From NCBI GenBank assembly GCA_026003475.1, contig BPHJ01000001.1, positions 1,611,189-1,675,188 of the forward strand: 64,000 nucleotides of DNA, written 5' to 3'. Shown piece after piece: positions 1 through 64,000 of the stretch (position 1 is the first letter of the stretch; each line of letters starts with the position of its first letter). The notes under the pieces were generated by a model, which was not told the DNA's origin, made no database searches, and saw only the letters and a program-made list of their open reading frames with translations. This DNA comes from Candidatus Kapaibacterium sp. (GTDB taxonomy: Bacteria; Bacteroidota; Ignavibacteria; Kapaibacteriales; NICIL-2). Made by a program: the position numbers and the translations under genes.

Positions 1-2334
1 AATGATCTGGTGCGCTCCGTTGTACACCTCACTCCGATTCCGCGTGTTCCCAAAAATGTCGTCCGGCACATCATTGCGCAATCCCATGTTGTACGTCCCG
101 TTCGACGTCGATCCCAACCCGTACAACCGACTATCCACCTGCGTGAGCGACAAATCCCCACTGCTGACGTTCGCAAACACAATCGGCGCAAACTGACTGT
201 TCTGACTCCGACCACTGGTCGTCCGCCACGCCGAGAGCTCACTGCCACTGCCTCCCTTCATCACCCCTGTCGTGCCCCAGTACCCTATCACACTCCCCGG
301 CGTGTACACCGTGTTGTAATCAAGCGACGCAAACGCCCCCGTCGCCTGCATGTCCATCGCTGCACTCTGACCACTGGCAGCGTAGAAAATGTTGTTGTTC
401 AAACTCATCCCTACCGTGCTCCCATCAACCCGCACCGGCACTCCCATCGTCGCACTCCCATACCCATCCGAGTACACCGTGTTGTGGAACACCTTCGTGT
501 TCGACGTGTTGGCACACCGTATCCCCCACAGCGCGCCACTGACCCGAATGAAGTTGTTCGCCACCAACGGCGCTCCAGGATTGCTCGACAACCGTGCCTG
601 CAACAACAATCCCGGCGCCTGCGTGCTCTGACCTCCTGTCAAGTTGATCCGGTTCTTCTCAAAACGAAAATCTCCAATGTTGTTGGCAATGTTCACACCC
701 GCACTAATCCCACTCGAACTACTGCTGATCACGTTCCGACGTATCACCAACCCGTCGGTCACGTTCGAAAAAATCGCACCCGCGTAAAAGTTCGTAAACG
801 TGTTGTCCACGTACTGATGCCCACCCATGAACGGCGTCGTCGTCCGCCACACGTACAACGACGCACTCCCGTTCTGAAACGTACAGTTCTTCACCACCAA
901 CCCCGTGTGGTAGGCAGAGTTCGAGAGCAACAATATGTCGTTGTACACAAAACTACTCGACGTCCGACCACTGAACACGACTCCGTCGAACGTCACCCCG
1001 TCGCAACCGTCACTGTTGCTGTTCCCCATCAACTCCGCACAGACCGCCCAGTTCGAGCCTCCCGTCCCCGTCGCCTGCACCGTCACGTTCTTGAACGTCA
1101 CGTAGTCGGCATTGAGCAACCGCACCGTCGGCTCACCTCCGGCAACTCCCGTCTCGTTCAACGCTGCTGTCTGCGTCGTCCCGCCGTTGTGCACAATGAT
1201 CACCGACGCCGCATTCCCGTTCTCCGACTGAAACACAATCGGGCGCGACTGCTGGTTCCCCGGCGGATTGGCGATGAACACATGACCACTGTACGTCCCC
1301 GGTCGAATGTTGAACGTCACCGCGCCTAATGTGCCACCTGCTGTAAGTTGATTTGCAGCAGCGACAACAGTCGGGAAATCTGGATTTGTCCCGCCAATCG
1401 TGTATGTCCCGCTCAAGGCTGCACCAAAGAGATACACTTTCGAATAGTCATTCGACGGGACCGGATCGGTCACGCCATTCGGATTCGACGTCCAAGCCTG
1501 CACCTGCAATGCTCCTACTTGAGGGAAGTTGAAAGAGCCAAGATTCACTGTCGTCGTCTGACCAGATGGAAGCGACCCAGTCCACTGCACCGGCGTTTGC
1601 GTCACACCGTTGACCGACCAGTTGACCGTCACACTCGTGATGGTATTGCCACCGTAGTTCTTGATCGTCGCCTGCACGGTGTTATTCCCCGGTGGGAATG
1701 GCGGCGGGGTTGATGTTGTCAGCGACGTAACACCTGCATCGTTATTCGCAATGATGTTGAGCATGAAATCTCGGAAGTCACCGTAGTTGTAGTAGGTCGT
1801 GTAGTTCCCGGCACACGGATGGTTTGCACCACTGTAGTACACGTAGTCAATGTAGTACCAATATCCGAACATGACCCGCATCCGCTTGGGTCCCATTGTC
1901 ACCGAACTTGGTATTGTAAACGAGCCGGAGGTACTTTGGTAAATGTAGTAGTACGATGCCACCTGCTCTCCTGCATCGAAGAAATCACCGTCGTTATTCC
2001 AGTCCACCCAGATGTAGAGATACCCGTCATAGTAGTAGCCGTAGTAATTCCCTGCGGTACAGGACCAGTTGACCGTTTGCCCTGCGGCACCATTGAAGGT
2101 GAAGTTCGTATTTGTGCCGGTGCCCGTGTATGCTGCACCACAGTTCGGATACGATCCAGAATTCGACCACGTCGTAGAACCAATACCAAAGCTCATGATG
2201 CTCATGCAGCCGTAGTACGAGGCATTCGGGCTGCAGACATTCGAGGCAAGCTGTGCCAGCGCGGAAGCTGAAAGCAGAGTGCTCATCGCCAGCAGACCGA
2301 GCACACGCAGGAGCAGAAGGCGGAACGATTGCAT
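1..2334 (-). CDS. Secreted GEVED / right-handed beta-helix protein (5' part, runs off window)
   Basis: The frame is open for 778 codons from ATG at 2334 to the first base of the window, so the C-terminus is missing. Residues 1-28 form a signal peptide (MQSFRLLLL start, cut after ALA-Q). A GEVED-like domain follows, recognised by the calcium-loop-like WVDWNNDGDFFDAGEQVA and rich in Tyr. Next comes a CARDB/Ig-like stretch (NNDAGVTSLTTSTPPPF onward). From about residue 310 an Asn/Thr/Gly-rich region looks like a parallel beta-helix and begins with TIGGTNPDFPTVVAAANQL. This architecture is typical of large surface proteins exported by the type IX system, and a sorting domain would be expected beyond the window edge. 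Codon choice changes sharply near 1330: the beta-helix part strongly prefers TTG, ACG, GTG, GCG and AAC, and leaves a 440-codon open frame on the opposite strand. The ligand or substrate is unknown. Confidence 0.8.
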   Translation of the reverse strand, partial: MQSFRLLLLRVLGLLAMSTLLSASALAQLASNVCSPNASYYGCMSIMSFGIGSTTWSNSGSYPNCGAAYTGTGTNTNFTFNGAAGQTVNWSCTAGNYYGYYYDGYLYIWVDWNNDGDFFDAGEQVASYYYIYQSTSGSFTIPSSVTMGPKRMRVMFGYWYYIDYVYYSGANHPCAGNYTTYYNYGDFRDFMLNIIANNDAGVTSLTTSTPPPFPPGNNTVQATIKNYGGNTITSVTVNWSVNGVTQTPVQWTGSLPSGQTTTVNLGSFNFPQVGALQVQAWTSNPNGVTDPVPSNDYSKVYLFGAALSGTYTIGGTNPDFPTVVAAANQLTAGGTLGAVTFNIRPGTYSGHVFIANPPGNQQSRPIVFQSENGNAASVIIVHNGGTTQTAALNETGVAGGEPTVRLLNADYVTFKNVTVQATGTGGSNWAVCAELMGNSNSDGCDGVTFDGVVFSGRTSSSFVYNDILLLSNSAYHTGLVVKNCTFQNGSASLYVWRTTTPFMGGHQYVDNTFTNFYAGAIFSNVTDGLVIRRNVISSSSSGISAGVNIANNIGDFRFEKNRINLTGGQSTQAPGLLLQARLSSNPGAPLVANNFIRVSGALWGIRCANTSNTKVFHNTVYSDGYGSATMGVPVRVDGSTVGMSLNNNIFYAASGQSAAMDMQATGAFASLDYNTVYTPGSVIGYWGTTGVMKGGSGSELSAWRTTSGRSQNSQFAPIVFANVSSGDLSLTQVDSRLYGLGSTSNGTYNMGLRNDVPDDIFGNTRNRSEVYNGAHQII

Positions 2335-2638
2335 TGGAGGTTCCCAAAATAAGTGGCACTTCACACCGCAAAATAATACACTTAGAACCAACATTGTTTC
2401 ACCCTCATGAAAAAAATCTACCCTCAGAGACTAACTTTCTAACAAGTGTTTTATGTTGCCAGAGAACGCAACGACAGAAGGGCAATCCTTGCTCTGCAGC
2501 TGCAATCGTCGACGTATAGGATGGAACGCTCGGCGCGACTGTGTATGTTGTCGAATTCAGGAGTGGTGTGGGTACGCAAGAGTAGTGCAAGCACCAAACG
2601 TCCTGCGCATGGCGCAAAATCACAGGCGCAGAAATCGC
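2335..2638. other. Intergenic region upstream of the beta-helix protein
   Basis: No gene is supported in these 304 bases. Reading on the minus strand toward the start at 2334, there are AT-rich stretches (TGTATTATTTTGC near 2370-2382 and TTATTTTGGG near 2346-2355) that resemble a Bacteroidota-type promoter. GGAACCTCCA just before the ATG gives no clear Shine-Dalgarno. A 72-codon open frame at 2405-2623 has no recognisable content and is not called. Confidence 0.4.
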
Positions 2639-4108
2639 TCAGGGCTGAACACTGACCACGAAGGTCGAGATCGAAGACCCCACCCTGCAGCGAAACGCGT
2701 AGATACCCGCCGCAAGCATTTCCATCGGGATAGCAATCTGCTCCGGCTGTTCACCACGACTGGGATAGACGTGGTGAAGAACTCGCTGTCCCCGGATATT
2801 CCACGCGCTTATGGAGAATGGCTCATCGAATTCTTTGCTTCCACGCATGACTGTGCAGACAAGCACTCGCCGCAAGCGGTCGTAGTACGCGCTAATGGCT
2901 GTGCGACTGCGTTGGGTGGAGACACTGGCTGGTTGCGCAATGCTCCCTTGCGAGGAAACCTGCTGCTGGCAACCACGCTGGACCATCTCGACGATGCGGC
3001 GCCCGTCGGCAACGACAACCGTCGTATCGTAGTAGCGCGCAAAGAACGAATCTGCTTCGAACGCACGCTCTGGCAATGTGCTGAATCGAAGCGGCATCGG
3101 TGGTAAGCATGGCTCAGGCGATGCAACGATACTGTCACAGTAAGCGATCAGGCGATCGAAGTAGAGGCTATCAATCTGCCGCACCAGTGCAACACTTGTT
3201 GCGGAATCGTAGCGTACCCAGTCTCCATTTGGTTGCGGCTCGAACATGCACGAATAGTTGAACTTTGCCTGGATTGGGGCCTGGAGGCAGAAACCATCGT
3301 CGAGGTAGCCGCCATACCGCCGAGGCACAATCTGGATGTAGGCTCTTCCACTGCCGAGCGGTGGAAGCACCCGAACATGGTTGTATGGTGTTGGATCGGT
3401 GCCATACCGTGGTACAAGCCGCCTTTCCGCGTTCGGCAGAATACCGACGCTATCAACGGTAACCAACACAGAATCGCTCTCCGCATCACGAAGCTGCACG
3501 ACGAACTCGCGCTGGTCAGAGATTGTGCCTTCTGGAGCAACCCAGAACGTATTCCGCCAGTGATCGGCGAGTGGGCTTCCATCGCCAGGTGGGAGATCGA
3601 GCGTATCCGCACCGATCGGATCCATGCTCACGCGGCAATCAACCCCAATCCGGAACACGCGGTAGAATCGAATGCTGTCGAGCAATTCACGGTCAAACGG
3701 TTCGCTCTGCAGATACGGAAGCAGGGATTGTGCATCACCCTGCGCAGTGTCGGTAATGACCCGATATGGCCAGCCGAAACTGGGCTCACCAAGCACGTGG
3801 GGTATCGCCCAGCAAATCGGCTTCCATTGCCCTTGGCGCGTGCGCACCCAGAACTCACCGATTTGATAGTCCAGCGTGACAGAATCGTAGGCGCTGGTAA
3901 TGTAGTGGTAGCGCAAAAAGCGGGCAGACTCCGGAGTGTGGGCAGTGAGAATCTCGTGCGCTCCGCCTTGAGAGAAGACCTGCGGTGAAATCATAGCCTC
4001 AGGTTCCCATGTAGCCCACCCCGGAGAGACTACCCCGAGCAGCATTCCGAGTCCCCACAGCAGACCGATTGTCCACAAAGCACTTTGGCTCTGGCTACAC
4101 GACCACAT
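2639..4108 (-). CDS. Secreted protein with T9SS-like C-terminus, unknown function
   Basis: A 489-residue protein from ATG at 4108. This start was chosen because AAGGA lies seven bases upstream and a clean signal peptide follows (ALWTIGLLWGLGMLLGVV, cut near WAT). Longer in-frame starts at 4138 and 4357 exist but add a non-signal-like leader. The mature part is rich in Asp, Tyr, Arg and Pro and matches no enzyme I recognise. The last 80 residues (ISAYYDRLRRVLVCTV to GIYAFRCRVGSSISTFVVSV) have the strand pattern and G-x-Y-x-x-R spacing of a type IX secretion C-terminal sorting domain. Export across the outer membrane is therefore inferred. It sits alone, 307 bases downstream of the NlpC/P60 gene. 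Confidence 0.72.
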   Translation of the reverse strand: MWSCSQSQSALWTIGLLWGLGMLLGVVSPGWATWEPEAMISPQVFSQGGAHEILTAHTPESARFLRYHYITSAYDSVTLDYQIGEFWVRTRQGQWKPICWAIPHVLGEPSFGWPYRVITDTAQGDAQSLLPYLQSEPFDRELLDSIRFYRVFRIGVDCRVSMDPIGADTLDLPPGDGSPLADHWRNTFWVAPEGTISDQREFVVQLRDAESDSVLVTVDSVGILPNAERRLVPRYGTDPTPYNHVRVLPPLGSGRAYIQIVPRRYGGYLDDGFCLQAPIQAKFNYSCMFEPQPNGDWVRYDSATSVALVRQIDSLYFDRLIAYCDSIVASPEPCLPPMPLRFSTLPERAFEADSFFARYYDTTVVVADGRRIVEMVQRGCQQQVSSQGSIAQPASVSTQRSRTAISAYYDRLRRVLVCTVMRGSKEFDEPFSISAWNIRGQRVLHHVYPSRGEQPEQIAIPMEMLAAGIYAFRCRVGSSISTFVVSVQP

Positions 4109-4415
4109 GCGGCAATCCTTGCTGGCATTCGGCTGCATGTTGCGGTCACTCTCTTGCTGTGTCCCACAATGCGAATGACCACTTGCTGCAGTGCGGCGGG
4201 AGGATTCGTCCTTATTCAAGTTGCAGACAAAAAGCGGGGCTTGCGCGGACGCAAAGAAACATGCACTCCATCGGAGCACAGTCTGCACATGCGGAAGAAC
4301 ATAGCAGCGTTGCATTGTCACTCCCAAGAGATTGTCCTGCGCTGGACAAAAATACACTGTTTTGGTTCCAGTACGGAACGAATGTTGTCACCGATATTCC
4401 AGCAGCAGCACAGAG
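4109..4415. other. Intergenic region / long leader of the 2639-4108 gene
   Basis: No separate gene is supported. On the minus strand TATTTTTG lies at 4347-4354, matching the TAnnTTTG promoter box, about 240 bases before the chosen start. That gives either a long leader or an upstream start in the same open frame (4315 or 4138). The stretch holds no obvious terminator for the NlpC/P60 gene. Confidence 0.35.
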
Positions 4416-4913
4416 TCAGAACATTCCGCTCTCAGTGGACGAGAGAACACGGCGGCAGAACGCGATGCATCGCTCGAGATACGTGCCCCACAGTTGCTCG
4501 CGGATCACACCGCGCGACTGGGAAGCGTGGAAGACAGTGCCGTCGCCTGCGTAAATACCCACGTGCGAGACGCCAGTTCGGCGCTCGAAACGAAAGAACA
4601 CCAGGTCGCCAGCTCGGAGCTGCTCGGTCGGAACGAACATGCCTGCTTGCGACTGCTGGAGCGTCGTTCTCGGCAGATAGACTCCTACTGCCGCAAATAC
4701 CGCTTGCACATAACCGGAGCAATCGAAGCAGCGCTCTCGAGAACCACCTGCGCAATACGGCGTCCCAAGATGGGATGCAGCAACGTCGAGCACCTGGCGC
4801 TGAAGCGCAGTCGGCGCGTTGCTCGGCGCGGAATACGTAAAGCGGACGCTACTGGAGCATCCTACCAGCAGACTCAGTGCAACGACTGCTGCAAGGTTAG
4901 TGCGAGTTTGCAT
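4416..4913 (-). CDS. NlpC/P60 family lipoprotein, putative cell-wall endopeptidase
   Basis: A 165-residue lipoprotein. The N-terminus [19 protein letters not shown] is a type II signal peptide with lipobox LVGC and Cys19 as the lipidated residue. Residues 36-155 are an NlpC/P60 cysteine peptidase domain: catalytic Cys65 in CFDCSGYV, His117 in SHVGIYAG and a third polar position at His129 (FHAS). The family cleaves gamma-D-glutamyl-diaminopimelate or related bonds in peptidoglycan stem peptides, so a periplasmic wall-remodelling role is likely. An in-frame start at 5033 is possible but would bury the lipobox 40 residues inside. The chosen start overlaps the 3' end of the upstream cobalamin/GTPase gene by 17 bases, which suggests co-transcription and translational coupling, although the two functions have no obvious link. 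Confidence 0.88.
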
Positions 4914-6333
4914 CCTCGCTGGCCGACAGGAGCTGTTCCATCGCGCCGCGCAGTTGGTAGAGCCGCCGTGCCAGCGCCGCTTGCCGCTCGACATGTGCAT
5001 CGTAGCGCTTATTGGTTTCGACAATTTCGGCAAGGTACCGCGACCGCTCCGGTGGTATTATCGTCATCCGAGTACTCACTGGGCTGGTGTGCTCGACATC
5101 GGTTGTCCATTCCAATCCAAAGCGCGAGCGAGCAAGCTCGATGAATGCCCGATACAACGCATTGGTGCCTTCGTCGTTGAACTGCGATGCAATCGTGCCA
5201 AAGACTGGCATGGTCTCCAAAGGCGAGGACCACAACCCATGCGAGCGCTGGTATTGCTTTCGGACGTCGCGCAGTGCATCGAGCGCGCCGCGTTTGTCGA
5301 ACTTGTTGATGGCAATTAGATCGGCGTAGTCAATCATGTCAATCTTTTCCAACTGCGTTGCTGCGCCGTATTCGGGTGTCATCACGTAGAGTGCGATGTC
5401 GGCAATCTCGGTCACTTGTGAATCGCTCTGCCCGATGCCCGCAGTCTCGACGATGATCAAATCGAATGCTGCAGCTTTGAGCACCCACAGCGCTTCCGCA
5501 ACGTATGGGCTGAGCGCCAGGTTCGCTTGACGAGTCGCGAACGACCGCATGTACACGCGCGGCGAGAATGCTGCATTCATCCGAATTCGGTCGCCGAGCA
5601 ACGCACCACCTGTCTTCCGCTTCGACGGATCTACCGAGAGAATCCCCACACGACGGTCGGGCGAATCTTCCAGAAAGCGACGGACAATTTCATCAGTCAA
5701 CGAGGACTTCCCCGCACCCCCAGTGCCTGTGATGCCGAGCACACACGTCGGGTGCGCACGCTCTCTGGCGAGACGTTGCCAGTCGAGAAGCTGCCGTCCG
5801 CGTTCGAGCGCAGAAATCGCTTGCGCGATTGCGCGGTCGTCCCGGTCGAGCACTGCGTGGCGAAGTTCATCGGGGGTAAAGGTCAGGGGCGTTTCGAAGT
5901 CGCTTTTTTCGAGGACGTCGTTGATCATGCCTTGGAGTCCCATCGCGCGGCCGTCGTCCGGCGAGTAAATCCGCGTAATCCCGTACCGGTGGAGCTCCTC
6001 GATTTCGCTCGGAAGGATCGTCCCGCCGCCCCCACCGAAAATGCGGATGTGCCCGGCGCCTCGCTCGCGGAGCAGGTCATGCATGTACGTGAAGAACTCC
6101 ATGTGCCCGCCTTGGTACGACGTGACTGCCACCGCCTGCACGTCCTCTTGAATGGCGCACTGCACAATTTCCGCGACCGAGCGATTGTGTCCCAAGTGAA
6201 TGACCTCGGCACCGCTCGATTGCATAATGCGTCGCATGATGTTGATCGCTGCGTCGTGACCATCGAACAAAGACGCCGCAGTTACAATGCGGATGCGGTG
6301 GGTGGGACGGTAGGCTTCAACCTGCTGTGCCAT
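4897..6333 (-). CDS. Cobalamin-binding domain fused to MeaB/MMAA-type GTPase (IcmF-like, lacks mutase domain)
   Basis: A 478-residue protein matching the N-terminal half of the fused isobutyryl-CoA mutase IcmF. Residues 12-140 are a B12-binding Rossmann domain with the axial-His loop [15 protein letters not shown] (His26) and a later IFGGGGGTI segment. Residues 195-420 are a G3E GTPase of the MeaB/MMAA type: P-loop GTGGAGKSS (203-211), [19 protein letters not shown] switch region, [10 protein letters not shown] and the NKFD base-recognition motif. IcmF continues through a helical linker into a TIM-barrel acyl-CoA mutase and is about 1100 residues long. Here the frame stops in the linker ([12 protein letters not shown]) and the next gene is unrelated. 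It may work with a separate mutase large subunit encoded elsewhere, or as a cobalamin chaperone. Confidence 0.87.
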
Positions 6334-6448
6334 CGAATCGAAAGGCTACGTTCAACCGATGCGAATTTCGGAAATTACTCCATGAGACTGGGAACTCTTC
6401 TGCCGCCCACTGTGCTTATCACACCGAGTATCGTCTCTTCGAGTGACC

Positions 6449-7783
6449 ATGGAACGCCAGTCAGTGACGATCTTTTGGTTTCGGCGCGACCTTCGATTGG
6501 AAGACAACCGCGGCTTGCAGGCGGCGCTCCAGAGCCCGTATCCTGTCGTGCCTGTGTTCATTTTCGATCGAACAATCCTCGATCGGCTCAGTGATCGCTA
6601 CGATCGGCGGGTCTCGCTCATTCACGCTTGGGTCGGTGAGTTAGCCGAGCAGATTGCAAGGTGCGGAAGTTCTTTCCTTGTCGAACATGGCACTCCAGAG
6701 GAAGTTTTTACACGACTTGTCGAGCGATTCGATGTGCGAGCAGTCTATACCAACCGCGACTACGAACCTTCGGCAATTGCACGCGATGCTGCAATCGAAA
6801 CGCTCCTGCGCCAGAGAGGCATCCCGCTTGTGACGTTCAAAGATCAGTGCATCTTCGAAGCAAGTGAGATTCATAAACCAGATGGCACGCCGTACACCGT
6901 GTACACGCCGTACAGCAAAGCATGGCGCGCGCGCCTTGCGCCGAGTGATTATGCCGAGTGCCGAACTGACCACTTGCTCGACCGTCTCTGGAAGGCAGAG
7001 CCTGTGCCAATTCCATCGCTGGAGGCGATCGGATTCCATCCAGTACCGGTAGCCATTCCACAACTCGATACAAGCGAAGAACTCCTGGCTCGGTATGCTG
7101 CCATGCGCGACTATCCAGCCGACGATGCAACATCACATGCGAGCATCTACCTGCGTTTCGGCAAGGTCAGCGTGCGTGCGTTAGTTCGCCGTGCGCTCGA
7201 GTGTGGAGCTGATGCCTGGCTGCGCGAATTGATCTGGCGAGAATTTTTCATGATGGTTTTGGCGGAATTTCCCCATGTCGTCACACGCTCATTTCATCCG
7301 GAGTACGACACCATCGCCTGGCGCAATGACGAGGAAGATTTTCGCCGATGGTGCGAAGGAAGGACCGGCTTCCCGCTCGTTGATGCCGGAATGCGCCAGC
7401 TGAACCAAACCGGAACGATGCACAACCGTGTGCGAATGGTCGTTGCGTCATTCCTGACAAAAGACCTGCTGATTGACTGGCGCTGGGGGGAAGCATACTT
7501 TGCCGAAAAGCTACTCGACTATGAGCTTTCGAGTAACAATGGCAACTGGCAGTGGGCTGCAGGGACTGGCTGCGACGCTGCGCCGTACTTCCGCGTGTTC
7601 AACCCCCTGCTCCAGCAAGCAAAGTTCGATCCAACCGGCCAGTACGTGCAACGCTGGATTCCAGAACTGGGAACGCCGGAGTATCCATCACCGATGATTG
7701 ACCACGCAACAGCCAAAGAACGCGCTATCGCTGCCTATCGAGCAGCGCTCGAAGCAATGGGCAAGGTACTTACGCGCCGTTGA
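6449..7783 (+). CDS. phrB: Deoxyribodipyrimidine photolyase (class I CPD photolyase)
   Basis: A 444-residue cryptochrome/photolyase-family flavoprotein that repairs UV-induced cyclobutane pyrimidine dimers with blue light. The N-terminal alpha/beta antenna domain begins with VTIFWFRRDLRLEDNRGL. The C-terminal helical FAD domain shows WLRELIWREFFMMVLAEFP, RMVVASFLTKDLLIDW and SSNNGNWQWAAGTGCDAAPY, the conserved FAD- and DNA-contact segment. Length fits class I enzymes. ATG at 6449 is preferred; GTG at 6443 would add two residues. It is transcribed alone, divergent from the cobalamin/GTPase gene and convergent with metH (33 bases apart). Confidence 0.95.
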   Translation: MERQSVTIFWFRRDLRLEDNRGLQAALQSPYPVVPVFIFDRTILDRLSDRYDRRVSLIHAWVGELAEQIARCGSSFLVEHGTPEEVFTRLVERFDVRAVYTNRDYEPSAIARDAAIETLLRQRGIPLVTFKDQCIFEASEIHKPDGTPYTVYTPYSKAWRARLAPSDYAECRTDHLLDRLWKAEPVPIPSLEAIGFHPVPVAIPQLDTSEELLARYAAMRDYPADDATSHASIYLRFGKVSVRALVRRALECGADAWLRELIWREFFMMVLAEFPHVVTRSFHPEYDTIAWRNDEEDFRRWCEGRTGFPLVDAGMRQLNQTGTMHNRVRMVVASFLTKDLLIDWRWGEAYFAEKLLDYELSSNNGNWQWAAGTGCDAAPYFRVFNPLLQQAKFDPTGQYVQRWIPELGTPEYPSPMIDHATAKERAIAAYRAALEAMGKVLTRR

Positions 7784-7816
7784 AATATCCACCGGCGGAC
7801 ATGCGCAGAAGCCAGA

Positions 7817-9697
7817 TTATGACTCGACTTCCTCCCAACGGCGCTCATCGAAAATGAGTTGACGGCACAATTCCCGGCCACGCTCATCAATCGTGTAGAG
7901 CGGTACAATCTTGGATGCGTGAACAATGGCAAGATCGAGCCCAGCCTCGACGGCATAGTGCAGAAAAACAGAATTGAGAATGTGCCGAATGCGTGGCGAT
8001 AGCCCGAACGAACAATTGCTGATGCCCAGGATGGTAGCCGCGCGTGGCATCCGCTGCTTGATTTGCCGAAGGGCTTCCAGCGTCGCAAGAGCACTCTGGC
8101 GCAAGTCTTCTTGTCCCGATCCCAGCGGAAAGGTGAGCGGATCGAAAATCAAATCCTCCTCGCGCAAACCGTGATATCGCACGGCATGATCTCGGATGCG
8201 CTCGGCAATGGACACCTTTTTTTCGACCGTGTAGGCTTGTCCTTCTTCGTCAATCGAGAGCGCAACGACGGCTGCACCGAAGCGTTTGGCAAGCTGGAGA
8301 ATGGCATCGGCTTTGCGCGTTCCCTCCTCGAAGTTGATCGAGTTGATGATTGCACGTCCACCGTAGAGCTTGAGCGCTTCCTCGAGTACCGGCACTTCGG
8401 TCGAATCGAACATGAGAGGAATCGTCACCTGCGTGCGAAAGCGACCGACGACCTCGCGCATATCCCGAACCTCATCGCGGCCAACGTAGGCAACGCAGAC
8501 GTCGAGAATATGCGCTCCCTCGCGGATCTGCTCTTTTGCCATGGAAACCATTGCATCGTAGTTCTCGGCAAGGAGGAGCTGGCGGAATTGCTTTGAACCA
8601 TTTGCATTGCAGCGCTCGCCAACCAATACCGGTGGATTGTCAATGTGCAAGGGCACGCTTGAATACAGCGAACTCACACTGGGGATCGAAATGCAGTTCG
8701 AGCGCCGGATATGCTCCCTGCTCCGAACATCGGGGTGCTGGTTGTACTCGGCAAGCCACTCGGCAAGCAAACGGATGTGCTCGTCGGTCGTGCCGCAGCA
8801 ACCCCCGATAATCCGAACCCCGAATTCCTGCACGTAGCGTTTCATCCACGCAAGCAGCTCCTCCGGACGCAAGTGATAGTGCGCTTTGCCGCCGATGTTT
8901 TCCGGCAGTCCGGCATTGGGCATCACAAAAACTGGCTTGGGAGAATGCTGGGCCAGGTAGCGGATGTGTTCTTCCATCTCTGCCGGACCAGTAGCGCAGT
9001 TCATGCCGAAAGCAACGATGCTCTCGTACGGTTCGAAGGTTGCCAGCGCTGCAGCGATATCGGTCCCCATGAGCATGGTGCCCGTGGTTTCAATCGTAAC
9101 GCTGACGATGATGGGAATCTGGTGGTTCCGCCAATCGGGTGCGGACCTCGAACGCCACTGCGCGATGGCACGCTCTGCGCCGGCAAGCGCTGCTTTGATC
9201 TGGAGCGGGTCCTGGCACGTTTCGATGCAGAGCAGGTCGGCTCCTCCTTCGATCAGGCCGAGCGCTTGGGTCGAGAACGCCTCCTCTGCTTCATCGAAAT
9301 GGATGTGTCCCAAGGAGGGGAGCTTGGTGCCTGGGCCCATCGAACCAGCAACGAAGCGACGACGATCGGGCGTGCTTGCCTGGTCAGCGGCACGGCGGGC
9401 AAGCTCTGCAGCAGCACGCGACAGCTCGTAGGCGCGTTCAGCAATGCCGTACTCTGCCAGCACAATTGCCGACGAGCCGAAGGAATTTGTTTCGATGACG
9501 TCAGCACCTGCCTGGAGATACGCCCGATGGATCGCACCGATGATGTCGGGCCGCGTCAGACAGAGCAGCTCGTTGCAGCCCTCCAGGTGTTTCCCTCCGA
9601 AGTCCTCGGCCGATAGCTCGTAGCGCTGGATTGTTGTACCCATTGCGCCATCGAAGAGGAGAACTCGCTCCTCGAGCGCAGCAAGGAATGGATGCAT
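7817..9697 (-). CDS. metH: Methionine synthase MetH, homocysteine and methyltetrahydrofolate modules only
   Basis: A 626-residue protein covering modules 1 and 2 of cobalamin-dependent methionine synthase. Residues 1-325 are the homocysteine-binding barrel, with LLFDGAMGTTIQ at the start and zinc ligands in GMNCATGP and GGCCGTT. Residues 350-620 are the methyltetrahydrofolate-binding barrel (VGERCNANGSKQFRQL, DVCVAYVGRDEVRDM, FDPLTFPLGSG, LGISNCSFGL). Full MetH is about 1200 residues and goes on to the B12-binding and AdoMet-activation modules. Here the stop falls right after the folate barrel, and the adjacent gene is on the other strand. The B12 module must therefore be supplied by another polypeptide for methyl transfer to occur. 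ATG at 9697 was chosen because the family N-terminus aligns there; an upstream start at 9733 adds 12 residues. Confidence 0.9.
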   Translation of the reverse strand: MHPFLAALEERVLLFDGAMGTTIQRYELSAEDFGGKHLEGCNELLCLTRPDIIGAIHRAYLQAGADVIETNSFGSSAIVLAEYGIAERAYELSRAAAELARRAADQASTPDRRRFVAGSMGPGTKLPSLGHIHFDEAEEAFSTQALGLIEGGADLLCIETCQDPLQIKAALAGAERAIAQWRSRSAPDWRNHQIPIIVSVTIETTGTMLMGTDIAAALATFEPYESIVAFGMNCATGPAEMEEHIRYLAQHSPKPVFVMPNAGLPENIGGKAHYHLRPEELLAWMKRYVQEFGVRIIGGCCGTTDEHIRLLAEWLAEYNQHPDVRSREHIRRSNCISIPSVSSLYSSVPLHIDNPPVLVGERCNANGSKQFRQLLLAENYDAMVSMAKEQIREGAHILDVCVAYVGRDEVRDMREVVGRFRTQVTIPLMFDSTEVPVLEEALKLYGGRAIINSINFEEGTRKADAILQLAKRFGAAVVALSIDEEGQAYTVEKKVSIAERIRDHAVRYHGLREEDLIFDPLTFPLGSGQEDLRQSALATLEALRQIKQRMPRAATILGISNCSFGLSPRIRHILNSVFLHYAVEAGLDLAIVHASKIVPLYTIDERGRELCRQLIFDERRWEEVES

Positions 9698-9727
9698 CGT
9701 CAGAGCAAGGATGTGTGTGGAACCGTA

Positions 9728-9737
9728 GCACAATTTA
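9728..9737 (-). promoter_or_regulatory. Putative -7 promoter box of metH (TAAATTGTGC)
   Basis: The minus strand reads TAAATTGTGC about 30 bases before the metH start. It resembles the boxes before the sigma gene (TAATTTTGTGC) and leucine dehydrogenase (TATCTTTGTGC). Assigned by similarity only. Confidence 0.35.
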
Positions 9738-9780
9738 TGCTGCTGACACCTTCCCTGCCTCCGAACGCTGTCTGCATGCC

Positions 9781-10491
9781 TTACTCTTTCGCACCGTAGG
9801 CTCGGAGAAGCTTGGCTACTTCTTCAGTTTTTGCGAGCATCAAGGCAGTCCTCCCCCAATAATCTCGTGCATTCACATCAGCTCCACGGTCCAACAACAG
9901 CTTCACCATGTCCGCATGGCCTTTTTCTGCATAAACTATCAAGGCGGTCTTACCATTATCGCCTTGTGCATTCACATCAGCTCCACGGTCCAACAACAGC
10001 TTCACCATGTCCGCATGGCCTTTTTCTGCATAAACTATCAAGGCGGTCTTACCATTATCGCCTTGTGCATTCACATCAGCTCCACGGTCCAACAACAGCT
10101 TCACTATGTCCGCATGGCCTTTTTCTGCAGCAACTATCAAGGCGGTCCTCCCCCAATGAGCTCGTGCATTCACATCAGCTCCACGGTCCAACAACAGCTT
10201 CACTATGTCCGCATGGCCTTCTCCTGCAGCAACTATCAAGGCGGTCTCCCCCTGTTCGTCTTGTGCGTTCACATCAGCTCCCATATCCAACAACATCTCC
10301 ACCACACGCGCATTTGTTCCCTTTGCAGCATACATCAATGCCGTCTTCCCGCTCTGGTCCCTCTCATCTGGAGAGTGGCCTGCCAGCATGGCCTTCGCCT
10401 TCAAATACGCATCCACATACTGGAACGCGTACCACCCACCACCACCAACGATGAGCACCAGCGCTACGAGCACCAACCTTTTCCTTGTCAT
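9781..10491 (-). CDS. Membrane-anchored ankyrin-repeat protein
   Basis: A 236-residue protein with an N-terminal hydrophobic helix (residues 5-18, LVLVALVLIVGGGG) that could anchor it in the inner membrane or act as a signal peptide. Five to six ankyrin repeats follow, of the consensus type GKTALIVAAEKGHADIVK / LLLDRGADVNAR, 33 residues per unit, ending with a capping LLRAYGAKE. Ankyrin repeats bind proteins; the partner is unknown. The repeats are nearly identical at DNA level with an exact 99-base period, so copy number probably changes by slippage or recombination. It has its own putative promoter (10530-10538) and lies between metH and sixA on the same strand. Confidence 0.9.
   Translation of the reverse strand: MTRKRLVLVALVLIVGGGGWYAFQYVDAYLKAKAMLAGHSPDERDQSGKTALMYAAKGTNARVVEMLLDMGADVNAQDEQGETALIVAAGEGHADIVKLLLDRGADVNARAHWGRTALIVAAEKGHADIVKLLLDRGADVNAQGDNGKTALIVYAEKGHADMVKLLLDRGADVNAQGDNGKTALIVYAEKGHADMVKLLLDRGADVNARDYWGRTALMLAKTEEVAKLLRAYGAKE
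9871..10365 (-). repeat. Five tandem 99-bp repeats encoding ankyrin units
   Basis: The word attcacatca (gttcacatca in the last unit) recurs at 9871, 9970, 10069, 10168 and 10267, a strict 99-base spacing. The unit beginning at 9970 is almost the same as the one before it; the outer units carry more substitutions. Each unit encodes one 33-residue ankyrin repeat. Confidence 0.9.
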
Positions 10492-10529
10492 ACGCTTCTA
10501 CCAGCGATGATACACACGATTGGTTTGGT

Positions 10530-10538
10530 GCGAATATA
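10530..10538 (-). promoter_or_regulatory. Putative -7 promoter box (TATATTCGC) of the ankyrin gene
   Basis: The minus strand reads TATATTCGC 39 bases before the ankyrin start. The same nonamer occurs upstream of the small Cys-rich gene (22226-22234) and the YgjP-like gene (36825-36833). No -33 TTG is evident at the usual distance. Confidence 0.4.
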
Positions 10539-10610
10539 TCGCGCTGACCAATGCCACAGCGTAGAATGCATCCACTGCGGTGGTCGGACGCACGCCCTCA
10601 GGCAACTTTC

Positions 10611-11105
10611 TCAGCTTTCAGCAGGCGTGCGGTAGTGCTCTATCGAGCAGCGTTGCGGCAGCACGTGCGCCCAGCTACTGGCCTGGCAGCGTAGCACAGC
10701 TATTGCACACGTCGGCATCGGTGCGTGTGCGGTGCCGGTAAGCGCATCGCGAAGCTCGCTGATGGAGGGATTATGCCCGATGAGCGCAACGGTTTCCCAT
10801 ACTGGCTCGAACGACCAAATCACCGCCCACACTTCATCGAGCGATGGTAGGTAGAGCCGATCAACGTATTCGATCGCTGGCGGCACCGGTTGCCAGAAGC
10901 GCATGAGTTCCTCGGCAGTCTCTCGTGTGCGGCGTGCAGGGCTTGCAATCACGCGGTCAACCGAAGGAATGATTCCGCCGAGCCACTGGCCCATTCGCTG
11001 CGCATCCCGCTGACCGCGAGGACTGAGTGCACGATCGAAATCGCGGGTGTTCGCCTTCTCGGCTGGTTCTGCTTTTGCGTGCCGTATCAGGATGAGTCGC
11101 TTCAT
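10611..11105 (-). CDS. sixA: SixA-like phosphohistidine phosphatase
   Basis: A 164-residue histidine-phosphatase-superfamily protein. The catalytic signature LILIRHAKAE starts at residue 4, with His9 as nucleophile. Further superfamily positions are the second-loop Arg in SPARRTRETAE and His in ALIGHNPSISEL. Small size and the RHAKA variant fit SixA, which removes phosphate from phosphohistidine on phosphorelay or PTS proteins; another small-molecule substrate cannot be excluded. Its ATG overlaps the stop of the patatin gene by four bases (ATGA), so translation is probably coupled. Confidence 0.85.
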   Translation of the reverse strand: MKRLILIRHAKAEPAEKANTRDFDRALSPRGQRDAQRMGQWLGGIIPSVDRVIASPARRTRETAEELMRFWQPVPPAIEYVDRLYLPSLDEVWAVIWSFEPVWETVALIGHNPSISELRDALTGTAHAPMPTCAIAVLRCQASSWAHVLPQRCSIEHYRTPAES

Positions 11106-13738
11106 TGGATTCGAAGACCAATACTGAAATAGCCAAGGATCGGCCCCGATGCAATGTGGGTTGGGGTACCGAGAAAGTAGAAGGCTCGGCCAATCGAGAA
11201 GCGCGTCGGTCCGATTGGCGTATCGAAGGCAAGCGCTATCCCGACCCCATGCTTGAGATTGTCGAGTTTGATCGCTTGCACCTGCTGCCAGATGGCGCCG
11301 AGATCGTACCGCACCGATACATAGCTTGGGAAGAGCAAGTCCACCGGAATCCGAAAGCGATACTCGACCTGACCAAGGAGCAATTGTCGGCCGCGTTCTT
11401 CCTCTTCGCGCATACCGTAGAAAAGGTCCTCACCCCCAAGGTTGAACGACTCGGCCAAGGGTAGCGTATTCGACGCAATCCCAAACCGCAGCCCCCAACG
11501 GAGCGTGTGCAGCGGCGCAAGGGAGGTGGTCATCCGCAAGACACCTTCGGTTTTGAAAAATTGGAGCCACCCTGGCGCATCGAGCAGCGTTCGTTCAAAT
11601 CGAAGACTCACGTACCTGCCGTGGAGCGGAAAGTCAGCGCGATCTTCATCGTCGAGCGTTGTTGCCCACCCAATGGCAAGCAGTGGTGCAAAGGCACGCG
11701 AGGTTCGATAGTCCCCCAACTGAAAGCTTCGCTGATGTTCGTAGCGGAGAGTGATGGCGATTTTGCCAAGCGTTTCAACATTGCTGCCAATGGCTGCACG
11801 AATGCCGAGATGCTGTTCGATACGTTCACCGTCACGGACCCGCTCGTAGCGGTTCGCCGGCAGACTGTCGAGCGAGCGGTAGAGGTAGATGTTCCGTGCG
11901 TCCCAGTAGCCTTCGGCGCTGGCTGTCCAATAGCTTTCGAGAATCCGCGGGGCGTCCAGCCGTAGCATCGCAATGCTATTTCGTCCACCGCCACCAAGGC
12001 GTGCAATCACACGAACTCCGCTCGAGGCCGCATTCAACTCAGCTAGTTCGATTGTTGGCTGAACATTCCGTTCATTGTCAATGCGCCCGCCGATACGCAC
12101 AACTTGACTTCCACGCTCCCAGACGCGAACGCGGAGAACGACGCCATCACTGGTGCTATCGAGGTACCGCGTCGAAAGCTGCACGGCACCGAAGAGGTCC
12201 GTGGCAATCAATCGCTCCCAGCTCTCCACGAGCGCTGAGGTGCGGAGAGCTTCGCCTGCCCGTACCGTGAGTTCGCGGCGTAGAGCAAGGTCGGTCGCCG
12301 ACCGATTACCAACCAACTCGACTGCGACCAACCGACCACTATCGAGCAGAGCATGCAATGTCTGCGACGCCGTATCGAACCGCAACCGCAGGCGTGCCAT
12401 CGCAAAACCATTCTTGCGATAGAATCGGCCGAACGCATCGGTGAGCGAATCAGCAAGCTGCTTTGAAAACCAAGAGCCAACCACCGGTGCAAGCTGGGAT
12501 GTGATGTAACTCTCGGTTGCCTGCACTGCTCGAATGCGCCGAGCTGGAAGCGGAGCAATTTGCAGCGTCTGGCTCTCTGGAACGTTGCGACACTCAACAG
12601 CACCATACTGCCGCACTGCGTGAAGGATAGCGTGCAACCGGTCGGACGCATCCCCAGCAGCACCATTGGCGACAGCAACAGCCGATGCAGGCCATTCCGC
12701 GTGCTCGCTGCGACCACCACCCACGATGCTGCGGAGTTCGGCTATCTGATACTGCTCCAACTGGCGTTTCAACTCGACGATCGCCGCTTGGCACGCATGT
12801 TCGCCTTGAGCAACGAGCCAATCGAAGCGCGAAAAATCCAACGTGCTGTGATCGCCGAGATCGGGTGTAATGGTCAGCCACGCTTGCCGTGTCGCCGATT
12901 GATTGAATCGCTGCATCATCAACGTCACCACCTGGTCGGCAACGTTCCATGGCTTGTCCAGCAGGGACGATGGCAGCAGTGGCGAGGTTGTGTTGACAGC
13001 AACAATACGTGTGGTTCCAAATTCGCGTAGTGCAATGCTGGTGGGAATGTTGGCTAACAACCCTCCATCAACGAGCACCAGAGAATCCATCCGCACCGGA
13101 GCATAGCGGAGCGGAAAAGTTGAACTGGCACGGACAACAGTGGCAAGATCGCCCCGACGGAGCGCAACACTTTCGCCGCGCACCAAGTCCGTTGCAACCG
13201 CACAGAATCGGAAGCGCAGAGCATCGAACTGGCCACTGCACTGGTACGGCGCCTTCCAGAAAAGCTCGGCCAGTAACTGTTCCAAGCGCTGCCCTCCGCT
13301 GACCGCTTCCGGTACGACGGGACGGAAATTGTCCATCCGGAACGAGACAACCGTGCGATCGTACTCGGCTTTCTGATCGAGAAAGAGGTCGCTGCGCGTT
13401 CGTTCATCCCCCAAGCGGAAAAGGGACTGCCAATCAATGGTGCGGACGAGAGAATCAATCTCATCAGCGGTATAGCCAGCGCACCAGAGACCGCCGATGA
13501 TGGCACCGATACTTGTCCCCACGACTGCCGATGGATACAATCGCTCCCGCTCGAGCACGCGGAGCACACCAATTTGCGCGATACCACGCGCTCCACCGCC
13601 GCTGAGAACCAGCACCCATTGTGGTTGTTCAAGGATGCGCTCATCCACCACCAGAGCGGGCGCAGGATCAGTCTGCCCTGCAAGAAGCGGCACCCAGGCC
13701 AGATGCAGCCACAGCGCGATTCTAGCGACGTTCTTCAT
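11102..13738 (-). CDS. Patatin-like phospholipase fused to POTRA and outer-membrane beta-barrel (type Vd autotransporter)
   Basis: An 878-residue protein. ATG at 13738 gives a signal peptide (KNVARIALWLHLAWVPLLAGQ). Residues 40-240 are a patatin phospholipase domain: oxyanion loop LSGGGARGIAQIG, nucleophile elbow GTSIG (Ser76) and the catalytic Asp in DGGLLANIP. A POTRA-like segment follows (about 430-560, including VAVELVGNRSATDLALRREL), then a C-terminal 16-strand-type barrel of the Bac_surface_Ag family ending in FSIGLRIQ. This patatin-POTRA-barrel order matches PlpD of Pseudomonas and FplA of Fusobacterium, where the barrel displays or releases a lipase at the cell surface. The start overlaps the SDR gene by 17 bases and the stop overlaps sixA by four, a tight operon. 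Confidence 0.9.
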   Translation of the reverse strand: MKNVARIALWLHLAWVPLLAGQTDPAPALVVDERILEQPQWVLVLSGGGARGIAQIGVLRVLERERLYPSAVVGTSIGAIIGGLWCAGYTADEIDSLVRTIDWQSLFRLGDERTRSDLFLDQKAEYDRTVVSFRMDNFRPVVPEAVSGGQRLEQLLAELFWKAPYQCSGQFDALRFRFCAVATDLVRGESVALRRGDLATVVRASSTFPLRYAPVRMDSLVLVDGGLLANIPTSIALREFGTTRIVAVNTTSPLLPSSLLDKPWNVADQVVTLMMQRFNQSATRQAWLTITPDLGDHSTLDFSRFDWLVAQGEHACQAAIVELKRQLEQYQIAELRSIVGGGRSEHAEWPASAVAVANGAAGDASDRLHAILHAVRQYGAVECRNVPESQTLQIAPLPARRIRAVQATESYITSQLAPVVGSWFSKQLADSLTDAFGRFYRKNGFAMARLRLRFDTASQTLHALLDSGRLVAVELVGNRSATDLALRRELTVRAGEALRTSALVESWERLIATDLFGAVQLSTRYLDSTSDGVVLRVRVWERGSQVVRIGGRIDNERNVQPTIELAELNAASSGVRVIARLGGGGRNSIAMLRLDAPRILESYWTASAEGYWDARNIYLYRSLDSLPANRYERVRDGERIEQHLGIRAAIGSNVETLGKIAITLRYEHQRSFQLGDYRTSRAFAPLLAIGWATTLDDEDRADFPLHGRYVSLRFERTLLDAPGWLQFFKTEGVLRMTTSLAPLHTLRWGLRFGIASNTLPLAESFNLGGEDLFYGMREEEERGRQLLLGQVEYRFRIPVDLLFPSYVSVRYDLGAIWQQVQAIKLDNLKHGVGIALAFDTPIGPTRFSIGRAFYFLGTPTHIASGPILGYFSIGLRIQ

Positions 13739-14609
13739 AGGACTGGCGCATGCCCAACAGCAGTGGAAGCATTGCCTGTTCATAGCTTCGACGGCTGGCA
13801 AGTGCCATCGCAACAAGTTCTTCAGAACCGTCGTGGGTAAATACATCCGCCCCCGGCGGCGATTCGATGACCGAGATGATTTTCTGTGCCACATCGGCTG
13901 CACTCATCATTCGCTGCAGTGGTGCACGTGGAATTCCGCGCTCCCGCGCAATGGTGCGTGACCGGGCAATACCATCGGCGAACAGATCGCCAATCGGCAT
14001 TCCTTCGGTCGCCGATGCCCACTCGGTTTCGACACCGGCAGGGCACACCACCGTTGCCTCAACGCCTGTTTCAACAAGTTCGGTCCGAAGTGCTGCAATG
14101 AAACCAACCACTGCGTGCTTGGCGGCGGTGTAGGCAGCATTGTATGGATAGGCTATCTTCCCAGCGATACTGGAAATGGCAACGATATGTCCGCGCTGCT
14201 GTGCCCTCATGACTGGCAAGGCCGGACGCACCAAGTACCAGAGCTGGAAAACATTGACCGCAAACATCGAATAGAGTTGCTCGCTTGGGGTATCCTCGAC
14301 GGCGGCACAATGCCCACGCCCTGCGTTGGCGATGAGCACATCGAGTCGCCCGTTATAGGTGTCGAGCGTTCGTTCGATAAAATCGGTTGCTTCTTCTTCA
14401 ACCGAGACATCGGCAACCACTTCGAGCACCTCAGCACCCAGCGAGCGTGCACGCGCTGCGACGTGTGATAGCCGCTCCCGCCGGCGTGCACAGAGTGCCA
14501 GCCGCACTCCCCCCATCGCAAGCCGCTCGGCAAGAGCGGCACCGATTCCTGACGAAGCACCACTGATGGCAACAACAGTTTCCGGACTAAGCTTGATCGC
14601 GTTCTGCAT
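13722..14609 (-). CDS. Short-chain dehydrogenase/reductase (SDR family)
   Basis: A 295-residue classical SDR oxidoreductase, NAD(P)-dependent and cytoplasmic. It shows the Rossmann nucleotide loop ISGASSGIGAALAERL (residues 15-30), CARRRERL whose arginines suggest NADP(H), NAGRG, the catalytic Ser in VAISSIAG and the catalytic YTAAKHA pair (Tyr and Lys). The C-terminal extension is slightly longer than the 250-residue norm. The substrate cannot be told from sequence. It lies 44 bases after acyP and overlaps the patatin start by 17 bases, so a lipid or acyl substrate is plausible but unproven. Confidence 0.9.
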   Translation of the reverse strand: MQNAIKLSPETVVAISGASSGIGAALAERLAMGGVRLALCARRRERLSHVAARARSLGAEVLEVVADVSVEEEATDFIERTLDTYNGRLDVLIANAGRGHCAAVEDTPSEQLYSMFAVNVFQLWYLVRPALPVMRAQQRGHIVAISSIAGKIAYPYNAAYTAAKHAVVGFIAALRTELVETGVEATVVCPAGVETEWASATEGMPIGDLFADGIARSRTIARERGIPRAPLQRMMSAADVAQKIISVIESPPGADVFTHDGSEELVAMALASRRSYEQAMLPLLLGMRQSYEERR

Positions 14610-14653
14610 GGAGATGGTCGCAATGGTTGGTCAAGAGCCACACACGAGCGGCA

Positions 14654-14944
14654 CTACCGCTCAATGCGAAAATCGTGATACCGCCCACTCGGGGTAATCC
14701 ATTCGATCGTTACTGCTTCGACGGCTGCATGGGGCGGACCCTGCCAGCAGCGATCGTGCAACTGTTCAATCGCTCTGCGTGGTCCTTCGACGGTAACGAT
14801 AACCGTCCTGCCATCGGGCGCATTGCGGACAGTTCCCACTAGTCCCAGCTCGGTTGCTACGCGCAGCGCGAACATGCGGTATCCAACTCCTTGGACACGA
14901 CCACAAATTGCAAGCCTTGCAGCAGCCAGTTCCGGAGCACTCAT
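14654..14944 (-). CDS. acyP: Acylphosphatase
   Basis: A 96-residue acylphosphatase, a small cytoplasmic enzyme that hydrolyses carboxyl-phosphate bonds. The diagnostic phosphate cradle GRVQGVGYRMF supplies catalytic Arg23, and Asn41 in GTVRNAPDGRT is the second catalytic residue. Length and ferredoxin-like layout are normal for the family. Its ATG overlaps the stop of the VWA-OmpA gene by four bases. Confidence 0.95.
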   Translation of the reverse strand: MSAPELAAARLAICGRVQGVGYRMFALRVATELGLVGTVRNAPDGRTVIVTVEGPRRAIEQLHDRCWQGPPHAAVEAVTIEWITPSGRYHDFRIER

Positions 14945-16320
14945 TTGGCAATGATCACCACCTCGGTACGACGATTGAGAGCACGACCGAATTCGGTTGC
15001 GTTGTCCGCAATCGGACGGCTATCACCATATCCAACCGTTTGGATACGTGCTGGCGAGATACCTTTCTTTTTGACCAGGTATTCCTTGACGCTTTCAGCG
15101 CGTGCTTGGGAGAGCCGCACGTTGAACCATCGTGCACCACGGTTGTCCGTGTGACCCTCGACCCGGATCGCCACACGGGGATTGTTTTTCATGAATTGTG
15201 CAAGCACTTCAAGTTCGGGTACATCCTCGGGCAATTGTGCACTGGCAGTTTCGAACAACAGATTCTCGATGATGAGCTTTCGACCTAACTCGACGACAGG
15301 AATTGTTTTTCGCACCAGCTCTTGCCGCCGCTGGTTGAGGATCGCAACATTGATCGAGTCGGGGATTGCCGGAAGATCGGTGCGGTAGGTAATCGAGAAT
15401 AGGTTCGTTAGTTGCGTCGAGTATGCGTTCAAAATGCGTGCGAACGATTGCCCGATATCGAACATTACCCCGCGCGTTGCTTTGGCAATGGTGTCGTATT
15501 GAACAAGCACTATCGGTGCGATGCAGAAGGTTCGCACATTTGCCCGCTGGAGCAGCTCGATAGCTGATTGGGTAGTCAGGTCTGTGCGTCCGTTGCCATG
15601 CTCACCGGCTTGGTGATAGGGTGCGTCGGTAATGAGAATTGCGACCCGATTTGCCGAGGGACGGTAGTCGAGCTTTGTTGCCTGTCGCAGTGCTTCCAAG
15701 GCGTTTTCTTTTTCGTCGAATCCTCCCCAGGCGCGCACCCGTGAAACCCATTCGATGAATTCGTTGACGTCGCTGGTGAAGGGATACACCTTCTCGATCA
15801 CATCCGAAAACAGCACCAACGCGAGCCGATAGTCAATGCCGCGTGCGAGCAAACTCCGCACAAACTGCGCGATGTTATCCCGAACAGCGTTGATATGCAC
15901 CTGCATCGTTGCCGTAACATCAAGCACGACGACAATATCAACGGGCACCCGTTCTTTGATGCTGAGCTTGGCGACCGACAGGACCTGTTTTTCGACACCA
16001 TTTTCGACCACGATGACATCCTCTTGACGGAGGGTATCGAGTGGATCACCATTGGTATCGACCCCCTCGACGATGAGACTGACTTCAGGATAGTGCTTGA
16101 TGTCAACATTCTGGATCGTTAGGTGGAAGCGTTCGCTTTTGGGTCGAAGTTGCGTCTGGAGCAATACCTGTTGCGGTTGCAACGAATCACTCTCGGTATC
16201 AGCGGCGATAACTATCCCTGGCCAGAGAATACACCCAACGAGCATGGACACCACTCCCCACCAGAGCAGCGCAGAAACAAACCACGACTGCGGAACAAAC
16301 AGAGCACGGGCATGGCTCAT
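14941..16320 (-). CDS. Envelope protein with VWA domain and C-terminal OmpA peptidoglycan-binding domain
   Basis: A 459-residue protein. ATG at 16320 precedes a hydrophobic leader (SWFVSALLWWGVVSMLVG); upstream in-frame starts cover a non-conserved-looking tail and the terminator region. Residues 75-280 form a von Willebrand A domain with a MIDAS variant DVTAT in place of DxSxS, the second metal loop AWGGFDEKENALEAL and ITDAPYHQ. Residues 340-459 are an OmpA-family domain (FETASAQLPEDV, IRVEGHTDNRG, LSQARAESVKEYL, VGYGDSRPIADN, NRRTEV) that should bind peptidoglycan. The protein therefore probably anchors a periplasmic adhesion or scaffold domain to the wall. It lies downstream of the GldM-like cluster, behind a terminator-like hairpin. 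Confidence 0.85.
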   Translation of the reverse strand: MSHARALFVPQSWFVSALLWWGVVSMLVGCILWPGIVIAADTESDSLQPQQVLLQTQLRPKSERFHLTIQNVDIKHYPEVSLIVEGVDTNGDPLDTLRQEDVIVVENGVEKQVLSVAKLSIKERVPVDIVVVLDVTATMQVHINAVRDNIAQFVRSLLARGIDYRLALVLFSDVIEKVYPFTSDVNEFIEWVSRVRAWGGFDEKENALEALRQATKLDYRPSANRVAILITDAPYHQAGEHGNGRTDLTTQSAIELLQRANVRTFCIAPIVLVQYDTIAKATRGVMFDIGQSFARILNAYSTQLTNLFSITYRTDLPAIPDSINVAILNQRRQELVRKTIPVVELGRKLIIENLLFETASAQLPEDVPELEVLAQFMKNNPRVAIRVEGHTDNRGARWFNVRLSQARAESVKEYLVKKKGISPARIQTVGYGDSRPIADNATEFGRALNRRTEVVIIAK

Positions 16321-16410
16321 CGCTTGATGACAATAAAAACTCGGATGATGGGTACAGCAAACAATTGCAAAACTATGGATTGCAGTCGCCTGTCCAGTTG
16401 GAATGCAGAA

Positions 16411-16443
16411 AGCGGAACGCATGGTCAATCCTTGCGTTCCGCT
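16411..16443 (-). terminator. Hairpin terminator downstream of the 16494-17876 gene
   Basis: A perfect 11-base inverted repeat (AGCGGAACGCA / TGCGTTCCGCT) with an 11-base loop. On the minus strand it is followed by TTCTGCATT, a weak T-rich tail. Its place, 50 bases after the stop at 16494 and 90 before the VWA start, fits a transcript end between the two groups. Confidence 0.6.
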
Positions 16444-16493
16444 TGGTGTTCGGCTGCTTAGGTAAAGAGCACCACCAGTACCTGCCGGCAGTG

Positions 16494-17876
16494 CTATCGT
16501 ATCGTCAACCGCAGAACCGGAGAGATCATGAAGAAATTCTTGATTTCCCACGGTCGTGACTCGCTTCGGAGAGGTGTCGAATACTTACCCTCCAAGTAGA
16601 GCCACTCGCCAACGAGTGGAACATACGCACGCGCAAAGAGCATTTGGTTTGCATACTGCACGGCCACACCGAAGGGAAACGTTGACTGGCTGCGATATTC
16701 AATGCGTGCGTAGAGCCAGTCCGCGGCAGTCGTCGGGTGGTAAAGTTGCAAGCCTGGCACATTCCGCACCAGTGCCGTATCGCCTGATTGCATTCGGCGA
16801 TATGCCCATTCCTGCACCTCGGTGTAGCAAACACCCAGATCGAAGCGGAAGAAGTTTTCCGGATGTTTCGGATCGAGCCACCAGTTGTAGAACAGTGCAG
16901 CATTCCCTGTTGTCCGCAGCACCGGAAGAACCGTTGTGGGATCAACGCCTGCGGTTCGCCGCAACTCGATCTGGCGCTCCAGTGATGGGGTGTATCCAGC
17001 CCAGGTGTCTTTTTCGGCTCTCCCACTGGTATCTGGACCGGCGATCGGGAATTCTACATTGAAGGTCAACCCAAACGGCGGATGGAATGGCGCATGGATG
17101 TCCAGTCCCAAGGACGCTTTGCCGGGGTTAGCGTTGAGCTGCCGAGAGGGCAAAAAGCTCAGCAGCCGGTTGGCTAAACCTCCACGAAGGCGGTAGGCAC
17201 CGCCGAGACGAAAATTGATCAGGTACGGAATCGGTTTGCTGCTGACCGGGTCGGCATTCTCGTAGAGCGGGCGCTGCAGTATGATCCGCGATTCCCCCGA
17301 GGACCAAAAGTGGTAGCCGATATTATCGGTACCCAGAATAGACCGAATCCAGAACCCCGTACCACCGATTTTGAGTGCTTGCTCGAATGCAGAAACAGAA
17401 ATCGAATGCGCCACATCGGTAGGCAGCATAAAGTCGGTAATCACTCGGTACTGCCGTTCACTCGGTGGCGTTTCGGGAGGAATGTCGCGGTAGCAGTAGG
17501 GACGCAACGGATCGCTGAGCGTACCGGCCAGCTTCCGCATGTAGGCATCCACTTCCGAGGCAACGAAGTACTCTTCTCCGCACTCGACCAGCAGAATTGT
17601 GTAGTAGTCATTCGGATCGCTCTTGGGAGCCGCCGTAATGACGATGTTCTGCATGTCGAGCTTTTCCTTGTCGCGCCCGTAGAGAATGAACGTCTGACGG
17701 ATCTGCAATTGCAGGTTCGGTTCGCAGACACGCCACCGGGGGAAATAGCGCACAATTTCTGGGTCGATGGTCTTGAGCGCTTGCATGATAGAATCGCGCT
17801 CGGGGTCCTGTGCTCGAAGTGGCAGCGTCCAGGCGAGCGCGATACTGAGTGCCAAGTATCCAAGGATTCGTTTCAT
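16494..17876 (-). CDS. Putative outer-membrane protein, unknown function
   Basis: A 460-residue protein with a signal peptide (MKRILGYLALSIALAWTLPLRAQ). The middle and C-terminal parts alternate aromatic and polar residues (YLINFRLGGAYRLRGG, LYARIEYRSQSTFPF, YLEGKYSTPLRSE), as in transmembrane beta-strands, and the end MISPVLRLTIR resembles a final strand. No catalytic motif is visible. AAAAGG lies seven bases before the ATG, and the gene starts 19 bases after the preceding 578-residue outer-membrane gene, so the two are in one operon with the GldM-like gene. Not recognised as a named family. Confidence 0.75.
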   Translation of the reverse strand: MKRILGYLALSIALAWTLPLRAQDPERDSIMQALKTIDPEIVRYFPRWRVCEPNLQLQIRQTFILYGRDKEKLDMQNIVITAAPKSDPNDYYTILLVECGEEYFVASEVDAYMRKLAGTLSDPLRPYCYRDIPPETPPSERQYRVITDFMLPTDVAHSISVSAFEQALKIGGTGFWIRSILGTDNIGYHFWSSGESRIILQRPLYENADPVSSKPIPYLINFRLGGAYRLRGGLANRLLSFLPSRQLNANPGKASLGLDIHAPFHPPFGLTFNVEFPIAGPDTSGRAEKDTWAGYTPSLERQIELRRTAGVDPTTVLPVLRTTGNAALFYNWWLDPKHPENFFRFDLGVCYTEVQEWAYRRMQSGDTALVRNVPGLQLYHPTTAADWLYARIEYRSQSTFPFGVAVQYANQMLFARAYVPLVGEWLYLEGKYSTPLRSESRPWEIKNFFMISPVLRLTIR

Positions 17877-17895
17877 TGCTTACCTTTTCGCGTGG

Positions 17896-19632
17896 TCAGA
17901 AGTTATAAATCACACGAAGAGTCGGAAGGAATACACTTGCTGTTTCCCACTCGTGGGGATCACGCAAGAGCGGCGCAAAATACTGCCCGTCGAAGCGCAG
18001 CCCAATTTGTTGCGACAGCGGAATCAACAGCCACGCCTGAGCAAAGATTGCATCGTCGAAATACTGGAGCCCCAGCCCATAGGGAGTTGTTACACGCATC
18101 GCCATAAAGTCAATCCGTGCCGAAACACCCCCAATGTAGCGGGTATCAACGCGGTACCAACGATTGACAGTGTACGAACTATCAATCCGCACCGTGCCGC
18201 CCTGATTAATGACCCGATAACGGCCAGCACCGTTGTTTGCTTCCCAGAGTTCGCGCGAATAAATCCCACCACCGATGCGGAACCGGAAAAAATTACCGCT
18301 ATCAATGGCAATTGCGAAGGTATAGTGCGCTTGCGCAGTAAAGCGGACAAGGTAGTCGTTTGCACGGGAGTAACTTTCGCTCCGAACGATCGTGTCGATT
18401 GCTTGTGTTGTCCGATCCACGATGGAGGCTTGCTCAAGGATGCGTTGATGATCCGATTGCCGTGCATCCCCGAATACGTACGATGCCGCAATATTGAACA
18501 CACCCGTGTTGGCGTTGGTGATCTTGAGCGGAAAATCGAACATGCCGTTGATTCCCCAGCCGGCATAGGTCATCGTCCGCTGTACGCCGAGCGACTTGGC
18601 AACCGACGACCATCCATTGGTCGGAAGAATGACCCCCAACCGATTCGACCCCCAGAGTGCATTGAGCGTGACGCGATCACTGAAAAACGATGGGTAGTTG
18701 ATCGTCTCCAAGCCATACCGCAGCTCAACCCCATACTTCGGGAGCGTGCGGTTGTAGATATAGCCTTCGCTCACAAGACTGGGATCGCTGGGCGTGTAGT
18801 CGCGGTAGCTGATCAAGTCCGGACTTACCATCAATTCGCGGCTCTTGAGGTATTCCATCGCTTGTCCGTCGGTCGTGCGGACGTAGGTCGAGACATCATC
18901 TTCCTTGACCGCAAGGCTAACGCCATACAGCTTAGGGATGAACTGTTCATCGCCGAGCCCTTGCGCTTCCGCAGTCACATTGATTCCTTCAGCTTCGCTC
19001 TGCTGAATAACGAAATTGTAAAGGTACTCGTAGAGTGTCTTCGCTGGTGACCCTGCTGGCGCAGCACTTTGCCGAAGCTGGGTGTAGGTGTAGATGTCTC
19101 GTGGCGATGCCAAGACATTTCCGAGGATGCGGCTTTCGCTGTTCGAGGTCAAGAGCGCAACAACCCGAAAGGGTTTGCCAGCGATATAGCGTGTGGTGAC
19201 CACATACGCGCGTTTGAATGTATTGCACTCCCATTGCTTCCGCTGCACCGCATACTTGGCGTAGTCAATGCACTCTCCGCGGAGGATACGCTTGATTTCC
19301 TCGTCGTCTTGCAGCGCCGTTAGATCGGCGGCACAGCCAAGCTCGGCCACCTTGTCGTCAATCTGTGTCTGCCGCGAGGCTGCACATGCTTTCGCCGACT
19401 CGGTGATCACAGGCTCTGGATTGAGCAGCTGCGTAACACCTTTCATTGTCTCGGCGTCAAGTTGGAAAATCGAGATATTGCCGTAGCGATAGTTTTTGAA
19501 CTTGCTCAAAATCGAGCGAAGCTGGGCATCGCTGGTTTGTCCTGCAGCTGGTATTCCGCTACAGACAATGCCAATGAACACAATTGTTGCCCACGCACCT
19601 GTGCGACATGATCGCACCAGCACATGTTTCAT
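17896..19632 (-). CDS. Putative outer-membrane beta-barrel protein, unknown function
   Basis: A 578-residue protein. ATG at 19632 is fixed by TGGAGGA nine bases upstream and a signal peptide ending IPAAGQ. Residues 30-230 are mostly helical and contain a cluster of Cys (KACAASRQTQIDD, ELGCAADL, GECIDYAKY, QWECNTF). The C-terminal half is rich in aromatic strands (YGVELRYGLETINYP, FFRFRIGGGIYSREL, GLRFDGQYFAPLL) and ends in LRVIYNF, a terminal Phe typical of proteins inserted by the BAM complex. It follows the GldM-like gene by 31 bases. A periplasmic domain plus barrel would suit an envelope-spanning complex, but the family is not one I can name. Confidence 0.75.
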   Translation of the reverse strand: MKHVLVRSCRTGAWATIVFIGIVCSGIPAAGQTSDAQLRSILSKFKNYRYGNISIFQLDAETMKGVTQLLNPEPVITESAKACAASRQTQIDDKVAELGCAADLTALQDDEEIKRILRGECIDYAKYAVQRKQWECNTFKRAYVVTTRYIAGKPFRVVALLTSNSESRILGNVLASPRDIYTYTQLRQSAAPAGSPAKTLYEYLYNFVIQQSEAEGINVTAEAQGLGDEQFIPKLYGVSLAVKEDDVSTYVRTTDGQAMEYLKSRELMVSPDLISYRDYTPSDPSLVSEGYIYNRTLPKYGVELRYGLETINYPSFFSDRVTLNALWGSNRLGVILPTNGWSSVAKSLGVQRTMTYAGWGINGMFDFPLKITNANTGVFNIAASYVFGDARQSDHQRILEQASIVDRTTQAIDTIVRSESYSRANDYLVRFTAQAHYTFAIAIDSGNFFRFRIGGGIYSRELWEANNGAGRYRVINQGGTVRIDSSYTVNRWYRVDTRYIGGVSARIDFMAMRVTTPYGLGLQYFDDAIFAQAWLLIPLSQQIGLRFDGQYFAPLLRDPHEWETASVFLPTLRVIYNF

Positions 19633-19663
19633 GCAGTTGGTCCTCCAGTAATGGTCATTTGCA

Positions 19664-21859
19664 TCAGTACGTGATCGGGACATTGATGACAGCTTTGCCA
19701 TCCCCCGACACTTCGCCGTTGCACTTATTCTTTGCTTTGGCGGAAACAATCAAGGTCACACTCCCTTCCACCTTGCCCCGGCGCAAGGGAGGCCCATCGA
19801 GACGGAGATCAACTTCGTAGCCACCAGCACTCGGTCGTGGATTCTGCGCCGTCACCCTATAGCCCGAAACGTCGGCTTTTTGGACGGTAACCTTGAAGTC
19901 GAAAATATCGTTGGGTCCTGCTTTTGCACCACCAACATCAACAATTGGTGGCAGAACCTTGATATTGCGAACAATGACAACCGGGACACGCGGATCAACG
20001 ACTTGGTCGAACTTGACGTCTGTTGTAATAATCTTCGGCGGACGTTGCTTGGGTGTCCCTTGGATTGCTCCGCTGGGCAGCAGCGATACTCGTTCTTTGG
20101 TATCGGGATCCTCCCAGAGAATATCAACAGAGACGGAATTGGCCGAACAGGGAATTTCACGGCGGTACTGTAATCCCCGAACCGGCTGTGATTGCTCGTT
20201 CCCGATAATCGCATTGATAAGATACTGCCCGGCTGAAATCTTTTTCCCATCGGCAGGAACAGGCAAGATCTCCAGCTCTGTGCCATAGTAGCAGTTTTCA
20301 ACATTGGCACGAATATCGTCGAGATTTTCCAGCTTGCTCTCGAAGGATTTGAGCTGAATACTTTTCTCAGTCGTCTTCCCGATACGATTTGCATGGGAGA
20401 TAACCAGCTCGTAGTCACCGGCAGGCACGCTCTGCTCGATGATGAGCTTGTAGTTCCTCGCCTGGGCACTGGGGTCACTCGATGCCGATGCTTGCTGGGC
20501 AGGACCGACATCCACGACCCGAACCGGCAACGTCGGATTTGACCGGGCCGTAGGCAGCTTCGCTGGATCGTACGGACTGGCTGTGAAGGGGATTTCCACC
20601 CGCGGGAGTCGGTCGAAGATGTACTTGGCGTCAGCAGCATAAATCACCGGGTCCGATGGCGGTGGAATGTTCGGCTTGACAACGCGAACATTGATCGCAT
20701 ACGAGGCTCGGTTCTGATCGAAAAATGCCGATGCACCTGGCGCTAATAGTTTGGCAATGTAGCTGTAGAGTTCCAACCGGCGGATGCGTTCTTGTGCTTT
20801 TGGATCGTCAGCAGCCGATTCCTCCTTGACACGATTGATCGCTGCTTGAATTTGTTCATCGAACTCATCAACGGTGATTTTGCCCAGCGCAAGGTCATCC
20901 GACGATGGAATCGGAATGCCACTGAGCTGCTCGACAATGTTTTTCTTCACCTGCAGCAGATCCTTGACCTTGAGCTGAACGGTACCGATATTGACCTTTT
21001 CCTCGAGTGGTACTTCGGTTGGCGGAACATCGCTGCGCACCCCAAGAATTCGGTTCGTCCGCGAGGCAAAGCGGAGCTTGTACCACCCTGGTTGCGATGG
21101 GGGTTGGAAGCGAACAAGGAAGAATCGCTTTTTGTAGCGACCGCCATTGTTTTGAGCTTCCAGGTCGGTCCGGTCTTGGGAGTAGATAAAAGCTGAATCT
21201 ACTGCACTTGGTGGAGTAAAGCGTCGGATATCTCCAATCTGAAGGGTTGGCTTGTATGATGGGCGGCGGTAATCGGTGACTTCCTCGACCTGCAGCTCCA
21301 GACGTTGCAATGCCATAAGTTTCCACCGCGCGCCATCAACCGGATCTCCGAATTCCTGCCCTTCGGTGAACTTACTAAAGTCAACACGCATTTTCCGCAG
21401 CGTGTCGTCGGAAGGAAACAGCGGTGCACGGTCTGGCACATTGCTGGGGTGGTAGAAAATCTGATAGTCGAGCTCCTGCACATTGGCAAGCTTGATCAGG
21501 TTCTGCAGTTTCTCGGCTGCCTCTTTCGGATCGAGCCCTTCAAGTTTGTCGGCAGTGCTGACGTCGGTCACACCAACGATCACCTCGTAGAGCCGGTCTT
21601 GCTTGATTTGCGGACCGCCAGCAACTCGCATCGAGGCATCCTGGAGCGTGATTTCATCCTGTGGACGGGTGCTAATACTTTCACTGCCCGCACCGGTCTG
21701 GAGCTGAGCCAGAATGCTCTCGACAATTTTCATGGATTCTTTCTGCTTCTGGATCAAGTGCTCTTCGGCTTCATCGCGCTCGACGATGATGATCAGAAGC
21801 TCCAGAATAACAGCCAGGTAAAGCACAAAGTACACCTTACCCGCACCGCCTTTTGCCAT
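19664..21859 (-). CDS. Inner-membrane-anchored periplasmic protein, GldM/PorM-like topology
   Basis: A 731-residue protein with eight N-terminal residues in the cytoplasm, one transmembrane helix (VYFVLYLAVILELLIIIV, residues 9-26), a charged helical stretch to about residue 55, then a long periplasmic part built of beta-rich segments resembling Ig folds. GldM/PorM of the type IX secretion motor has the same plan: one N-terminal helix, a helical first periplasmic domain and stacked Ig-like domains that reach the outer-membrane ring. Clear sequence identity to GldM cannot be asserted from reading alone. The operon continues with two outer-membrane-type genes, and several proteins in this window carry T9SS-like sorting domains, which makes the idea attractive. 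No GldL-like neighbour is present. Confidence 0.65.
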   Translation of the reverse strand: MAKGGAGKVYFVLYLAVILELLIIIVERDEAEEHLIQKQKESMKIVESILAQLQTGAGSESISTRPQDEITLQDASMRVAGGPQIKQDRLYEVIVGVTDVSTADKLEGLDPKEAAEKLQNLIKLANVQELDYQIFYHPSNVPDRAPLFPSDDTLRKMRVDFSKFTEGQEFGDPVDGARWKLMALQRLELQVEEVTDYRRPSYKPTLQIGDIRRFTPPSAVDSAFIYSQDRTDLEAQNNGGRYKKRFFLVRFQPPSQPGWYKLRFASRTNRILGVRSDVPPTEVPLEEKVNIGTVQLKVKDLLQVKKNIVEQLSGIPIPSSDDLALGKITVDEFDEQIQAAINRVKEESAADDPKAQERIRRLELYSYIAKLLAPGASAFFDQNRASYAINVRVVKPNIPPPSDPVIYAADAKYIFDRLPRVEIPFTASPYDPAKLPTARSNPTLPVRVVDVGPAQQASASSDPSAQARNYKLIIEQSVPAGDYELVISHANRIGKTTEKSIQLKSFESKLENLDDIRANVENCYYGTELEILPVPADGKKISAGQYLINAIIGNEQSQPVRGLQYRREIPCSANSVSVDILWEDPDTKERVSLLPSGAIQGTPKQRPPKIITTDVKFDQVVDPRVPVVIVRNIKVLPPIVDVGGAKAGPNDIFDFKVTVQKADVSGYRVTAQNPRPSAGGYEVDLRLDGPPLRRGKVEGSVTLIVSAKAKNKCNGEVSGDGKAVINVPITY

Positions 21860-21914
21860 GGCGCCTACCTTTCAGATGTGGATGGATAGTCGTTCCACCG
21901 TCGCGCCGTGTCGC

Positions 21915-22181
21915 TTAGCGCTTCGGTGTCGCAGCCGGTTGGTTTGTCGTTGGTGCATCCGACTTTGCCGCCTCTGCAGCAGCCGGGGCTTGTTCGGTTT
22001 TTGCATCCAGTTTTGCTTCCGATGCGCTTTGTTTTACCGAACAGGACTTTTTCGCCGACGACTTCGACATGCAGCACGAAGCTTTCTCTTTTCCAACGCA
22101 CTTCCCATCGGAACCACAGGCAAGTGCAACGCTCCAACCGCTGATGGCTACTGCCGCGGCAAATGCAACGAGTGTTTTCAT
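21915..22181 (-). CDS. Small secreted Cys/Ala-rich protein
   Basis: An 88-residue protein with a signal peptide (MKTLVAFAAAVAISGWSVALA). A short mature segment with six Cys follows (ACGSDGKCVGKEKASCCMSK, then KKSCSV), and then an Ala/Lys/Pro-rich low-complexity tail. The Cys spacing could bind a metal or form disulphides, but no family is recognised. The start is supported by a promoter pair 45-75 bases upstream (TTTG and TATATTCG). It lies 56 bases before the GldM-like gene. Confidence 0.65.
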   Translation of the reverse strand: MKTLVAFAAAVAISGWSVALACGSDGKCVGKEKASCCMSKSSAKKSCSVKQSASEAKLDAKTEQAPAAAEAAKSDAPTTNQPAATPKR

Positions 22182-22225
22182 CGCTGGTACAACAACATGA
22201 GTGAAACTTCCACAAAAAATACGCT

Positions 22226-22258
22226 GCGAATATAGCAGCTTTTGGCGTAATAACCAAA
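22226..22258 (-). promoter_or_regulatory. Bacteroidota-type promoter of the Cys-rich/GldM-like operon
   Basis: On the minus strand TTTG (22255-22258) is separated by 20 bases from TATATTCGC (22226-22234), close to the TTTG-N19-TAnnTTTG pattern known for Bacteroidota. The start codon follows 45 bases later. Confidence 0.55.
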
Positions 22259-22277
22259 ACCGACGATGCGTGCTCGG

Positions 22278-25200
22278 CTACGAACAGCCGGTGGTAGTGC
22301 CACAATCTTCGCAGACGGTGCAAGAGCCATTCCGCTTGACACGCATGGAGCCGCAGGAGTAGCATTGCTCACCGGTGTAGCCTTGCGCCTTTGCCTGTTG
22401 AACGACGACCGTATCACTGCTGGGTTTGGTAGTGGTGACCTCGACGGGTTCGGCTGCTGGCGGGGCAACCGGACTCGGCATCGGCGCTGCGGCGGCTGAC
22501 TTGACAACCGCCTCCGGGGGCACTTCGTCAACTGCCTTGACGTGCACAAAGTCGGTTCGATTCAAGTAGTCGTAGCCGATAGAGCGGAACACGAAGTCCA
22601 GGACACTGGTGGCATACTTGATCGCTTCGTGCCCCTGCACCGGACCTGATGGCTCAAAGCGTGTGAAGGTGAACGTATCAACCAATTCCTCCAGCGGCAT
22701 GCCGTACTGCAGCGCCTTCGATGCCAACACCGCAAAGCAGTTCATCAACCCCTTGAAGGAGGCACCTTCCTTGTACATGTCAATGAAAATTTCGCCAAGG
22801 GTACCGTCTTCGTACTCACCGGTGCGAACGAAGACCTTGTGACCGCCGACGTAGGCTTCACGGATAATCCCCTTGCGCTTCTTGGGCAGGCGGCGGCGTT
22901 CAGCACGGTGGTACACCCGCTCGACGATACGCTCCTGGACAAACGCTGGGCCCTTGGATTCATCGAGCGTTTCCTCGTCACCGAGAAGAACGATTTCGTC
23001 CATGTCGTCGGTGGCCACGTTGAGCGGTTGCGAGAGTTTCGACCCATCCCGGTAGAGCGCGATGGCTTTGAGTCCCAGCTGCCAGGACTGCACGTGCACG
23101 GCGTGGATATCTTCGATGGTTGCTTCCGCTGGCATGTTGATCGTTTTCGAGATCGCACCCGAGATAAACGGCTGTGCCGCTGCCATCATTCGGACGTGCG
23201 CCATGAACGGAATGTAGCGCTGTCCGCGCTTGCCGCAGCGGTTGGCACAGTCGAAGATGGGAAGATGCTCCGGCTTCAGGTGAGGAGCACCTTCGATCAT
23301 CATCGTTCCGCAGACGTAGTCGTTTGCACGCTCGATCTCCTCCTTGCTAAAGCCGAGCGCTGTCAGCATGTCGAAGTCTGGGTCGTTCAACTGCTCAGCA
23401 GTAAAGCCAAGCACACGCGTACAGAACTCCTCCCCGAGCGTCCATTTGTTGAACGCAAAGCGAATGTCGAAGACTGTATCCAATTGCGCCTCGATTGCGG
23501 CGATTGCTTCGTCGGTAAAACCTTTTTCCTTCAGCCGTGCGCGGTTGATCGTCGGGCAGCCAACCAAGGTGCCATGCCCTTTGCAGTAGCGTTCGATGTC
23601 TTCGATTTGCGCTGGCGTGTACCCGAGTCGCTTGAGCGCTTTCGGGACCGATTGATTGACGATTTTGAAATAACCTCCGCCGGCAAGTTTTTTGAACTTG
23701 ACGATGGCAAAATCCGGTTCAATACCCGTCGTGTCGCAATCCATGAGCAGACCGATGGTGCCGGTTGGGGCAATGACGCTTACCTGGGCGTTGCGATAGC
23801 CGTACTGCTCCCCAAGCGTGAGTGCACGATCCCAAGCTCCGCGTGCAGCAGCAACAAGCTCTTTATCGGCACAGTAGGTGGCATCGAGCCCCATCGGCAG
23901 AATCGAAAGGCCTTCGTACTCGTTCGGCGGTGCATTGTAGGCTGCTCGGCGGTGATTGCGAATCACCCGGAGCATCGCGTCTCGATTCGCCGCGTAGCGG
24001 GGGAATGGACCAAGTTCGCGTGCCATTTCGGCGCTGGTTGCATATGCTTGGCCAGTCATCAGCGCGGTGATAGCTCCGCAGTAGGCCAATGCTTCGGGCG
24101 AATCGTAGGGGATGCCTAAGACCATCAGCACTGTTCCCAGGTTAGCATAGCCCAACCCCAAGGTGCGATAGTCGTAGCTCCGCTGGGCAATCGAACGCGA
24201 CGGAAACTGTGCCATCAGCACGCTGATCTCGAGCACAATCGTCCAGAGCCGCACTGCATGACGGAAATCCTCCACACGAAAGACTCCCTGCTCCTCATCG
24301 AGGAAATGCACCAAGTTGATCGAAGCAAGATTGCAGGCCGTGTCGTCGAGGAACATGTACTCTGAGCACGGGTTCGATGCGTTGATGCGCCCATCGGCTG
24401 GACAGGTGTGCCACTGGTTGATGGTAGTATCAAACTGCAAGCCGGGATCGGCACATTTCCAGGCGCTGCGGTTGATTTTGTCCCAGAGCTCTCGCGCGCG
24501 GACCGTTCGTGCTATCTGACCGGTAGTCCGCCACCGCAAGTGCCACGGGTGATCGGCCATCACCGCCTCCATGAACTCGTTGGTCACACGAACGGAATTG
24601 TTCGAATTTTGACCGGCGACGGTGATGTAGGCTTCGCCTTCGTAGTGGGTGTCGAACACGTCGAGGTCCACCTGCGTGATGCCCTGCCGCACAAGCGCCA
24701 GCGTGCGTTCGATGTAGGCGCGTGGTACGCCGCGATGGAGTGCGCGTCGCACCAGCGTTCGGAGCCGTGGATTGGCGCTGTAGTCGGCGCCACCGGTAGC
24801 TGCTTCGTCGGCAATCGCTTGAAGGAACGTTTTGTTGATCCGCGAGCCGGTCACCAGTGCCGCGACTTTTTCTTCCTCTTTTGCCTTCCACTCGATGAAG
24901 TCTTCCACGTCGGGATGGTCAATATCTACGATGACCATCTTGGCAGCACGGCGCGTTGTTCCCCCCGACTTGATGGCGCCTGCGGCACGATCGAAGACCT
25001 TCAGAAAGCTCATCAACCCCGACGAAACACCACCACCCGAGAGCCGCTCTCCTTTGGCACGCAGGGACGAAAAATTGGTCCCCGTGCCGGAGCCGTACTT
25101 GAAGATGCGCGCTTCACGGGTGACCAAATCGAAAATGCCACCTTCGTTGACCAAATCATCGGCAACACTCTGGATAAAACAGGCGTGCGGCTGCGGTCGC

Positions 25201-25727
25201 GTGTAAGCATCGCTCGAGGCCTTCAACTGACCAGTCTCCGGTTCCACGTAGTAATGCCCCTGCGGCGAGCCAGTGATGCCGTATGCCCAGGCAAGCCCGG
25301 TATTGAACCACTGGGGCGAATTCGGTGCTGCCATTTGCGCCAGCAGCATGTAGGCAAGCTCATCGTAGAATGCGGTGGCGTCCTCTTCACTATCGAAGTA
25401 GCCGTAGCGTTTGCCCCAGTCGGTCCAACAACCAGCTAAGCGGTGGACAACTTGTTTGACCGAACGCTCGCTGCCGTAAACCGGATTGCCATCGGCATCC
25501 ACAATCGGCTTACCGTCAGCATCGTATTGCGGCACACCCGCTTTGCGGAAGTACTTCTGCGCCAGAATATCGGTTGCGACCTGCGACCAGTGGACAGGAA
25601 CTTCAATCCCGTTCATCTCGAAGACCACTGATCCATCCGGATTGCGCAGGACCGACGACCGCGTGGTGTATTCGAACATGTCGTAGGGGCTAACGCCCGC
25701 ACGAGTAAAGCGACGTTGAATTTTCAT
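22278..25727 (-). CDS. nrdJ: Adenosylcobalamin-dependent (class II) ribonucleotide reductase
   Basis: A 1149-residue B12-dependent ribonucleotide reductase that makes deoxyribonucleotides without an oxygen-dependent radical subunit. Recognisable parts are the N-terminal [20 protein letters not shown], active-site segments [30 protein letters not shown] (redox Cys) and [20 protein letters not shown], and a C-terminal CysXXCys zinc-ribbon-like tail ([20 protein letters not shown], then CGTTTGCS). The low-complexity Ala/Pro linker before the tail ([17 protein letters not shown]) is usual for this family. The start at 25727 matches the family N-terminus; an in-frame start at 25808 is longer. It is transcribed alone. 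It needs adenosylcobalamin, as would the IcmF-like protein, while MetH uses methylcobalamin. Confidence 0.96.
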
Positions 25728-25923
25728 TGGTAGCTCAAATGGATGGAGTAGTGGAACATCTCGGCGGATTGTTCTCCGATCGCTGCTGCACGCGACGGCC
25801 GCACTCACTGCCAGCGGCGGTGGGAGAACACTTCAAAAATCGGCAATGACCGGCACATCTGCAAGCACTTTTTTTCCACGAACGATGGCACAATTTTTAC
25901 TGCACGGGTGCAACCAGTTGCCG

Positions 25924-25931
25924 TAGTTTTG
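25924..25931 (+). promoter_or_regulatory. Putative -7 promoter box (TAGTTTTG)
   Basis: TAGTTTTG fits TAnnTTTG exactly and lies 20 bases before ATG 25951, or 47 before ATG 25978. Confidence 0.4.
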
Positions 25932-25950
25932 TCTTGCGCCGCCGCACGCA

Positions 25951-26376
25951 ATGATTCACGTTTCTCGATCGCAGCCGATGCTGTTTCGCACCAAATACCT
26001 GCTCGGCATCATGGCAACCGTATTCGGCTTGCTCTACCTCCTCTTCGGCATTGTTGGACTTGGCAGCCAGGTAGCAACGCGTGCCGATCAGTGGATGCCC
26101 TTCGTGCTCGGCATTGTGCACGTGGCGTTAGGTGGACTGCTCTTTTGGACAAGTAGCCGCGAGCGGCATGCTGAGCAGGCACGGCTTGTCCGACTGCTCC
26201 GCATGGTGCTACGCGAATGCCCGTCGCTGAGCGCACGGGAGTTTGCCGACCTTGCCGGTATTTCCCCCGCCGATGCACAGGAATTTTTGCTCTGGGCAAG
26301 CCGCCGTCAGCGGACTGTAGTTGTCGTCGGGTCGGGTTCCTCCCTCCGGGTGTGGCCCTCCCACAGCTTGAATTGA
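25951..26376 (+). CDS. Small membrane protein with two TM helices and a helical C-terminal domain
   Basis: A 141-residue protein. Two hydrophobic helices (YLLGIMATVFGLLYLLFGIVGLG and WMPFVLGIVHVALGGLLFW, residues 17-62) are joined by a short loop. The C-terminal half is soluble and helical with a short beta end (LSAREFADLAGISPADAQEF, then RTVVVVGS), like a winged-helix or PCI-type fold. No named family is recognised. ATG at 25978 is an alternative start that keeps both helices. It is monocistronic and convergent with menA, 5 bases apart. Confidence 0.65.
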   Translation: MIHVSRSQPMLFRTKYLLGIMATVFGLLYLLFGIVGLGSQVATRADQWMPFVLGIVHVALGGLLFWTSSRERHAEQARLVRLLRMVLRECPSLSAREFADLAGISPADAQEFLLWASRRQRTVVVVGSGSSLRVWPSHSLN

Positions 26377-26381
26377 ACCCA

Positions 26382-27329
26382 TTAGACGATTGCAGCAATT
26401 GATAGCCCAAGCACCATCAAGCTGCCATAAGCCATCTGAAGCCGTGCATGCATCGGCACAACCATGGCAAAAGCCTCGCTTGCAGGATCATCGCTTCCGT
26501 CGAGCAGTTCGAGCGCACGCCGCGCCCACAGCAAGCTCAGCAGCGACAGCAACGACCACACCGGTATCGCATACCGCTGACCAAGAGTCACACCAACTAT
26601 CATTACGTGCACCAGGTACGCACCCCAGACGAACATCCGACCAACAGCGACAGAGCGCCTTGCTGATCCAACCAGTAGTGCCAGCGTCTGTGCTCCCGCT
26701 TGCCGATCGCCACGGCGATCGCGATGGTTGTTGGCATGCAGTATTGCAGCAATCAACAAGCTTTGCGGCAGCGACAGCAAGAACACAGCGCTCTCGGACT
26801 CCAGCGTAGCATGGTGGCCTGCTTGGACCACGTACGAGCCCACCGCCATCAACACACCGAACGAGAGCATCACTTGCACCTCCCCAAGTGCACGATACTT
26901 GAGCGCAAGTGGTGGTGCTGTGTACGCCCATGCCGAAAGCGCTCCAATGACGATAATCCAAACGATCGGCCATCCGGTCTGGATGATGAACACTGCGCCG
27001 ATCCCAACAGCCACTGCTGCACACACAGTCGCAAGAGCAAGGAACTTCTGCACCGTCAGTGTTCCTTGCACCAGTGGATTCATTCTGCCGGAATTATCGC
27101 GCTGGTCCAGTCCTGATCGCCAGTCGAAATAGTCGTTGAGTACATTGCTGGTAGCATGGATCGCCACACATCCGACCAACGCCAAAGCCGCATTCACAAT
27201 GGAGAATGCAAACCACGGCTCCGATCGGTGGAAAACCGCGGCCGCCAAACTCCCCGTTAGGGAGGGGAACACTGATGCTGGGAACGAAAACGGGCGGAGT
27301 GCACGCCACCACCGCAGAAACTGCTCCAT
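26382..27329 (-). CDS. menA: UbiA-family prenyltransferase, probably MenA
   Basis: A 315-residue membrane protein with eight or nine hydrophobic helices. The first prenyl-diphosphate/Mg motif is NVLNDYFDWRSGLD and the second is the loop NNHRDRRGDRQAG. This pair is typical of 1,4-dihydroxy-2-naphthoate prenyltransferase, which attaches the polyprenyl tail in menaquinone synthesis at the inner membrane. Other UbiA members (ubiquinone, haem, chlorophyll branches) are less likely given NNHRD. It starts three bases after the acpS stop, in a pyrE-acpS-menA operon. Confidence 0.87.
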   Translation of the reverse strand: MEQFLRWWRALRPFSFPASVFPSLTGSLAAAVFHRSEPWFAFSIVNAALALVGCVAIHATSNVLNDYFDWRSGLDQRDNSGRMNPLVQGTLTVQKFLALATVCAAVAVGIGAVFIIQTGWPIVWIIVIGALSAWAYTAPPLALKYRALGEVQVMLSFGVLMAVGSYVVQAGHHATLESESAVFLLSLPQSLLIAAILHANNHRDRRGDRQAGAQTLALLVGSARRSVAVGRMFVWGAYLVHVMIVGVTLGQRYAIPVWSLLSLLSLLWARRALELLDGSDDPASEAFAMVVPMHARLQMAYGSLMVLGLSIAAIV

Positions 27330-27332
27330 CGG

Positions 27333-27707
27333 TTACGGGGACTCAATGACCACACACGCTACGGCAGAGTGGCGCGTGTGCGACAGGGACAGATGGATCC
27401 GGTGCCTGCCCCACACTTCTGCCAGCATTCCAGCAAGCACAATCGTCGGTTGACCGCTCGGTTGGTTGAGCACGCCGCAGTCCCGAAAGCGAAAACCTTG
27501 AGTGATGCCGGTACCGATCGCTTTGCTGAAAGCTTCCTTGGCAGCAAAGCGCGCTGCATAGTGCAATAGGCGACTGGCAGCCGCGCGCTCACAGTACTGG
27601 CGCTCCGCGTCGGTGTAGATGCGGCGCAAGAAGTGCTCACCATAGCGCTCAATTGCACCAGCAATTCGATCAACTTCGATGATGTCTATACCAATGCCTA
27701 CAATCAT
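27333..27707 (-). CDS. acpS: Holo-[acyl-carrier-protein] synthase
   Basis: A 124-residue AcpS-type phosphopantetheinyl transferase that moves 4'-phosphopantetheine from CoA to acyl carrier protein. Metal and CoA motifs are GIGIDIIEVDRI (residues 4-15) and FAAKEAFSKAIGTGI, and the end LSLSHTRHSAVACVVI is the expected C-terminal strand. Length is normal. Its ATG overlaps the pyrE stop by four bases. Confidence 0.95.
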   Translation of the reverse strand: MIVGIGIDIIEVDRIAGAIERYGEHFLRRIYTDAERQYCERAAASRLLHYAARFAAKEAFSKAIGTGITQGFRFRDCGVLNQPSGQPTIVLAGMLAEVWGRHRIHLSLSHTRHSAVACVVIESP

Positions 27708-28228
27708 TGCGCTGCAGCAACGAGCTGTTCCATCGTAAACAAGGGACGCAGGGTAATCCCGTGCTCATCCAGCAGGTCCTGCCCACCTTGCTGACGGTCA
27801 ATGACACAAAGAGCAACCTCGATGATTGCGCCGCGCTGCCGAAGCTCGCCGATACTGGTAGCCACTTGCCCGCCGCTGGTAACGACATCCTCGACGACCA
27901 CGACATGGCGTCCTTCGATGGGTGCACCTTCGGCAAGCTTGCACGTTCCGTAGTCCTTGGCTTGCTTGCGGACAAAGGCCATGGGTAAGCCGGTGGCAAG
28001 TCCCAATGCTGTTACAAGCGGGATACCACCAAGCTCTAAGCCAGCAATCACCTCGGTATTGGCTGGAAGCAGCGCCACCATTTCGTCGGCGATGCGACGG
28101 AGCAGACTTGGATCACACTCAAAGAGGTACTTGTCGAAATACTCGGTACTGCGCCGTCCGGATCGGAGCAGAAAGTCGCCAACAAGGTGGGCACGTTGGT
28201 ATATCTGGCCAGCAAGGTCTCGAGACAT
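27704..28228 (-). CDS. pyrE: Orotate phosphoribosyltransferase
   Basis: A 174-residue PyrE-type phosphoribosyltransferase, converting orotate and PRPP to orotidine monophosphate in pyrimidine synthesis. It shows YFDKYLFECDPSLLRRIAD, AGLELGGIPLVTALGL, FVRKQAKDYGTCKLAEG (flexible loop) and the PRPP motif VVVVEDVVTSGGQ. ATG at 28228 (MSRDLAGQIYQ) was chosen; the longer frame from 28381 would run through the promoter. Slightly shorter than the usual 200 residues but complete. Head of the pyrE-acpS-menA operon. Confidence 0.92.
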   Translation of the reverse strand: MSRDLAGQIYQRAHLVGDFLLRSGRRSTEYFDKYLFECDPSLLRRIADEMVALLPANTEVIAGLELGGIPLVTALGLATGLPMAFVRKQAKDYGTCKLAEGAPIEGRHVVVVEDVVTSGGQVATSIGELRQRGAIIEVALCVIDRQQGGQDLLDEHGITLRPLFTMEQLVAAAQ

Positions 28229-28267
28229 CGTGTACTTTCGGACTGCCGTGATCAACAAACAATACAC

Positions 28268-28298
28268 GCGAAGATAGGGCAGCTCCCCCGTGCAGCAA
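28268..28298 (-). promoter_or_regulatory. Promoter of the pyrE operon
   Basis: On the minus strand TTG (28296-28298) is followed after 19 bases by TATCTTCGC (28268-28276), 39 bases before the pyrE start. The spacing equals the Bacteroidota -33/-7 spacing. Confidence 0.5.
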
Positions 28299-28311
28299 CC
28301 CTGATGGCAGC

Positions 28312-28319
28312 TAATTTTG
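28312..28319 (+). promoter_or_regulatory. -7 promoter box of the sigma-factor operon (TAATTTTG)
   Basis: TAATTTTGTGC fits TAnnTTTG exactly and lies about 75 bases before the sigma-factor start, in the 164-base divergent gap with pyrE. Confidence 0.45.
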
Positions 28320-28392
28320 TGCACGTGCATTTGCCAGTGGGCAGCGAATCTACCGACACCGTTCGTCAACCGAATCACCATCCCCTGCGTCT

Positions 28393-28992
28393 ATGGGCAC
28401 GCGCGATGAAACGACACTTGCTGAACTTGATCGGCTGCTCGTCGAAAGGGTCCTGGCCAAGGACCCAACCGTGATCGAGGACATTGTCCGCACCTACAAG
28501 CGCCAGGTCTATCACCTGGCATTGGAGCTGTGCCGTAATCACGATGATGCCGAGGACCTTGTACAAGAGGTCTTCATTCGCGCGTGGAACAATCTCGATT
28601 CCTTTCGCGGTGAGGCACGGCTGAGCACCTGGCTGCACCGGATTACGGTCAACCTCTTCATCAATACAACACGCTCACGCAGCTACCAAGCTCGAAAAGA
28701 GAGCGATTCGTTCGACGAGGAATACATGACCGGCGGTCGCGGCGGCGAGTATGACCCCGAGCGCGCCTACGTCGCGAAAGAAATTGCCGAGCATATCGAG
28801 CACGCGCTCCTGAAGCTCAGCCCAGCACAGCGAACAGCCTTTGTGCTCCGACACTACCACGACTTGCCGATCAAGGAAATTGCCGAGCAGATGAACAACA
28901 CCGAAGGTACGGTCAAGGTGCTGCTCTTCCGCGCAGTCCGCAATTTGCAGAAGCATCTTTCGTTTTACCGCGATGACAACCGAACAGAATGA
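28393..28992 (+). CDS. ECF-family RNA polymerase sigma factor
   Basis: A 199-residue extracytoplasmic-function sigma factor of the RpoE/SigW type. Region 2 is IVRTYKRQVYHLALELCRN with DDAEDLVQEVFIRAWNNL (core binding and -10 melting). A variable linker of about 30 residues follows, then region 4 (LSPAQRTAFVLRHYHDLPIK, EIAEQMNNTEGTVKVLLFRA), the helix-turn-helix for the -35 element. The next gene looks like its anti-sigma factor, 32 bases downstream, which suggests envelope-stress control. Confidence 0.93.
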   Translation: MGTRDETTLAELDRLLVERVLAKDPTVIEDIVRTYKRQVYHLALELCRNHDDAEDLVQEVFIRAWNNLDSFRGEARLSTWLHRITVNLFINTTRSRSYQARKESDSFDEEYMTGGRGGEYDPERAYVAKEIAEHIEHALLKLSPAQRTAFVLRHYHDLPIKEIAEQMNNTEGTVKVLLFRAVRNLQKHLSFYRDDNRTE

Positions 28993-29024
28993 TATGGTTT
29001 TTGATACCGACTCAAGTGTGATGT

Positions 29025-29846
29025 ATGGGCAATCGTGACCGTGTGTTCGAGCAGATGGTGTTAGCCTACTATGGTGAGCTTTCACCAAGCCAGCAGCGGG
29101 CATTCGAACGTGAGCTTGAGCAGGATCCCTCGCTGGCACATGCCTACTACGCGCTCCGTGCCCAGCTCGACAGGTTGGAGCCGTCCACGGCCATCCCTGC
29201 ATCGGCACCCGATAGCGAAGAATTCTGGACAGCGCTCGAATACAACATCAAGCGTCGGATTCGAGCAGAAATGCACCGCCGGCCTGCACCCCGGAACTGG
29301 CGACGCACCGTCAGCAGGTGGCTGCCAATCGCCGTTCGGCCTGTAGTTGCTGTTGCCGGCATTGTCGGTGCGTTTGTTGTCGGTATGACGATGGGGAAAT
29401 CACAACAGCAGCAGCCGGCTACGGCAGCGTCATCGAGCGAGCATACCTCCGCGTTCCAGTGGGCTGTGCCTGCAGCCGCGGTCAGCCAAACGGTTGCCGA
29501 TCCAGTCAGCAATTTCCTCAAACGTTCGCAGCTCTACATCGCCACCACTGCCGATAAACAGCTCAAATGTCAGCGCTGCATTCCGATCGAGCGGCAGGTT
29601 GACCACCGCCAGTTTGCTCACGAACTTCTCAAGGAAGCACAGCGCCTGCGGCCACTTGCTCATCGCGACCCGAAAGTCAAGAAAGTGCTCCAAGACGTCG
29701 AATTGGTGCTTGCAAATCTTGCCAAGGATCCGCGCCAAATTCCGCCCTCCCAGTTGGAACTGCTGCACAACATTGCCAGCACAACCATCTGTGAAGTCAC
29801 CACAACAATTGACCGCAATGCCGACAGTGATCCCAATCAACCATAA
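29025..29846 (+). CDS. Putative transmembrane anti-sigma factor
   Basis: A 273-residue protein. The cytoplasmic N-terminus (MVLAYYGELSPSQQRAFERE) resembles the helical anti-sigma domain, without the His-x3-Cys-x2-Cys zinc motif. One transmembrane helix lies at about residues 105-123 (VVAVAGIVGAFVVGMTMG), followed by a Gln-rich linker and a helical periplasmic domain with charged repeats to the end. Position directly after an ECF sigma gene supports the call; sequence alone would not. It would hold the sigma factor at the membrane until a periplasmic signal arrives. Confidence 0.7.
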   Translation: MGNRDRVFEQMVLAYYGELSPSQQRAFERELEQDPSLAHAYYALRAQLDRLEPSTAIPASAPDSEEFWTALEYNIKRRIRAEMHRRPAPRNWRRTVSRWLPIAVRPVVAVAGIVGAFVVGMTMGKSQQQQPATAASSSEHTSAFQWAVPAAAVSQTVADPVSNFLKRSQLYIATTADKQLKCQRCIPIERQVDHRQFAHELLKEAQRLRPLAHRDPKVKKVLQDVELVLANLAKDPRQIPPSQLELLHNIASTTICEVTTTIDRNADSDPNQP

Positions 29847-29885
29847 GGTGTTCTTGGTATGTTTCACCATTTCGCACGTTGTTCT

Positions 29886-30695
29886 ATGAACCAGCTCCGT
29901 ACTCTTGCAGTTGCTCTCCTTGTGATTCCTGTAGCTGTGCTTGCCCAGCCGAAGCTCGAAATCGTCGGTGGCGAGACCTACGACTGGGGAAAGGTTGTTG
30001 TCAAAAACAATCCCCTCAAACTGGTGACTCTTGAAACCGAAGTCACACTGAAAAACACCGGCAACAAAACACTTATCATTGACACCGTCCGCGTCGGGTG
30101 TGGCTGCACCACGCCAACGCTGGAATCAAAAGTTGTTGAACCGGGCAAATCCACCAAACTCCGTATCGGGCTCAACGTTGGACTCAACTCGGGTGAGTTA
30201 GTCAAGAATCTGACGATTTATTCGAACGCTGACCCCGAAAACACCGGGCGCATCATGTACCTGAAAGCGAATGTCGTGCGTCCCATCACCGTCCAACCGC
30301 ACTCGTTCAACTTCCCGGAAATCAAGGTCGGCGAGGTTGCAAAATCAAGCGTGACACTCAAAAACAACGACAGCCACCCCTACACTATTACCACACTGTT
30401 TGCCACCAAAGGTATCAAGATTGACAAGCGCGCTCCCATCACGCTCAACCCTGGTGACACGCTCCAAATCAACGCTACCTACGAAGGCAAAGAGCGCGGT
30501 TACTACAACGGGAATGTGATCGTGGTCATTGATGATCCGGACTACGTTCCCTTCGAAATCGCCGCCTATGGGAACGTCAAAGGGCTCGATGGCAGCGACG
30601 ATCCATCGGTGATCAAGATCACACCTGTTTCTTCCACCAAGAAAGAATCAGCAACAGCACCGGCACCAGAACCGCCACGGAAGAAAAAGCAGTAA
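29886..30695 (+). CDS. Secreted DUF1573-family protein
   Basis: A 269-residue protein with signal peptide MNQLRTLAVALLVIPVAVLAQ. Two Ig/ASPM-like beta-sandwich domains follow. The first has the DUF1573 signature TLIIDTVRVGCGCTTPTLES (C-G-C motif) after YDWGKVVVKNNP; the second runs from PHSFNFPEIKVGEVAKSS to about residue 230. The C-terminus is a Lys/Pro-rich tail. The family is common in Bacteroidota and of unknown function. ATG at 29886 is preferred over 29859 because it begins the signal peptide. It is the third gene after the sigma and anti-sigma genes and is followed by a terminator. Confidence 0.82.
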   Translation: MNQLRTLAVALLVIPVAVLAQPKLEIVGGETYDWGKVVVKNNPLKLVTLETEVTLKNTGNKTLIIDTVRVGCGCTTPTLESKVVEPGKSTKLRIGLNVGLNSGELVKNLTIYSNADPENTGRIMYLKANVVRPITVQPHSFNFPEIKVGEVAKSSVTLKNNDSHPYTITTLFATKGIKIDKRAPITLNPGDTLQINATYEGKERGYYNGNVIVVIDDPDYVPFEIAAYGNVKGLDGSDDPSVIKITPVSSTKKESATAPAPEPPRKKKQ

Positions 30696-30729
30696 GCCAA
30701 CCGCTGCGTGTTGTTTGCGCTGACGCTCG

Positions 30730-30760
30730 AAAGCTGCTCTCAAATGGGAGCAGCTTTTTT
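30730..30760 (+). terminator. Rho-independent terminator of the sigma operon
   Basis: The 10-base stem AAAGCTGCTC / GAGCAGCTTT has an 8-base loop and continues into a T run (TTTTTT), then ATT. It sits 35 bases after the DUF1573 stop. The T run overlaps the stop codon of rsmD on the other strand, so it may end both transcripts. Confidence 0.88.
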
Positions 30761-31310
30761 ATTGCTGTGCAAACAGTGTCCATGCGGTTTGCCCCCACTT
30801 TCGATGGGCAACAACAACCAGCCTCGTTCCAGTTACTGGCGTGAGTGCAGCAGCATGTTCGATGACAACAAGTGTACCGGCGTGCAGGCACGCACTGCGT
30901 TCGATCACCTGGCAAAGGTTGGCTACCGACTCTCGAGCAGCATACGGTGGATCAGCAACAACAAGATCGAATGCCTCGGTACACTGTTCGACAAATCCAA
31001 TCGCATCTTCGCGCAGGATGCGATACTGCTCACGTTCGATGCTGAGCGCGTGGCAATTGTCTTCGATGGCGGTACATGCTCGCCCCGAACGCTCGACAAA
31101 GGTGCAGTGGGATGCGCCACGGCTCAACGCTTCAATTCCCAGCGATCCAGTTCCCGCAAATAAATCCAGCACAACAGCACCCGCCAGCTCCATCCGGTGA
31201 GCAATCATGTTGAACATTGCCTCGCGCACCGCGTCTTGTGTCGGGCGTGTTCCTGGCGGTACCCGCGCCGGCAGGATGCGCCCACCCCAACGACCGGCAA
31301 TAACCCTCAC
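30759..31310 (-). CDS. rsmD: 16S rRNA (guanine(966)-N2)-methyltransferase RsmD
   Basis: A 183-residue class I SAM methyltransferase. Diagnostic segments are MRVIAGRWGGRIL, RPTQDAVREAMFNMI (family signature), LDLFAGTGSLGIEALSRGA (SAM site) and the DPPY catalytic motif in LVVADPPYAA. RsmD methylates G966 of 16S rRNA during 30S assembly. Its ATG overlaps the stop of the SpoU gene by four bases. Last gene of the eno operon. Confidence 0.93.
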   Translation of the reverse strand: MRVIAGRWGGRILPARVPPGTRPTQDAVREAMFNMIAHRMELAGAVVLDLFAGTGSLGIEALSRGASHCTFVERSGRACTAIEDNCHALSIEREQYRILREDAIGFVEQCTEAFDLVVADPPYAARESVANLCQVIERSACLHAGTLVVIEHAAALTPVTGTRLVVVAHRKWGQTAWTLFAQQ

Positions 31311-32125
31311 GACGTGCTCGGTGGAATGCTCCCACAGACCTTGGTATGTTCGGCAAGGAGGATCGCTGCTGCTGCCGCAACATTGAGCGACTCCACCGCC
31401 GGCTGCATCGGTATTCGGACCGCAGCATCGAGCTGCGCCAGCAATGCAGGATCAAGCCCGCTTCCTTCGCTCCCGAAAACAAGCACATCGCACCTGCTCC
31501 ATTCGAACGCTGCGTACACGTGTGGTGCATCTACTTCGGCGCCGATAAGGCGTGCACCACGCGACCGAAGCTGTTCGAGCAGTTGATCGGTTGGCTCTGT
31601 GGCATGGTACAACGCAAGCTCGAACATTGCACCCATCGAAACGCGTAGGCAGCGCCGCAGCCATGGCGAGGCACTCTGCCGATCGCAGAGGAGCGAGCCA
31701 AAACCAAACGCTGCGGCACTCCGCGCTATCGCACCGACATTGGTCGCGCTACTAACTCCTACCAACATCACCGCTGGTAGCGGCAGTACCGAGAGCGAAG
31801 CCATTGCAGGAACTCGCATACACACGAACACACCATGATGGAGGTTGTACCCGACAACCTGTTCCAGCAACGCCTTTGGTGCGACAAAGATGCGATCAGG
31901 TGGCACGCCACGAGCGCGGAGCAATGGTTCGAGGCGCTCGGCTGCAGCATGTTCGATGAGTGCAGACTCAACAACATCAGCAGACCAGGGATGGCGAAGC
32001 AACCGACGCACAACAAGCTCGCTTTCAACAATCGTGCGGTCTCCGGGGCTAAGCCTACCGGTCCGCTCCGGCAAGAAGCGGTACGCGGCGATCCGCGGAT
32101 CATCGAGCGAGGATAGCTCCACCAT
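31307..32125 (-). CDS. SpoU/TrmH-family RNA 2'-O-methyltransferase
   Basis: A 272-residue protein with an N-terminal substrate-binding domain (GDRTIVESELVVRRLL) and a C-terminal SPOUT knot: MLVGVSSATNVGAIARSAAA (motif 1), FGSEGSGLDPALL (motif 2) and RIPMQPAVESLNVAAAAAI (motif 3). These are the TrmH/RlmB motifs, with the catalytic Arg in motif 1 and Ser-Asn in motif 3. It uses SAM to methylate a ribose in tRNA or rRNA; the exact site cannot be assigned. The start at 32125 shares one base with the stop of the phosphohexomutase gene (TGATG), so a longer open frame from 32242 is rejected. Confidence 0.88.
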   Translation of the reverse strand: MVELSSLDDPRIAAYRFLPERTGRLSPGDRTIVESELVVRRLLRHPWSADVVESALIEHAAAERLEPLLRARGVPPDRIFVAPKALLEQVVGYNLHHGVFVCMRVPAMASLSVLPLPAVMLVGVSSATNVGAIARSAAAFGFGSLLCDRQSASPWLRRCLRVSMGAMFELALYHATEPTDQLLEQLRSRGARLIGAEVDAPHVYAAFEWSRCDVLVFGSEGSGLDPALLAQLDAAVRIPMQPAVESLNVAAAAAILLAEHTKVCGSIPPSTS

Positions 32126-33528
32126 CAGCCCAATGCAAGCGCAATACCAGCTTCGACCAGTTCCGTTGCCATCTCCTCGGTTGGTGCTTCGGCATAGAAG
32201 CGCACAAGGGGTTCGGTCCCCGATGCCCGCACCAAAAGCCATGCACCATCGGCAACGAAAAACTTGTAGCCATCAATGGTCACGATCCGCTCGACGCGGT
32301 ATCTGCCGATGGTGCGCGGCTGTCGCTGACAGGCGCGCAGGATCCGCTGCTTTTCCCGCTCGGTGACATGGACGTCCCGCCGCCGGTAGCGGTGCGGACC
32401 GAACTCCTCGTCGAGCGCTGCGACAAGCTCGCCCAAGGAGCGCTGGCGGCTTACCATCATCTCCAGCACCAGCAACGCATTGAAGATACCATCCCGTTCG
32501 GGAATGTGCAGGATCGTTCCCAAGCCACCGGATTCTTCACCACCGATCAGCACACGTTCACTAAGCATGAGTTTAGCTGTGTGCTTAAATCCGACGGGTG
32601 TTTCGTGGAGCACGATCCCATGCCGTTGGCAATAGGCATCCACCATCGAGGTCAGCGAAACGGTTTTCACAACGCTGCCCCGGCGCCGCTTGTCCTCGTA
32701 GAGGTACTTGAGCAGTAGCAAAAAAATCCGGTGCGAGTCCACAAACGCACCCGTGCTATCAATCATGCCAAGCCGGTCGGCGTCCCCATCGGTTGCGATG
32801 CAGAGATCATAGCCGCCCTCGCTAACACGGCGCATCGCAGGTTGAAGGCACTCAGCAATTGGCTCGGGATGGTCAATCTCACCAAAGCCCGGATTGGGTT
32901 CACTGTGGATTGCATCGCACGGGACAAACGCAGGCAGAACTCCCATGCCAGCGCCGTACATCGGATCGAACAGAATCTTGAGTCCTGCCCGGGCAATTCT
33001 TTCAAGGTCAATCTTGGATGCAACAACGCGGCGATACTGCTCCATCGGATCGAACATGCGAATCGCACGCGACGCAACGTACTGTTCCAGCGATGCAAGG
33101 CGTGGCAATCGGAAAGGCTTCGATTCAATGCGTCGAAGCTGTCGCTCCACACCAGCAACGATGTCCACCGTCGCCGGCCCACCGTAGTTGCCCTTGAGTT
33201 TGAAGCCGTTGTACTGCGGCGGATTGTGTGATGCCGTAACCACAATCCCAATGGTCGCCCGGCGATGCTTGGTTGCCAAGGACACCTGTGGCGTCGTCGC
33301 GACCCGATCGCTGAGCCACACGGTCAGACCGCGTGCAGCCAGAATACGGGCTGTTTCCTGGGCAAACTCGCGCGAAAGGAAACGCGTGTCGTAGCCAATC
33401 ACTGCGCTGGGAGAATCCGACTGCGTTCGGGCATACTGTGCAACGGCGACTGCAACGTGTGCAAGGTTGTCGAACGTATAGTCGCGTGCGATTACGCCGC
33501 GCCATCCATCGGTGCCAAAGACAATCAT
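32125..33528 (-). CDS. Phosphoglucomutase/phosphomannomutase family protein
   Basis: A 467-residue alpha-D-phosphohexomutase. In order it has VFGTDGWRGVIA, the phosphoserine loop TASHNPPQYNGFK (Ser100), the Mg loop DGDADRLG, the sugar loop GGEESGGLG and the phosphate loop RASGTEPLVRFY. It interconverts hexose 1- and 6-phosphates for central metabolism or envelope sugars; glucose, mannose or glucosamine cannot be told apart. ATG at 33528 fits the family start; the frame to 33732 overlaps eno. It lies 31 bases after eno in an operon. Confidence 0.93.
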   Translation of the reverse strand: MIVFGTDGWRGVIARDYTFDNLAHVAVAVAQYARTQSDSPSAVIGYDTRFLSREFAQETARILAARGLTVWLSDRVATTPQVSLATKHRRATIGIVVTASHNPPQYNGFKLKGNYGGPATVDIVAGVERQLRRIESKPFRLPRLASLEQYVASRAIRMFDPMEQYRRVVASKIDLERIARAGLKILFDPMYGAGMGVLPAFVPCDAIHSEPNPGFGEIDHPEPIAECLQPAMRRVSEGGYDLCIATDGDADRLGMIDSTGAFVDSHRIFLLLLKYLYEDKRRRGSVVKTVSLTSMVDAYCQRHGIVLHETPVGFKHTAKLMLSERVLIGGEESGGLGTILHIPERDGIFNALLVLEMMVSRQRSLGELVAALDEEFGPHRYRRRDVHVTEREKQRILRACQRQPRTIGRYRVERIVTIDGYKFFVADGAWLLVRASGTEPLVRFYAEAPTEEMATELVEAGIALALG

Positions 33529-33559
33529 GCGTGCTACTCGGAGAACATCGGTTGAACAA

Positions 33560-34891
<1,332 letters not shown>

Positions 34892-34981
34892 TCAACGCTA
34901 CCCCACCGCAAGCATGCGTAGTGTGCTGGAGGACACTGTATTTTGCACCCGAGAGGTTTGACCGATTTTGGAGTCCAGGCA

Positions 34982-36103
34982 ATGCTTGCAACGCAATTGC
35001 GCCAGAAGGATGCGCTCTTCTACTTTGTCGCTTACCCTGCAGAGGATCTCCTTCGGAAAGTTCGCTTCATCAGTCGCTACTACGATCGCCACGAACACAT
35101 CGCCCCAGAACGTGTTCCCGAGGGAGACGACATTGCCGCATTCATTGCCAGCATCGAGCGGAAAGACAATGCATTCCAGCGCGAACTATCCCGCACCAAA
35201 ATCCGCGCGATCAAGAACTTCTACGAAACCGCCGTCCAACAACCACCGATCCCCGGAACGGTGTTGCTGTTCACTGCTGAGCGGTTGCGTTTCACACCGG
35301 TGTCACCCTTTGAATCGGTTGGCGACCTGGTCGAGCCACAGCAGAAATACCTCATCATTGACGGGCAACACCGCTTGGCTGCGCTTGAGTTCTACATGCG
35401 AGAGCATCCCGACGAAGCGCGCACGATCGCCGTTCCCTGCATCATCTTCGACGGACGCAGTGAGGACTTCGCTGCCGAAATGTTTGTCATCATCAACTCA
35501 ACGCCAACGCGCATCAACCGAAGCCACCTGATTGACCTCTACGAGAAAGTCACCTTTGTCGAACCGGATGCCTGGATTGCCTCCCAGGTGGTGCGGTTAC
35601 TCTACGAGGAGCCCGACAGTCCCTTACGCTACCGCATCAATCGGCTTGGCGGACGCAGTCGGAAGGACAAATGGATTCTGCAATCGGAACTCTACGCCGA
35701 GCTGCATCGCTGGATCAAAAGCGATACCGCTGCTTTGGGCGTTCCGCTTCGGAAGAGTATGCACAACGTGCGCCGCTACTACGATGCTGTGCGTGATTTT
35801 CTCAAGGCCGTACAAGCAGTCCTCCACGAAGCGTGGGGGAACGAGCAGTACATGGTCACTCGCTCGGTTACCCTGCGTGCGCTCATCCGGGTCGGTGCCG
35901 ACCTTGCCACAACCGATCCTGATCCCGTCGAAAGTCGTGCCGAGCGGTGGGTGCGACGACTGGTACCGTGGACATCGCTGCTTCGGGAATTTCGGGCAGA
36001 AGGATTCTCCGAGCGCTTCGCTGCACGCGGACAGAGCGAACGGGTGGAGGCTATCTACCGCCGCCTTGCATCGCTCATTGGCATTAGCCCGCGCAGTCGC
36101 TAA
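34982..36103 (+). CDS. DGQHR-domain protein (DndB-like)
   Basis: A 373-residue protein with the name-giving motif in YLIIDGQHRLAALEFYMRE and a following NSTPTRINRSHLIDLY segment. This ParB-related fold occurs in DndB, the repressor of DNA phosphorothioation operons, and in many stand-alone proteins of unknown role. No dnd, dpt or restriction gene is adjacent. ATG at 34982 is preferred (GGAG about 11 bases upstream, start MLATQLRQKDALFYF); an earlier in-frame start at 34943 lies in the promoter-like TATTTTGC region. It is divergent from eno and convergent with the YgjP-like gene. Confidence 0.8.
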   Translation: MLATQLRQKDALFYFVAYPAEDLLRKVRFISRYYDRHEHIAPERVPEGDDIAAFIASIERKDNAFQRELSRTKIRAIKNFYETAVQQPPIPGTVLLFTAERLRFTPVSPFESVGDLVEPQQKYLIIDGQHRLAALEFYMREHPDEARTIAVPCIIFDGRSEDFAAEMFVIINSTPTRINRSHLIDLYEKVTFVEPDAWIASQVVRLLYEEPDSPLRYRINRLGGRSRKDKWILQSELYAELHRWIKSDTAALGVPLRKSMHNVRRYYDAVRDFLKAVQAVLHEAWGNEQYMVTRSVTLRALIRVGADLATTDPDPVESRAERWVRRLVPWTSLLREFRAEGFSERFAARGQSERVEAIYRRLASLIGISPRSR

Positions 36104-36127
36104 CCGGCAGTCGCCAGCACAAGAGCC

Positions 36128-36778
36128 CTACACCCACCGACCGTAGGTGTTGAGCCATTCGACAGCACGGCGATAGTCCGGACAGATCGCGCCAAGTCGC
36201 CGCCAGAACCGCGGTCCATGGTGGGGAATTTTGGTGTGCAATAGCTCGTGGAGCACCAGGTAGTCCATCACAAACGGTGGCACTTTGGCAATGCGCCAAT
36301 CGAACGTGATTACCCCATCGTGCGAGCAATAGCCCCATGCACTGGCGTAGTCACCAACTTCGATCTGCCGATACCGAAACCCATAGCGTTCGGCAAGCTG
36401 CCGTGTGCGTCGGCGGATCAGGCGTTCTGCTTCGTTGGTGTACCACTGCCGCTGAATTGCCGCATCGAGGAGGTTTTCCCCACTTTCGATGGTGCGTCGG
36501 TGCGGATAGAGAAGCACCGTCGCCCCCAGTCGCACCCGTTGAACGAAGCGGTAGGCTTTGCCGCGATAGAGCAATTCGCCTTTGGCAAGCTGAATACGTT
36601 CCATCGAGCGAAACCGCTGCCGTTGCCGTTGGATCCACTCTCGGTGCCGCTCAACTAAACGCCAGAGTGTATGTTCGGCATAGCGTGGAGAAGCCACCAC
36701 AACGACACTGCCGCTGGGATGAACACGAATCCAGACACGCCGCACCGCACGACGGACAATCCGAATGCGCATAGCCAT
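36128..36778 (-). CDS. YgjP/SprT-like zinc metallopeptidase (DUF45)
   Basis: A 216-residue protein of the YgjP-like family. The N-terminus VRRAVRRVWIRVHPSGSVVV matches the usual beta-rich entry of DUF45 proteins. The zinc site is HELLHTKIPHHGPRFW in the C-terminal part, with HExxH and a third His. Partner motifs include RQIEVGDYASAWGYCSHDG. These proteins resemble the SprT/WSS1 peptidases; the substrate is unknown. ATG at 36778 (or 36772) was chosen; the frame open to 36967 is not supported. A TATATTCGC promoter box lies 47 bases upstream, overlapping the end of the LysE gene. Confidence 0.87.
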   Translation of the reverse strand: MAMRIRIVRRAVRRVWIRVHPSGSVVVVASPRYAEHTLWRLVERHREWIQRQRQRFRSMERIQLAKGELLYRGKAYRFVQRVRLGATVLLYPHRRTIESGENLLDAAIQRQWYTNEAERLIRRRTRQLAERYGFRYRQIEVGDYASAWGYCSHDGVITFDWRIAKVPPFVMDYLVLHELLHTKIPHHGPRFWRRLGAICPDYRRAVEWLNTYGRWV

Positions 36779-36824
36779 ACCACCCACGGGTAAAAAAACC
36801 GCTCCTTCCCCCTCCTGCTGCAGC

Positions 36825-36833
36825 GCGAATATA
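36825..36833 (-). promoter_or_regulatory. Putative -7 box (TATATTCGC) of the YgjP-like gene
   Basis: The minus strand reads TATATTCGC, same nonamer as at 10530 and 22226, 47 bases before the start. Confidence 0.4.
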
Positions 36834-36836
36834 GCG

Positions 36837-37559
36837 CTATCGCACCGCCACATGCCAGAGCAGAATTGCGGCAAATACCAAGACAATTGCAGCTCCAATG
36901 CGCCGGAACAGAGCGATCTGCCGCAACGAAAATCGCTCGTGGTTGCGAACAATCCAAGACACAACAATCGTCAGCCACCCAAACGTCCCGCTCATAAAGC
37001 CGGCGGCAAGGAGAAGCTTATCCCATCCGCTTCCCTGCGACGGTAACAGTGCCTGTGCCGCAGCAAACGATGCCGCCAGCGATGGCAGGAAGGTTGGATT
37101 AACCACATTTGCCACAGCCGTCGCTGCTGCAGCCAGCGCTGTTCCATGCACGCTGCTTCCCAACGAATGCCGCAATTGACTGGAGCGCTGATAAACGCTG
37201 CTCCGCCCCAAGCGAATGGCATACGTGACCAGTGCTGCAATGATGGTGATTTCTCCAACCAGTGCAATGGTCGGATGATGCAAGACCAACTGCCGCAGAA
37301 GCCCCACCAGGGCCGACGAGGCAAACAGTACCACGACGGCAATGATTCCATCGGCTACCGACGCTCCCGCCGCTGCAGCCAGACCCAGCCGCCAGCGACC
37401 GCGGAGAGCCGACGCCATCACACTGACCGCGACTGGACCCGGTGGCACAGCAAGTACGAACCCAATAGCAACACCCAGGAGCAACGCGAGCACATCCTCG
37501 GCGGAACAGTTCAACTGCTGCAAATATCGCCTTTCCCCCGAAGCAGCTTGCAGCGACAT
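36837..37559 (-). CDS. LysE/RhtB-family transporter
   Basis: A 240-residue inner-membrane protein with about six hydrophobic helices. The family start ALLLGVAIGFVLAVPPGPVA contains the conserved PPGP, and AVANVVNPTFLPSLAASFA is the second conserved segment. LysE-family proteins export amino acids or related solutes. ATG at 37559 follows the family N-terminus closely enough; the frame to 37637 overlaps the kinase promoter. It is divergent from the receiver-kinase gene with a 55-base gap. Confidence 0.85.
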   Translation of the reverse strand: MSLQAASGERRYLQQLNCSAEDVLALLLGVAIGFVLAVPPGPVAVSVMASALRGRWRLGLAAAAGASVADGIIAVVVLFASSALVGLLRQLVLHHPTIALVGEITIIAALVTYAIRLGRSSVYQRSSQLRHSLGSSVHGTALAAAATAVANVVNPTFLPSLAASFAAAQALLPSQGSGWDKLLLAAGFMSGTFGWLTIVVSWIVRNHERFSLRQIALFRRIGAAIVLVFAAILLWHVAVR

Positions 37560-37570
37560 TGACGGGCGTG

Positions 37571-37585
37571 TCGGAAAAATTCCGA
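37571..37585. promoter_or_regulatory. Palindrome in the lysE-kinase divergent gap
   Basis: TCGGAA-AAA-TTCCGA is a perfect six-base inverted repeat between two divergent starts (37559 and 37615), followed at once by TATTTGC, a partial -7 box on the plus strand. It could be an operator; no binding protein is identified. Confidence 0.3.
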
Positions 37586-37614
37586 TATTTGCCACCGTGC
37601 AACCAGTTGCGACT

Positions 37615-38829
37615 ATGAATCCAACGCTCCAGCGCATGGCACCATCGAAAACCCCTCCTTCTCCCAGTGGGGCGACAATTGCCGTGCTCTTTGCCGATCC
37701 CGATCCTCTCGTTCGGGATGCGGTCGAGCTACATTTTCGTGCGCATCCAACTATTGCCGCCGAGACGGTTGCAACCGCTGAGCAGGCGCTGGAGACATTC
37801 TCCCCATCATCCCGCTACGATGCTCTCGTTCTCGACGTCACAATGCCGGGTGCTCCCGAGCTGAGCGCCCAGTTCCGAACCCTCAATCGCGCAGTGATTG
37901 CCACTGTGCCCCTGACCGATGTCGCTGCAGCAGAACGCCTGCTACCGGACGTAAACACCCTTCTGTTGACCAAACCACTCTCGATGCATGCGCTCGAGCG
38001 CGCCATTACTGTTGCCGCCCACGCGAGCCGACTCGAGCGCCAGCTTACCCACCTGCAGAATATTGCAGCGCAGCAGCGCGAGCAGGATCGCCGCATCCAG
38101 GAATTCCAGCAGGAGCGGGAGCAGTTGTTGGAGCAGTTGGAACAGCACAAGCAGCGCTTCCGCACAGCGATCCACGACATGCAGAACCCCATCGCAAACC
38201 TGAGCGCTTTGCTCAAGGAGCTCCACAATCGGCGGGAGCAATTGCCGCCATGGGCAACCGAAAGCATCGAGCTCTGCACACAGTCGGTCGCACTTCTGCA
38301 GGTGCTCATCGAGGACGTTCTCAGCGCTACGCAGTTGGATAGTCGCCCCACCCTCCAACGGCGTCAGCTCGATGTTGCCCAACTGCTCCGCTCCTGTGCC
38401 CGGCGATTTACAGCAGCCGCCGAACGAAAGAACATCTGGATCAATGTGCTGACGCCACCGGCACTGCCACCGCTCGAAGCCGATGAGTACCACCTAACCA
38501 AAGCACTCGATAACCTCATCAGCAATGCGATCAAGTACACCCCTCCCGGTGGGGCAGTCACACTCGAAGCCGCAAGCGATGGAGAATCCATTGTGCTGCG
38601 TGTCCGCGATACCGGCGTCGGGCTAACCCCCGAGGACATCGCAAACGCATTCGGTGAATTCAAACGGCTCTCCTCCAGACCAACCGCAGGGGAACCGAGC
38701 ACAGGTTTGGGACTCTACATTGTTCGTCGCATCGCCGAGCTGCATGGCGGTAGTGTGCATGTGGAAAGTCCCGGCAAGGGCATGGGCTCGACGTTCACGC
38801 TGACAATACCATTGCATCCTTCATCGTAG
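37615..38829 (+). CDS. Hybrid protein: receiver domain plus histidine kinase
   Basis: A 404-residue soluble signalling protein with no membrane segment. Residues 22-135 are a response-regulator receiver: FADPD acidic pair, phospho-acceptor Asp74 in ALVLDVTMPG and Lys120 in LLLTKP. Residues 138-182 are a Gln/Glu-rich coiled coil. The dimerisation helix holds the phospho-His (His187) in RFRTAIHDMQNPIANL. The ATPase domain shows DNLISNAIKYTPPGG (N box), RDTGVGLTPEDI (G1) and GLGLYIVRRIAELHGG (G2). Output proteins are not in the window. It probably receives phosphate from another kinase and sends or removes it. The YciO gene follows after four bases. Confidence 0.92.
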   Translation: MNPTLQRMAPSKTPPSPSGATIAVLFADPDPLVRDAVELHFRAHPTIAAETVATAEQALETFSPSSRYDALVLDVTMPGAPELSAQFRTLNRAVIATVPLTDVAAAERLLPDVNTLLLTKPLSMHALERAITVAAHASRLERQLTHLQNIAAQQREQDRRIQEFQQEREQLLEQLEQHKQRFRTAIHDMQNPIANLSALLKELHNRREQLPPWATESIELCTQSVALLQVLIEDVLSATQLDSRPTLQRRQLDVAQLLRSCARRFTAAAERKNIWINVLTPPALPPLEADEYHLTKALDNLISNAIKYTPPGGAVTLEAASDGESIVLRVRDTGVGLTPEDIANAFGEFKRLSSRPTAGEPSTGLGLYIVRRIAELHGGSVHVESPGKGMGSTFTLTIPLHPSS

Positions 38830-38833
38830 CAGC

Positions 38834-39496
38834 ATGCCGCACCTCGTCATTCCGATCCACCCGGTCACACCCGAGCAGCGGCTGATTGCTACAATTGCCG
38901 ATCTCCTGCGGCAGGGGCAACTGCTCCTTTACCCATCCGATACGGGCATGGCATTCGGCTGCGCACTGCGCAATCGAGCCGCCATCGAACGGATTCGGCG
39001 CATCCGTAACCTGGAAGAAACCAAATTCATGACGTTTCTTTGCCCATCGCTATCGGACTTATCGTCGTATGCACACGTGAGCAACCGTGCCTATCGGATC
39101 ATTCGCCGGCTTGTCCCTGGACCGGTCACGTTCATTCTCCCGGCAACGAAAGCCGTTCCCAGCTTCGCCCACGATCCGAAGCGGCGTACCGTTGGTATTC
39201 GCGTCCCAGCAGCGACAATCCCCCGGAGTATCCTGACTGAACTGGGCCAGCCGTTGATCTCCATCAGCGCAACAAGCGCCGACGATGCATACTTCGACCC
39301 CGACGAAGCCGTCGAAGTATTCGGTGCCTACGTGGACTGCGCCGTTACCGTCCAGCACCATTCTTGGCATACCGAGCCGCTCTTCACCGGTCCATCCACA
39401 GTGCTCGATCTTACCGACGACGAACAGCCACGCATTCTCCGGCGTGGCGCTGCCATCGAACAAGTCGAAGAGCTACTCGACATCGAGCATGCTTAG
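38834..39496 (+). CDS. Sua5/YciO/YrdC-family protein (YciO-like)
   Basis: A 220-residue protein with the YrdC fold. It shows LLLYPSDTGMAFGCAL, ETKFMTFLCPSLSDLSSYAH, LVPGPVTFILPATKAVP, RTVGIRVPA and ISISATSADD. These match the YciO branch rather than TsaC, which makes threonylcarbamoyl-adenylate for tRNA t6A; the exact role of YciO is less certain. It lacks the Sua5 C-terminal domain. Four bases after the kinase gene and end-to-end with the following minus-strand gene. Confidence 0.87.
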   Translation: MPHLVIPIHPVTPEQRLIATIADLLRQGQLLLYPSDTGMAFGCALRNRAAIERIRRIRNLEETKFMTFLCPSLSDLSSYAHVSNRAYRIIRRLVPGPVTFILPATKAVPSFAHDPKRRTVGIRVPAATIPRSILTELGQPLISISATSADDAYFDPDEAVEVFGAYVDCAVTVQHHSWHTEPLFTGPSTVLDLTDDEQPRILRRGAAIEQVEELLDIEHA

Positions 39497-39497
39497 C

Positions 39498-42400
39498 TCA
39501 GCGCACCACTGCCAGCGGCAGAACCTGCACCACATGCCCTGCAACATAGCGGCACCAATACATGCCGGCGGGGAGATCGTTGAGTTTGGTGGTTAGCTGA
39601 TAGACCCCGCGTTGTTGGACTGCCTGGCCGTCCCGAAGCACCGCCACCGCTTGCCCCTGCGTATTGAAAAGCTCGATTCGTACCGGCGTGTCGTAGCCGA
39701 GCGAATAGATCAGCGTGACGGCATCATTGGCAGGGTTGGGCGCTATTTCCTGGATGCCAAACGTTGTGCTGCTAACATGCACAAACCGCAACTCTCGGAC
39801 GCACAATTGCATCGTGACTGCCTGGCTTGCGGTTTCAAGTTGAATGCAGGGAGTAAGCGCTGGCGTTGGCAGTAGCTCGATGGTCGGTTCGAGCTTGTAC
39901 GACTGTCCAAGCAGCGTGCCCATCGTTAGGCGGAGGAGTTCGCCATCGTACAGAATCGGCCCGGTACCGGTGCCGGAAATTGTTAGCAGCGAGCCATCGG
40001 GTGCGACCGTCTCGCTCACGCCGAACGACCATCCCCCCAGATCCGTTCGCGTTGCCACTTGATAGGAACCAGTGTAGTACATCAGCTCAGCCGGATAGCG
40101 AATCTGCAGTGTCAGATCGCGAATGTCGAGTACGCTCCATTGGTCAGCCGCCAGCGAGATTGAGTACACAAGGTTGTTACCGGGTACCAATGGCTGCACG
40201 GGATCGAGCATAGGTTGAAGCAAGACTCGTAAGCGCTGCCGATCCGATCGCAGCGTAACAACCACGCTTGTATCGCCTGCATCCTCCGAGCGCACTGTGA
40301 TTGCGAGGATAACCTCGGGACTACTCAACCGCACACGGCAGCGATACCGCCAACGTTCGCCTACCGCAATCATCCTCGGCAAGAGCGGGAGCAGATTGGT
40401 TTGCGTGGTATCGCCGAGAGCAACCGCACTGCTTTCACTCACCGTGGCATTCCCGCCGCGGACTTCGGCTTCGATGCTTTCGATGCGTGCATCCTGATCG
40501 CTCAGACTCGATGGGTTTTCGATGAGCAGTTCGATCGTGGCTGAATCGCACGTGTATTGCGGACGTACAATGCTCTCCACCTGCACCCGCACAGCAATCC
40601 GGCACGGCACAACTGCCACCACAACTGTATCATGTTCGGTGCATCCATCGAGAGTCGTCGTCGTGAGCACATATTGGGTTGTCTGCTGGGGAGATGCAAT
40701 AGGACTGGCGCAATCATCGCACGATAGCCCCGATGATGGTTGCCACTGGTAGCGGTAGGTTGTTTGTGCTCCGATGGGCTGCAACTGGTACGCCGCTCCA
40801 ATGCAGAGCCGAATGCTATCGGGTACTGTGATCTGGGGAAGCGGGCGCACGCGGATCTGCACACTGCCTTCGATGCTACATCCTTCTGCTGTGCGACTCC
40901 GAACGGTGATCTGGCGTGATTCTGTCGCCAGGTAACGCACCGTCGAACAGTCATAGCAGTCCAATGGCACTGTTCGATCCCATTCGAGCACGCCATCGCT
41001 GGTCGCTTGCACGTGCACGCTGGTTCCTTCGCACACTGTCGTATCGAGCGGGGTAAGCTCGAGCGTTGGCCGTGGATGCACAATGACTTGCACTCGTGCT
41101 TGATTGGAGCATCCCGTGGACGTACTCGCCGTGATGGTGTAGGTTTGGCTAGTCGTTGCAATGATCGCAGTTGAATCGCATGTTGGGCAGAGCACCCCAT
41201 CGCTGGGCTCCCACCTGACTTGATCGGCGCCGGTGACCGTTGCCGCAACTACCGCAGTATCGCCAGCACAGAGCGTCAGTGGCGATGAAACCGTAATGCT
41301 CGGGCGTGGATGCACGGTAATGGTCATCGAATCGCGAACGCTGCATTGGCTGCTTCCATTCCCCGCGCTAATCACAACCGTATAGGTTCGAGTCTCGGTC
41401 GGTGTGAAGACCGGCGTCAGACACCCTGTGCACGAAACATCCGTTGATGGCGAAATCGAGATATTGTCTGCTCCGGTTGCAACCAACTGGAGCTGCACAC
41501 TCTCACCGGCACAGATGACAGTATCTGGCAGCGGCTGCAGTGTTGGTTTGGCAACGACACGCACTTCGATTGTCGCTTGTGTGGTGCAGCCAGCCGAATC
41601 CCCTGTGACCGTGTAGCGTGTGGTTCGTTGGGGTCGGAACGTGACCATCTTGCAGTCTGTGCAGCTGAGACCTTGAGCAGGAGACCAGCGCACCGTACCA
41701 CCGTAGTCGAGCGTGAGGACAAGACTATCGCCCTCGCACAGCGTAACGACCGGAGGAATTTTCCCCAATAACCCCGGTGCATACCGTACGCGAATGCTGT
41801 CACGTGTTTCGCAGTGCTCCGAATTGGCGTTTCGAGCAATAGCGGTGTACACAATTTCAGTGCCTGGTTGGGGCACAACGGTTGTCTGCGGGCAGATGCT
41901 ACAGCCGAGTCCTTCGGTCGGTTGCCATTGGATACTTTGGAAGCTTCCTTCAGCAGCTATCGTTACCGCTACATCGCTGCAGACCACCGTATCAGGACGG
42001 ACGCGAATTTGTGGTTTGCCATAGACGGTGATGAGCACATCATCGCTGACCGAGCAGCCGAGCGAGTCAAGCCCGACCAGTTGCAATTTCGTTGTCGCTG
42101 TTGGTGCGAGGGTGATTTGGTGGCACGTATCGCAGGGAATGACAAGCTGGGGATATCCAGGTGCAACCGACCACTTGACTGCATAGGCGGTACCCTGAAC
42201 CGAGATGGTAATGCTATCACCCAAGCAGAGTTCACGGTCGGGCCCAGCACTGACGGTAATATCGGGCACATCGGGCAGGAATGCCATACCGCCAATGTAG
42301 CCATAGGAATCGGCGTACCCGTAGCCATAGACGTAGAGTCCGAATAAACGCGGGCTTTCGATCGTATGCGCGCCATCGGTTACACGGATATTGGCGTACA

Positions 42401-43706
42401 CATAGCATGTGTTGGGCACCTCTTTGAAGTCCGCAACAAGGGTATCGCCATCGAGCAGGATGCTGCGGGTGTTGTTCGGTGTCGTGACAACGGTAATGTA
42501 TTGCTCGTAGTAAGTATTTCCACCTCCTGGATGGGCCACTTGGCAGGACTGGAATCGGTAATGGGATAGGTATTGCCGCCGCGGCGGAATAATCATCATG
42601 AATGGGTCGCCCAATTGGAGATCACTGGTGCTAGAGAATGAACGTTTGAACAGCGCAACCATCACCGGCTGGCTTGCTTCCAGCAGTGCCGCTTGTTGCA
42701 GCGGTGCTTGGTAGTACTGCCCCCGTTGGAGCTGAGCAACAACCCGTCCGTTGATTTTGATTTCGGTGCCATTCTCTGCAGCAAGAACCCGGTAGATATC
42801 GGTTGCTCCTTGGGTCGGTGGAGATGCTCCCTGCGGTTCCGCCAGCGGTGTGATAATGTAGGTTGTTCCCCACACCGAGCGCGGGATCATCTGCTCATAG
42901 AGCTGGTCGCGTGATACAAGCTGACCCCGCATTTGGACGGGCACCAGCGCGCGCTGATGACCAGCGAAGACGGCGATTTTCTTCGTAGCGACAATGCGCG
43001 TACCAGTCAGGTCGTAGTTCAGGTTCGTTCGGGAAAACTCTGCTTGATAGAGGATCGCTTGTCCTCGATTGATTCGAACATTCTTGATCTGCATCCCTGT
43101 CTCGGTCGTCGGTGCAGTAGGGTAGATGGTTACATCGGTTCCGTCCTCGATGCCCACAATGGCAAACTCCGATGGGGTCGTCTGGGTGCTCAATGTTCCA
43201 TTGATATCGCGAACTCCATCGGTGTTGTAGCTCATGATGTAGTACTCCGTGCCGAGCGTTGTCACCGGCAACACCAACGTTGCATCGCTGGTCGTGAGGG
43301 CTTGATTGAGCGCATAGACCGCAACGTCGCGATCGGCAGTCACGCGAAACACCCGTGGGCTGAGCGTTTCATTTTCATTTGGGGTAACAAACGTTCCATT
43401 GTTGTTGTAGCCAAACAGCTCATAGGGACGGTACTGGACGCGATGGAGAACTATTTGCTGAGGGTTGGAGATGGTAAAAGTTCGGGTTTGAGTTTGTCCA
43501 ATGTTATTCGTGTAGGTAATCGTGCCAGTGGTTGGTTGATCAGCGACAATGAACAAATAGAGGCTATCGGTTGCGTCGTCGCCGTTGTTGTGGTAATTAG
43601 GCAAGAACACCACATAGAAATCCCGCCCGCGTGTTGTTTGCTGTGCATGGACATTTGCAGAAGCAAAAGCAACCGCAATCGCAACACCGAGTAAAGTGGT
43701 ACGCAT
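39498..43706 (-). CDS. Large secreted protein: IgGFc-binding-like N-domain, CxxC Ig/PKD-like repeats, T9SS sorting domain
   Basis: A 1402-residue protein from ATG at 43706 with signal peptide MRTTLLGVAIAVAFASANVHA. Residues 25-480 resemble the IgGFc-binding N-terminal domain found in metazoan and bacterial adhesins (GRDFYVVFLPNYHNNGDDAT, TEFAIVGIED-type segments, FAGHQRALVP). Residues 490-1090 hold about eight beta-sandwich repeats, each with a start like DTVVCSDVAVTI or LTLCAGDTAVVA and an internal CxxC (CDTC, CSIC, CTDC, CTGC, CPTC, CYDC, CDDC). The end has a type IX sorting domain (IAPNPANDAVTLIYSLG to GVYQL and LPLAVVR). The internal Cys pairs suggest disulphide or metal stabilisation. 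It is probably an adhesin or cell-surface scaffold. Divergent from leucine dehydrogenase. Confidence 0.85.
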   Translation of the reverse strand: MRTTLLGVAIAVAFASANVHAQQTTRGRDFYVVFLPNYHNNGDDATDSLYLFIVADQPTTGTITYTNNIGQTQTRTFTISNPQQIVLHRVQYRPYELFGYNNNGTFVTPNENETLSPRVFRVTADRDVAVYALNQALTTSDATLVLPVTTLGTEYYIMSYNTDGVRDINGTLSTQTTPSEFAIVGIEDGTDVTIYPTAPTTETGMQIKNVRINRGQAILYQAEFSRTNLNYDLTGTRIVATKKIAVFAGHQRALVPVQMRGQLVSRDQLYEQMIPRSVWGTTYIITPLAEPQGASPPTQGATDIYRVLAAENGTEIKINGRVVAQLQRGQYYQAPLQQAALLEASQPVMVALFKRSFSSTSDLQLGDPFMMIIPPRRQYLSHYRFQSCQVAHPGGGNTYYEQYITVVTTPNNTRSILLDGDTLVADFKEVPNTCYVYANIRVTDGAHTIESPRLFGLYVYGYGYADSYGYIGGMAFLPDVPDITVSAGPDRELCLGDSITISVQGTAYAVKWSVAPGYPQLVIPCDTCHQITLAPTATTKLQLVGLDSLGCSVSDDVLITVYGKPQIRVRPDTVVCSDVAVTIAAEGSFQSIQWQPTEGLGCSICPQTTVVPQPGTEIVYTAIARNANSEHCETRDSIRVRYAPGLLGKIPPVVTLCEGDSLVLTLDYGGTVRWSPAQGLSCTDCKMVTFRPQRTTRYTVTGDSAGCTTQATIEVRVVAKPTLQPLPDTVICAGESVQLQLVATGADNISISPSTDVSCTGCLTPVFTPTETRTYTVVISAGNGSSQCSVRDSMTITVHPRPSITVSSPLTLCAGDTAVVAATVTGADQVRWEPSDGVLCPTCDSTAIIATTSQTYTITASTSTGCSNQARVQVIVHPRPTLELTPLDTTVCEGTSVHVQATSDGVLEWDRTVPLDCYDCSTVRYLATESRQITVRSRTAEGCSIEGSVQIRVRPLPQITVPDSIRLCIGAAYQLQPIGAQTTYRYQWQPSSGLSCDDCASPIASPQQTTQYVLTTTTLDGCTEHDTVVVAVVPCRIAVRVQVESIVRPQYTCDSATIELLIENPSSLSDQDARIESIEAEVRGGNATVSESSAVALGDTTQTNLLPLLPRMIAVGERWRYRCRVRLSSPEVILAITVRSEDAGDTSVVVTLRSDRQRLRVLLQPMLDPVQPLVPGNNLVYSISLAADQWSVLDIRDLTLQIRYPAELMYYTGSYQVATRTDLGGWSFGVSETVAPDGSLLTISGTGTGPILYDGELLRLTMGTLLGQSYKLEPTIELLPTPALTPCIQLETASQAVTMQLCVRELRFVHVSSTTFGIQEIAPNPANDAVTLIYSLGYDTPVRIELFNTQGQAVAVLRDGQAVQQRGVYQLTTKLNDLPAGMYWCRYVAGHVVQVLPLAVVR

Positions 43707-43795
43707 GCTACCTCTCGAGAATAGTTGAACTAAGCGAAAAATACACCGGAATATCGTTCTAACCAAATGCAGTGACACCGGCCGAGCACAATCAG

Positions 43796-43803
43796 TATCT
43801 TTG
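43796..43803 (+). promoter_or_regulatory. -7 promoter box of the leucine dehydrogenase gene (TATCTTTG)
   Basis: TATCTTTG fits TAnnTTTG exactly, 47 bases before the start at 43850, in the divergent gap with the large secreted-protein gene. Confidence 0.5.
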
Positions 43804-43849
43804 TGCTTCCGATAGTTGCATCATTGCTGTATCACCACAAGGACACCTC

Positions 43850-44932
43850 ATGTTCGCCCAATTGGAGCTTTTTGGACACGAACAAGTTGTTTTCTGCAGC
43901 GACCCACAGGTTGGATTGCGCGCCATCATCGCGATTCATGATACGACGCTCGGCCCAGCACTCGGCGGTACACGTATGTGGCCATACGCTACCGATGCCG
44001 ATGCCCTCACGGATGTTCTCCGCCTGTCGCGTGGAATGACCTACAAGGCAGCAGTTGCTGGGCTCAACTTGGGCGGCGGTAAGGCAGTCATCATTGGCGA
44101 TCCGCACACCCAAAAAACCGAGATGCTGTTCCGCAGCTACGGGCGTTTTGTTGAAACCTTGCGTGGACGCTACATCACCGCCGAGGATGTCGGCACCACC
44201 GTTCGCGACATGGAGTGGATCCGTATGGAGACGCGCTACGTGACCGGCGTTGCTGGTGAGCATGGAAGCGGTGATCCATCGCCGTACACCGCCCATGGTG
44301 TGTTTGTTGGCATCAAAGCAGCGGCTAAAACTGTCTTCGGTTCTGAATCGTTGGAAGGTCGCACCGTTGCAGTGCAGGGAGCCGGGAACGTGGCACGCAA
44401 TCTTGTTGCTAAGCTCGTCGGCGATGGTGCCCGCGTGATCATCACCGATATTTTCGAAGACAAAGTCCAGCAGGTCTGCCGTGAGTACGGCGCCCAGTAT
44501 GTTCCGCCCGATGCGATCTACACCGTTGACTGCGACATCTTCTCACCGAATGCGCTCGGTGCTGTCCTCAACGACACGACCATTCCCCAACTGCGGTGCA
44601 GTATCGTTGCCGGTGGTGCCAACAATCAACTTGCCGACGAGGAGCGCCATGCCCAGATGCTTGCCGAGCGTGGTATCCTCTATGCACCCGACTACGTCAT
44701 CAATGCTGGCGGACTGATCAACGTCACCAGCGAAATCGAGCAGTGGAGCCGCGAGCAAGTCGTCCGCAAAGTTGAAAGCATCTACGACACGCTGCTGCGC
44801 ATTTTCCGCACTGCACAGGAGCACAATATCCTGACGATCGAGGCATCCAATCGGATTGCCGAAGAGCGTATCGCCCAGGCACACCACATTCACCGTACCT
44901 TCGTTGGCACCCCCACGATTCGCAATGGGTAG
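43850..44932 (+). CDS. ldh: Leucine (branched-chain) dehydrogenase
   Basis: A 360-residue Glu/Leu/Phe/Val-dehydrogenase. The N-terminal half has IIAIHDTTLGPALGGTRMWP and the catalytic lysines Lys66 (GMTYKAAVAG) and Lys78 (LNLGGGKAVII). The C-terminal Rossmann domain binds NAD: VAVQGAGNVARNLVAKLV and NEIC-like ANNQLADEE with APDYVINAGGLINV. Length and the TTLGPALGG signature match leucine dehydrogenase, which deaminates Leu, Val and Ile. AAGGA about 7 bases upstream supports ATG at 43850 over the longer frame from 43772. nusB follows after 53 bases. Confidence 0.92.
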   Translation: MFAQLELFGHEQVVFCSDPQVGLRAIIAIHDTTLGPALGGTRMWPYATDADALTDVLRLSRGMTYKAAVAGLNLGGGKAVIIGDPHTQKTEMLFRSYGRFVETLRGRYITAEDVGTTVRDMEWIRMETRYVTGVAGEHGSGDPSPYTAHGVFVGIKAAAKTVFGSESLEGRTVAVQGAGNVARNLVAKLVGDGARVIITDIFEDKVQQVCREYGAQYVPPDAIYTVDCDIFSPNALGAVLNDTTIPQLRCSIVAGGANNQLADEERHAQMLAERGILYAPDYVINAGGLINVTSEIEQWSREQVVRKVESIYDTLLRIFRTAQEHNILTIEASNRIAEERIAQAHHIHRTFVGTPTIRNG

Positions 44933-44985
44933 CACGACGATCGGCGATGCACTATTTTCGCAGTGCACGTTGTGTTCTTTGCCTG

Positions 44986-45585
44986 ATGAAACGTCCAGCC
45001 GTTGCAGCGATCGAGCCCTTTCCTCTTCGCAGCCGCGAACACGCCGACGGTAGCCGCCGTTTAGCGCGCGAGAAGGTCTTCCAAGTGCTTGCTGCCTACG
45101 AAGTGGCAGCAACCGACCGCACGCGACACTTCGAGCATATTTTCTTTCGCCTCTTTGCCGACGGCGAAGTACCCACAATCGAGCCGGACCGCATACTCCG
45201 CCCCGAAGAGATCGCCGAGATTGAAAGCGATGTACCCATCCACTGGCGGCAGAGCGACCTCGACTATGCGCACCGGCTGCTGGAGGAAGTGCTCGTGCTC
45301 CGTCCAGTCTGCGATGAACAAATCGAGCGCCATGCCATCAACTGGGAATTCGAGCGCATCGCCCATCTCGATCGCCAAATCATGCGCATCGCAATTACCG
45401 AAATGCTCCGCTTCGACGACATTCCCGTCAAGGTCAGCATCAACGAAGCGCTCGAACTGGCTAAACGCTACTCAACAGACAAAAGCAATGTGTTCATCAA
45501 CGGTATCCTCGACGCAACTGCACATGACCTGGCTGCTGCCGGCATGCTGACCAAACCGCTCGACCACATCCCAACACCGTCGTAG
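44986..45585 (+). CDS. nusB: Transcription antitermination factor NusB
   Basis: A 199-residue NusB with the all-helical fold: SRRLAREKVFQVLAAYE near the start, then ERIAHLDRQIMRIAITEML and VKVSINEALELAKRYSTD, KSNVFINGILDA at the end, which are the family signatures. It works with NusE on boxA RNA for rRNA antitermination. The protein is longer than the usual 140-160 residues because of an insertion in the middle. ATG at 44986 gives a 13-residue shorter protein than the open frame and is the more family-like start. Confidence 0.92.
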   Translation: MKRPAVAAIEPFPLRSREHADGSRRLAREKVFQVLAAYEVAATDRTRHFEHIFFRLFADGEVPTIEPDRILRPEEIAEIESDVPIHWRQSDLDYAHRLLEEVLVLRPVCDEQIERHAINWEFERIAHLDRQIMRIAITEMLRFDDIPVKVSINEALELAKRYSTDKSNVFINGILDATAHDLAAAGMLTKPLDHIPTPS

Positions 45586-45636
45586 GCTGGCACAATGTTT
45601 GCCCCTACCTTTCAAACAGCAGGAGGCTGATGACCC

Positions 45637-47031
45637 ATGCGCGTGTTGGCGTGCTTTATCTTGTTTGCGCTCTGCCTTGACACTGCAACTGTTGGGCAGA
45701 CGCTGCGTTTTGTTCGGACCGACCCGACGACAAACCCAACAGTCGTAACGGCAACCAAGCTCTTCGGACTGGACGTCGTTGCCAGCAACATTAGCAACGT
45801 CACTGCCGTCAGTTTTGAGCTCCGCTATACGGGAGCGCAGTACATCCGTTTGGCAGCCTGGAAAGCGCGCGAGCTGAGTCGCCAGAGCGTTTACGTCATT
45901 GACCGCTCCGATACGGTCACCGGCATTGGGAGCATTGCCATTGGTGTTCTCTCCGGGGAACCAACCACCGGCGTTGGGCTTGATTCACCGACGGTCGTTC
46001 ACTTGGATTTTGTGGTATTGCCCAACAGCCCGCATCGTACCTTGGTGCAGTTCGACGCACAAAATGCCGAGGCAGTCGTTGCGGGTGCACCACCCCAGCT
46101 TGTGCCGTTGGGTGTGGAACCACTGGCGCTACTCATCCACAGCTTTGTCTGGGTTTTTCCCGGCGATGCCAACAACGATGGACGCGTTGACCAGCGCGAC
46201 TACAGCACGGTTGCTCTCTACCTGGGACAAGGGACAGCAAGCGGAGTACTTCGCGGCTATCGTCGCCGGCCTGCCAGTACTCGGTGGGAGCCTCAACGCG
46301 CCCTCGCATGGGACGACGAAAACGCAACCTATGCCGATTGCGATGGCAGCGGCGATATTACGCTCGCCGATGCGCTCGTAGTGTCGCTCAACTTCGATAG
46401 CACCCATGCCGTGACTCTCTGCCAGAAGGACTATCAACCACCGTTTGCAGAGCCAGTGGTATCATCACCATTGGCAGCACGCATCACCGTCCATCTTCCC
46501 ACTACCGATGTTCAGGCAATCGCCTTGGAACTTGGGCTTCCACCGAACCTAACACTCGATGGCATTACGCCCGCCGCCGAGAGTACGTGGAGAACGGAAT
46601 TTTTCCGCTACGATGCCACCACCGGACGTGCGCTCTGCGTGATCGGCTGCATCGGGCGACCAGTAGAGCCCACCGTGGAACTTCGCCTGCTGGCTCAGCA
46701 GGAACAAATCACTGCTCCACCAGTGATGGTGTCTGGCTATGCTCTCCTGCAATCGAGCAGATCCATTGTCCCGATTGAAGGAACTGTTGCATCTGTCCAA
46801 GCGGTTGCCGATCCGCGACGCGTGGGAGTCTTTCCGCAGCCAGCGACGACTGAACTTATCATCGTTGCGCCAGAAGCCTCACGGGCACGGCTCTATACGC
46901 AGCAGGGACAATTGCTCGATACTATCGCACTCTGCAGTGGAAGCACTCGGTACGCCCTCAGCGCTCTCGATAGCGGACTCTACTGGCTTGTGACAGACGA
47001 TGCTATCATTCCCGTTCTCATCGCCCGATGA
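45637..47031 (+). CDS. Secreted protein with cohesin-like domain, dockerin-like Ca loops and T9SS sorting domain
   Basis: A 464-residue protein with a signal peptide (MRVLACFILFALCLDTATVG). Residues 25-165 are a cohesin-like beta-sandwich (LFGLDVVASNISNVTAVSF). Two EF-hand-like loops of dockerin type I follow: PGDANNDGRVDQRDYSTVAL and DCDGSGDITLADALVVSLN, each with Asp/Asn at calcium positions and a trailing helix. A second beta domain and a type IX sorting C-terminus (VGVFPQPATTELIIVAP to GLYWLVTDD) close it. The role is probably surface assembly or attachment; no enzyme motif is seen. It lies 51 bases after nusB and 6 before the phosphoesterase gene, on the same strand. Confidence 0.82.
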   Translation: MRVLACFILFALCLDTATVGQTLRFVRTDPTTNPTVVTATKLFGLDVVASNISNVTAVSFELRYTGAQYIRLAAWKARELSRQSVYVIDRSDTVTGIGSIAIGVLSGEPTTGVGLDSPTVVHLDFVVLPNSPHRTLVQFDAQNAEAVVAGAPPQLVPLGVEPLALLIHSFVWVFPGDANNDGRVDQRDYSTVALYLGQGTASGVLRGYRRRPASTRWEPQRALAWDDENATYADCDGSGDITLADALVVSLNFDSTHAVTLCQKDYQPPFAEPVVSSPLAARITVHLPTTDVQAIALELGLPPNLTLDGITPAAESTWRTEFFRYDATTGRALCVIGCIGRPVEPTVELRLLAQQEQITAPPVMVSGYALLQSSRSIVPIEGTVASVQAVADPRRVGVFPQPATTELIIVAPEASRARLYTQQGQLLDTIALCSGSTRYALSALDSGLYWLVTDDAIIPVLIAR

Positions 47032-47037
47032 ACACTC

Positions 47038-47799
47038 ATGCACATTGCCATCATCAGCGACATTCACGCCAACCTTCCAGCACTGGAGGCATGCCTTGCC
47101 GACATTGCCACACTGAAGGTGGACGCCGTTTATTGCTTAGGAGATTTGGTCGGCTACAACGTTTGGCACAACGAAGTCATTGACTGCATCCGCAGTGCTC
47201 GTATTCCAACAATTGCTGGGAACTACGACGTTGGCATCGGTGCTGCAAGCGATGATTGCGGTTGTGCCTACACAACCGAGCAGGAACGTCAACTGGGCAA
47301 GCAATCCATTGCGTACACAAATGCAACAATCACCGACGAACGCCGCAGTTACCTCCGGTCCTTGCCAGCACACTTGACAATCGAATATCGTCGCGCCAGT
47401 GGGGAGCTCTTTCGGCTGATGATGGTCCATGGCAGCCCCCGCCGTGTCAACGAATACCTGTTTGCCGATCGGAGCCAGGAGAGCCTCCGCCGCATCGTCG
47501 AGAATGCAAATGCCGACGTCCTCCTCTGTGGGCACACACACATTCCCTACCACCGGATCATTACCGCCACCGACGGCCGAACACTCCAGGTGATCAATGT
47601 TGGATCGGTCGGGAAACCAAAAGATCGAGATCCTCGAGCATGCTATGCAGTCCTCCGGCTTGAGGAAGATAGCAGCGGCATCCAGTGTCAGGTCGCTTTC
47701 CGCCGCATCACCTACGATGTCGAGCGTGCAGCCCGTGCTATCGAGCAAAGCCCTCTGCCAGACGAATATGCTGCGATGCTCCGTGCTGGTGGTAATTGA
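47038..47799 (+). CDS. Metallophosphoesterase (YfcE/MJ0936-like)
   Basis: A 253-residue calcineurin-like phosphoesterase. Metal-binding motifs in order are IAIISDIHANLPAL (D-x-H), YCLGDLVGYN (GD), TIAGNYDVG (GN with Asp instead of His), MMVHGSPRRVNEYL and LLCGHTHIPYHR (GHTH), then INVGSVGKP. It probably hydrolyses a phosphodiester or phosphoprotein; the substrate is unknown. GNYD in place of GNHD is common in this subgroup. Confidence 0.92.
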   Translation: MHIAIISDIHANLPALEACLADIATLKVDAVYCLGDLVGYNVWHNEVIDCIRSARIPTIAGNYDVGIGAASDDCGCAYTTEQERQLGKQSIAYTNATITDERRSYLRSLPAHLTIEYRRASGELFRLMMVHGSPRRVNEYLFADRSQESLRRIVENANADVLLCGHTHIPYHRIITATDGRTLQVINVGSVGKPKDRDPRACYAVLRLEEDSSGIQCQVAFRRITYDVERAARAIEQSPLPDEYAAMLRAGGN

Positions 47800-47877
47800 C
47801 ACAAAAGCATTGCCTTAACATCTTCTCGCGAAGCGCTGTGCGACTCACGAAAACGCATTGCTACAAATCGAAACCGA

Positions 47878-48684
47878 TCACCGTTGTACGACGACTAGGC
47901 GCTGCACAACGTTGCCACTGGTATCGTCGGCACGGACGATGTATGCTCCTAGCGGCAAGTTCAGAGTTGAAAACGTGAGTTCCTGTCCTCCATGACAACT
48001 TCCTTCTGCAACCATGACACCGATGACCGTGTAGAGCCGTACACGGAACCATCGCCTCTCTGACGACAAGACCCGGACAATGAGCCGCTCATCTGCAGGT
48101 ACAGGATATACATCGAGGTCGAATGTCTTTCCTTTCGCTCCGTGGCCGAGGTCAATCACCACACGTTCCTGCTGGGATCGGCTGCTACGCTCGAGAATCC
48201 GCCGATCAGGCGCAGTATCGTTCACGACCTGAATCGGTCCAACATAGTACGTCTCCGCAAGTGCACCGTCCGGGACAATCAGCTCCAACCGATACTGATC
48301 GCCACCACCATTGGCGAGGCTCCGCTCCAACAGCAACCCTGCATGGTCTGGCGCAGGGCTCAACGGAATCATCCTCCGCAGACCATCCGACGCCCGGACG
48401 ATCTCCAGCCGCACCCCTGCAGTATCGTTGCCCAGAACAAGCAACCCAATGTTGAGACTATCAGTCACTCTAAACCATTCCGTCCGCGCGGTATCGAGCG
48501 ATTCGATACGAAGCGGCGGCGCCGGGTTGATCTCCAAGCATGGGATACATGGTGGCACAATGATAACATCGTACCACGAGCACGGTGGTGGTGGTCCCGG
48601 CATCGCCGTCACAGCACGCGTGATTTCGTCATCAGCACCGTAGTAACCCTGCGTTGTCACTTCCGCGGGGGTGCTGCGCCACAA
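47878..48684 (-). CDS. C-terminal fragment of a frameshifted secreted protein, with T9SS sorting domain
   Basis: An open frame of 268 codons, in fact open further upstream to a TGA at 48754. It has no signal peptide, so it is not a free-standing secreted gene. It contains a beta-rich segment and ends in a type IX sorting domain (DLDVYPVPADERLIVRVLSS to LPLGAYIVRADD and LVVVQR). The previous fragments of the same gene (48950-50902 and 50928-53339) lie just upstream on the same strand in other frames. I read all three as one broken ~1,800-residue gene, but the frame changes could also be sequencing errors. Confidence 0.65.
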   Translation of the reverse strand: MWRSTPAEVTTQGYYGADDEITRAVTAMPGPPPPCSWYDVIIVPPCIPCLEINPAPPLRIESLDTARTEWFRVTDSLNIGLLVLGNDTAGVRLEIVRASDGLRRMIPLSPAPDHAGLLLERSLANGGGDQYRLELIVPDGALAETYYVGPIQVVNDTAPDRRILERSSRSQQERVVIDLGHGAKGKTFDLDVYPVPADERLIVRVLSSERRWFRVRLYTVIGVMVAEGSCHGGQELTFSTLNLPLGAYIVRADDTSGNVVQRLVVVQR

Positions 48685-48949
48685 AAACTGCGAAGTGGTG
48701 ACGATTCGGCTCGTGGTATCGCCCGTCCTGCTGCACCCGCCGCGTCTGGTGCATCAGCGTTCCCTCTTCCGATTCCGCGCATGGCACTCAAGTGCCCGAG
48801 TTGCCCCCACATCCCGAGCCGATGGCGGCGCGAAGGGGGAACAGTCGAATTCATCAGGCTGCATCCATAAGTTGAGTGGAACATGCCATAACCAGGACCG
48901 ATTGGTCGCCTGGGATGGTGCCTCAGTAAACCCAAGCACCACTGCAGAA

Positions 48950-50902
48950 TCACTGTGATTCCTCCACACGTCGCTCTCTCTGACTACGATCCGGCCACGC
49001 CCGTCCCTGAGCAAGGTTCGGCTGCAGAAGATTGTTCACCATTGAGACAAACGTGCTCAACGGATAAAGCTCATAGGAGCTTGGCTGCTTCGGTTGGAGT
49101 GTATCTCCACCAGGAAATTCGTCTATCAAGTTCAGCATCCGATAAAAGATCCGCCGACGGCGGTTGGTGTCATCGGACCAGCGCCAGATACCCTCCCACG
49201 CTATCCGATCCTGCGCATGCCGCATGAGTTCGACTCGTGCACTGTCGAATTCCTCAACCCCACGATACACCACCGGGAAACGGTTGCTATCTGCACAATC
49301 AACCCCCTGACTGATACAAAGCGGACTTGCCAAATTGTAGAGCGAGAGGTTATCTAAAAACTGTCCACTTCCTGTATCCGCACGGAGACGTGTGTAGAAA
49401 ATCTGCCCATCCTGCTCCCAGACCAGCGCACAGTCCCGTTCCCGCTGCCCAAGGCGCGAATAGGTATTCAGCGATGGATGCAGCGGTACACCCGCTTGGT
49501 TCGCTCTCGCCCATGATACAACCCGCAAGTACCGATTCCCCGGTGGCTTGAACCCTACGAGCAGGTGATTCTCCACTCGATTCGGCCAGCTGTAGTAATT
49601 CCCTTCCCATGAGGCATTCACCACTGGTGTACCCCAGTGCCCCAGGGTACTATCCGACGACGGCTGCACGCGGTAGCCATCGAGAACGACCGCTGCCAGG
49701 ACTTCTTGCTGCCCGGTTGCAGGAAACACTGTTTCAGCAATGACGACTACGTCCAAGTTCGACGTCGCATCCGGCATGCGACATCCAAATACGACGTACA
49801 CGTACTGCTGATCTCCGATCGGTCGAACCACCAATGATGGATACCCACAGTCGGCACAGCGGCTCAAGTGCCAAAAGCCCGTGCTGTCTCCGAAATGCGA
49901 ATACTGCAGCGAATCGGGAGCTACCACCAACCGGTCGCTGAGCACGCGCTCCGCCTCCCACGCGATGTTCGCCGTCATCCCACCGCCGACCCAGACCGGA
50001 TAACTTCGGCGGTAGAACACCTTGCGGCGCTCACACCCACACGCTGTATCGAGTACCCGCCGATGGTATACTAGGTGATACACCATCACCTGCCCCTTCG
50101 CATCGACAGGGACACCCACGAGCTTCCGCTGATTCGAATGCGCAAGCTCCCCGAGCGGCGGACTATCGTAGAGCACCTGCACACGGAAGAGCTTCCCCTC
50201 CCCTGGCAAGAACTTCACCGCAAGCGGCTGCGAACCACCAATCACCGTATCCACACCTCCACCAAGCTCCCGTACATGGAGCCGACATGCGTAATCCTTT
50301 GTCGGTCGTACGTGGAACGGTATCGTAATCTCCCGGGCACCGAGTTGCGCATAGCGATCCACATACCCTCCTGCCACGAGCGTATCAAATTCGTACGTGC
50401 TGTAGAACCGTACCACACCTGTATCCCAATCCCCCAACCGGTACGGCTGGCGTGTCCGCGGATCGCGAACTGAATCGGCAGGCACATGCGGCGAAGTCCG
50501 ACTGTTGAGAACTCCGAGGTAGAAGAGCGTATCCGGTGACCGACCTTCCTCGTAGTGCAATACTACGTGGTAAAAGGACGAGTCCACCCCTACCCAGCTC
50601 GTTGGGTTTAACGAATCCTTGTAATACCCCCCATCGTTCTCGTAAGTCTTCGCGCCGATCTTTCGTACCCGCAAGCCGCTGGTGTCGATAAATTTCCACA
50701 AATCCCCCACCCCGAATCCAACCCGCGAGACCGCAAACTTTCGATACCCCTTCATCATGGCTGCCTGCAAGCGCAACTTCCAGAGCGTATCCTCCACTCC
50801 ATAAGCCCAGTCCGCGATCCGGCCTACCTCCCGACGCATGCTCCGGCGACCGACATAGAATCGGTGCGGTGGAAGATGGAGGAGCTTTGTCGTCTCGGTC
50901 AA
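48950..50902 (-). CDS. Middle fragment of a frameshifted secreted protein
   Basis: The frame is open from 50998 to 48950, so the coding part is longer than the 650 codons counted from TTG at 50902. The upstream extension reads protein-like (LRDTILFGGDFLDTTQSPHD, RIITRYLNL) and follows from the preceding 803-codon frame after one frame change. No signal peptide or start site is credible here. The segment is beta-rich with many Asp-Thr and aromatic residues and no recognised domain. Near 49005-49020 the likely coding frame changes again: this frame runs into ERRVEESQ and stops, while the next frame continues as RIVVRESDVWRNHSDSAVV. Confidence 0.65.
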   Translation of the reverse strand: MTETTKLLHLPPHRFYVGRRSMRREVGRIADWAYGVEDTLWKLRLQAAMMKGYRKFAVSRVGFGVGDLWKFIDTSGLRVRKIGAKTYENDGGYYKDSLNPTSWVGVDSSFYHVVLHYEEGRSPDTLFYLGVLNSRTSPHVPADSVRDPRTRQPYRLGDWDTGVVRFYSTYEFDTLVAGGYVDRYAQLGAREITIPFHVRPTKDYACRLHVRELGGGVDTVIGGSQPLAVKFLPGEGKLFRVQVLYDSPPLGELAHSNQRKLVGVPVDAKGQVMVYHLVYHRRVLDTACGCERRKVFYRRSYPVWVGGGMTANIAWEAERVLSDRLVVAPDSLQYSHFGDSTGFWHLSRCADCGYPSLVVRPIGDQQYVYVVFGCRMPDATSNLDVVVIAETVFPATGQQEVLAAVVLDGYRVQPSSDSTLGHWGTPVVNASWEGNYYSWPNRVENHLLVGFKPPGNRYLRVVSWARANQAGVPLHPSLNTYSRLGQRERDCALVWEQDGQIFYTRLRADTGSGQFLDNLSLYNLASPLCISQGVDCADSNRFPVVYRGVEEFDSARVELMRHAQDRIAWEGIWRWSDDTNRRRRIFYRMLNLIDEFPGGDTLQPKQPSSYELYPLSTFVSMVNNLLQPNLAQGRAWPDRSQRERRVEESQ

Positions 50903-50927
50903 ATTTAGATAGCGCGTAATGATTCGA

Positions 50928-53339
50928 TCATGCGGTGATTGCGTTGTATCTAAAAAATCTCCTCCAAACAGGATTGTATCCCGTAGCTGTTGTGAACGCT
51001 AATCGCTTTACAATGTCCATGAACTGTGCAGAATCCGTCGTATGTTTGCGCCAAAAGTGGTGACTGGTCATAAGCCTGGTTGTGACGAAGTACGTGTTTT
51101 CCCCTGGCTTGAGTACCCCCGGTATTTGGCTTTCGTCCTCTGGTCCATCGAAGATCATCCCCTTGGCGCCGTAAAGTACGATTCGCCAAAGGTGGCTACG
51201 GAGCTCTTCCCCTACCCGCATCCGTGCATCACTCGGTGCCAGGCGTAAGAGTCTGGTAGTATCACCCGAATTTGGAAATGCTTCATGATAGTAAAAGTAT
51301 GGATCGAACCATAGCTGCCCCCACCACGGCACAGTGTCGAATAAGAAGTGTGGCGAGTGCCACGGCAGAATCTCCGAGTAGAGGTATGCATAATCCATAC
51401 GCTCGACTCCCACTGCGTGCGATCGTCCATGTTCCGGATACTGCACGTACGGATTGAGCTTCGCATCGCGGAACAGGTTGAACGTATCCGCTGGTGTCTG
51501 CTTGAAGATCGCCGTCTCGTAGTGCGCATCCAGCAGTCGCTTCCGTCGCTCCGTCGCAGAGAGATCTGCCAAAATATAATCCAAGTCGTACCCCTCCCCC
51601 ATATACACCCTCTTGCGTTGGTAATCCAACACCGCTTGCTGACAGCGAACGGGAACGACTGAAAAGTCCGTTACGAACTCAGGATAACAGCAAAAATATC
51701 GCCGCCAATCGTTGCATGTATCACACCCGCCCCGACAGGAGTCCGGTTTCGGGAACCACGCAGCATAGCCAACTGCCGATGGCATCGGCGTCCAGTACTC
51801 CCTCGGCTTGAGGTAGTGCTTGAACTGCGGCGTCATCGCTCCATCCTCGGCTGTGAAGATGTACCCGAGCAGACGCGATAGGTACCAGCGCACCAGCCAA
51901 GTGGACGCCGATCCTTCATCGGCTGCGTAGAACCGGTACGGCCGCAACCCCTTCCGCGTGTAAATACTGTCCGATAGCCCTGTGCACACCCGCTGCATCC
52001 GCACGATCATGATGCTGTCGTAGTACCCCGCAAGGATCTTCCACGTCTCGGGCGTGACCATCGCCACCCAATCTATCCCCACCGTGCACTGCGCCGACGG
52101 CCGGTACCACACCTCGAGCCCCAACCGATCGATCATCGTCGTATCCCCGTACCCGATGAGCGACGCTCGATCCAGACTGTCCACCGCTCGAACCGGTTCG
52201 AACACGTTCTTGTGGTACTTCAATATCGGATTGTGGTAGGGAAGGTTTTGTCTGTCTAAGGTATCTCCATCGAACACCATCTCCGCCATGATCGTGATAT
52301 CCGGCTCGGCGCTATCTCCCCGCGGCAGCATGGAACGCGTGATCGCAAATTCGGTCACGCTTGGAGAAACCGGATCCATCATCCGCACCAACCCGCGCGA
52401 ACGTCCGGTCCCGTGGATCGGGGGGAGCCAGTACGTCGAATCCGGTGCACGTCTCGGCACCTGGGAAAACCGCACGTACCCTGTCTGTCGCGTCCCATCC
52501 GGCCGCGCCCACATCGCGTACGGCACCCGCACCCGCAGCACCGGTTCGTCGGAGCTCGCGGTGTCGCTCCCCCCGATCCGCCGAAGGTTGAGCAGCAAGA
52601 AGAACCGTACCCCGTAGTGATCCCTCCGCTGTGTCCTGTACGCCGGAAGCGTGGTATCCTGTGTCATCCACTGCTGGTCCCCCCGCGAGAGTGTGTCGTA
52701 CCCATCCCAATACTCCCGAGCATTCGTATCCTGAGGGAGAAAGCGATCCGTCGTTCGTCCGAGCATGTTATCGAGCCAGGGACGCGCGAGCACGAGGGCG
52801 TCGCTATCGGGGGAGAACTGCGCCGGTAGCAGGACGAGCCGATCGTAGTTCGGGTCGCTCGGACTCATCGGTCGCCTCCCCCGCACATGCGCAAAGCCGA
52901 AGGCGTAGCCGAGTGTGTCCGACCGTGGTCGGAAGCTACCGTACGGATTGATCGTATCCACCAGGTATGTCGGCTCCCACATCATTCCGATGTTGTTGGG
53001 GTAACTCGTTCCAGGACTTCCCTGAAACGGATAGAGATTCATGATGAGTCGCGCGCTATCGGCGCACCATGCGGCCTGGGGACCGACCCATCCTTCGTTG
53101 AGCGTACCGTTCGCAGATAAGGTCACGTGGAGCTGCCTCGCATTTACTGCTTTCGATGCATGCGGGACCATCCCGAATGCCCAACCTACGATGAAGCGCT
53201 TCTCCACTTGGAAATCCGCATGGTGATCCAGACGGGTCGTACCGCCCTTGTAGGTAAAGTGCCAAGGGCTCGGCCACCGCGTCTGTGCATTGAGCGCTAC
53301 CGCAACCGCAAGCGCTACTCCTACTCCTACGGCGTGCAT
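50928..53339 (-). CDS. N-terminal part of a large frameshifted secreted protein, unknown function
   Basis: An 803-codon frame from ATG at 53339, four bases after the stop of propeller copy 1, with GGAG upstream. The signal peptide is MHAVGVGVALAVAVALNAQ. The mature part is rich in Tyr, Trp, Asp and Arg, has a CysxxCys-type cluster (PDSCRGGCDTCNDWRRYFCC) and no known fold that I can name. The final 20 codons of the frame (YNPVWRRFFRYNAITA) look non-native; the neighbouring frame gives a smoother continuation into 48950-50902. The gene is therefore read as the front of a ~5.5 kb broken gene ending in a type IX sorting domain at 47878. Confidence 0.7.
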   Translation of the reverse strand: MHAVGVGVALAVAVALNAQTRWPSPWHFTYKGGTTRLDHHADFQVEKRFIVGWAFGMVPHASKAVNARQLHVTLSANGTLNEGWVGPQAAWCADSARLIMNLYPFQGSPGTSYPNNIGMMWEPTYLVDTINPYGSFRPRSDTLGYAFGFAHVRGRRPMSPSDPNYDRLVLLPAQFSPDSDALVLARPWLDNMLGRTTDRFLPQDTNAREYWDGYDTLSRGDQQWMTQDTTLPAYRTQRRDHYGVRFFLLLNLRRIGGSDTASSDEPVLRVRVPYAMWARPDGTRQTGYVRFSQVPRRAPDSTYWLPPIHGTGRSRGLVRMMDPVSPSVTEFAITRSMLPRGDSAEPDITIMAEMVFDGDTLDRQNLPYHNPILKYHKNVFEPVRAVDSLDRASLIGYGDTTMIDRLGLEVWYRPSAQCTVGIDWVAMVTPETWKILAGYYDSIMIVRMQRVCTGLSDSIYTRKGLRPYRFYAADEGSASTWLVRWYLSRLLGYIFTAEDGAMTPQFKHYLKPREYWTPMPSAVGYAAWFPKPDSCRGGCDTCNDWRRYFCCYPEFVTDFSVVPVRCQQAVLDYQRKRVYMGEGYDLDYILADLSATERRKRLLDAHYETAIFKQTPADTFNLFRDAKLNPYVQYPEHGRSHAVGVERMDYAYLYSEILPWHSPHFLFDTVPWWGQLWFDPYFYYHEAFPNSGDTTRLLRLAPSDARMRVGEELRSHLWRIVLYGAKGMIFDGPEDESQIPGVLKPGENTYFVTTRLMTSHHFWRKHTTDSAQFMDIVKRLAFTTATGYNPVWRRFFRYNAITA

Positions 53340-53342
53340 CGC

Positions 53343-54749
53343 TCACTCCACAATAACCGTGTACCACCGTACCACCCTTCCCTGGACCACCCGAAGGACG
53401 TACATCCCTCGCACGCCCCGACCCACCGTCACCATCACCTCCCCCTCCAGCGGTACACCACGGTAGAGAACCTCCTGAAGGCGCCCATGGACGTCGTATA
53501 ACTCCACCTGCGTCGGCACGCCCGCTTCGATACCCCCTACCACGACTACCCCACTCGATGGATTCGGATACAGGATCCCTCCACACTCCGATCCCTCCAT
53601 CACCCCACTGACCGGCTGCGCAAGATATAAGATCAATCGAATCAAATTATAGTCAACTATATACTTCCCACTCGGGGAGTAGCTCACATTCCCTATCCCC
53701 CACGGTCTTGAGTATTGATAGACCCTCTCCCCGGTCTCTACATCCCATATGCTCGGCGCAACGTGATAGATCGCCTTTGTCCCCCCCATCACATACCGCC
53801 CGTCCGGCGAAAGCGCAAACGAGAGCACCCCGCCGTTCGGAAATATCCGCACGATCCGCATGCTACTGTCGAACACAAAATACGTACTACCAGTGTTCCC
53901 CACATACCCTCGCGCTCCTCCTCCCCCACGAATATCATGAAGACTGTACTCCATCTGCCCCACAACGCGCCGCCCCGCTACATCAATCAACCACAAACGC
54001 AACCGATACGTATCCTGCGTGATTCCATCCGGACCAATGTACTGCCAATGCTCCTCCAAAACCAAATGAAGGTATCTCCCATCGTCGGTCCACAGCAAAC
54101 CCGGTGACCTCGCCTCCCCATAATTCGCATAACGATACCAATACAACTCCAAGTAATGCTGCTCCCCCCGCGGTACCCCCGCTTGCAGCCCGTACGGCAA
54201 ATGCCGCGGGATCGGGATCGTGTCCACCAACCGCATCGAGTCCAACGAGTACAACAACAACCTCGCCGCACCCGAACTGCTCACACCATTGCCTACTACC
54301 TCCTCCCACCCCAACAACTGACGACGCAACGGACACACCACGACGTCCAACAACCCCTGCGGCGGCACATCCCGCAACGTGTCCAACAACCGCCCCGTCC
54401 GATAGTCCGCCTTCCCAAAGTACGGCACTCGCGTGTACACGATCGGCGTGTCCGGCAACACCGCCAGCACTCCCTTCCCCCGCAGCTCCTCCACCTCCCG
54501 AACCGCTACCCCTCGCCGCACATCAATCTCGAACACCCGATGCTCCCACCGCACAAGGTCCGATACGATCAACACCGAATCGCTCCAGTGCCAGTACACC
54601 CCAAGCTGCTGGATTCCGTCATCGCCGGTGAAGATAGGCCCACACGGCTCGTACGCATACTTCGCCCACAGCACATCGCTGCTGTCTTGCGCCTGCACCG
54701 CGCCACCTGCCAGCAGCACACACAAGAAAAGGCACATGCTCCGCATCAT
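53343..54749 (-). CDS. Secreted beta-propeller-like protein with T9SS sorting domain (tandem copy 1, intact)
   Basis: A 468-residue protein with signal peptide MMRSMCLFLCVLLAGGAVQAQ. Residues 25-370 are WD40/quinoprotein-like beta repeats: YWHWSDSVLIVSDL, HRVFEIDVRRGVAVRE, GLLWTDDGRYLHLVLEEHW, GVLSFALSPDGRYVMGGTK and SIWDVETGERVYQYSRPWG. A type IX sorting domain follows (GILYPNPSSGVVVVGGIEAG to VRGMYVLRVVQG and RWYTVIVE). GGAGG and TAAATTTGC lie just upstream, so it has its own promoter and ribosome site. The next gene on the minus strand starts four bases after its stop. Copies 2 and 3 lie upstream. Function unknown; probably displayed on or released from the surface. Confidence 0.85.
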   Translation of the reverse strand: MMRSMCLFLCVLLAGGAVQAQDSSDVLWAKYAYEPCGPIFTGDDGIQQLGVYWHWSDSVLIVSDLVRWEHRVFEIDVRRGVAVREVEELRGKGVLAVLPDTPIVYTRVPYFGKADYRTGRLLDTLRDVPPQGLLDVVVCPLRRQLLGWEEVVGNGVSSSGAARLLLYSLDSMRLVDTIPIPRHLPYGLQAGVPRGEQHYLELYWYRYANYGEARSPGLLWTDDGRYLHLVLEEHWQYIGPDGITQDTYRLRLWLIDVAGRRVVGQMEYSLHDIRGGGGARGYVGNTGSTYFVFDSSMRIVRIFPNGGVLSFALSPDGRYVMGGTKAIYHVAPSIWDVETGERVYQYSRPWGIGNVSYSPSGKYIVDYNLIRLILYLAQPVSGVMEGSECGGILYPNPSSGVVVVGGIEAGVPTQVELYDVHGRLQEVLYRGVPLEGEVMVTVGRGVRGMYVLRVVQGRVVRWYTVIVE

Positions 54750-54782
54750 CGGTCAACCTCCGACAGTGAAACCTCGCTTCTG

Positions 54783-54790
54783 CAAATTTA
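54783..54790 (-). promoter_or_regulatory. -7 promoter box (TAAATTTG) of propeller copy 1
   Basis: The minus strand reads TAAATTTGC, an exact TAnnTTTG, 34 bases before the start at 54749; GGAGG follows 7 bases before the ATG. Confidence 0.5.
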
Positions 54791-54839
54791 CAACACTCGA
54801 GTCCATCCTCCATCTACCTACTCCTACGACGTACATCGC

Positions 54840-56245
54840 TCACTCCACAATAACCGTGTACCACCGTACCACCCTTCCCTGGACCACCCGCACTATGTAC
54901 ACCCCTGCACTGAGACCTCCTACCCACAACCGCACCTCCTCCCCCATCACTACACCATCGTACATGCGCCCTACGAACCGCCCTCCTCCATCGTACACCT
55001 CCACCACCGCTCGCATCCCACTCTCCACCGGCCCAATCGTCACCTCCCCGCTCACCGGCGATGGATATATCACCCCCACCGAACTCCATCTCTCGGCAAC
55101 CCCACTCAACGGCATCGCACGGTACATTGTGATATACGAAGGTTCTAAACCATAGTCAACGATATACTTCCCACTCGGGGAGTAGCTCACATTCGTTGTC
55201 CCCCACGGTCTTGAGTATTGATAGACCCTCTCCCCGGTCTCTACATCCCATATGCTCGGCGCAACGTGATAGATCGCCTTGTCCCCCCCATCACATACCG
55301 CCCGTCCGGCGAAAGCGCAAACGAGAGCACCCCGCCGTTCGGAAATATCCGCACGATCCGCATGCTACTGTCGAACACAAAATACGTACTACCAGTGTTC
55401 CCCACATACCCTCGCGCTCCTCCTCCCCCACGAATATCATGAAGACTGTACTCCATCTGCCCCACAACGCGCCGCCCCGCTACATCAATCAACCACAAAC
55501 GCAACCGATACGTATCCTGCGTGATTCCATCCGGACCAATGGACTGCCAATGCTCCTCCAACACCAAATGAAGGTATCTCCCATCGTCGGTCCACAGCAA
55601 ACCCGGTGACCTCGCCTCCCCATAATTCGCATAACGATACCAATACAACTCCAAGTAATGCTGCTCCCCCCGCGGTACCCCCGCTTGTAACCCGTACGGC
55701 AAATGCCGCGGGATCGGGATCGTGTCCACCAACCGCATCGAGTCCAACGAGTACAACAACAACCTCGCCGCACCCGAACTGCTCACACCATTGCCTACTA
55801 CCTCCTCCCACCCCAACAACTGACGACGCAACGGACACACCACGACGTCCAACAACCCCTGCGGCGGCACATCCCGCAACGTGTCCAACAACCGCCCCGT
55901 CCGATAGTCCGCCTTCCCAAAGTACGGCACTCGCGTGTACACGATCGGCGTGTCCGGCAACACCGCCAGCACTCCCTTCCCCCGCAGCTCCTCCACCTCC
56001 CGAACCGCTACCCCTCGCCGCACATCAATCTCGAACACCCGATGCTCCCCCTGCACAAGGTCCGATACGATCAACACCGAATCGCTCCAGTGCCAGTACA
56101 CCCCAAGCTGCTGGACGTATCCGATGTGATAGGTCCGCAACGGCTCGTACGCATACTTCGCCCACAGCACATCGCTGCTGTCTTGCGCCTGCACCGCGCC
56201 ACCTGCCAGCAGCACACACAAGAAAAGGCACATGCTCCGCATCAT
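54840..56245 (-). pseudogene. Propeller-like secreted protein, tandem copy 2 (one frameshift)
   Basis: The same protein as copy 1 but broken by one missing base. The first frame (55241-56245, 334 codons) runs from the signal peptide to SPDGRYVMGGT and then drifts into RRSITLRRAYGM and a stop. The second frame resumes at 55190 with SYSPSGKYIVDYGLEPSY and goes to the end. The missing base is one A of the AAA after the GGGGGGG run (AAAGG in copy 1, AAGG here; plus strand near 55280). The C-terminal sorting domain (IYPSPVSGEVTIGPVESG onward) differs from copy 1 except for the last 15 residues. Its own promoter and GGAGG are intact. Confidence 0.82.
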
Positions 56246-56278
56246 CGGTCAACCTCCGACAGTGAAACCTCGCTTCTG

Positions 56279-56286
56279 CAAATTTA
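56279..56286 (-). promoter_or_regulatory. -7 promoter box (TAAATTTG) of propeller copy 2
   Basis: Identical to the copy 1 box, inside the duplicated 90-base spacer, 34 bases before the start at 56245. Confidence 0.5.
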
Positions 56287-56335
56287 CAACACTCGAGTCC
56301 ATCCTCCATCTACCTACTCCTACGACGTACATCGC

Positions 56336-57751
56336 TCACTCCACAATAACCGTGTACCACCGTACCACCCTTCCCTGGACCACCCGCACTATGTACACCC
56401 CTGCACTGAGACCTCCTACCCACAACCGCACCTCCTCCCCCATCACTACACCATCGTACATGCGCCCTACGAACCGCCCTCCTCCATCGTACACCTCCAC
56501 CACCGCTCGCATCCCACTCTCCACCGGCCCAATCGTCACCTCCCCGCTCACCGGCGATGGATATATCACCCCCACCGAACTCCATCTCTCGGCAACCCCA
56601 CTCAACGGCATCGCACGGTACATTGTGATATACGAAGGTTCTAAACCATAGTCAACGATATACTTCCCACTCGGGGAGTAGCTCACATTCCCTATCCCCC
56701 ACGGTCTTGAGTATTGATAGACCCTCTCCCCGGTCTCTACATCCCATATGCTCGGCGCAACGTGATAGATCGCCTTGTCCCCCCCATCACATACCGCCCG
56801 TCCGGCGAAAGCGCAAACGAGAGCACCCCGCCGTTCGGAAATATCCGCACGATCCGCATGCTACTGTCGAACACAAAATACGTACTACCAGTGTTCCCCA
56901 CATACCCTCGCGCTCCTCCTCCCCCACGAATATCATGAAGACTGTACTCCATCTGCCCCACCACGCGCCGCCCCGCTACATCAATCAACCACAAACGCAA
57001 CCGATACGTATCCTGCGTGATTCCACTCCGGACCAATGGACTCGCCAATGCTCCTCCAACACCAAATGAAGGTATCTCCCATCGTCGGTCCACAGCAAAC
57101 CCGGTGACCTACCTCCCCTTTCGCATACCCGGAATACCAATACAACTCCAAATAATGCTGCTCCCCCCGCGGTACCCCCGCTTGCAGCCCGTACGGCAAA
57201 TGCCGCGGGATCGGGATCGTGTCCACCAACCGCATCGAGTCCAACGAGTACAACAACAACCTCGCCGCACCCGAACTGCTCACACCATTGCCTACTACCT
57301 CCTCCCACCCCAACAACTGACGACGCAACGGACACACCACGACGTCCAACAACCCCTGCGGCGGCACATCCCGCAACGTGTCCAACAACCGCCCCGTCCG
57401 ATAGTCCGCCTTCCCAAAGTACGGCACTCGCGTGTACACGATCGGCGTGTCCGGCAACACCGCCAGCACTCCCTTCCCCCGCAGCTCCTCCACCTCCCGA
57501 ACCGCTACCCCTCGCCGCACATCAATCTCGAACACCCGATGCTCCCACCGCACAAGGTCCGATACGATCAACACCGAATCGCTCCAGTGCCAGTACACCC
57601 CAAGCTGCTTGACGTATCCGTCATCGTCCGGTGCAAGATAGGCCCACACCGGCTCGTACGCATACTTCGCCCACAGCACATCGCTGCTGTCTTGCGCCTG
57701 CACCGCGCCACCTGCCAGCAGCACACACAAGAAAAGGCACATGCTCCGCAT
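56336..57751 (-). pseudogene. Propeller-like secreted protein, tandem copy 3 (several frameshifts)
   Basis: The first frame (56981-57751, 256 codons) is intact through YLELYWY and then departs (SGYAKGEVGHRVCC) because of small changes near 57110-57140. A middle piece (56737-57093) and a C-terminal piece (56336-56686) carry the rest. It has the same missing A as copy 2 near 56777 and two further one- or few-base differences near 57025-57045. The C-terminal cassette equals that of copy 2, not copy 1. The upstream region differs from the other copies, but still has GGAGG before the ATG and TATTTTACG as a possible promoter box. Confidence 0.8.
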
Positions 57752-57920
57752 GGGAGAGCCTCCACTGTTACAATGTTCCTCCGTAAAATACGAAGGTGGG
57801 CGATGATTTGTGTGCCTGGTAGCTCTCTGCGCTACTCCGAAACTTTCTAACGCACTGGTGAACGGTCATCGAGCGACAATGCCATCGGCCTTGTTGCAGC
57901 TCCGCCGGTTCGAAAGCAGA

Positions 57921-57948
57921 GCGCCTTGCACCGGTGAGTACAAGGCGC
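57921..57948 (-). terminator. Hairpin downstream of rpoC
   Basis: GCGCCTTG and CAAGGCGC (8-base arms, 12-base loop), 43 bases after the rpoC stop; the minus strand then reads TCTGCTTTC. A weak T tail makes this a moderate call. The rest of 57752-57990 holds no gene. Confidence 0.5.
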
Positions 57949-57990
57949 CCGACAAGTGGGACCGTTCGAACGATTGCTACACCAGCAGCA

Positions 57991-60900
57991 TTAGGAAGGC
58001 GTAGCTCGTCGGACCTGGACTCCATTGACGGTTTCGCGCGCTGCAGGCTGTGGTGGCGGTGGGAGCGCATCCTCGCCGAAGATGTTGCCAACCTCGCTTT
58101 CGACGAGCAAGTCGTTATAGACACGCAAGCCTGTTCCAGCGGGAATTGCCTGCCCGAGGATGATGTTTTCCTTCAGACCGCGCAGGTGATCAACTTTTGC
58201 TTGCGCTGCAGCATCGGAGAGGACGCGTGTTGTCTCTTGGAATGATGCCGCCGAGAGCCAGGACTCGGTTTCCAAGGCTTGATCGGTAATGCCTTTGAGG
58301 ATCGGCCGAGCGATGGCAGGTTCTGCACGGCGAGCTTTGATCGGCTCTTTGCCCCGCCGCTTGAGCTCTGTATTGATCTCACGGAATCGCGCCCGCGGGA
58401 TCACTTCGCCCACTTTCACCTGCCGTGAGTCGCCACGATCGGTGACAACCACGCACTCCTTGAGCCGATTGTTCTCGTCGAGGAACGTGATGCGGTCAAT
58501 GTGGTCCCCTTCGAGAAAGTCGCTATCGCCTGGGTCGGTAATCTCGACCTTCTGCAGCATCTGGCGCACAATGACCTCGATATGCTTATCGCTGATCTTG
58601 ACGCCCTGCATGCGATAGACTTCCTGAATCTCGTTGACCAAGTACTCCGCAACGGCTGTCATCCCTTTGATCGCAAGGATACTGTGGGGATCAACCGGAC
58701 CATCGGTCAAGCGATCGCCGGCACGCACCAGATCGCCATCCTGGACAAGGATGTAGCGTCCGGCGGGGACAGCATACTCTTTCTCCGTGCTGCGGTCGAG
58801 ACTGGTGACTTTGAGAATGATATTCCCGCGCTTGGGTTTGGGGTCCTTGCTGACGATGCCATCAATTTCGGCAACAATTGCAGCATTACGCGGTGTGCGT
58901 GCTTCGAACAGCTCGGTCACCCGTGGCAAACCACCGGTGATGTCGCCGGTTGCACGGCCAAGGTCCCGCGGCATCTTGACCAGTCGCGTTCCCACGCCGA
59001 CGGCCTCACCATCGTCAACGAGAATTTGTGCTCGCACCGGCACGTCGTACCGAGCAAGGACAGTGTCGTTGCCGTCAACAATTTCGATGCTGGGGAACTT
59101 GGTCTTGTCCGATGACTGGATGACGAGCTTGGTGATGTGGCCGGTCTGCTCATCGTTTTCTTCCTTGTAGGTCACGTTGGGCAGAAGGTCAACATAGCGG
59201 ACGCGTCCTGCTTTTTCGGTGATGATCGCAGCGTTGTAGGGATCCCACTCGAAGAGGATTTGCCCTTTGTCTACTTTTTGCCCATCGTGGACACGCAGCA
59301 CTGCACCGTAGGTGACGTCGTGATAGGCGACTTCGCGGTTTGCCAACGGCTCGATGATCTTGATGATACCGGCACGGCTGACGACGACTTCGACGTCGCG
59401 TTCTTCTTCGTCGAGGTAGCGGATGGTGCGAATGTTTTCGAACTTGACAATACCGCTTGCCTTCGCTCCAACGGTTGACTGCGAGGTTACCAGCGAGGCA
59501 GTTCCACCGGTGTGGAAGGTGCGGAGCGTGAGCTGTGTCCCTGGTTCACCAATGGACTGGGACGCGATGGTGCCGACTGCTTCACCGACATCGACGAGCT
59601 TGCCGGTTGCCAGATTCCGCCCGTAGCATTTGGCGCAGACACCATGCCGCGCTTCACAGGTGAGCACCGTGCGAATGAGCACCGATTCAATCGAGGCTTC
59701 CTCGATGGCAGCGGCTTTTTCCTCGTCAATGAGTTCGCCCTTGCCAATGATGAGTGCACCGGTAATGGGATCGCGAACATCTTGGAGTGCCACTCGACCC
59801 AAGATGCGTTCACTGAGCGGTTCCTTGACGTCCTCACCATCCTTGAGAGCGCGCATTTCGATGCCGCGGATCGTGCCGCAGTCCTCCGTCGTGACAACGA
59901 CATCTTGGGCAACATCGTGCAGTCGGCGCGTCAAGTAACCGGCATCGGCTGTTTTGAGAGCAGTATCGGCAAGACCCTTTCGTGCTCCGTGGGTCGAGAT
60001 GAAGTACTCCAGAATGGTCAGTCCATCGCGGAAATTCGAGATAATGGGTGTTTCGATCAATTCGCCGGTTGAACCGGTCAGCGAGCGCTGTGGCTTTGCC
60101 ATCAATCCCCGCATGCCGGCAAGCTGGCGAATCTGCTCTTTCGACCCACGCGCCTGCGAATCGAGCATCATCCAGAAGGTGTTGAAGCCATCCTGATCCT
60201 GCGACAGCTCCGCGTAGAGCTTGTCGGCGATGCGATTGGTGGCGTTGCTCCACTGGTCAATGGTCTTGTTGTAGCGCTCACCGTTCGAGATAATCCCGTT
60301 TTCGTAGTACCAGCGAATCTTGTCCACTTCCTCTTGCGTCTTGGTCACGATTTCCTCCTTGATCGAGGGGACAACCAGGTCTGCAATCGAAACCGACAAG
60401 CCGCCTTGCATCGCGTAGTGGAAGCCGAGGTCCTTGAGCTGGTCGAGGAATTCCGTTGTTCGTGCCAGCCCGACGGTGCGGAAACACTGTCCGATGAGCT
60501 GCTTGAGACGCTTTTTGGTCAGCAGCTCGTTGATAAATCCGAGTTCGGCTGGGACGATCTGGTTGAAGATCACCCGACCGGTCGAGGTTTCGATGAGTTC
60601 GCCATTGATGCGGACTTTGATGAGAGCATGCAGGTCGAGTCGCTTGGCATTGTAGGCAATGATGACTTCCTCAGGCGAAGCAAAGTACTTGCCTTCCCCA
60701 CGCGCACCACGGCGAATCTTAGTCAGGTAGTAGACACCAAGCACCATGTCCTGCGAGGGGACGGCAATGGGTTCGCCATTTTGGGTATGGACAATGTTGT
60801 GCGGCGCCAGCATCAGGAGTAGTGCTTCCAACTGCGCTTCGTGGCTCAACGGCACGTGGACAGCCATTTGGTCGCCGTCGAAGTCTGCGTTGAATGCCGT

Positions 60901-62292
60901 GCAGACAAGCGGGTGCAGTTGGATCGCTTTTCCTTCCACCAAGCGGGGCTGGAAGGCTTGAATACCCAGTCGGTGGAGAGTTGGCGCGCGGTTGAGCAGC
61001 ACTGGGTGCCCATCAATGACCTTTTCGAGGATGTCCCAGACGGCGTCGGTTTTGCGGTCAACAATTCGTTTGCCTGTCTTGACGGTTTTGGTATAGCCAC
61101 GTTCGATGAGCTTGCGAACGATGAACGGTTTGAAAAGCTCGACGGCCATATCCTTTGGCAAGCCGCACTCATAGAGCTTGAGCTCCGGACCGACGACAAT
61201 GACCGAGCGGCCCGAATAGTCCACGCGCTTGCCGAGCAGGTTCTGCCGGAAGCGTCCTGTCTTACCGCGCAGTGAATCCGCAAGGGATTTGAGCGGACGC
61301 TGGGCATCGGTGCGGGCAGTGCGGCGCGAGTTGTCGAAGAGCGAATCCACCGCTTCCTGCATCATCCGCTTTTCGTTGCGGAGGATGACGTCGGGTGCCT
61401 TGATGTCAACAAGCCGTTTGAGCCGATTGTTGCGGATAATGATTCGGCGGTAGAGATCGTTGATGTCGCTGGTAGCAAAGCGTCCCCCGTCAAGCGGGAG
61501 GAGCGGTCGGAGTTCGGGCGGAATAACGGGCAGGATTTCGATGACCATCCACTCGGGGTTGTTCGGATCGCGCCCCGGTTTGGAGCGGAACATATCCAGC
61601 ACGCGGAGACGCTTGCTAATTTCTTTGCGCCGCTGTTGGGAGGTTTCCTCGCGCAGCTCATTGCGGAGGCGCAGGTACTCTTTGTCCGGATTGACGCGCC
61701 GGAGCATTTCCTTGATTGCCTCCCCACCGCTGAGCGCGATAAACTTGCGGGGATCGTCGTCGTCGAGCTCAAGCTCGCTTTTCGGCAAGGTTTCCAGGAT
61801 GCGCTGAAGCTCCTCCTCGGTCACGAGCGTGTTCGGTTGCAAGCCTGTCGAGCCAGGTTGGATAACCACGTAGGACTCGTAGTACACAATCCGCTCGACA
61901 TCCTTGAGTGGCATGCCCAGCAGACCGCTGATCTTGGAGGGATGCGATCGCAAAAACCATACGTGCACAATCGGCACAGCCAGGGTAATATGCCCGAAGC
62001 GCTCACGACGGACAGTTTTCTCGCAAACTTCGACGCCACAGCGGTCGCAGACAATGCCCCGGTAGCGAATGCGCTTGTACTTACCACAGGCGCATTCCCA
62101 GTCGCGGATCGGTCCGAAAATTTTCTCGCAGAACAGACCGTCTCGCTCGGGCCGAAACGAGCGGTAGTTGATCGTTTCGGGTTTGATGACCTCACCGTGG
62201 GAGCGGCGCAAAATGTCGTCGGGCGACGCAAGGCGAATTTCGAGCGCCCGGAATCCACCGCGAGGAATTTGGATGGTTTGAACTCGAGCCAT
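57991..62292 (-). CDS. rpoC: DNA-directed RNA polymerase subunit beta'
   Basis: A 1433-residue beta' subunit. It starts [20 protein letters not shown]. The N-terminal zinc finger is [20 protein letters not shown], the catalytic Mg loop is [12 protein letters not shown], the second zinc site is [17 protein letters not shown], and [20 protein letters not shown] precedes the trigger loop region. Length is that of Bacteroidota/Chlorobi beta'. ATG at 62292 has GGAGG nine bases upstream, which excludes the longer frame from 62379. It lies 19 bases after rpoB in the usual operon. Confidence 0.98.
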
Positions 62293-62311
62293 GGAATAAA
62301 TCCTCCGTTGG

Positions 62312-64000
62312 TTAGTTAATTCGATCTTCAATGCGTTGCCCATCGAGCCGCACGTCCAAGCACAGACCCTGCAGCTCACGCACCAGCACCATGAACGCTT
62401 CGGGGAGGTTCGGTTGTGGTGCGTTGAATCCTTTCACGATCGCTTCGTAGACCTTGGAGCGACCGTTGACGTCGTCGGATTTCACGGTGAGCATTTCTTG
62501 CAGCGTTGCGGTGGCGCCGTAAGCTTCCAGCGCCCAGACTTCCATTTCGCCCAAGCGCTGACCGCCGAACTGTGCTTTTCCACCAAGCGGCTGCTGCGTG
62601 ATCAGCGAGTAGGGGCCAATCGAGCGCGCATGGATTTTATCCTCGACCATGTGCGATAGCTTCATCATGTAGATGACGCCAACGGTCACCTTGTGCTCGA
62701 ATGGCTCACCTGTTCGGCCGTCGTAGAGAATGGTTTTGCCATCGCGGGGCAGGCCGGCTTGCTCGAGGTAATCACCGACTTGCTCCCAGGTGGCACCATC
62801 GAAAACAGGCGAGGCAAAGTAAAGCCCTAACTTCGATGCTGCCCACCCGAGGGCTGTCTCGTAGAGCTGGCCCAAGTTCATCCGCGACGGCACACCTAAC
62901 GGGTTCAAGATGATGTCCACGGGCGTTCCATCGGGCAAGAAGGGCATATCCTCGATCGGAACAATTTTGGAAACGATGCCCTTGTTCCCGTGGCGTCCAG
63001 CCATTTTGTCGCCCACCTGTAGCTTGCGCTTTTTGGCAACGAACACTTTCGCCATCGCCAGGACACCTGATTGCAATTCATCGCCCAGCGTGGCACGACT
63101 CCGCATCAACCGCGCATGGGCAGCAATTTCGTTGCGGCGAATGTGATAGTTCTCCATGAGCTTCCGCACCCGTTCCATGGCTTGCTTGCTGGCAACCCAA
63201 TCGCCTTCGAGATTGAGGTCGAGAAGAACCAGATCGCCCTTCTGGTACTTGTCGAACAGATTCTGGCGAGTAATGCGGGTGCCGCTCATGTAGATCCGCT
63301 TACCGTCCAGCGCTGTAATGCCGAGGCTTTGCTCCCCTTCCAGGATTGTTGCCAGACGTTCGATGCACTCGCGATCGAGAGCGGCAAGCTGTTCTTGCTC
63401 TTCGCGGTCAACGGCATCACGGCGGCGCTTTTCTTCGGCGCGGTACTCAGCATCACTGACGATGAACCGACGCTGAAAGAGCTTAGTGTTGATCACCGTT
63501 CCTCGTAGCCCAGGTGGTGCTTTCAGCGATGCGTCCTTGACTTCTCCGGCGCGGTCACCGAAGATTGCGCGCAAGAGCTTTTCTTCCGGTGTCGGATCAA
63601 CTTCGCCTTTGGGGGTTACCTTCCCGATGAGGATGTCGCCTTCCTTGACTTTGGTGCCGATGCGGACGATGCCGTGTTCGTCGAGGTCCTTGATCATGTC
63701 CTCGCTCATGCTGGGAATGTCGCGGGTGAATTCTTCTTCACCGCGCTTGGTATCCCGAACAACGGCAGTAAATTCTTCGATGTGGACAGAGGTGAAGACG
63801 TCCTCGGCGACGAGTCGCTCGCTAACAATGATAGCATCTTCGAAGTTGTAGCCACGCCACGGCATGAATGCAACGAGCACATTGCGTCCCAATGCCAGCT
63901 CGCCTCTATCGGTGCAGGCACCATCGGCAATGGGCATGCCGCGCGTGACTCGATCCCCTACCCGTACAATCGGTCGCTGGCAGATGCTCGTGTCTTGGTT
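62312..64000 (-). CDS. rpoB: DNA-directed RNA polymerase subunit beta (3' part, runs off window)
   Basis: The C-terminal 562 residues of the beta subunit; the frame is open to the right edge ([19 protein letters not shown]), so the start is outside. Recognisable segments are [88 protein letters not shown] (beta-beta' contact) and the usual end [14 protein letters not shown]. Upstream of rpoC as in nearly all bacteria. Confidence 0.98.

Follow-up and report, generated by a model that had tools for sequence, protein, structure and literature searches.

A conserved operon in the genome of Candidatus Kapaibacterium sp. probably codes for the envelope-spanning portion of a divergent motor module of the type IX secretion system (T9SS) in Kapabacteria and their relatives, with a GldL-like partner encoded elsewhere in the genome, and we put the probability of this reading at roughly two in three (0.68). 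The evidence for it, all of it computational, comprises the genes themselves, their conservation as an operon, the co-occurrence of the two putative motor families, their adjacency in other orders, the lack of canonical matches and the fact that the genome also encodes SprA, PorV and a PorU-like protease. The operon lies in a window of 64,000 nucleotides (contig BPHJ01000001.1, positions 1,611,189 to 1,675,188) within a 2.16 Mb, single-contig genome that is estimated to be 95% complete. GldLM is said to occur exclusively in Bacteroidetes (reviewed in PMC9389320), and T9SS may be present in Ignavibacteriota, for which the power source is unstated (PMC11285876); our literature search, with most subscription journals and all preprints outside its coverage, found no paper describing the module. 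The two new families go together and are missing from both Pfam and NCBIfam; they give these lineages a candidate motor that can be tested, suggest that the GldK/GldN ring may be dispensable or replaceable, and provide diverse sequences useful for asking which motor residues and parts are essential.

Layout and conservation of the operon

All genes of the locus lie on the minus strand and are transcribed in the order Cys-rich ORF, GldM-like gene, OMP1, OMP2 and VWA-OmpA. The GldM-like protein, hereafter GldM-A (731 aa; 19664-21859), is supported as an open frame with homologues that share a near-invariant N-terminus (GGAGKVYFVLYLAVILELLIIIVERDEAEE). It is followed by OMP1 (578 aa; 17896-19632), a predicted secreted protein of outer-membrane type that ends in ...YNF and whose start we set by homology and position (the ORF as listed runs to 19749, with the homology-supported start at 19632), and by its homologue OMP2 (460 aa; 16494-17876), identified by conserved gene position and profile comparison. 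The last gene of the operon encodes a VWA-OmpA protein (14941-16320), predicted to bind peptidoglycan and with its start likewise set by homology. A first-pass annotation of the window had described an inner-membrane protein, two outer-membrane proteins and a VWA-OmpA protein in order on one strand, and we find the open frames at these places and the operon kept in relatives. That annotation had also listed a Cys-rich protein between the outer-membrane proteins and VWA-OmpA, which was misplaced: the Cys-rich secreted ORF (88 aa; 21915-22181) is actually upstream of the GldM-like gene, and it occurs only in loci of the same genus or family (L038-L041), outside the conserved core.

Evaluating the conservation of this layout, we found the GldM-like gene in 41 of 41 genomes searched within the order, the order GldM-like-OMP1-OMP2 in all 20 relatives examined, and VWA-OmpA downstream of OMP2 in 18 of these 20. 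The genes of this conserved operon are real and their co-location is above chance. Upstream of the GldM-like gene, no consistent neighbour was found across the order.

Profile comparison by hhalign shows OMP1 and OMP2 to be homologues (probability 96%, E 2.5e-9), and both are predicted to be of outer-membrane type, with signal-like N-termini and conserved hydrophobic or aromatic residues at the C-terminus. Neither family matched NCBIfam, no meaningful Pfam match was obtained for any of 15 OMP1 members or for OMP2, and PDB sequence searches with OMP1, OMP2, the GldM-like protein and the GldL-like protein returned nothing significant. Like the GldK/GldN (PorK/PorN) ring, OMP1 and OMP2 are encoded beside motor genes and would be located at the outer membrane, but GldK and GldN are an FGE-like lipoprotein and a periplasmic protein, whereas OMP1 and OMP2 form a homologous pair of outer-membrane type. 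Elsewhere in Bacteroidota, disulfide bonds tie outer-membrane proteins to an internal track that moves, the partner there being GldK (PMC12635249). The VWA-OmpA protein carries VWA (1e-12) and OmpA (1.1e-21) domains, the latter being the OmpA-like peptidoglycan-binding domain that it shares with PorE, which like PorW is a peptidoglycan-linked T9SS protein; the PorE model, however, covers this OmpA domain alone and scores far below its cut-off (72.6 versus 600 bits).

GldM-A and its GldL-like partner

GldM-A possesses one N-terminal transmembrane (TM) helix (residues 9-27; 21779-21835, minus strand), supported by hydropathy and conservation, with a polar E20 at mid-helix and an invariant ERD motif following it. 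The first ~70 residues, including the TM helix and ERD, are near-invariant across the families of the order, which fits the expectation for a helix gripped by a partner. In an AlphaFold2 model (mean pLDDT 83.5, pTM 0.48), residues 6-55 form a long helix at the N-terminus, followed by a region of mixed alpha/beta structure (~66-395) and three Ig-like domains (~398-731), and the layout of this model is that of a membrane-anchored shaft. Because the database matches of the model are generic Ig folds, the layout is no proof of kinship with GldM.

Sequence comparisons did not link GldM-A to GldM. The GldM-like family matched nothing in Pfam or NCBIfam, its aligned relatives gave no meaningful match, GldM-A did not match the GldM family models TIGR03517 and PF12080, and hhalign of the GldM-like profile against GldM was negative. 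The first-pass annotation had proposed profile and structure comparison with GldM and PorM, and neither recovered a relationship: in addition to the negative hhalign result, Foldseek listings for GldM-A were filled by generic Ig folds, an outcome in which the absence of GldM and PorM from the listings excludes nothing. An apparent likeness in TM register between GldM-like proteins and GldM (K..YL) was dropped as evidence after reversed GldM sequences scored equally. What stands of the proposed GldM-type topology is the architecture, as GldM-A shares the plan of the GldM family, with one TM helix at the N-terminus and several periplasmic domains after it, Ig-like ones among them, while sequence comparison gave no support for homology; and since one TM helix plus Ig-like domains is a generic architecture, it argues weakly for GldM membership. 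We infer the relation of GldM-A to GldM from architecture, position and pairing, with family membership unestablished by sequence.

The pairing emerged when the GldM-like alignment was used as a profile to search the phylum. This turned up related loci in further orders of the same class, several of which encode short GldM-like proteins with a shared TM region (no similarity was detected between the short GldM-like protein and GldM). In all nine such loci (L096-L104), the gene immediately upstream of the short GldM-like one encodes a small membrane protein, here termed GldL-like, that contains a hairpin of two helices. Between the short GldM-like gene and the OMP genes, these other-order loci also encode a conserved secreted protein of ~366 aa (L096:10500-11600; L097-L103); we considered it as one half of a split GldM and rejected this, as it has no profile similarity to GldM-like proteins or to GldM.

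With the GldL-like query, homologues were found in 41 of 41 genomes of the order. The earlier remark that there is no GldL-like partner thus holds for the locus but not for the genome, where the GldL-like gene lies at contig positions 1108105-1109433, 0.52 Mb from the GldM-like operon and adjoining a PorU-like C25 protease gene, which is its direct neighbour in six of six genomes. Although apart in the Kapaibacterium genome, GldL-like and GldM-like genes adjoin each other in other orders (the neighbour itself is not proven to be GldM), and in four loci of one family (L138, L139, L140, L148) the GldL-like gene adjoins a paralogue of GldM-A. Genome G092 carries one complete run of GldL-like, GldM-like, OMP1 and OMP2 (L233) as well as a second locus with GldL-like, GldM-like and OMP1 (L232).

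The GldL-like hairpin has invariant Y309, G311, A312, G320, R322, G323 and E342, with E342 at mid-membrane in the second hairpin helix and invariant across 29 sequences. The hairpin of the Kapaibacterium protein is preceded by two additional predicted TM helices, a segment in the periplasm and, between TM2 and TM3, a helical domain in the cytoplasm, giving four predicted TM helices in all. A structure search gave generic helical matches only, and the absence of GldL from its listings excludes nothing. At the GldL-like genes the GldL model TIGR03513 had no match, its best score elsewhere being 19 bits (cut-off 68.3); matches of this model at 731229 and 165384 in the same genome were weak, covered the C-terminal part of the model only and were dropped. 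With hhalign, E49 of GldL is placed on E342, weakly (E 0.0086 with alignment A3, 0.13 with alignment A10). Against the GldL-like profile, the hairpins of canonical GldL outscore every one of 200 hydropathy-preserving shuffles, lose their signal on reversal and, as a group, outrank other membrane ORFs, and from these sequence comparisons a relation of the GldL-like protein to GldL is probable.

Five GldL subunits encircle a dimer of GldM in a proton-driven assembly (PMC9389320, PMC9127263), and GldL E49A blocks SprB secretion while GldM Y17A reduces secretion (PMC9127263). With this GldLM/PorLM system (TIGR03513, TIGR03517, PF12080; PDB 6YS8) the module shares the hairpin with a mid-membrane glutamate, a one-TM partner whose long periplasmic part has Ig-like domains at its end, gene adjacency in several orders, and the company of SprA, PorV and a PorU-like protein. 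It differs in that GldL-like and GldM-like proteins fall below every family model, and GldL lacks the two extra predicted TM helices, the periplasmic segment and the cytoplasmic helical domain of the Kapaibacterium protein. GldM is also shorter (~515 versus 731 aa), and its R9 is absent from the GldM-like family, where a mid-helix polar residue is usual instead (E20 in GldM-A; E, Q, S or N across the family). The four predicted TM helices and the cytoplasmic domain between TM2 and TM3 recall MotA topology among the 5:2 motors (MotAB, ExbBD, TolQR), but no sequence match to these was found, and TolQ surfaced in the structure search only as a non-significant entry (E 3.7).

Secretion components, co-occurrence and competing readings

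Searching the genome for T9SS components, we found SprA/Sov (TIGR04189) at contig positions 1722342-1728971 (900.8 bits, cut-off 200), PorV (NF033709, 2.0e-85, above cut-off) as one of four PorV-family proteins, and a PorU-like protease of 1776 aa (Peptidase_C25 2.6e-74; PorU models E 6e-60 and 1e-66, below their cut-offs). Of the genes named for such a search in the first-pass annotation, SprA and PorV were therefore recovered, but GldK, GldL and GldN were not found above cut-off. GldM (TIGR03517) matched neither this genome nor any genome of the order in the phylum sample; GldN had no match at E 1 in this genome, and 13 genomes of the order yielded none that passed the cut-off; and GldK had no match at E 1 in this genome and none above cut-off in relatives, where GldK-like matches far below cut-off were taken as ordinary FGE-domain proteins. 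The statement that the operon's neighbours are not the usual gldKLN genes is borne out, and no canonical gldKLMN set, which that annotation had named together with a missing structural match to GldM as refuting its proposal, was found elsewhere in the genome. T9SS sorting domains (TIGR04183), said to be carried by many secreted proteins of the window, are present, but among the window proteins tested two exceeded the NCBIfam cut-off (39498-43778 and 53343-54749).

To assess co-occurrence, we applied the GldM-like (A1) and GldL-like (A3) profiles to a sample of 247 genomes from the phylum, at E <=0.01 within the class. Both profiles match an identical set of 33 genomes, none of which has a canonical GldM match (TIGR03517). 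Re-testing on other-order genomes of the class, minus the seven used to build profile A3, gave 6 genomes with both, 28 with neither and none discordant (Fisher 7e-7, a value that overstates independence given that the genomes are related). All listed class genomes encode SprA, including 28 of 41 other-order genomes (e.g., G044, G059, G069) that carry neither the module nor a convincing canonical GldM, so SprA is not strictly dependent on the module unless a more divergent form exists there; these 28 genomes may possess either a still more divergent motor or none. A marginal TIGR03517 match in G098 falls on a non-motor gene. In the phylum sample as a whole, SprA occurs in 190 of 247 genomes and TIGR03517 GldM in only 62, and the current GldM model thus seems to miss many T9SS genomes.

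The module might instead be a proton-driven two-protein motor of the same general design with another job, such as surface motility, outer-membrane maintenance or envelope transport, with OMP1 and OMP2 as its own outer-membrane partners; the 28 SprA-bearing class genomes in which the module went undetected, the lack of any T9SS family match for OMP1 and OMP2, and the location of a second pair beside lptG (below) all lean that way. We nevertheless consider this unlikely, at odds of around one in five, as in each of six genomes the GldL-like gene lies directly beside that of the PorU-like sortase, and searches for a canonical T9SS motor found none in the SprA-bearing genomes that carry the module. 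More improbable still is that GldM-A is a static envelope-spanning scaffold whose resemblance to GldM (one TM helix and Ig-like domains) is generic: Ig-like domains are common, the TM control was unspecific and no sequence link to GldM emerged, but a near-invariant TM region, together with perfect co-occurrence and adjacency with a membrane partner bearing an invariant mid-membrane glutamate, speaks against mere scaffolding. That an ordinary GldKLMN was missed through incomplete assembly or over-strict models (completeness is estimated at 95%, and TIGR03517 misses many SprA-bearing genomes of the phylum) can practically be set aside and was already disfavoured, as TIGR03517 matches no genome of the order in the sample and the GldN and GldK searches came up empty above cut-off.

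Proposed mechanism and further motor-like genes

The first-pass annotation had left the choice between a divergent T9SS core and a different trans-envelope device, and the former is now the better supported, given SprA, PorV and a PorU-like protein, no GldKLMN match above cut-off, and a co-occurring GldL-like protein whose gene adjoins the GldM-like one in other orders. As a divergent T9SS motor, the module might work as follows. GldM-A would form an inner-membrane-anchored dimeric shaft whose single TM helix is gripped by a pentameric GldL-like wheel (a presumed 5:2 stoichiometry), and protons passing E342 of the wheel would drive the shaft by turning or pushing it. The chain of Ig-like domains in GldM-A would span the periplasm and act on OMP1 and OMP2, with which it would make contact, and these two proteins, in the gene positions of GldN and GldK, may couple the motor to the SprA/PorV/PorU machinery. 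The VWA-OmpA protein would tie the assembly to peptidoglycan, and the cargo pathway would presumably be T9SS. A bolder version, which we hold tentatively and consider rather less than an even bet, is that the module represents a distinct lineage of T9SS motors, in which a MotA-like four-TM wheel links GldL to MotA/TolQ, two outer-membrane proteins replace GldK/GldN, and force is transmitted differently.

Further motor-like genes were also observed. A second pair, comprising a GldL-like protein of 265 aa and a GldM-like protein of 491 aa (TM EIYFVLYLAALMLLL), follows directly after an lptG-like gene in the same genome (contig positions 1376984-1380364; L136:7985-11365), and in genome G012 (L149) it adjoins the long GldL-like and PorU-like genes. 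This pair looks motor-like, and its position beside lptG means that such pairs may serve something else. A third GldL-like type of ~310-340 aa occurs in many relatives (among them L142:9408-10424, L144, L146 and L150) and was not found in the Kapaibacterium genome itself.

Within the window but apart from the operon, the sorting-domain protein at 39498-43778 (1426 aa) combines an IgGFc_binding domain with its T9SS sorting tail. The genes at 7817-9733 and 4897-6333 each match approximately the first half only of the MetH and IcmF models, respectively, and appear to be split or truncated B12 enzymes.
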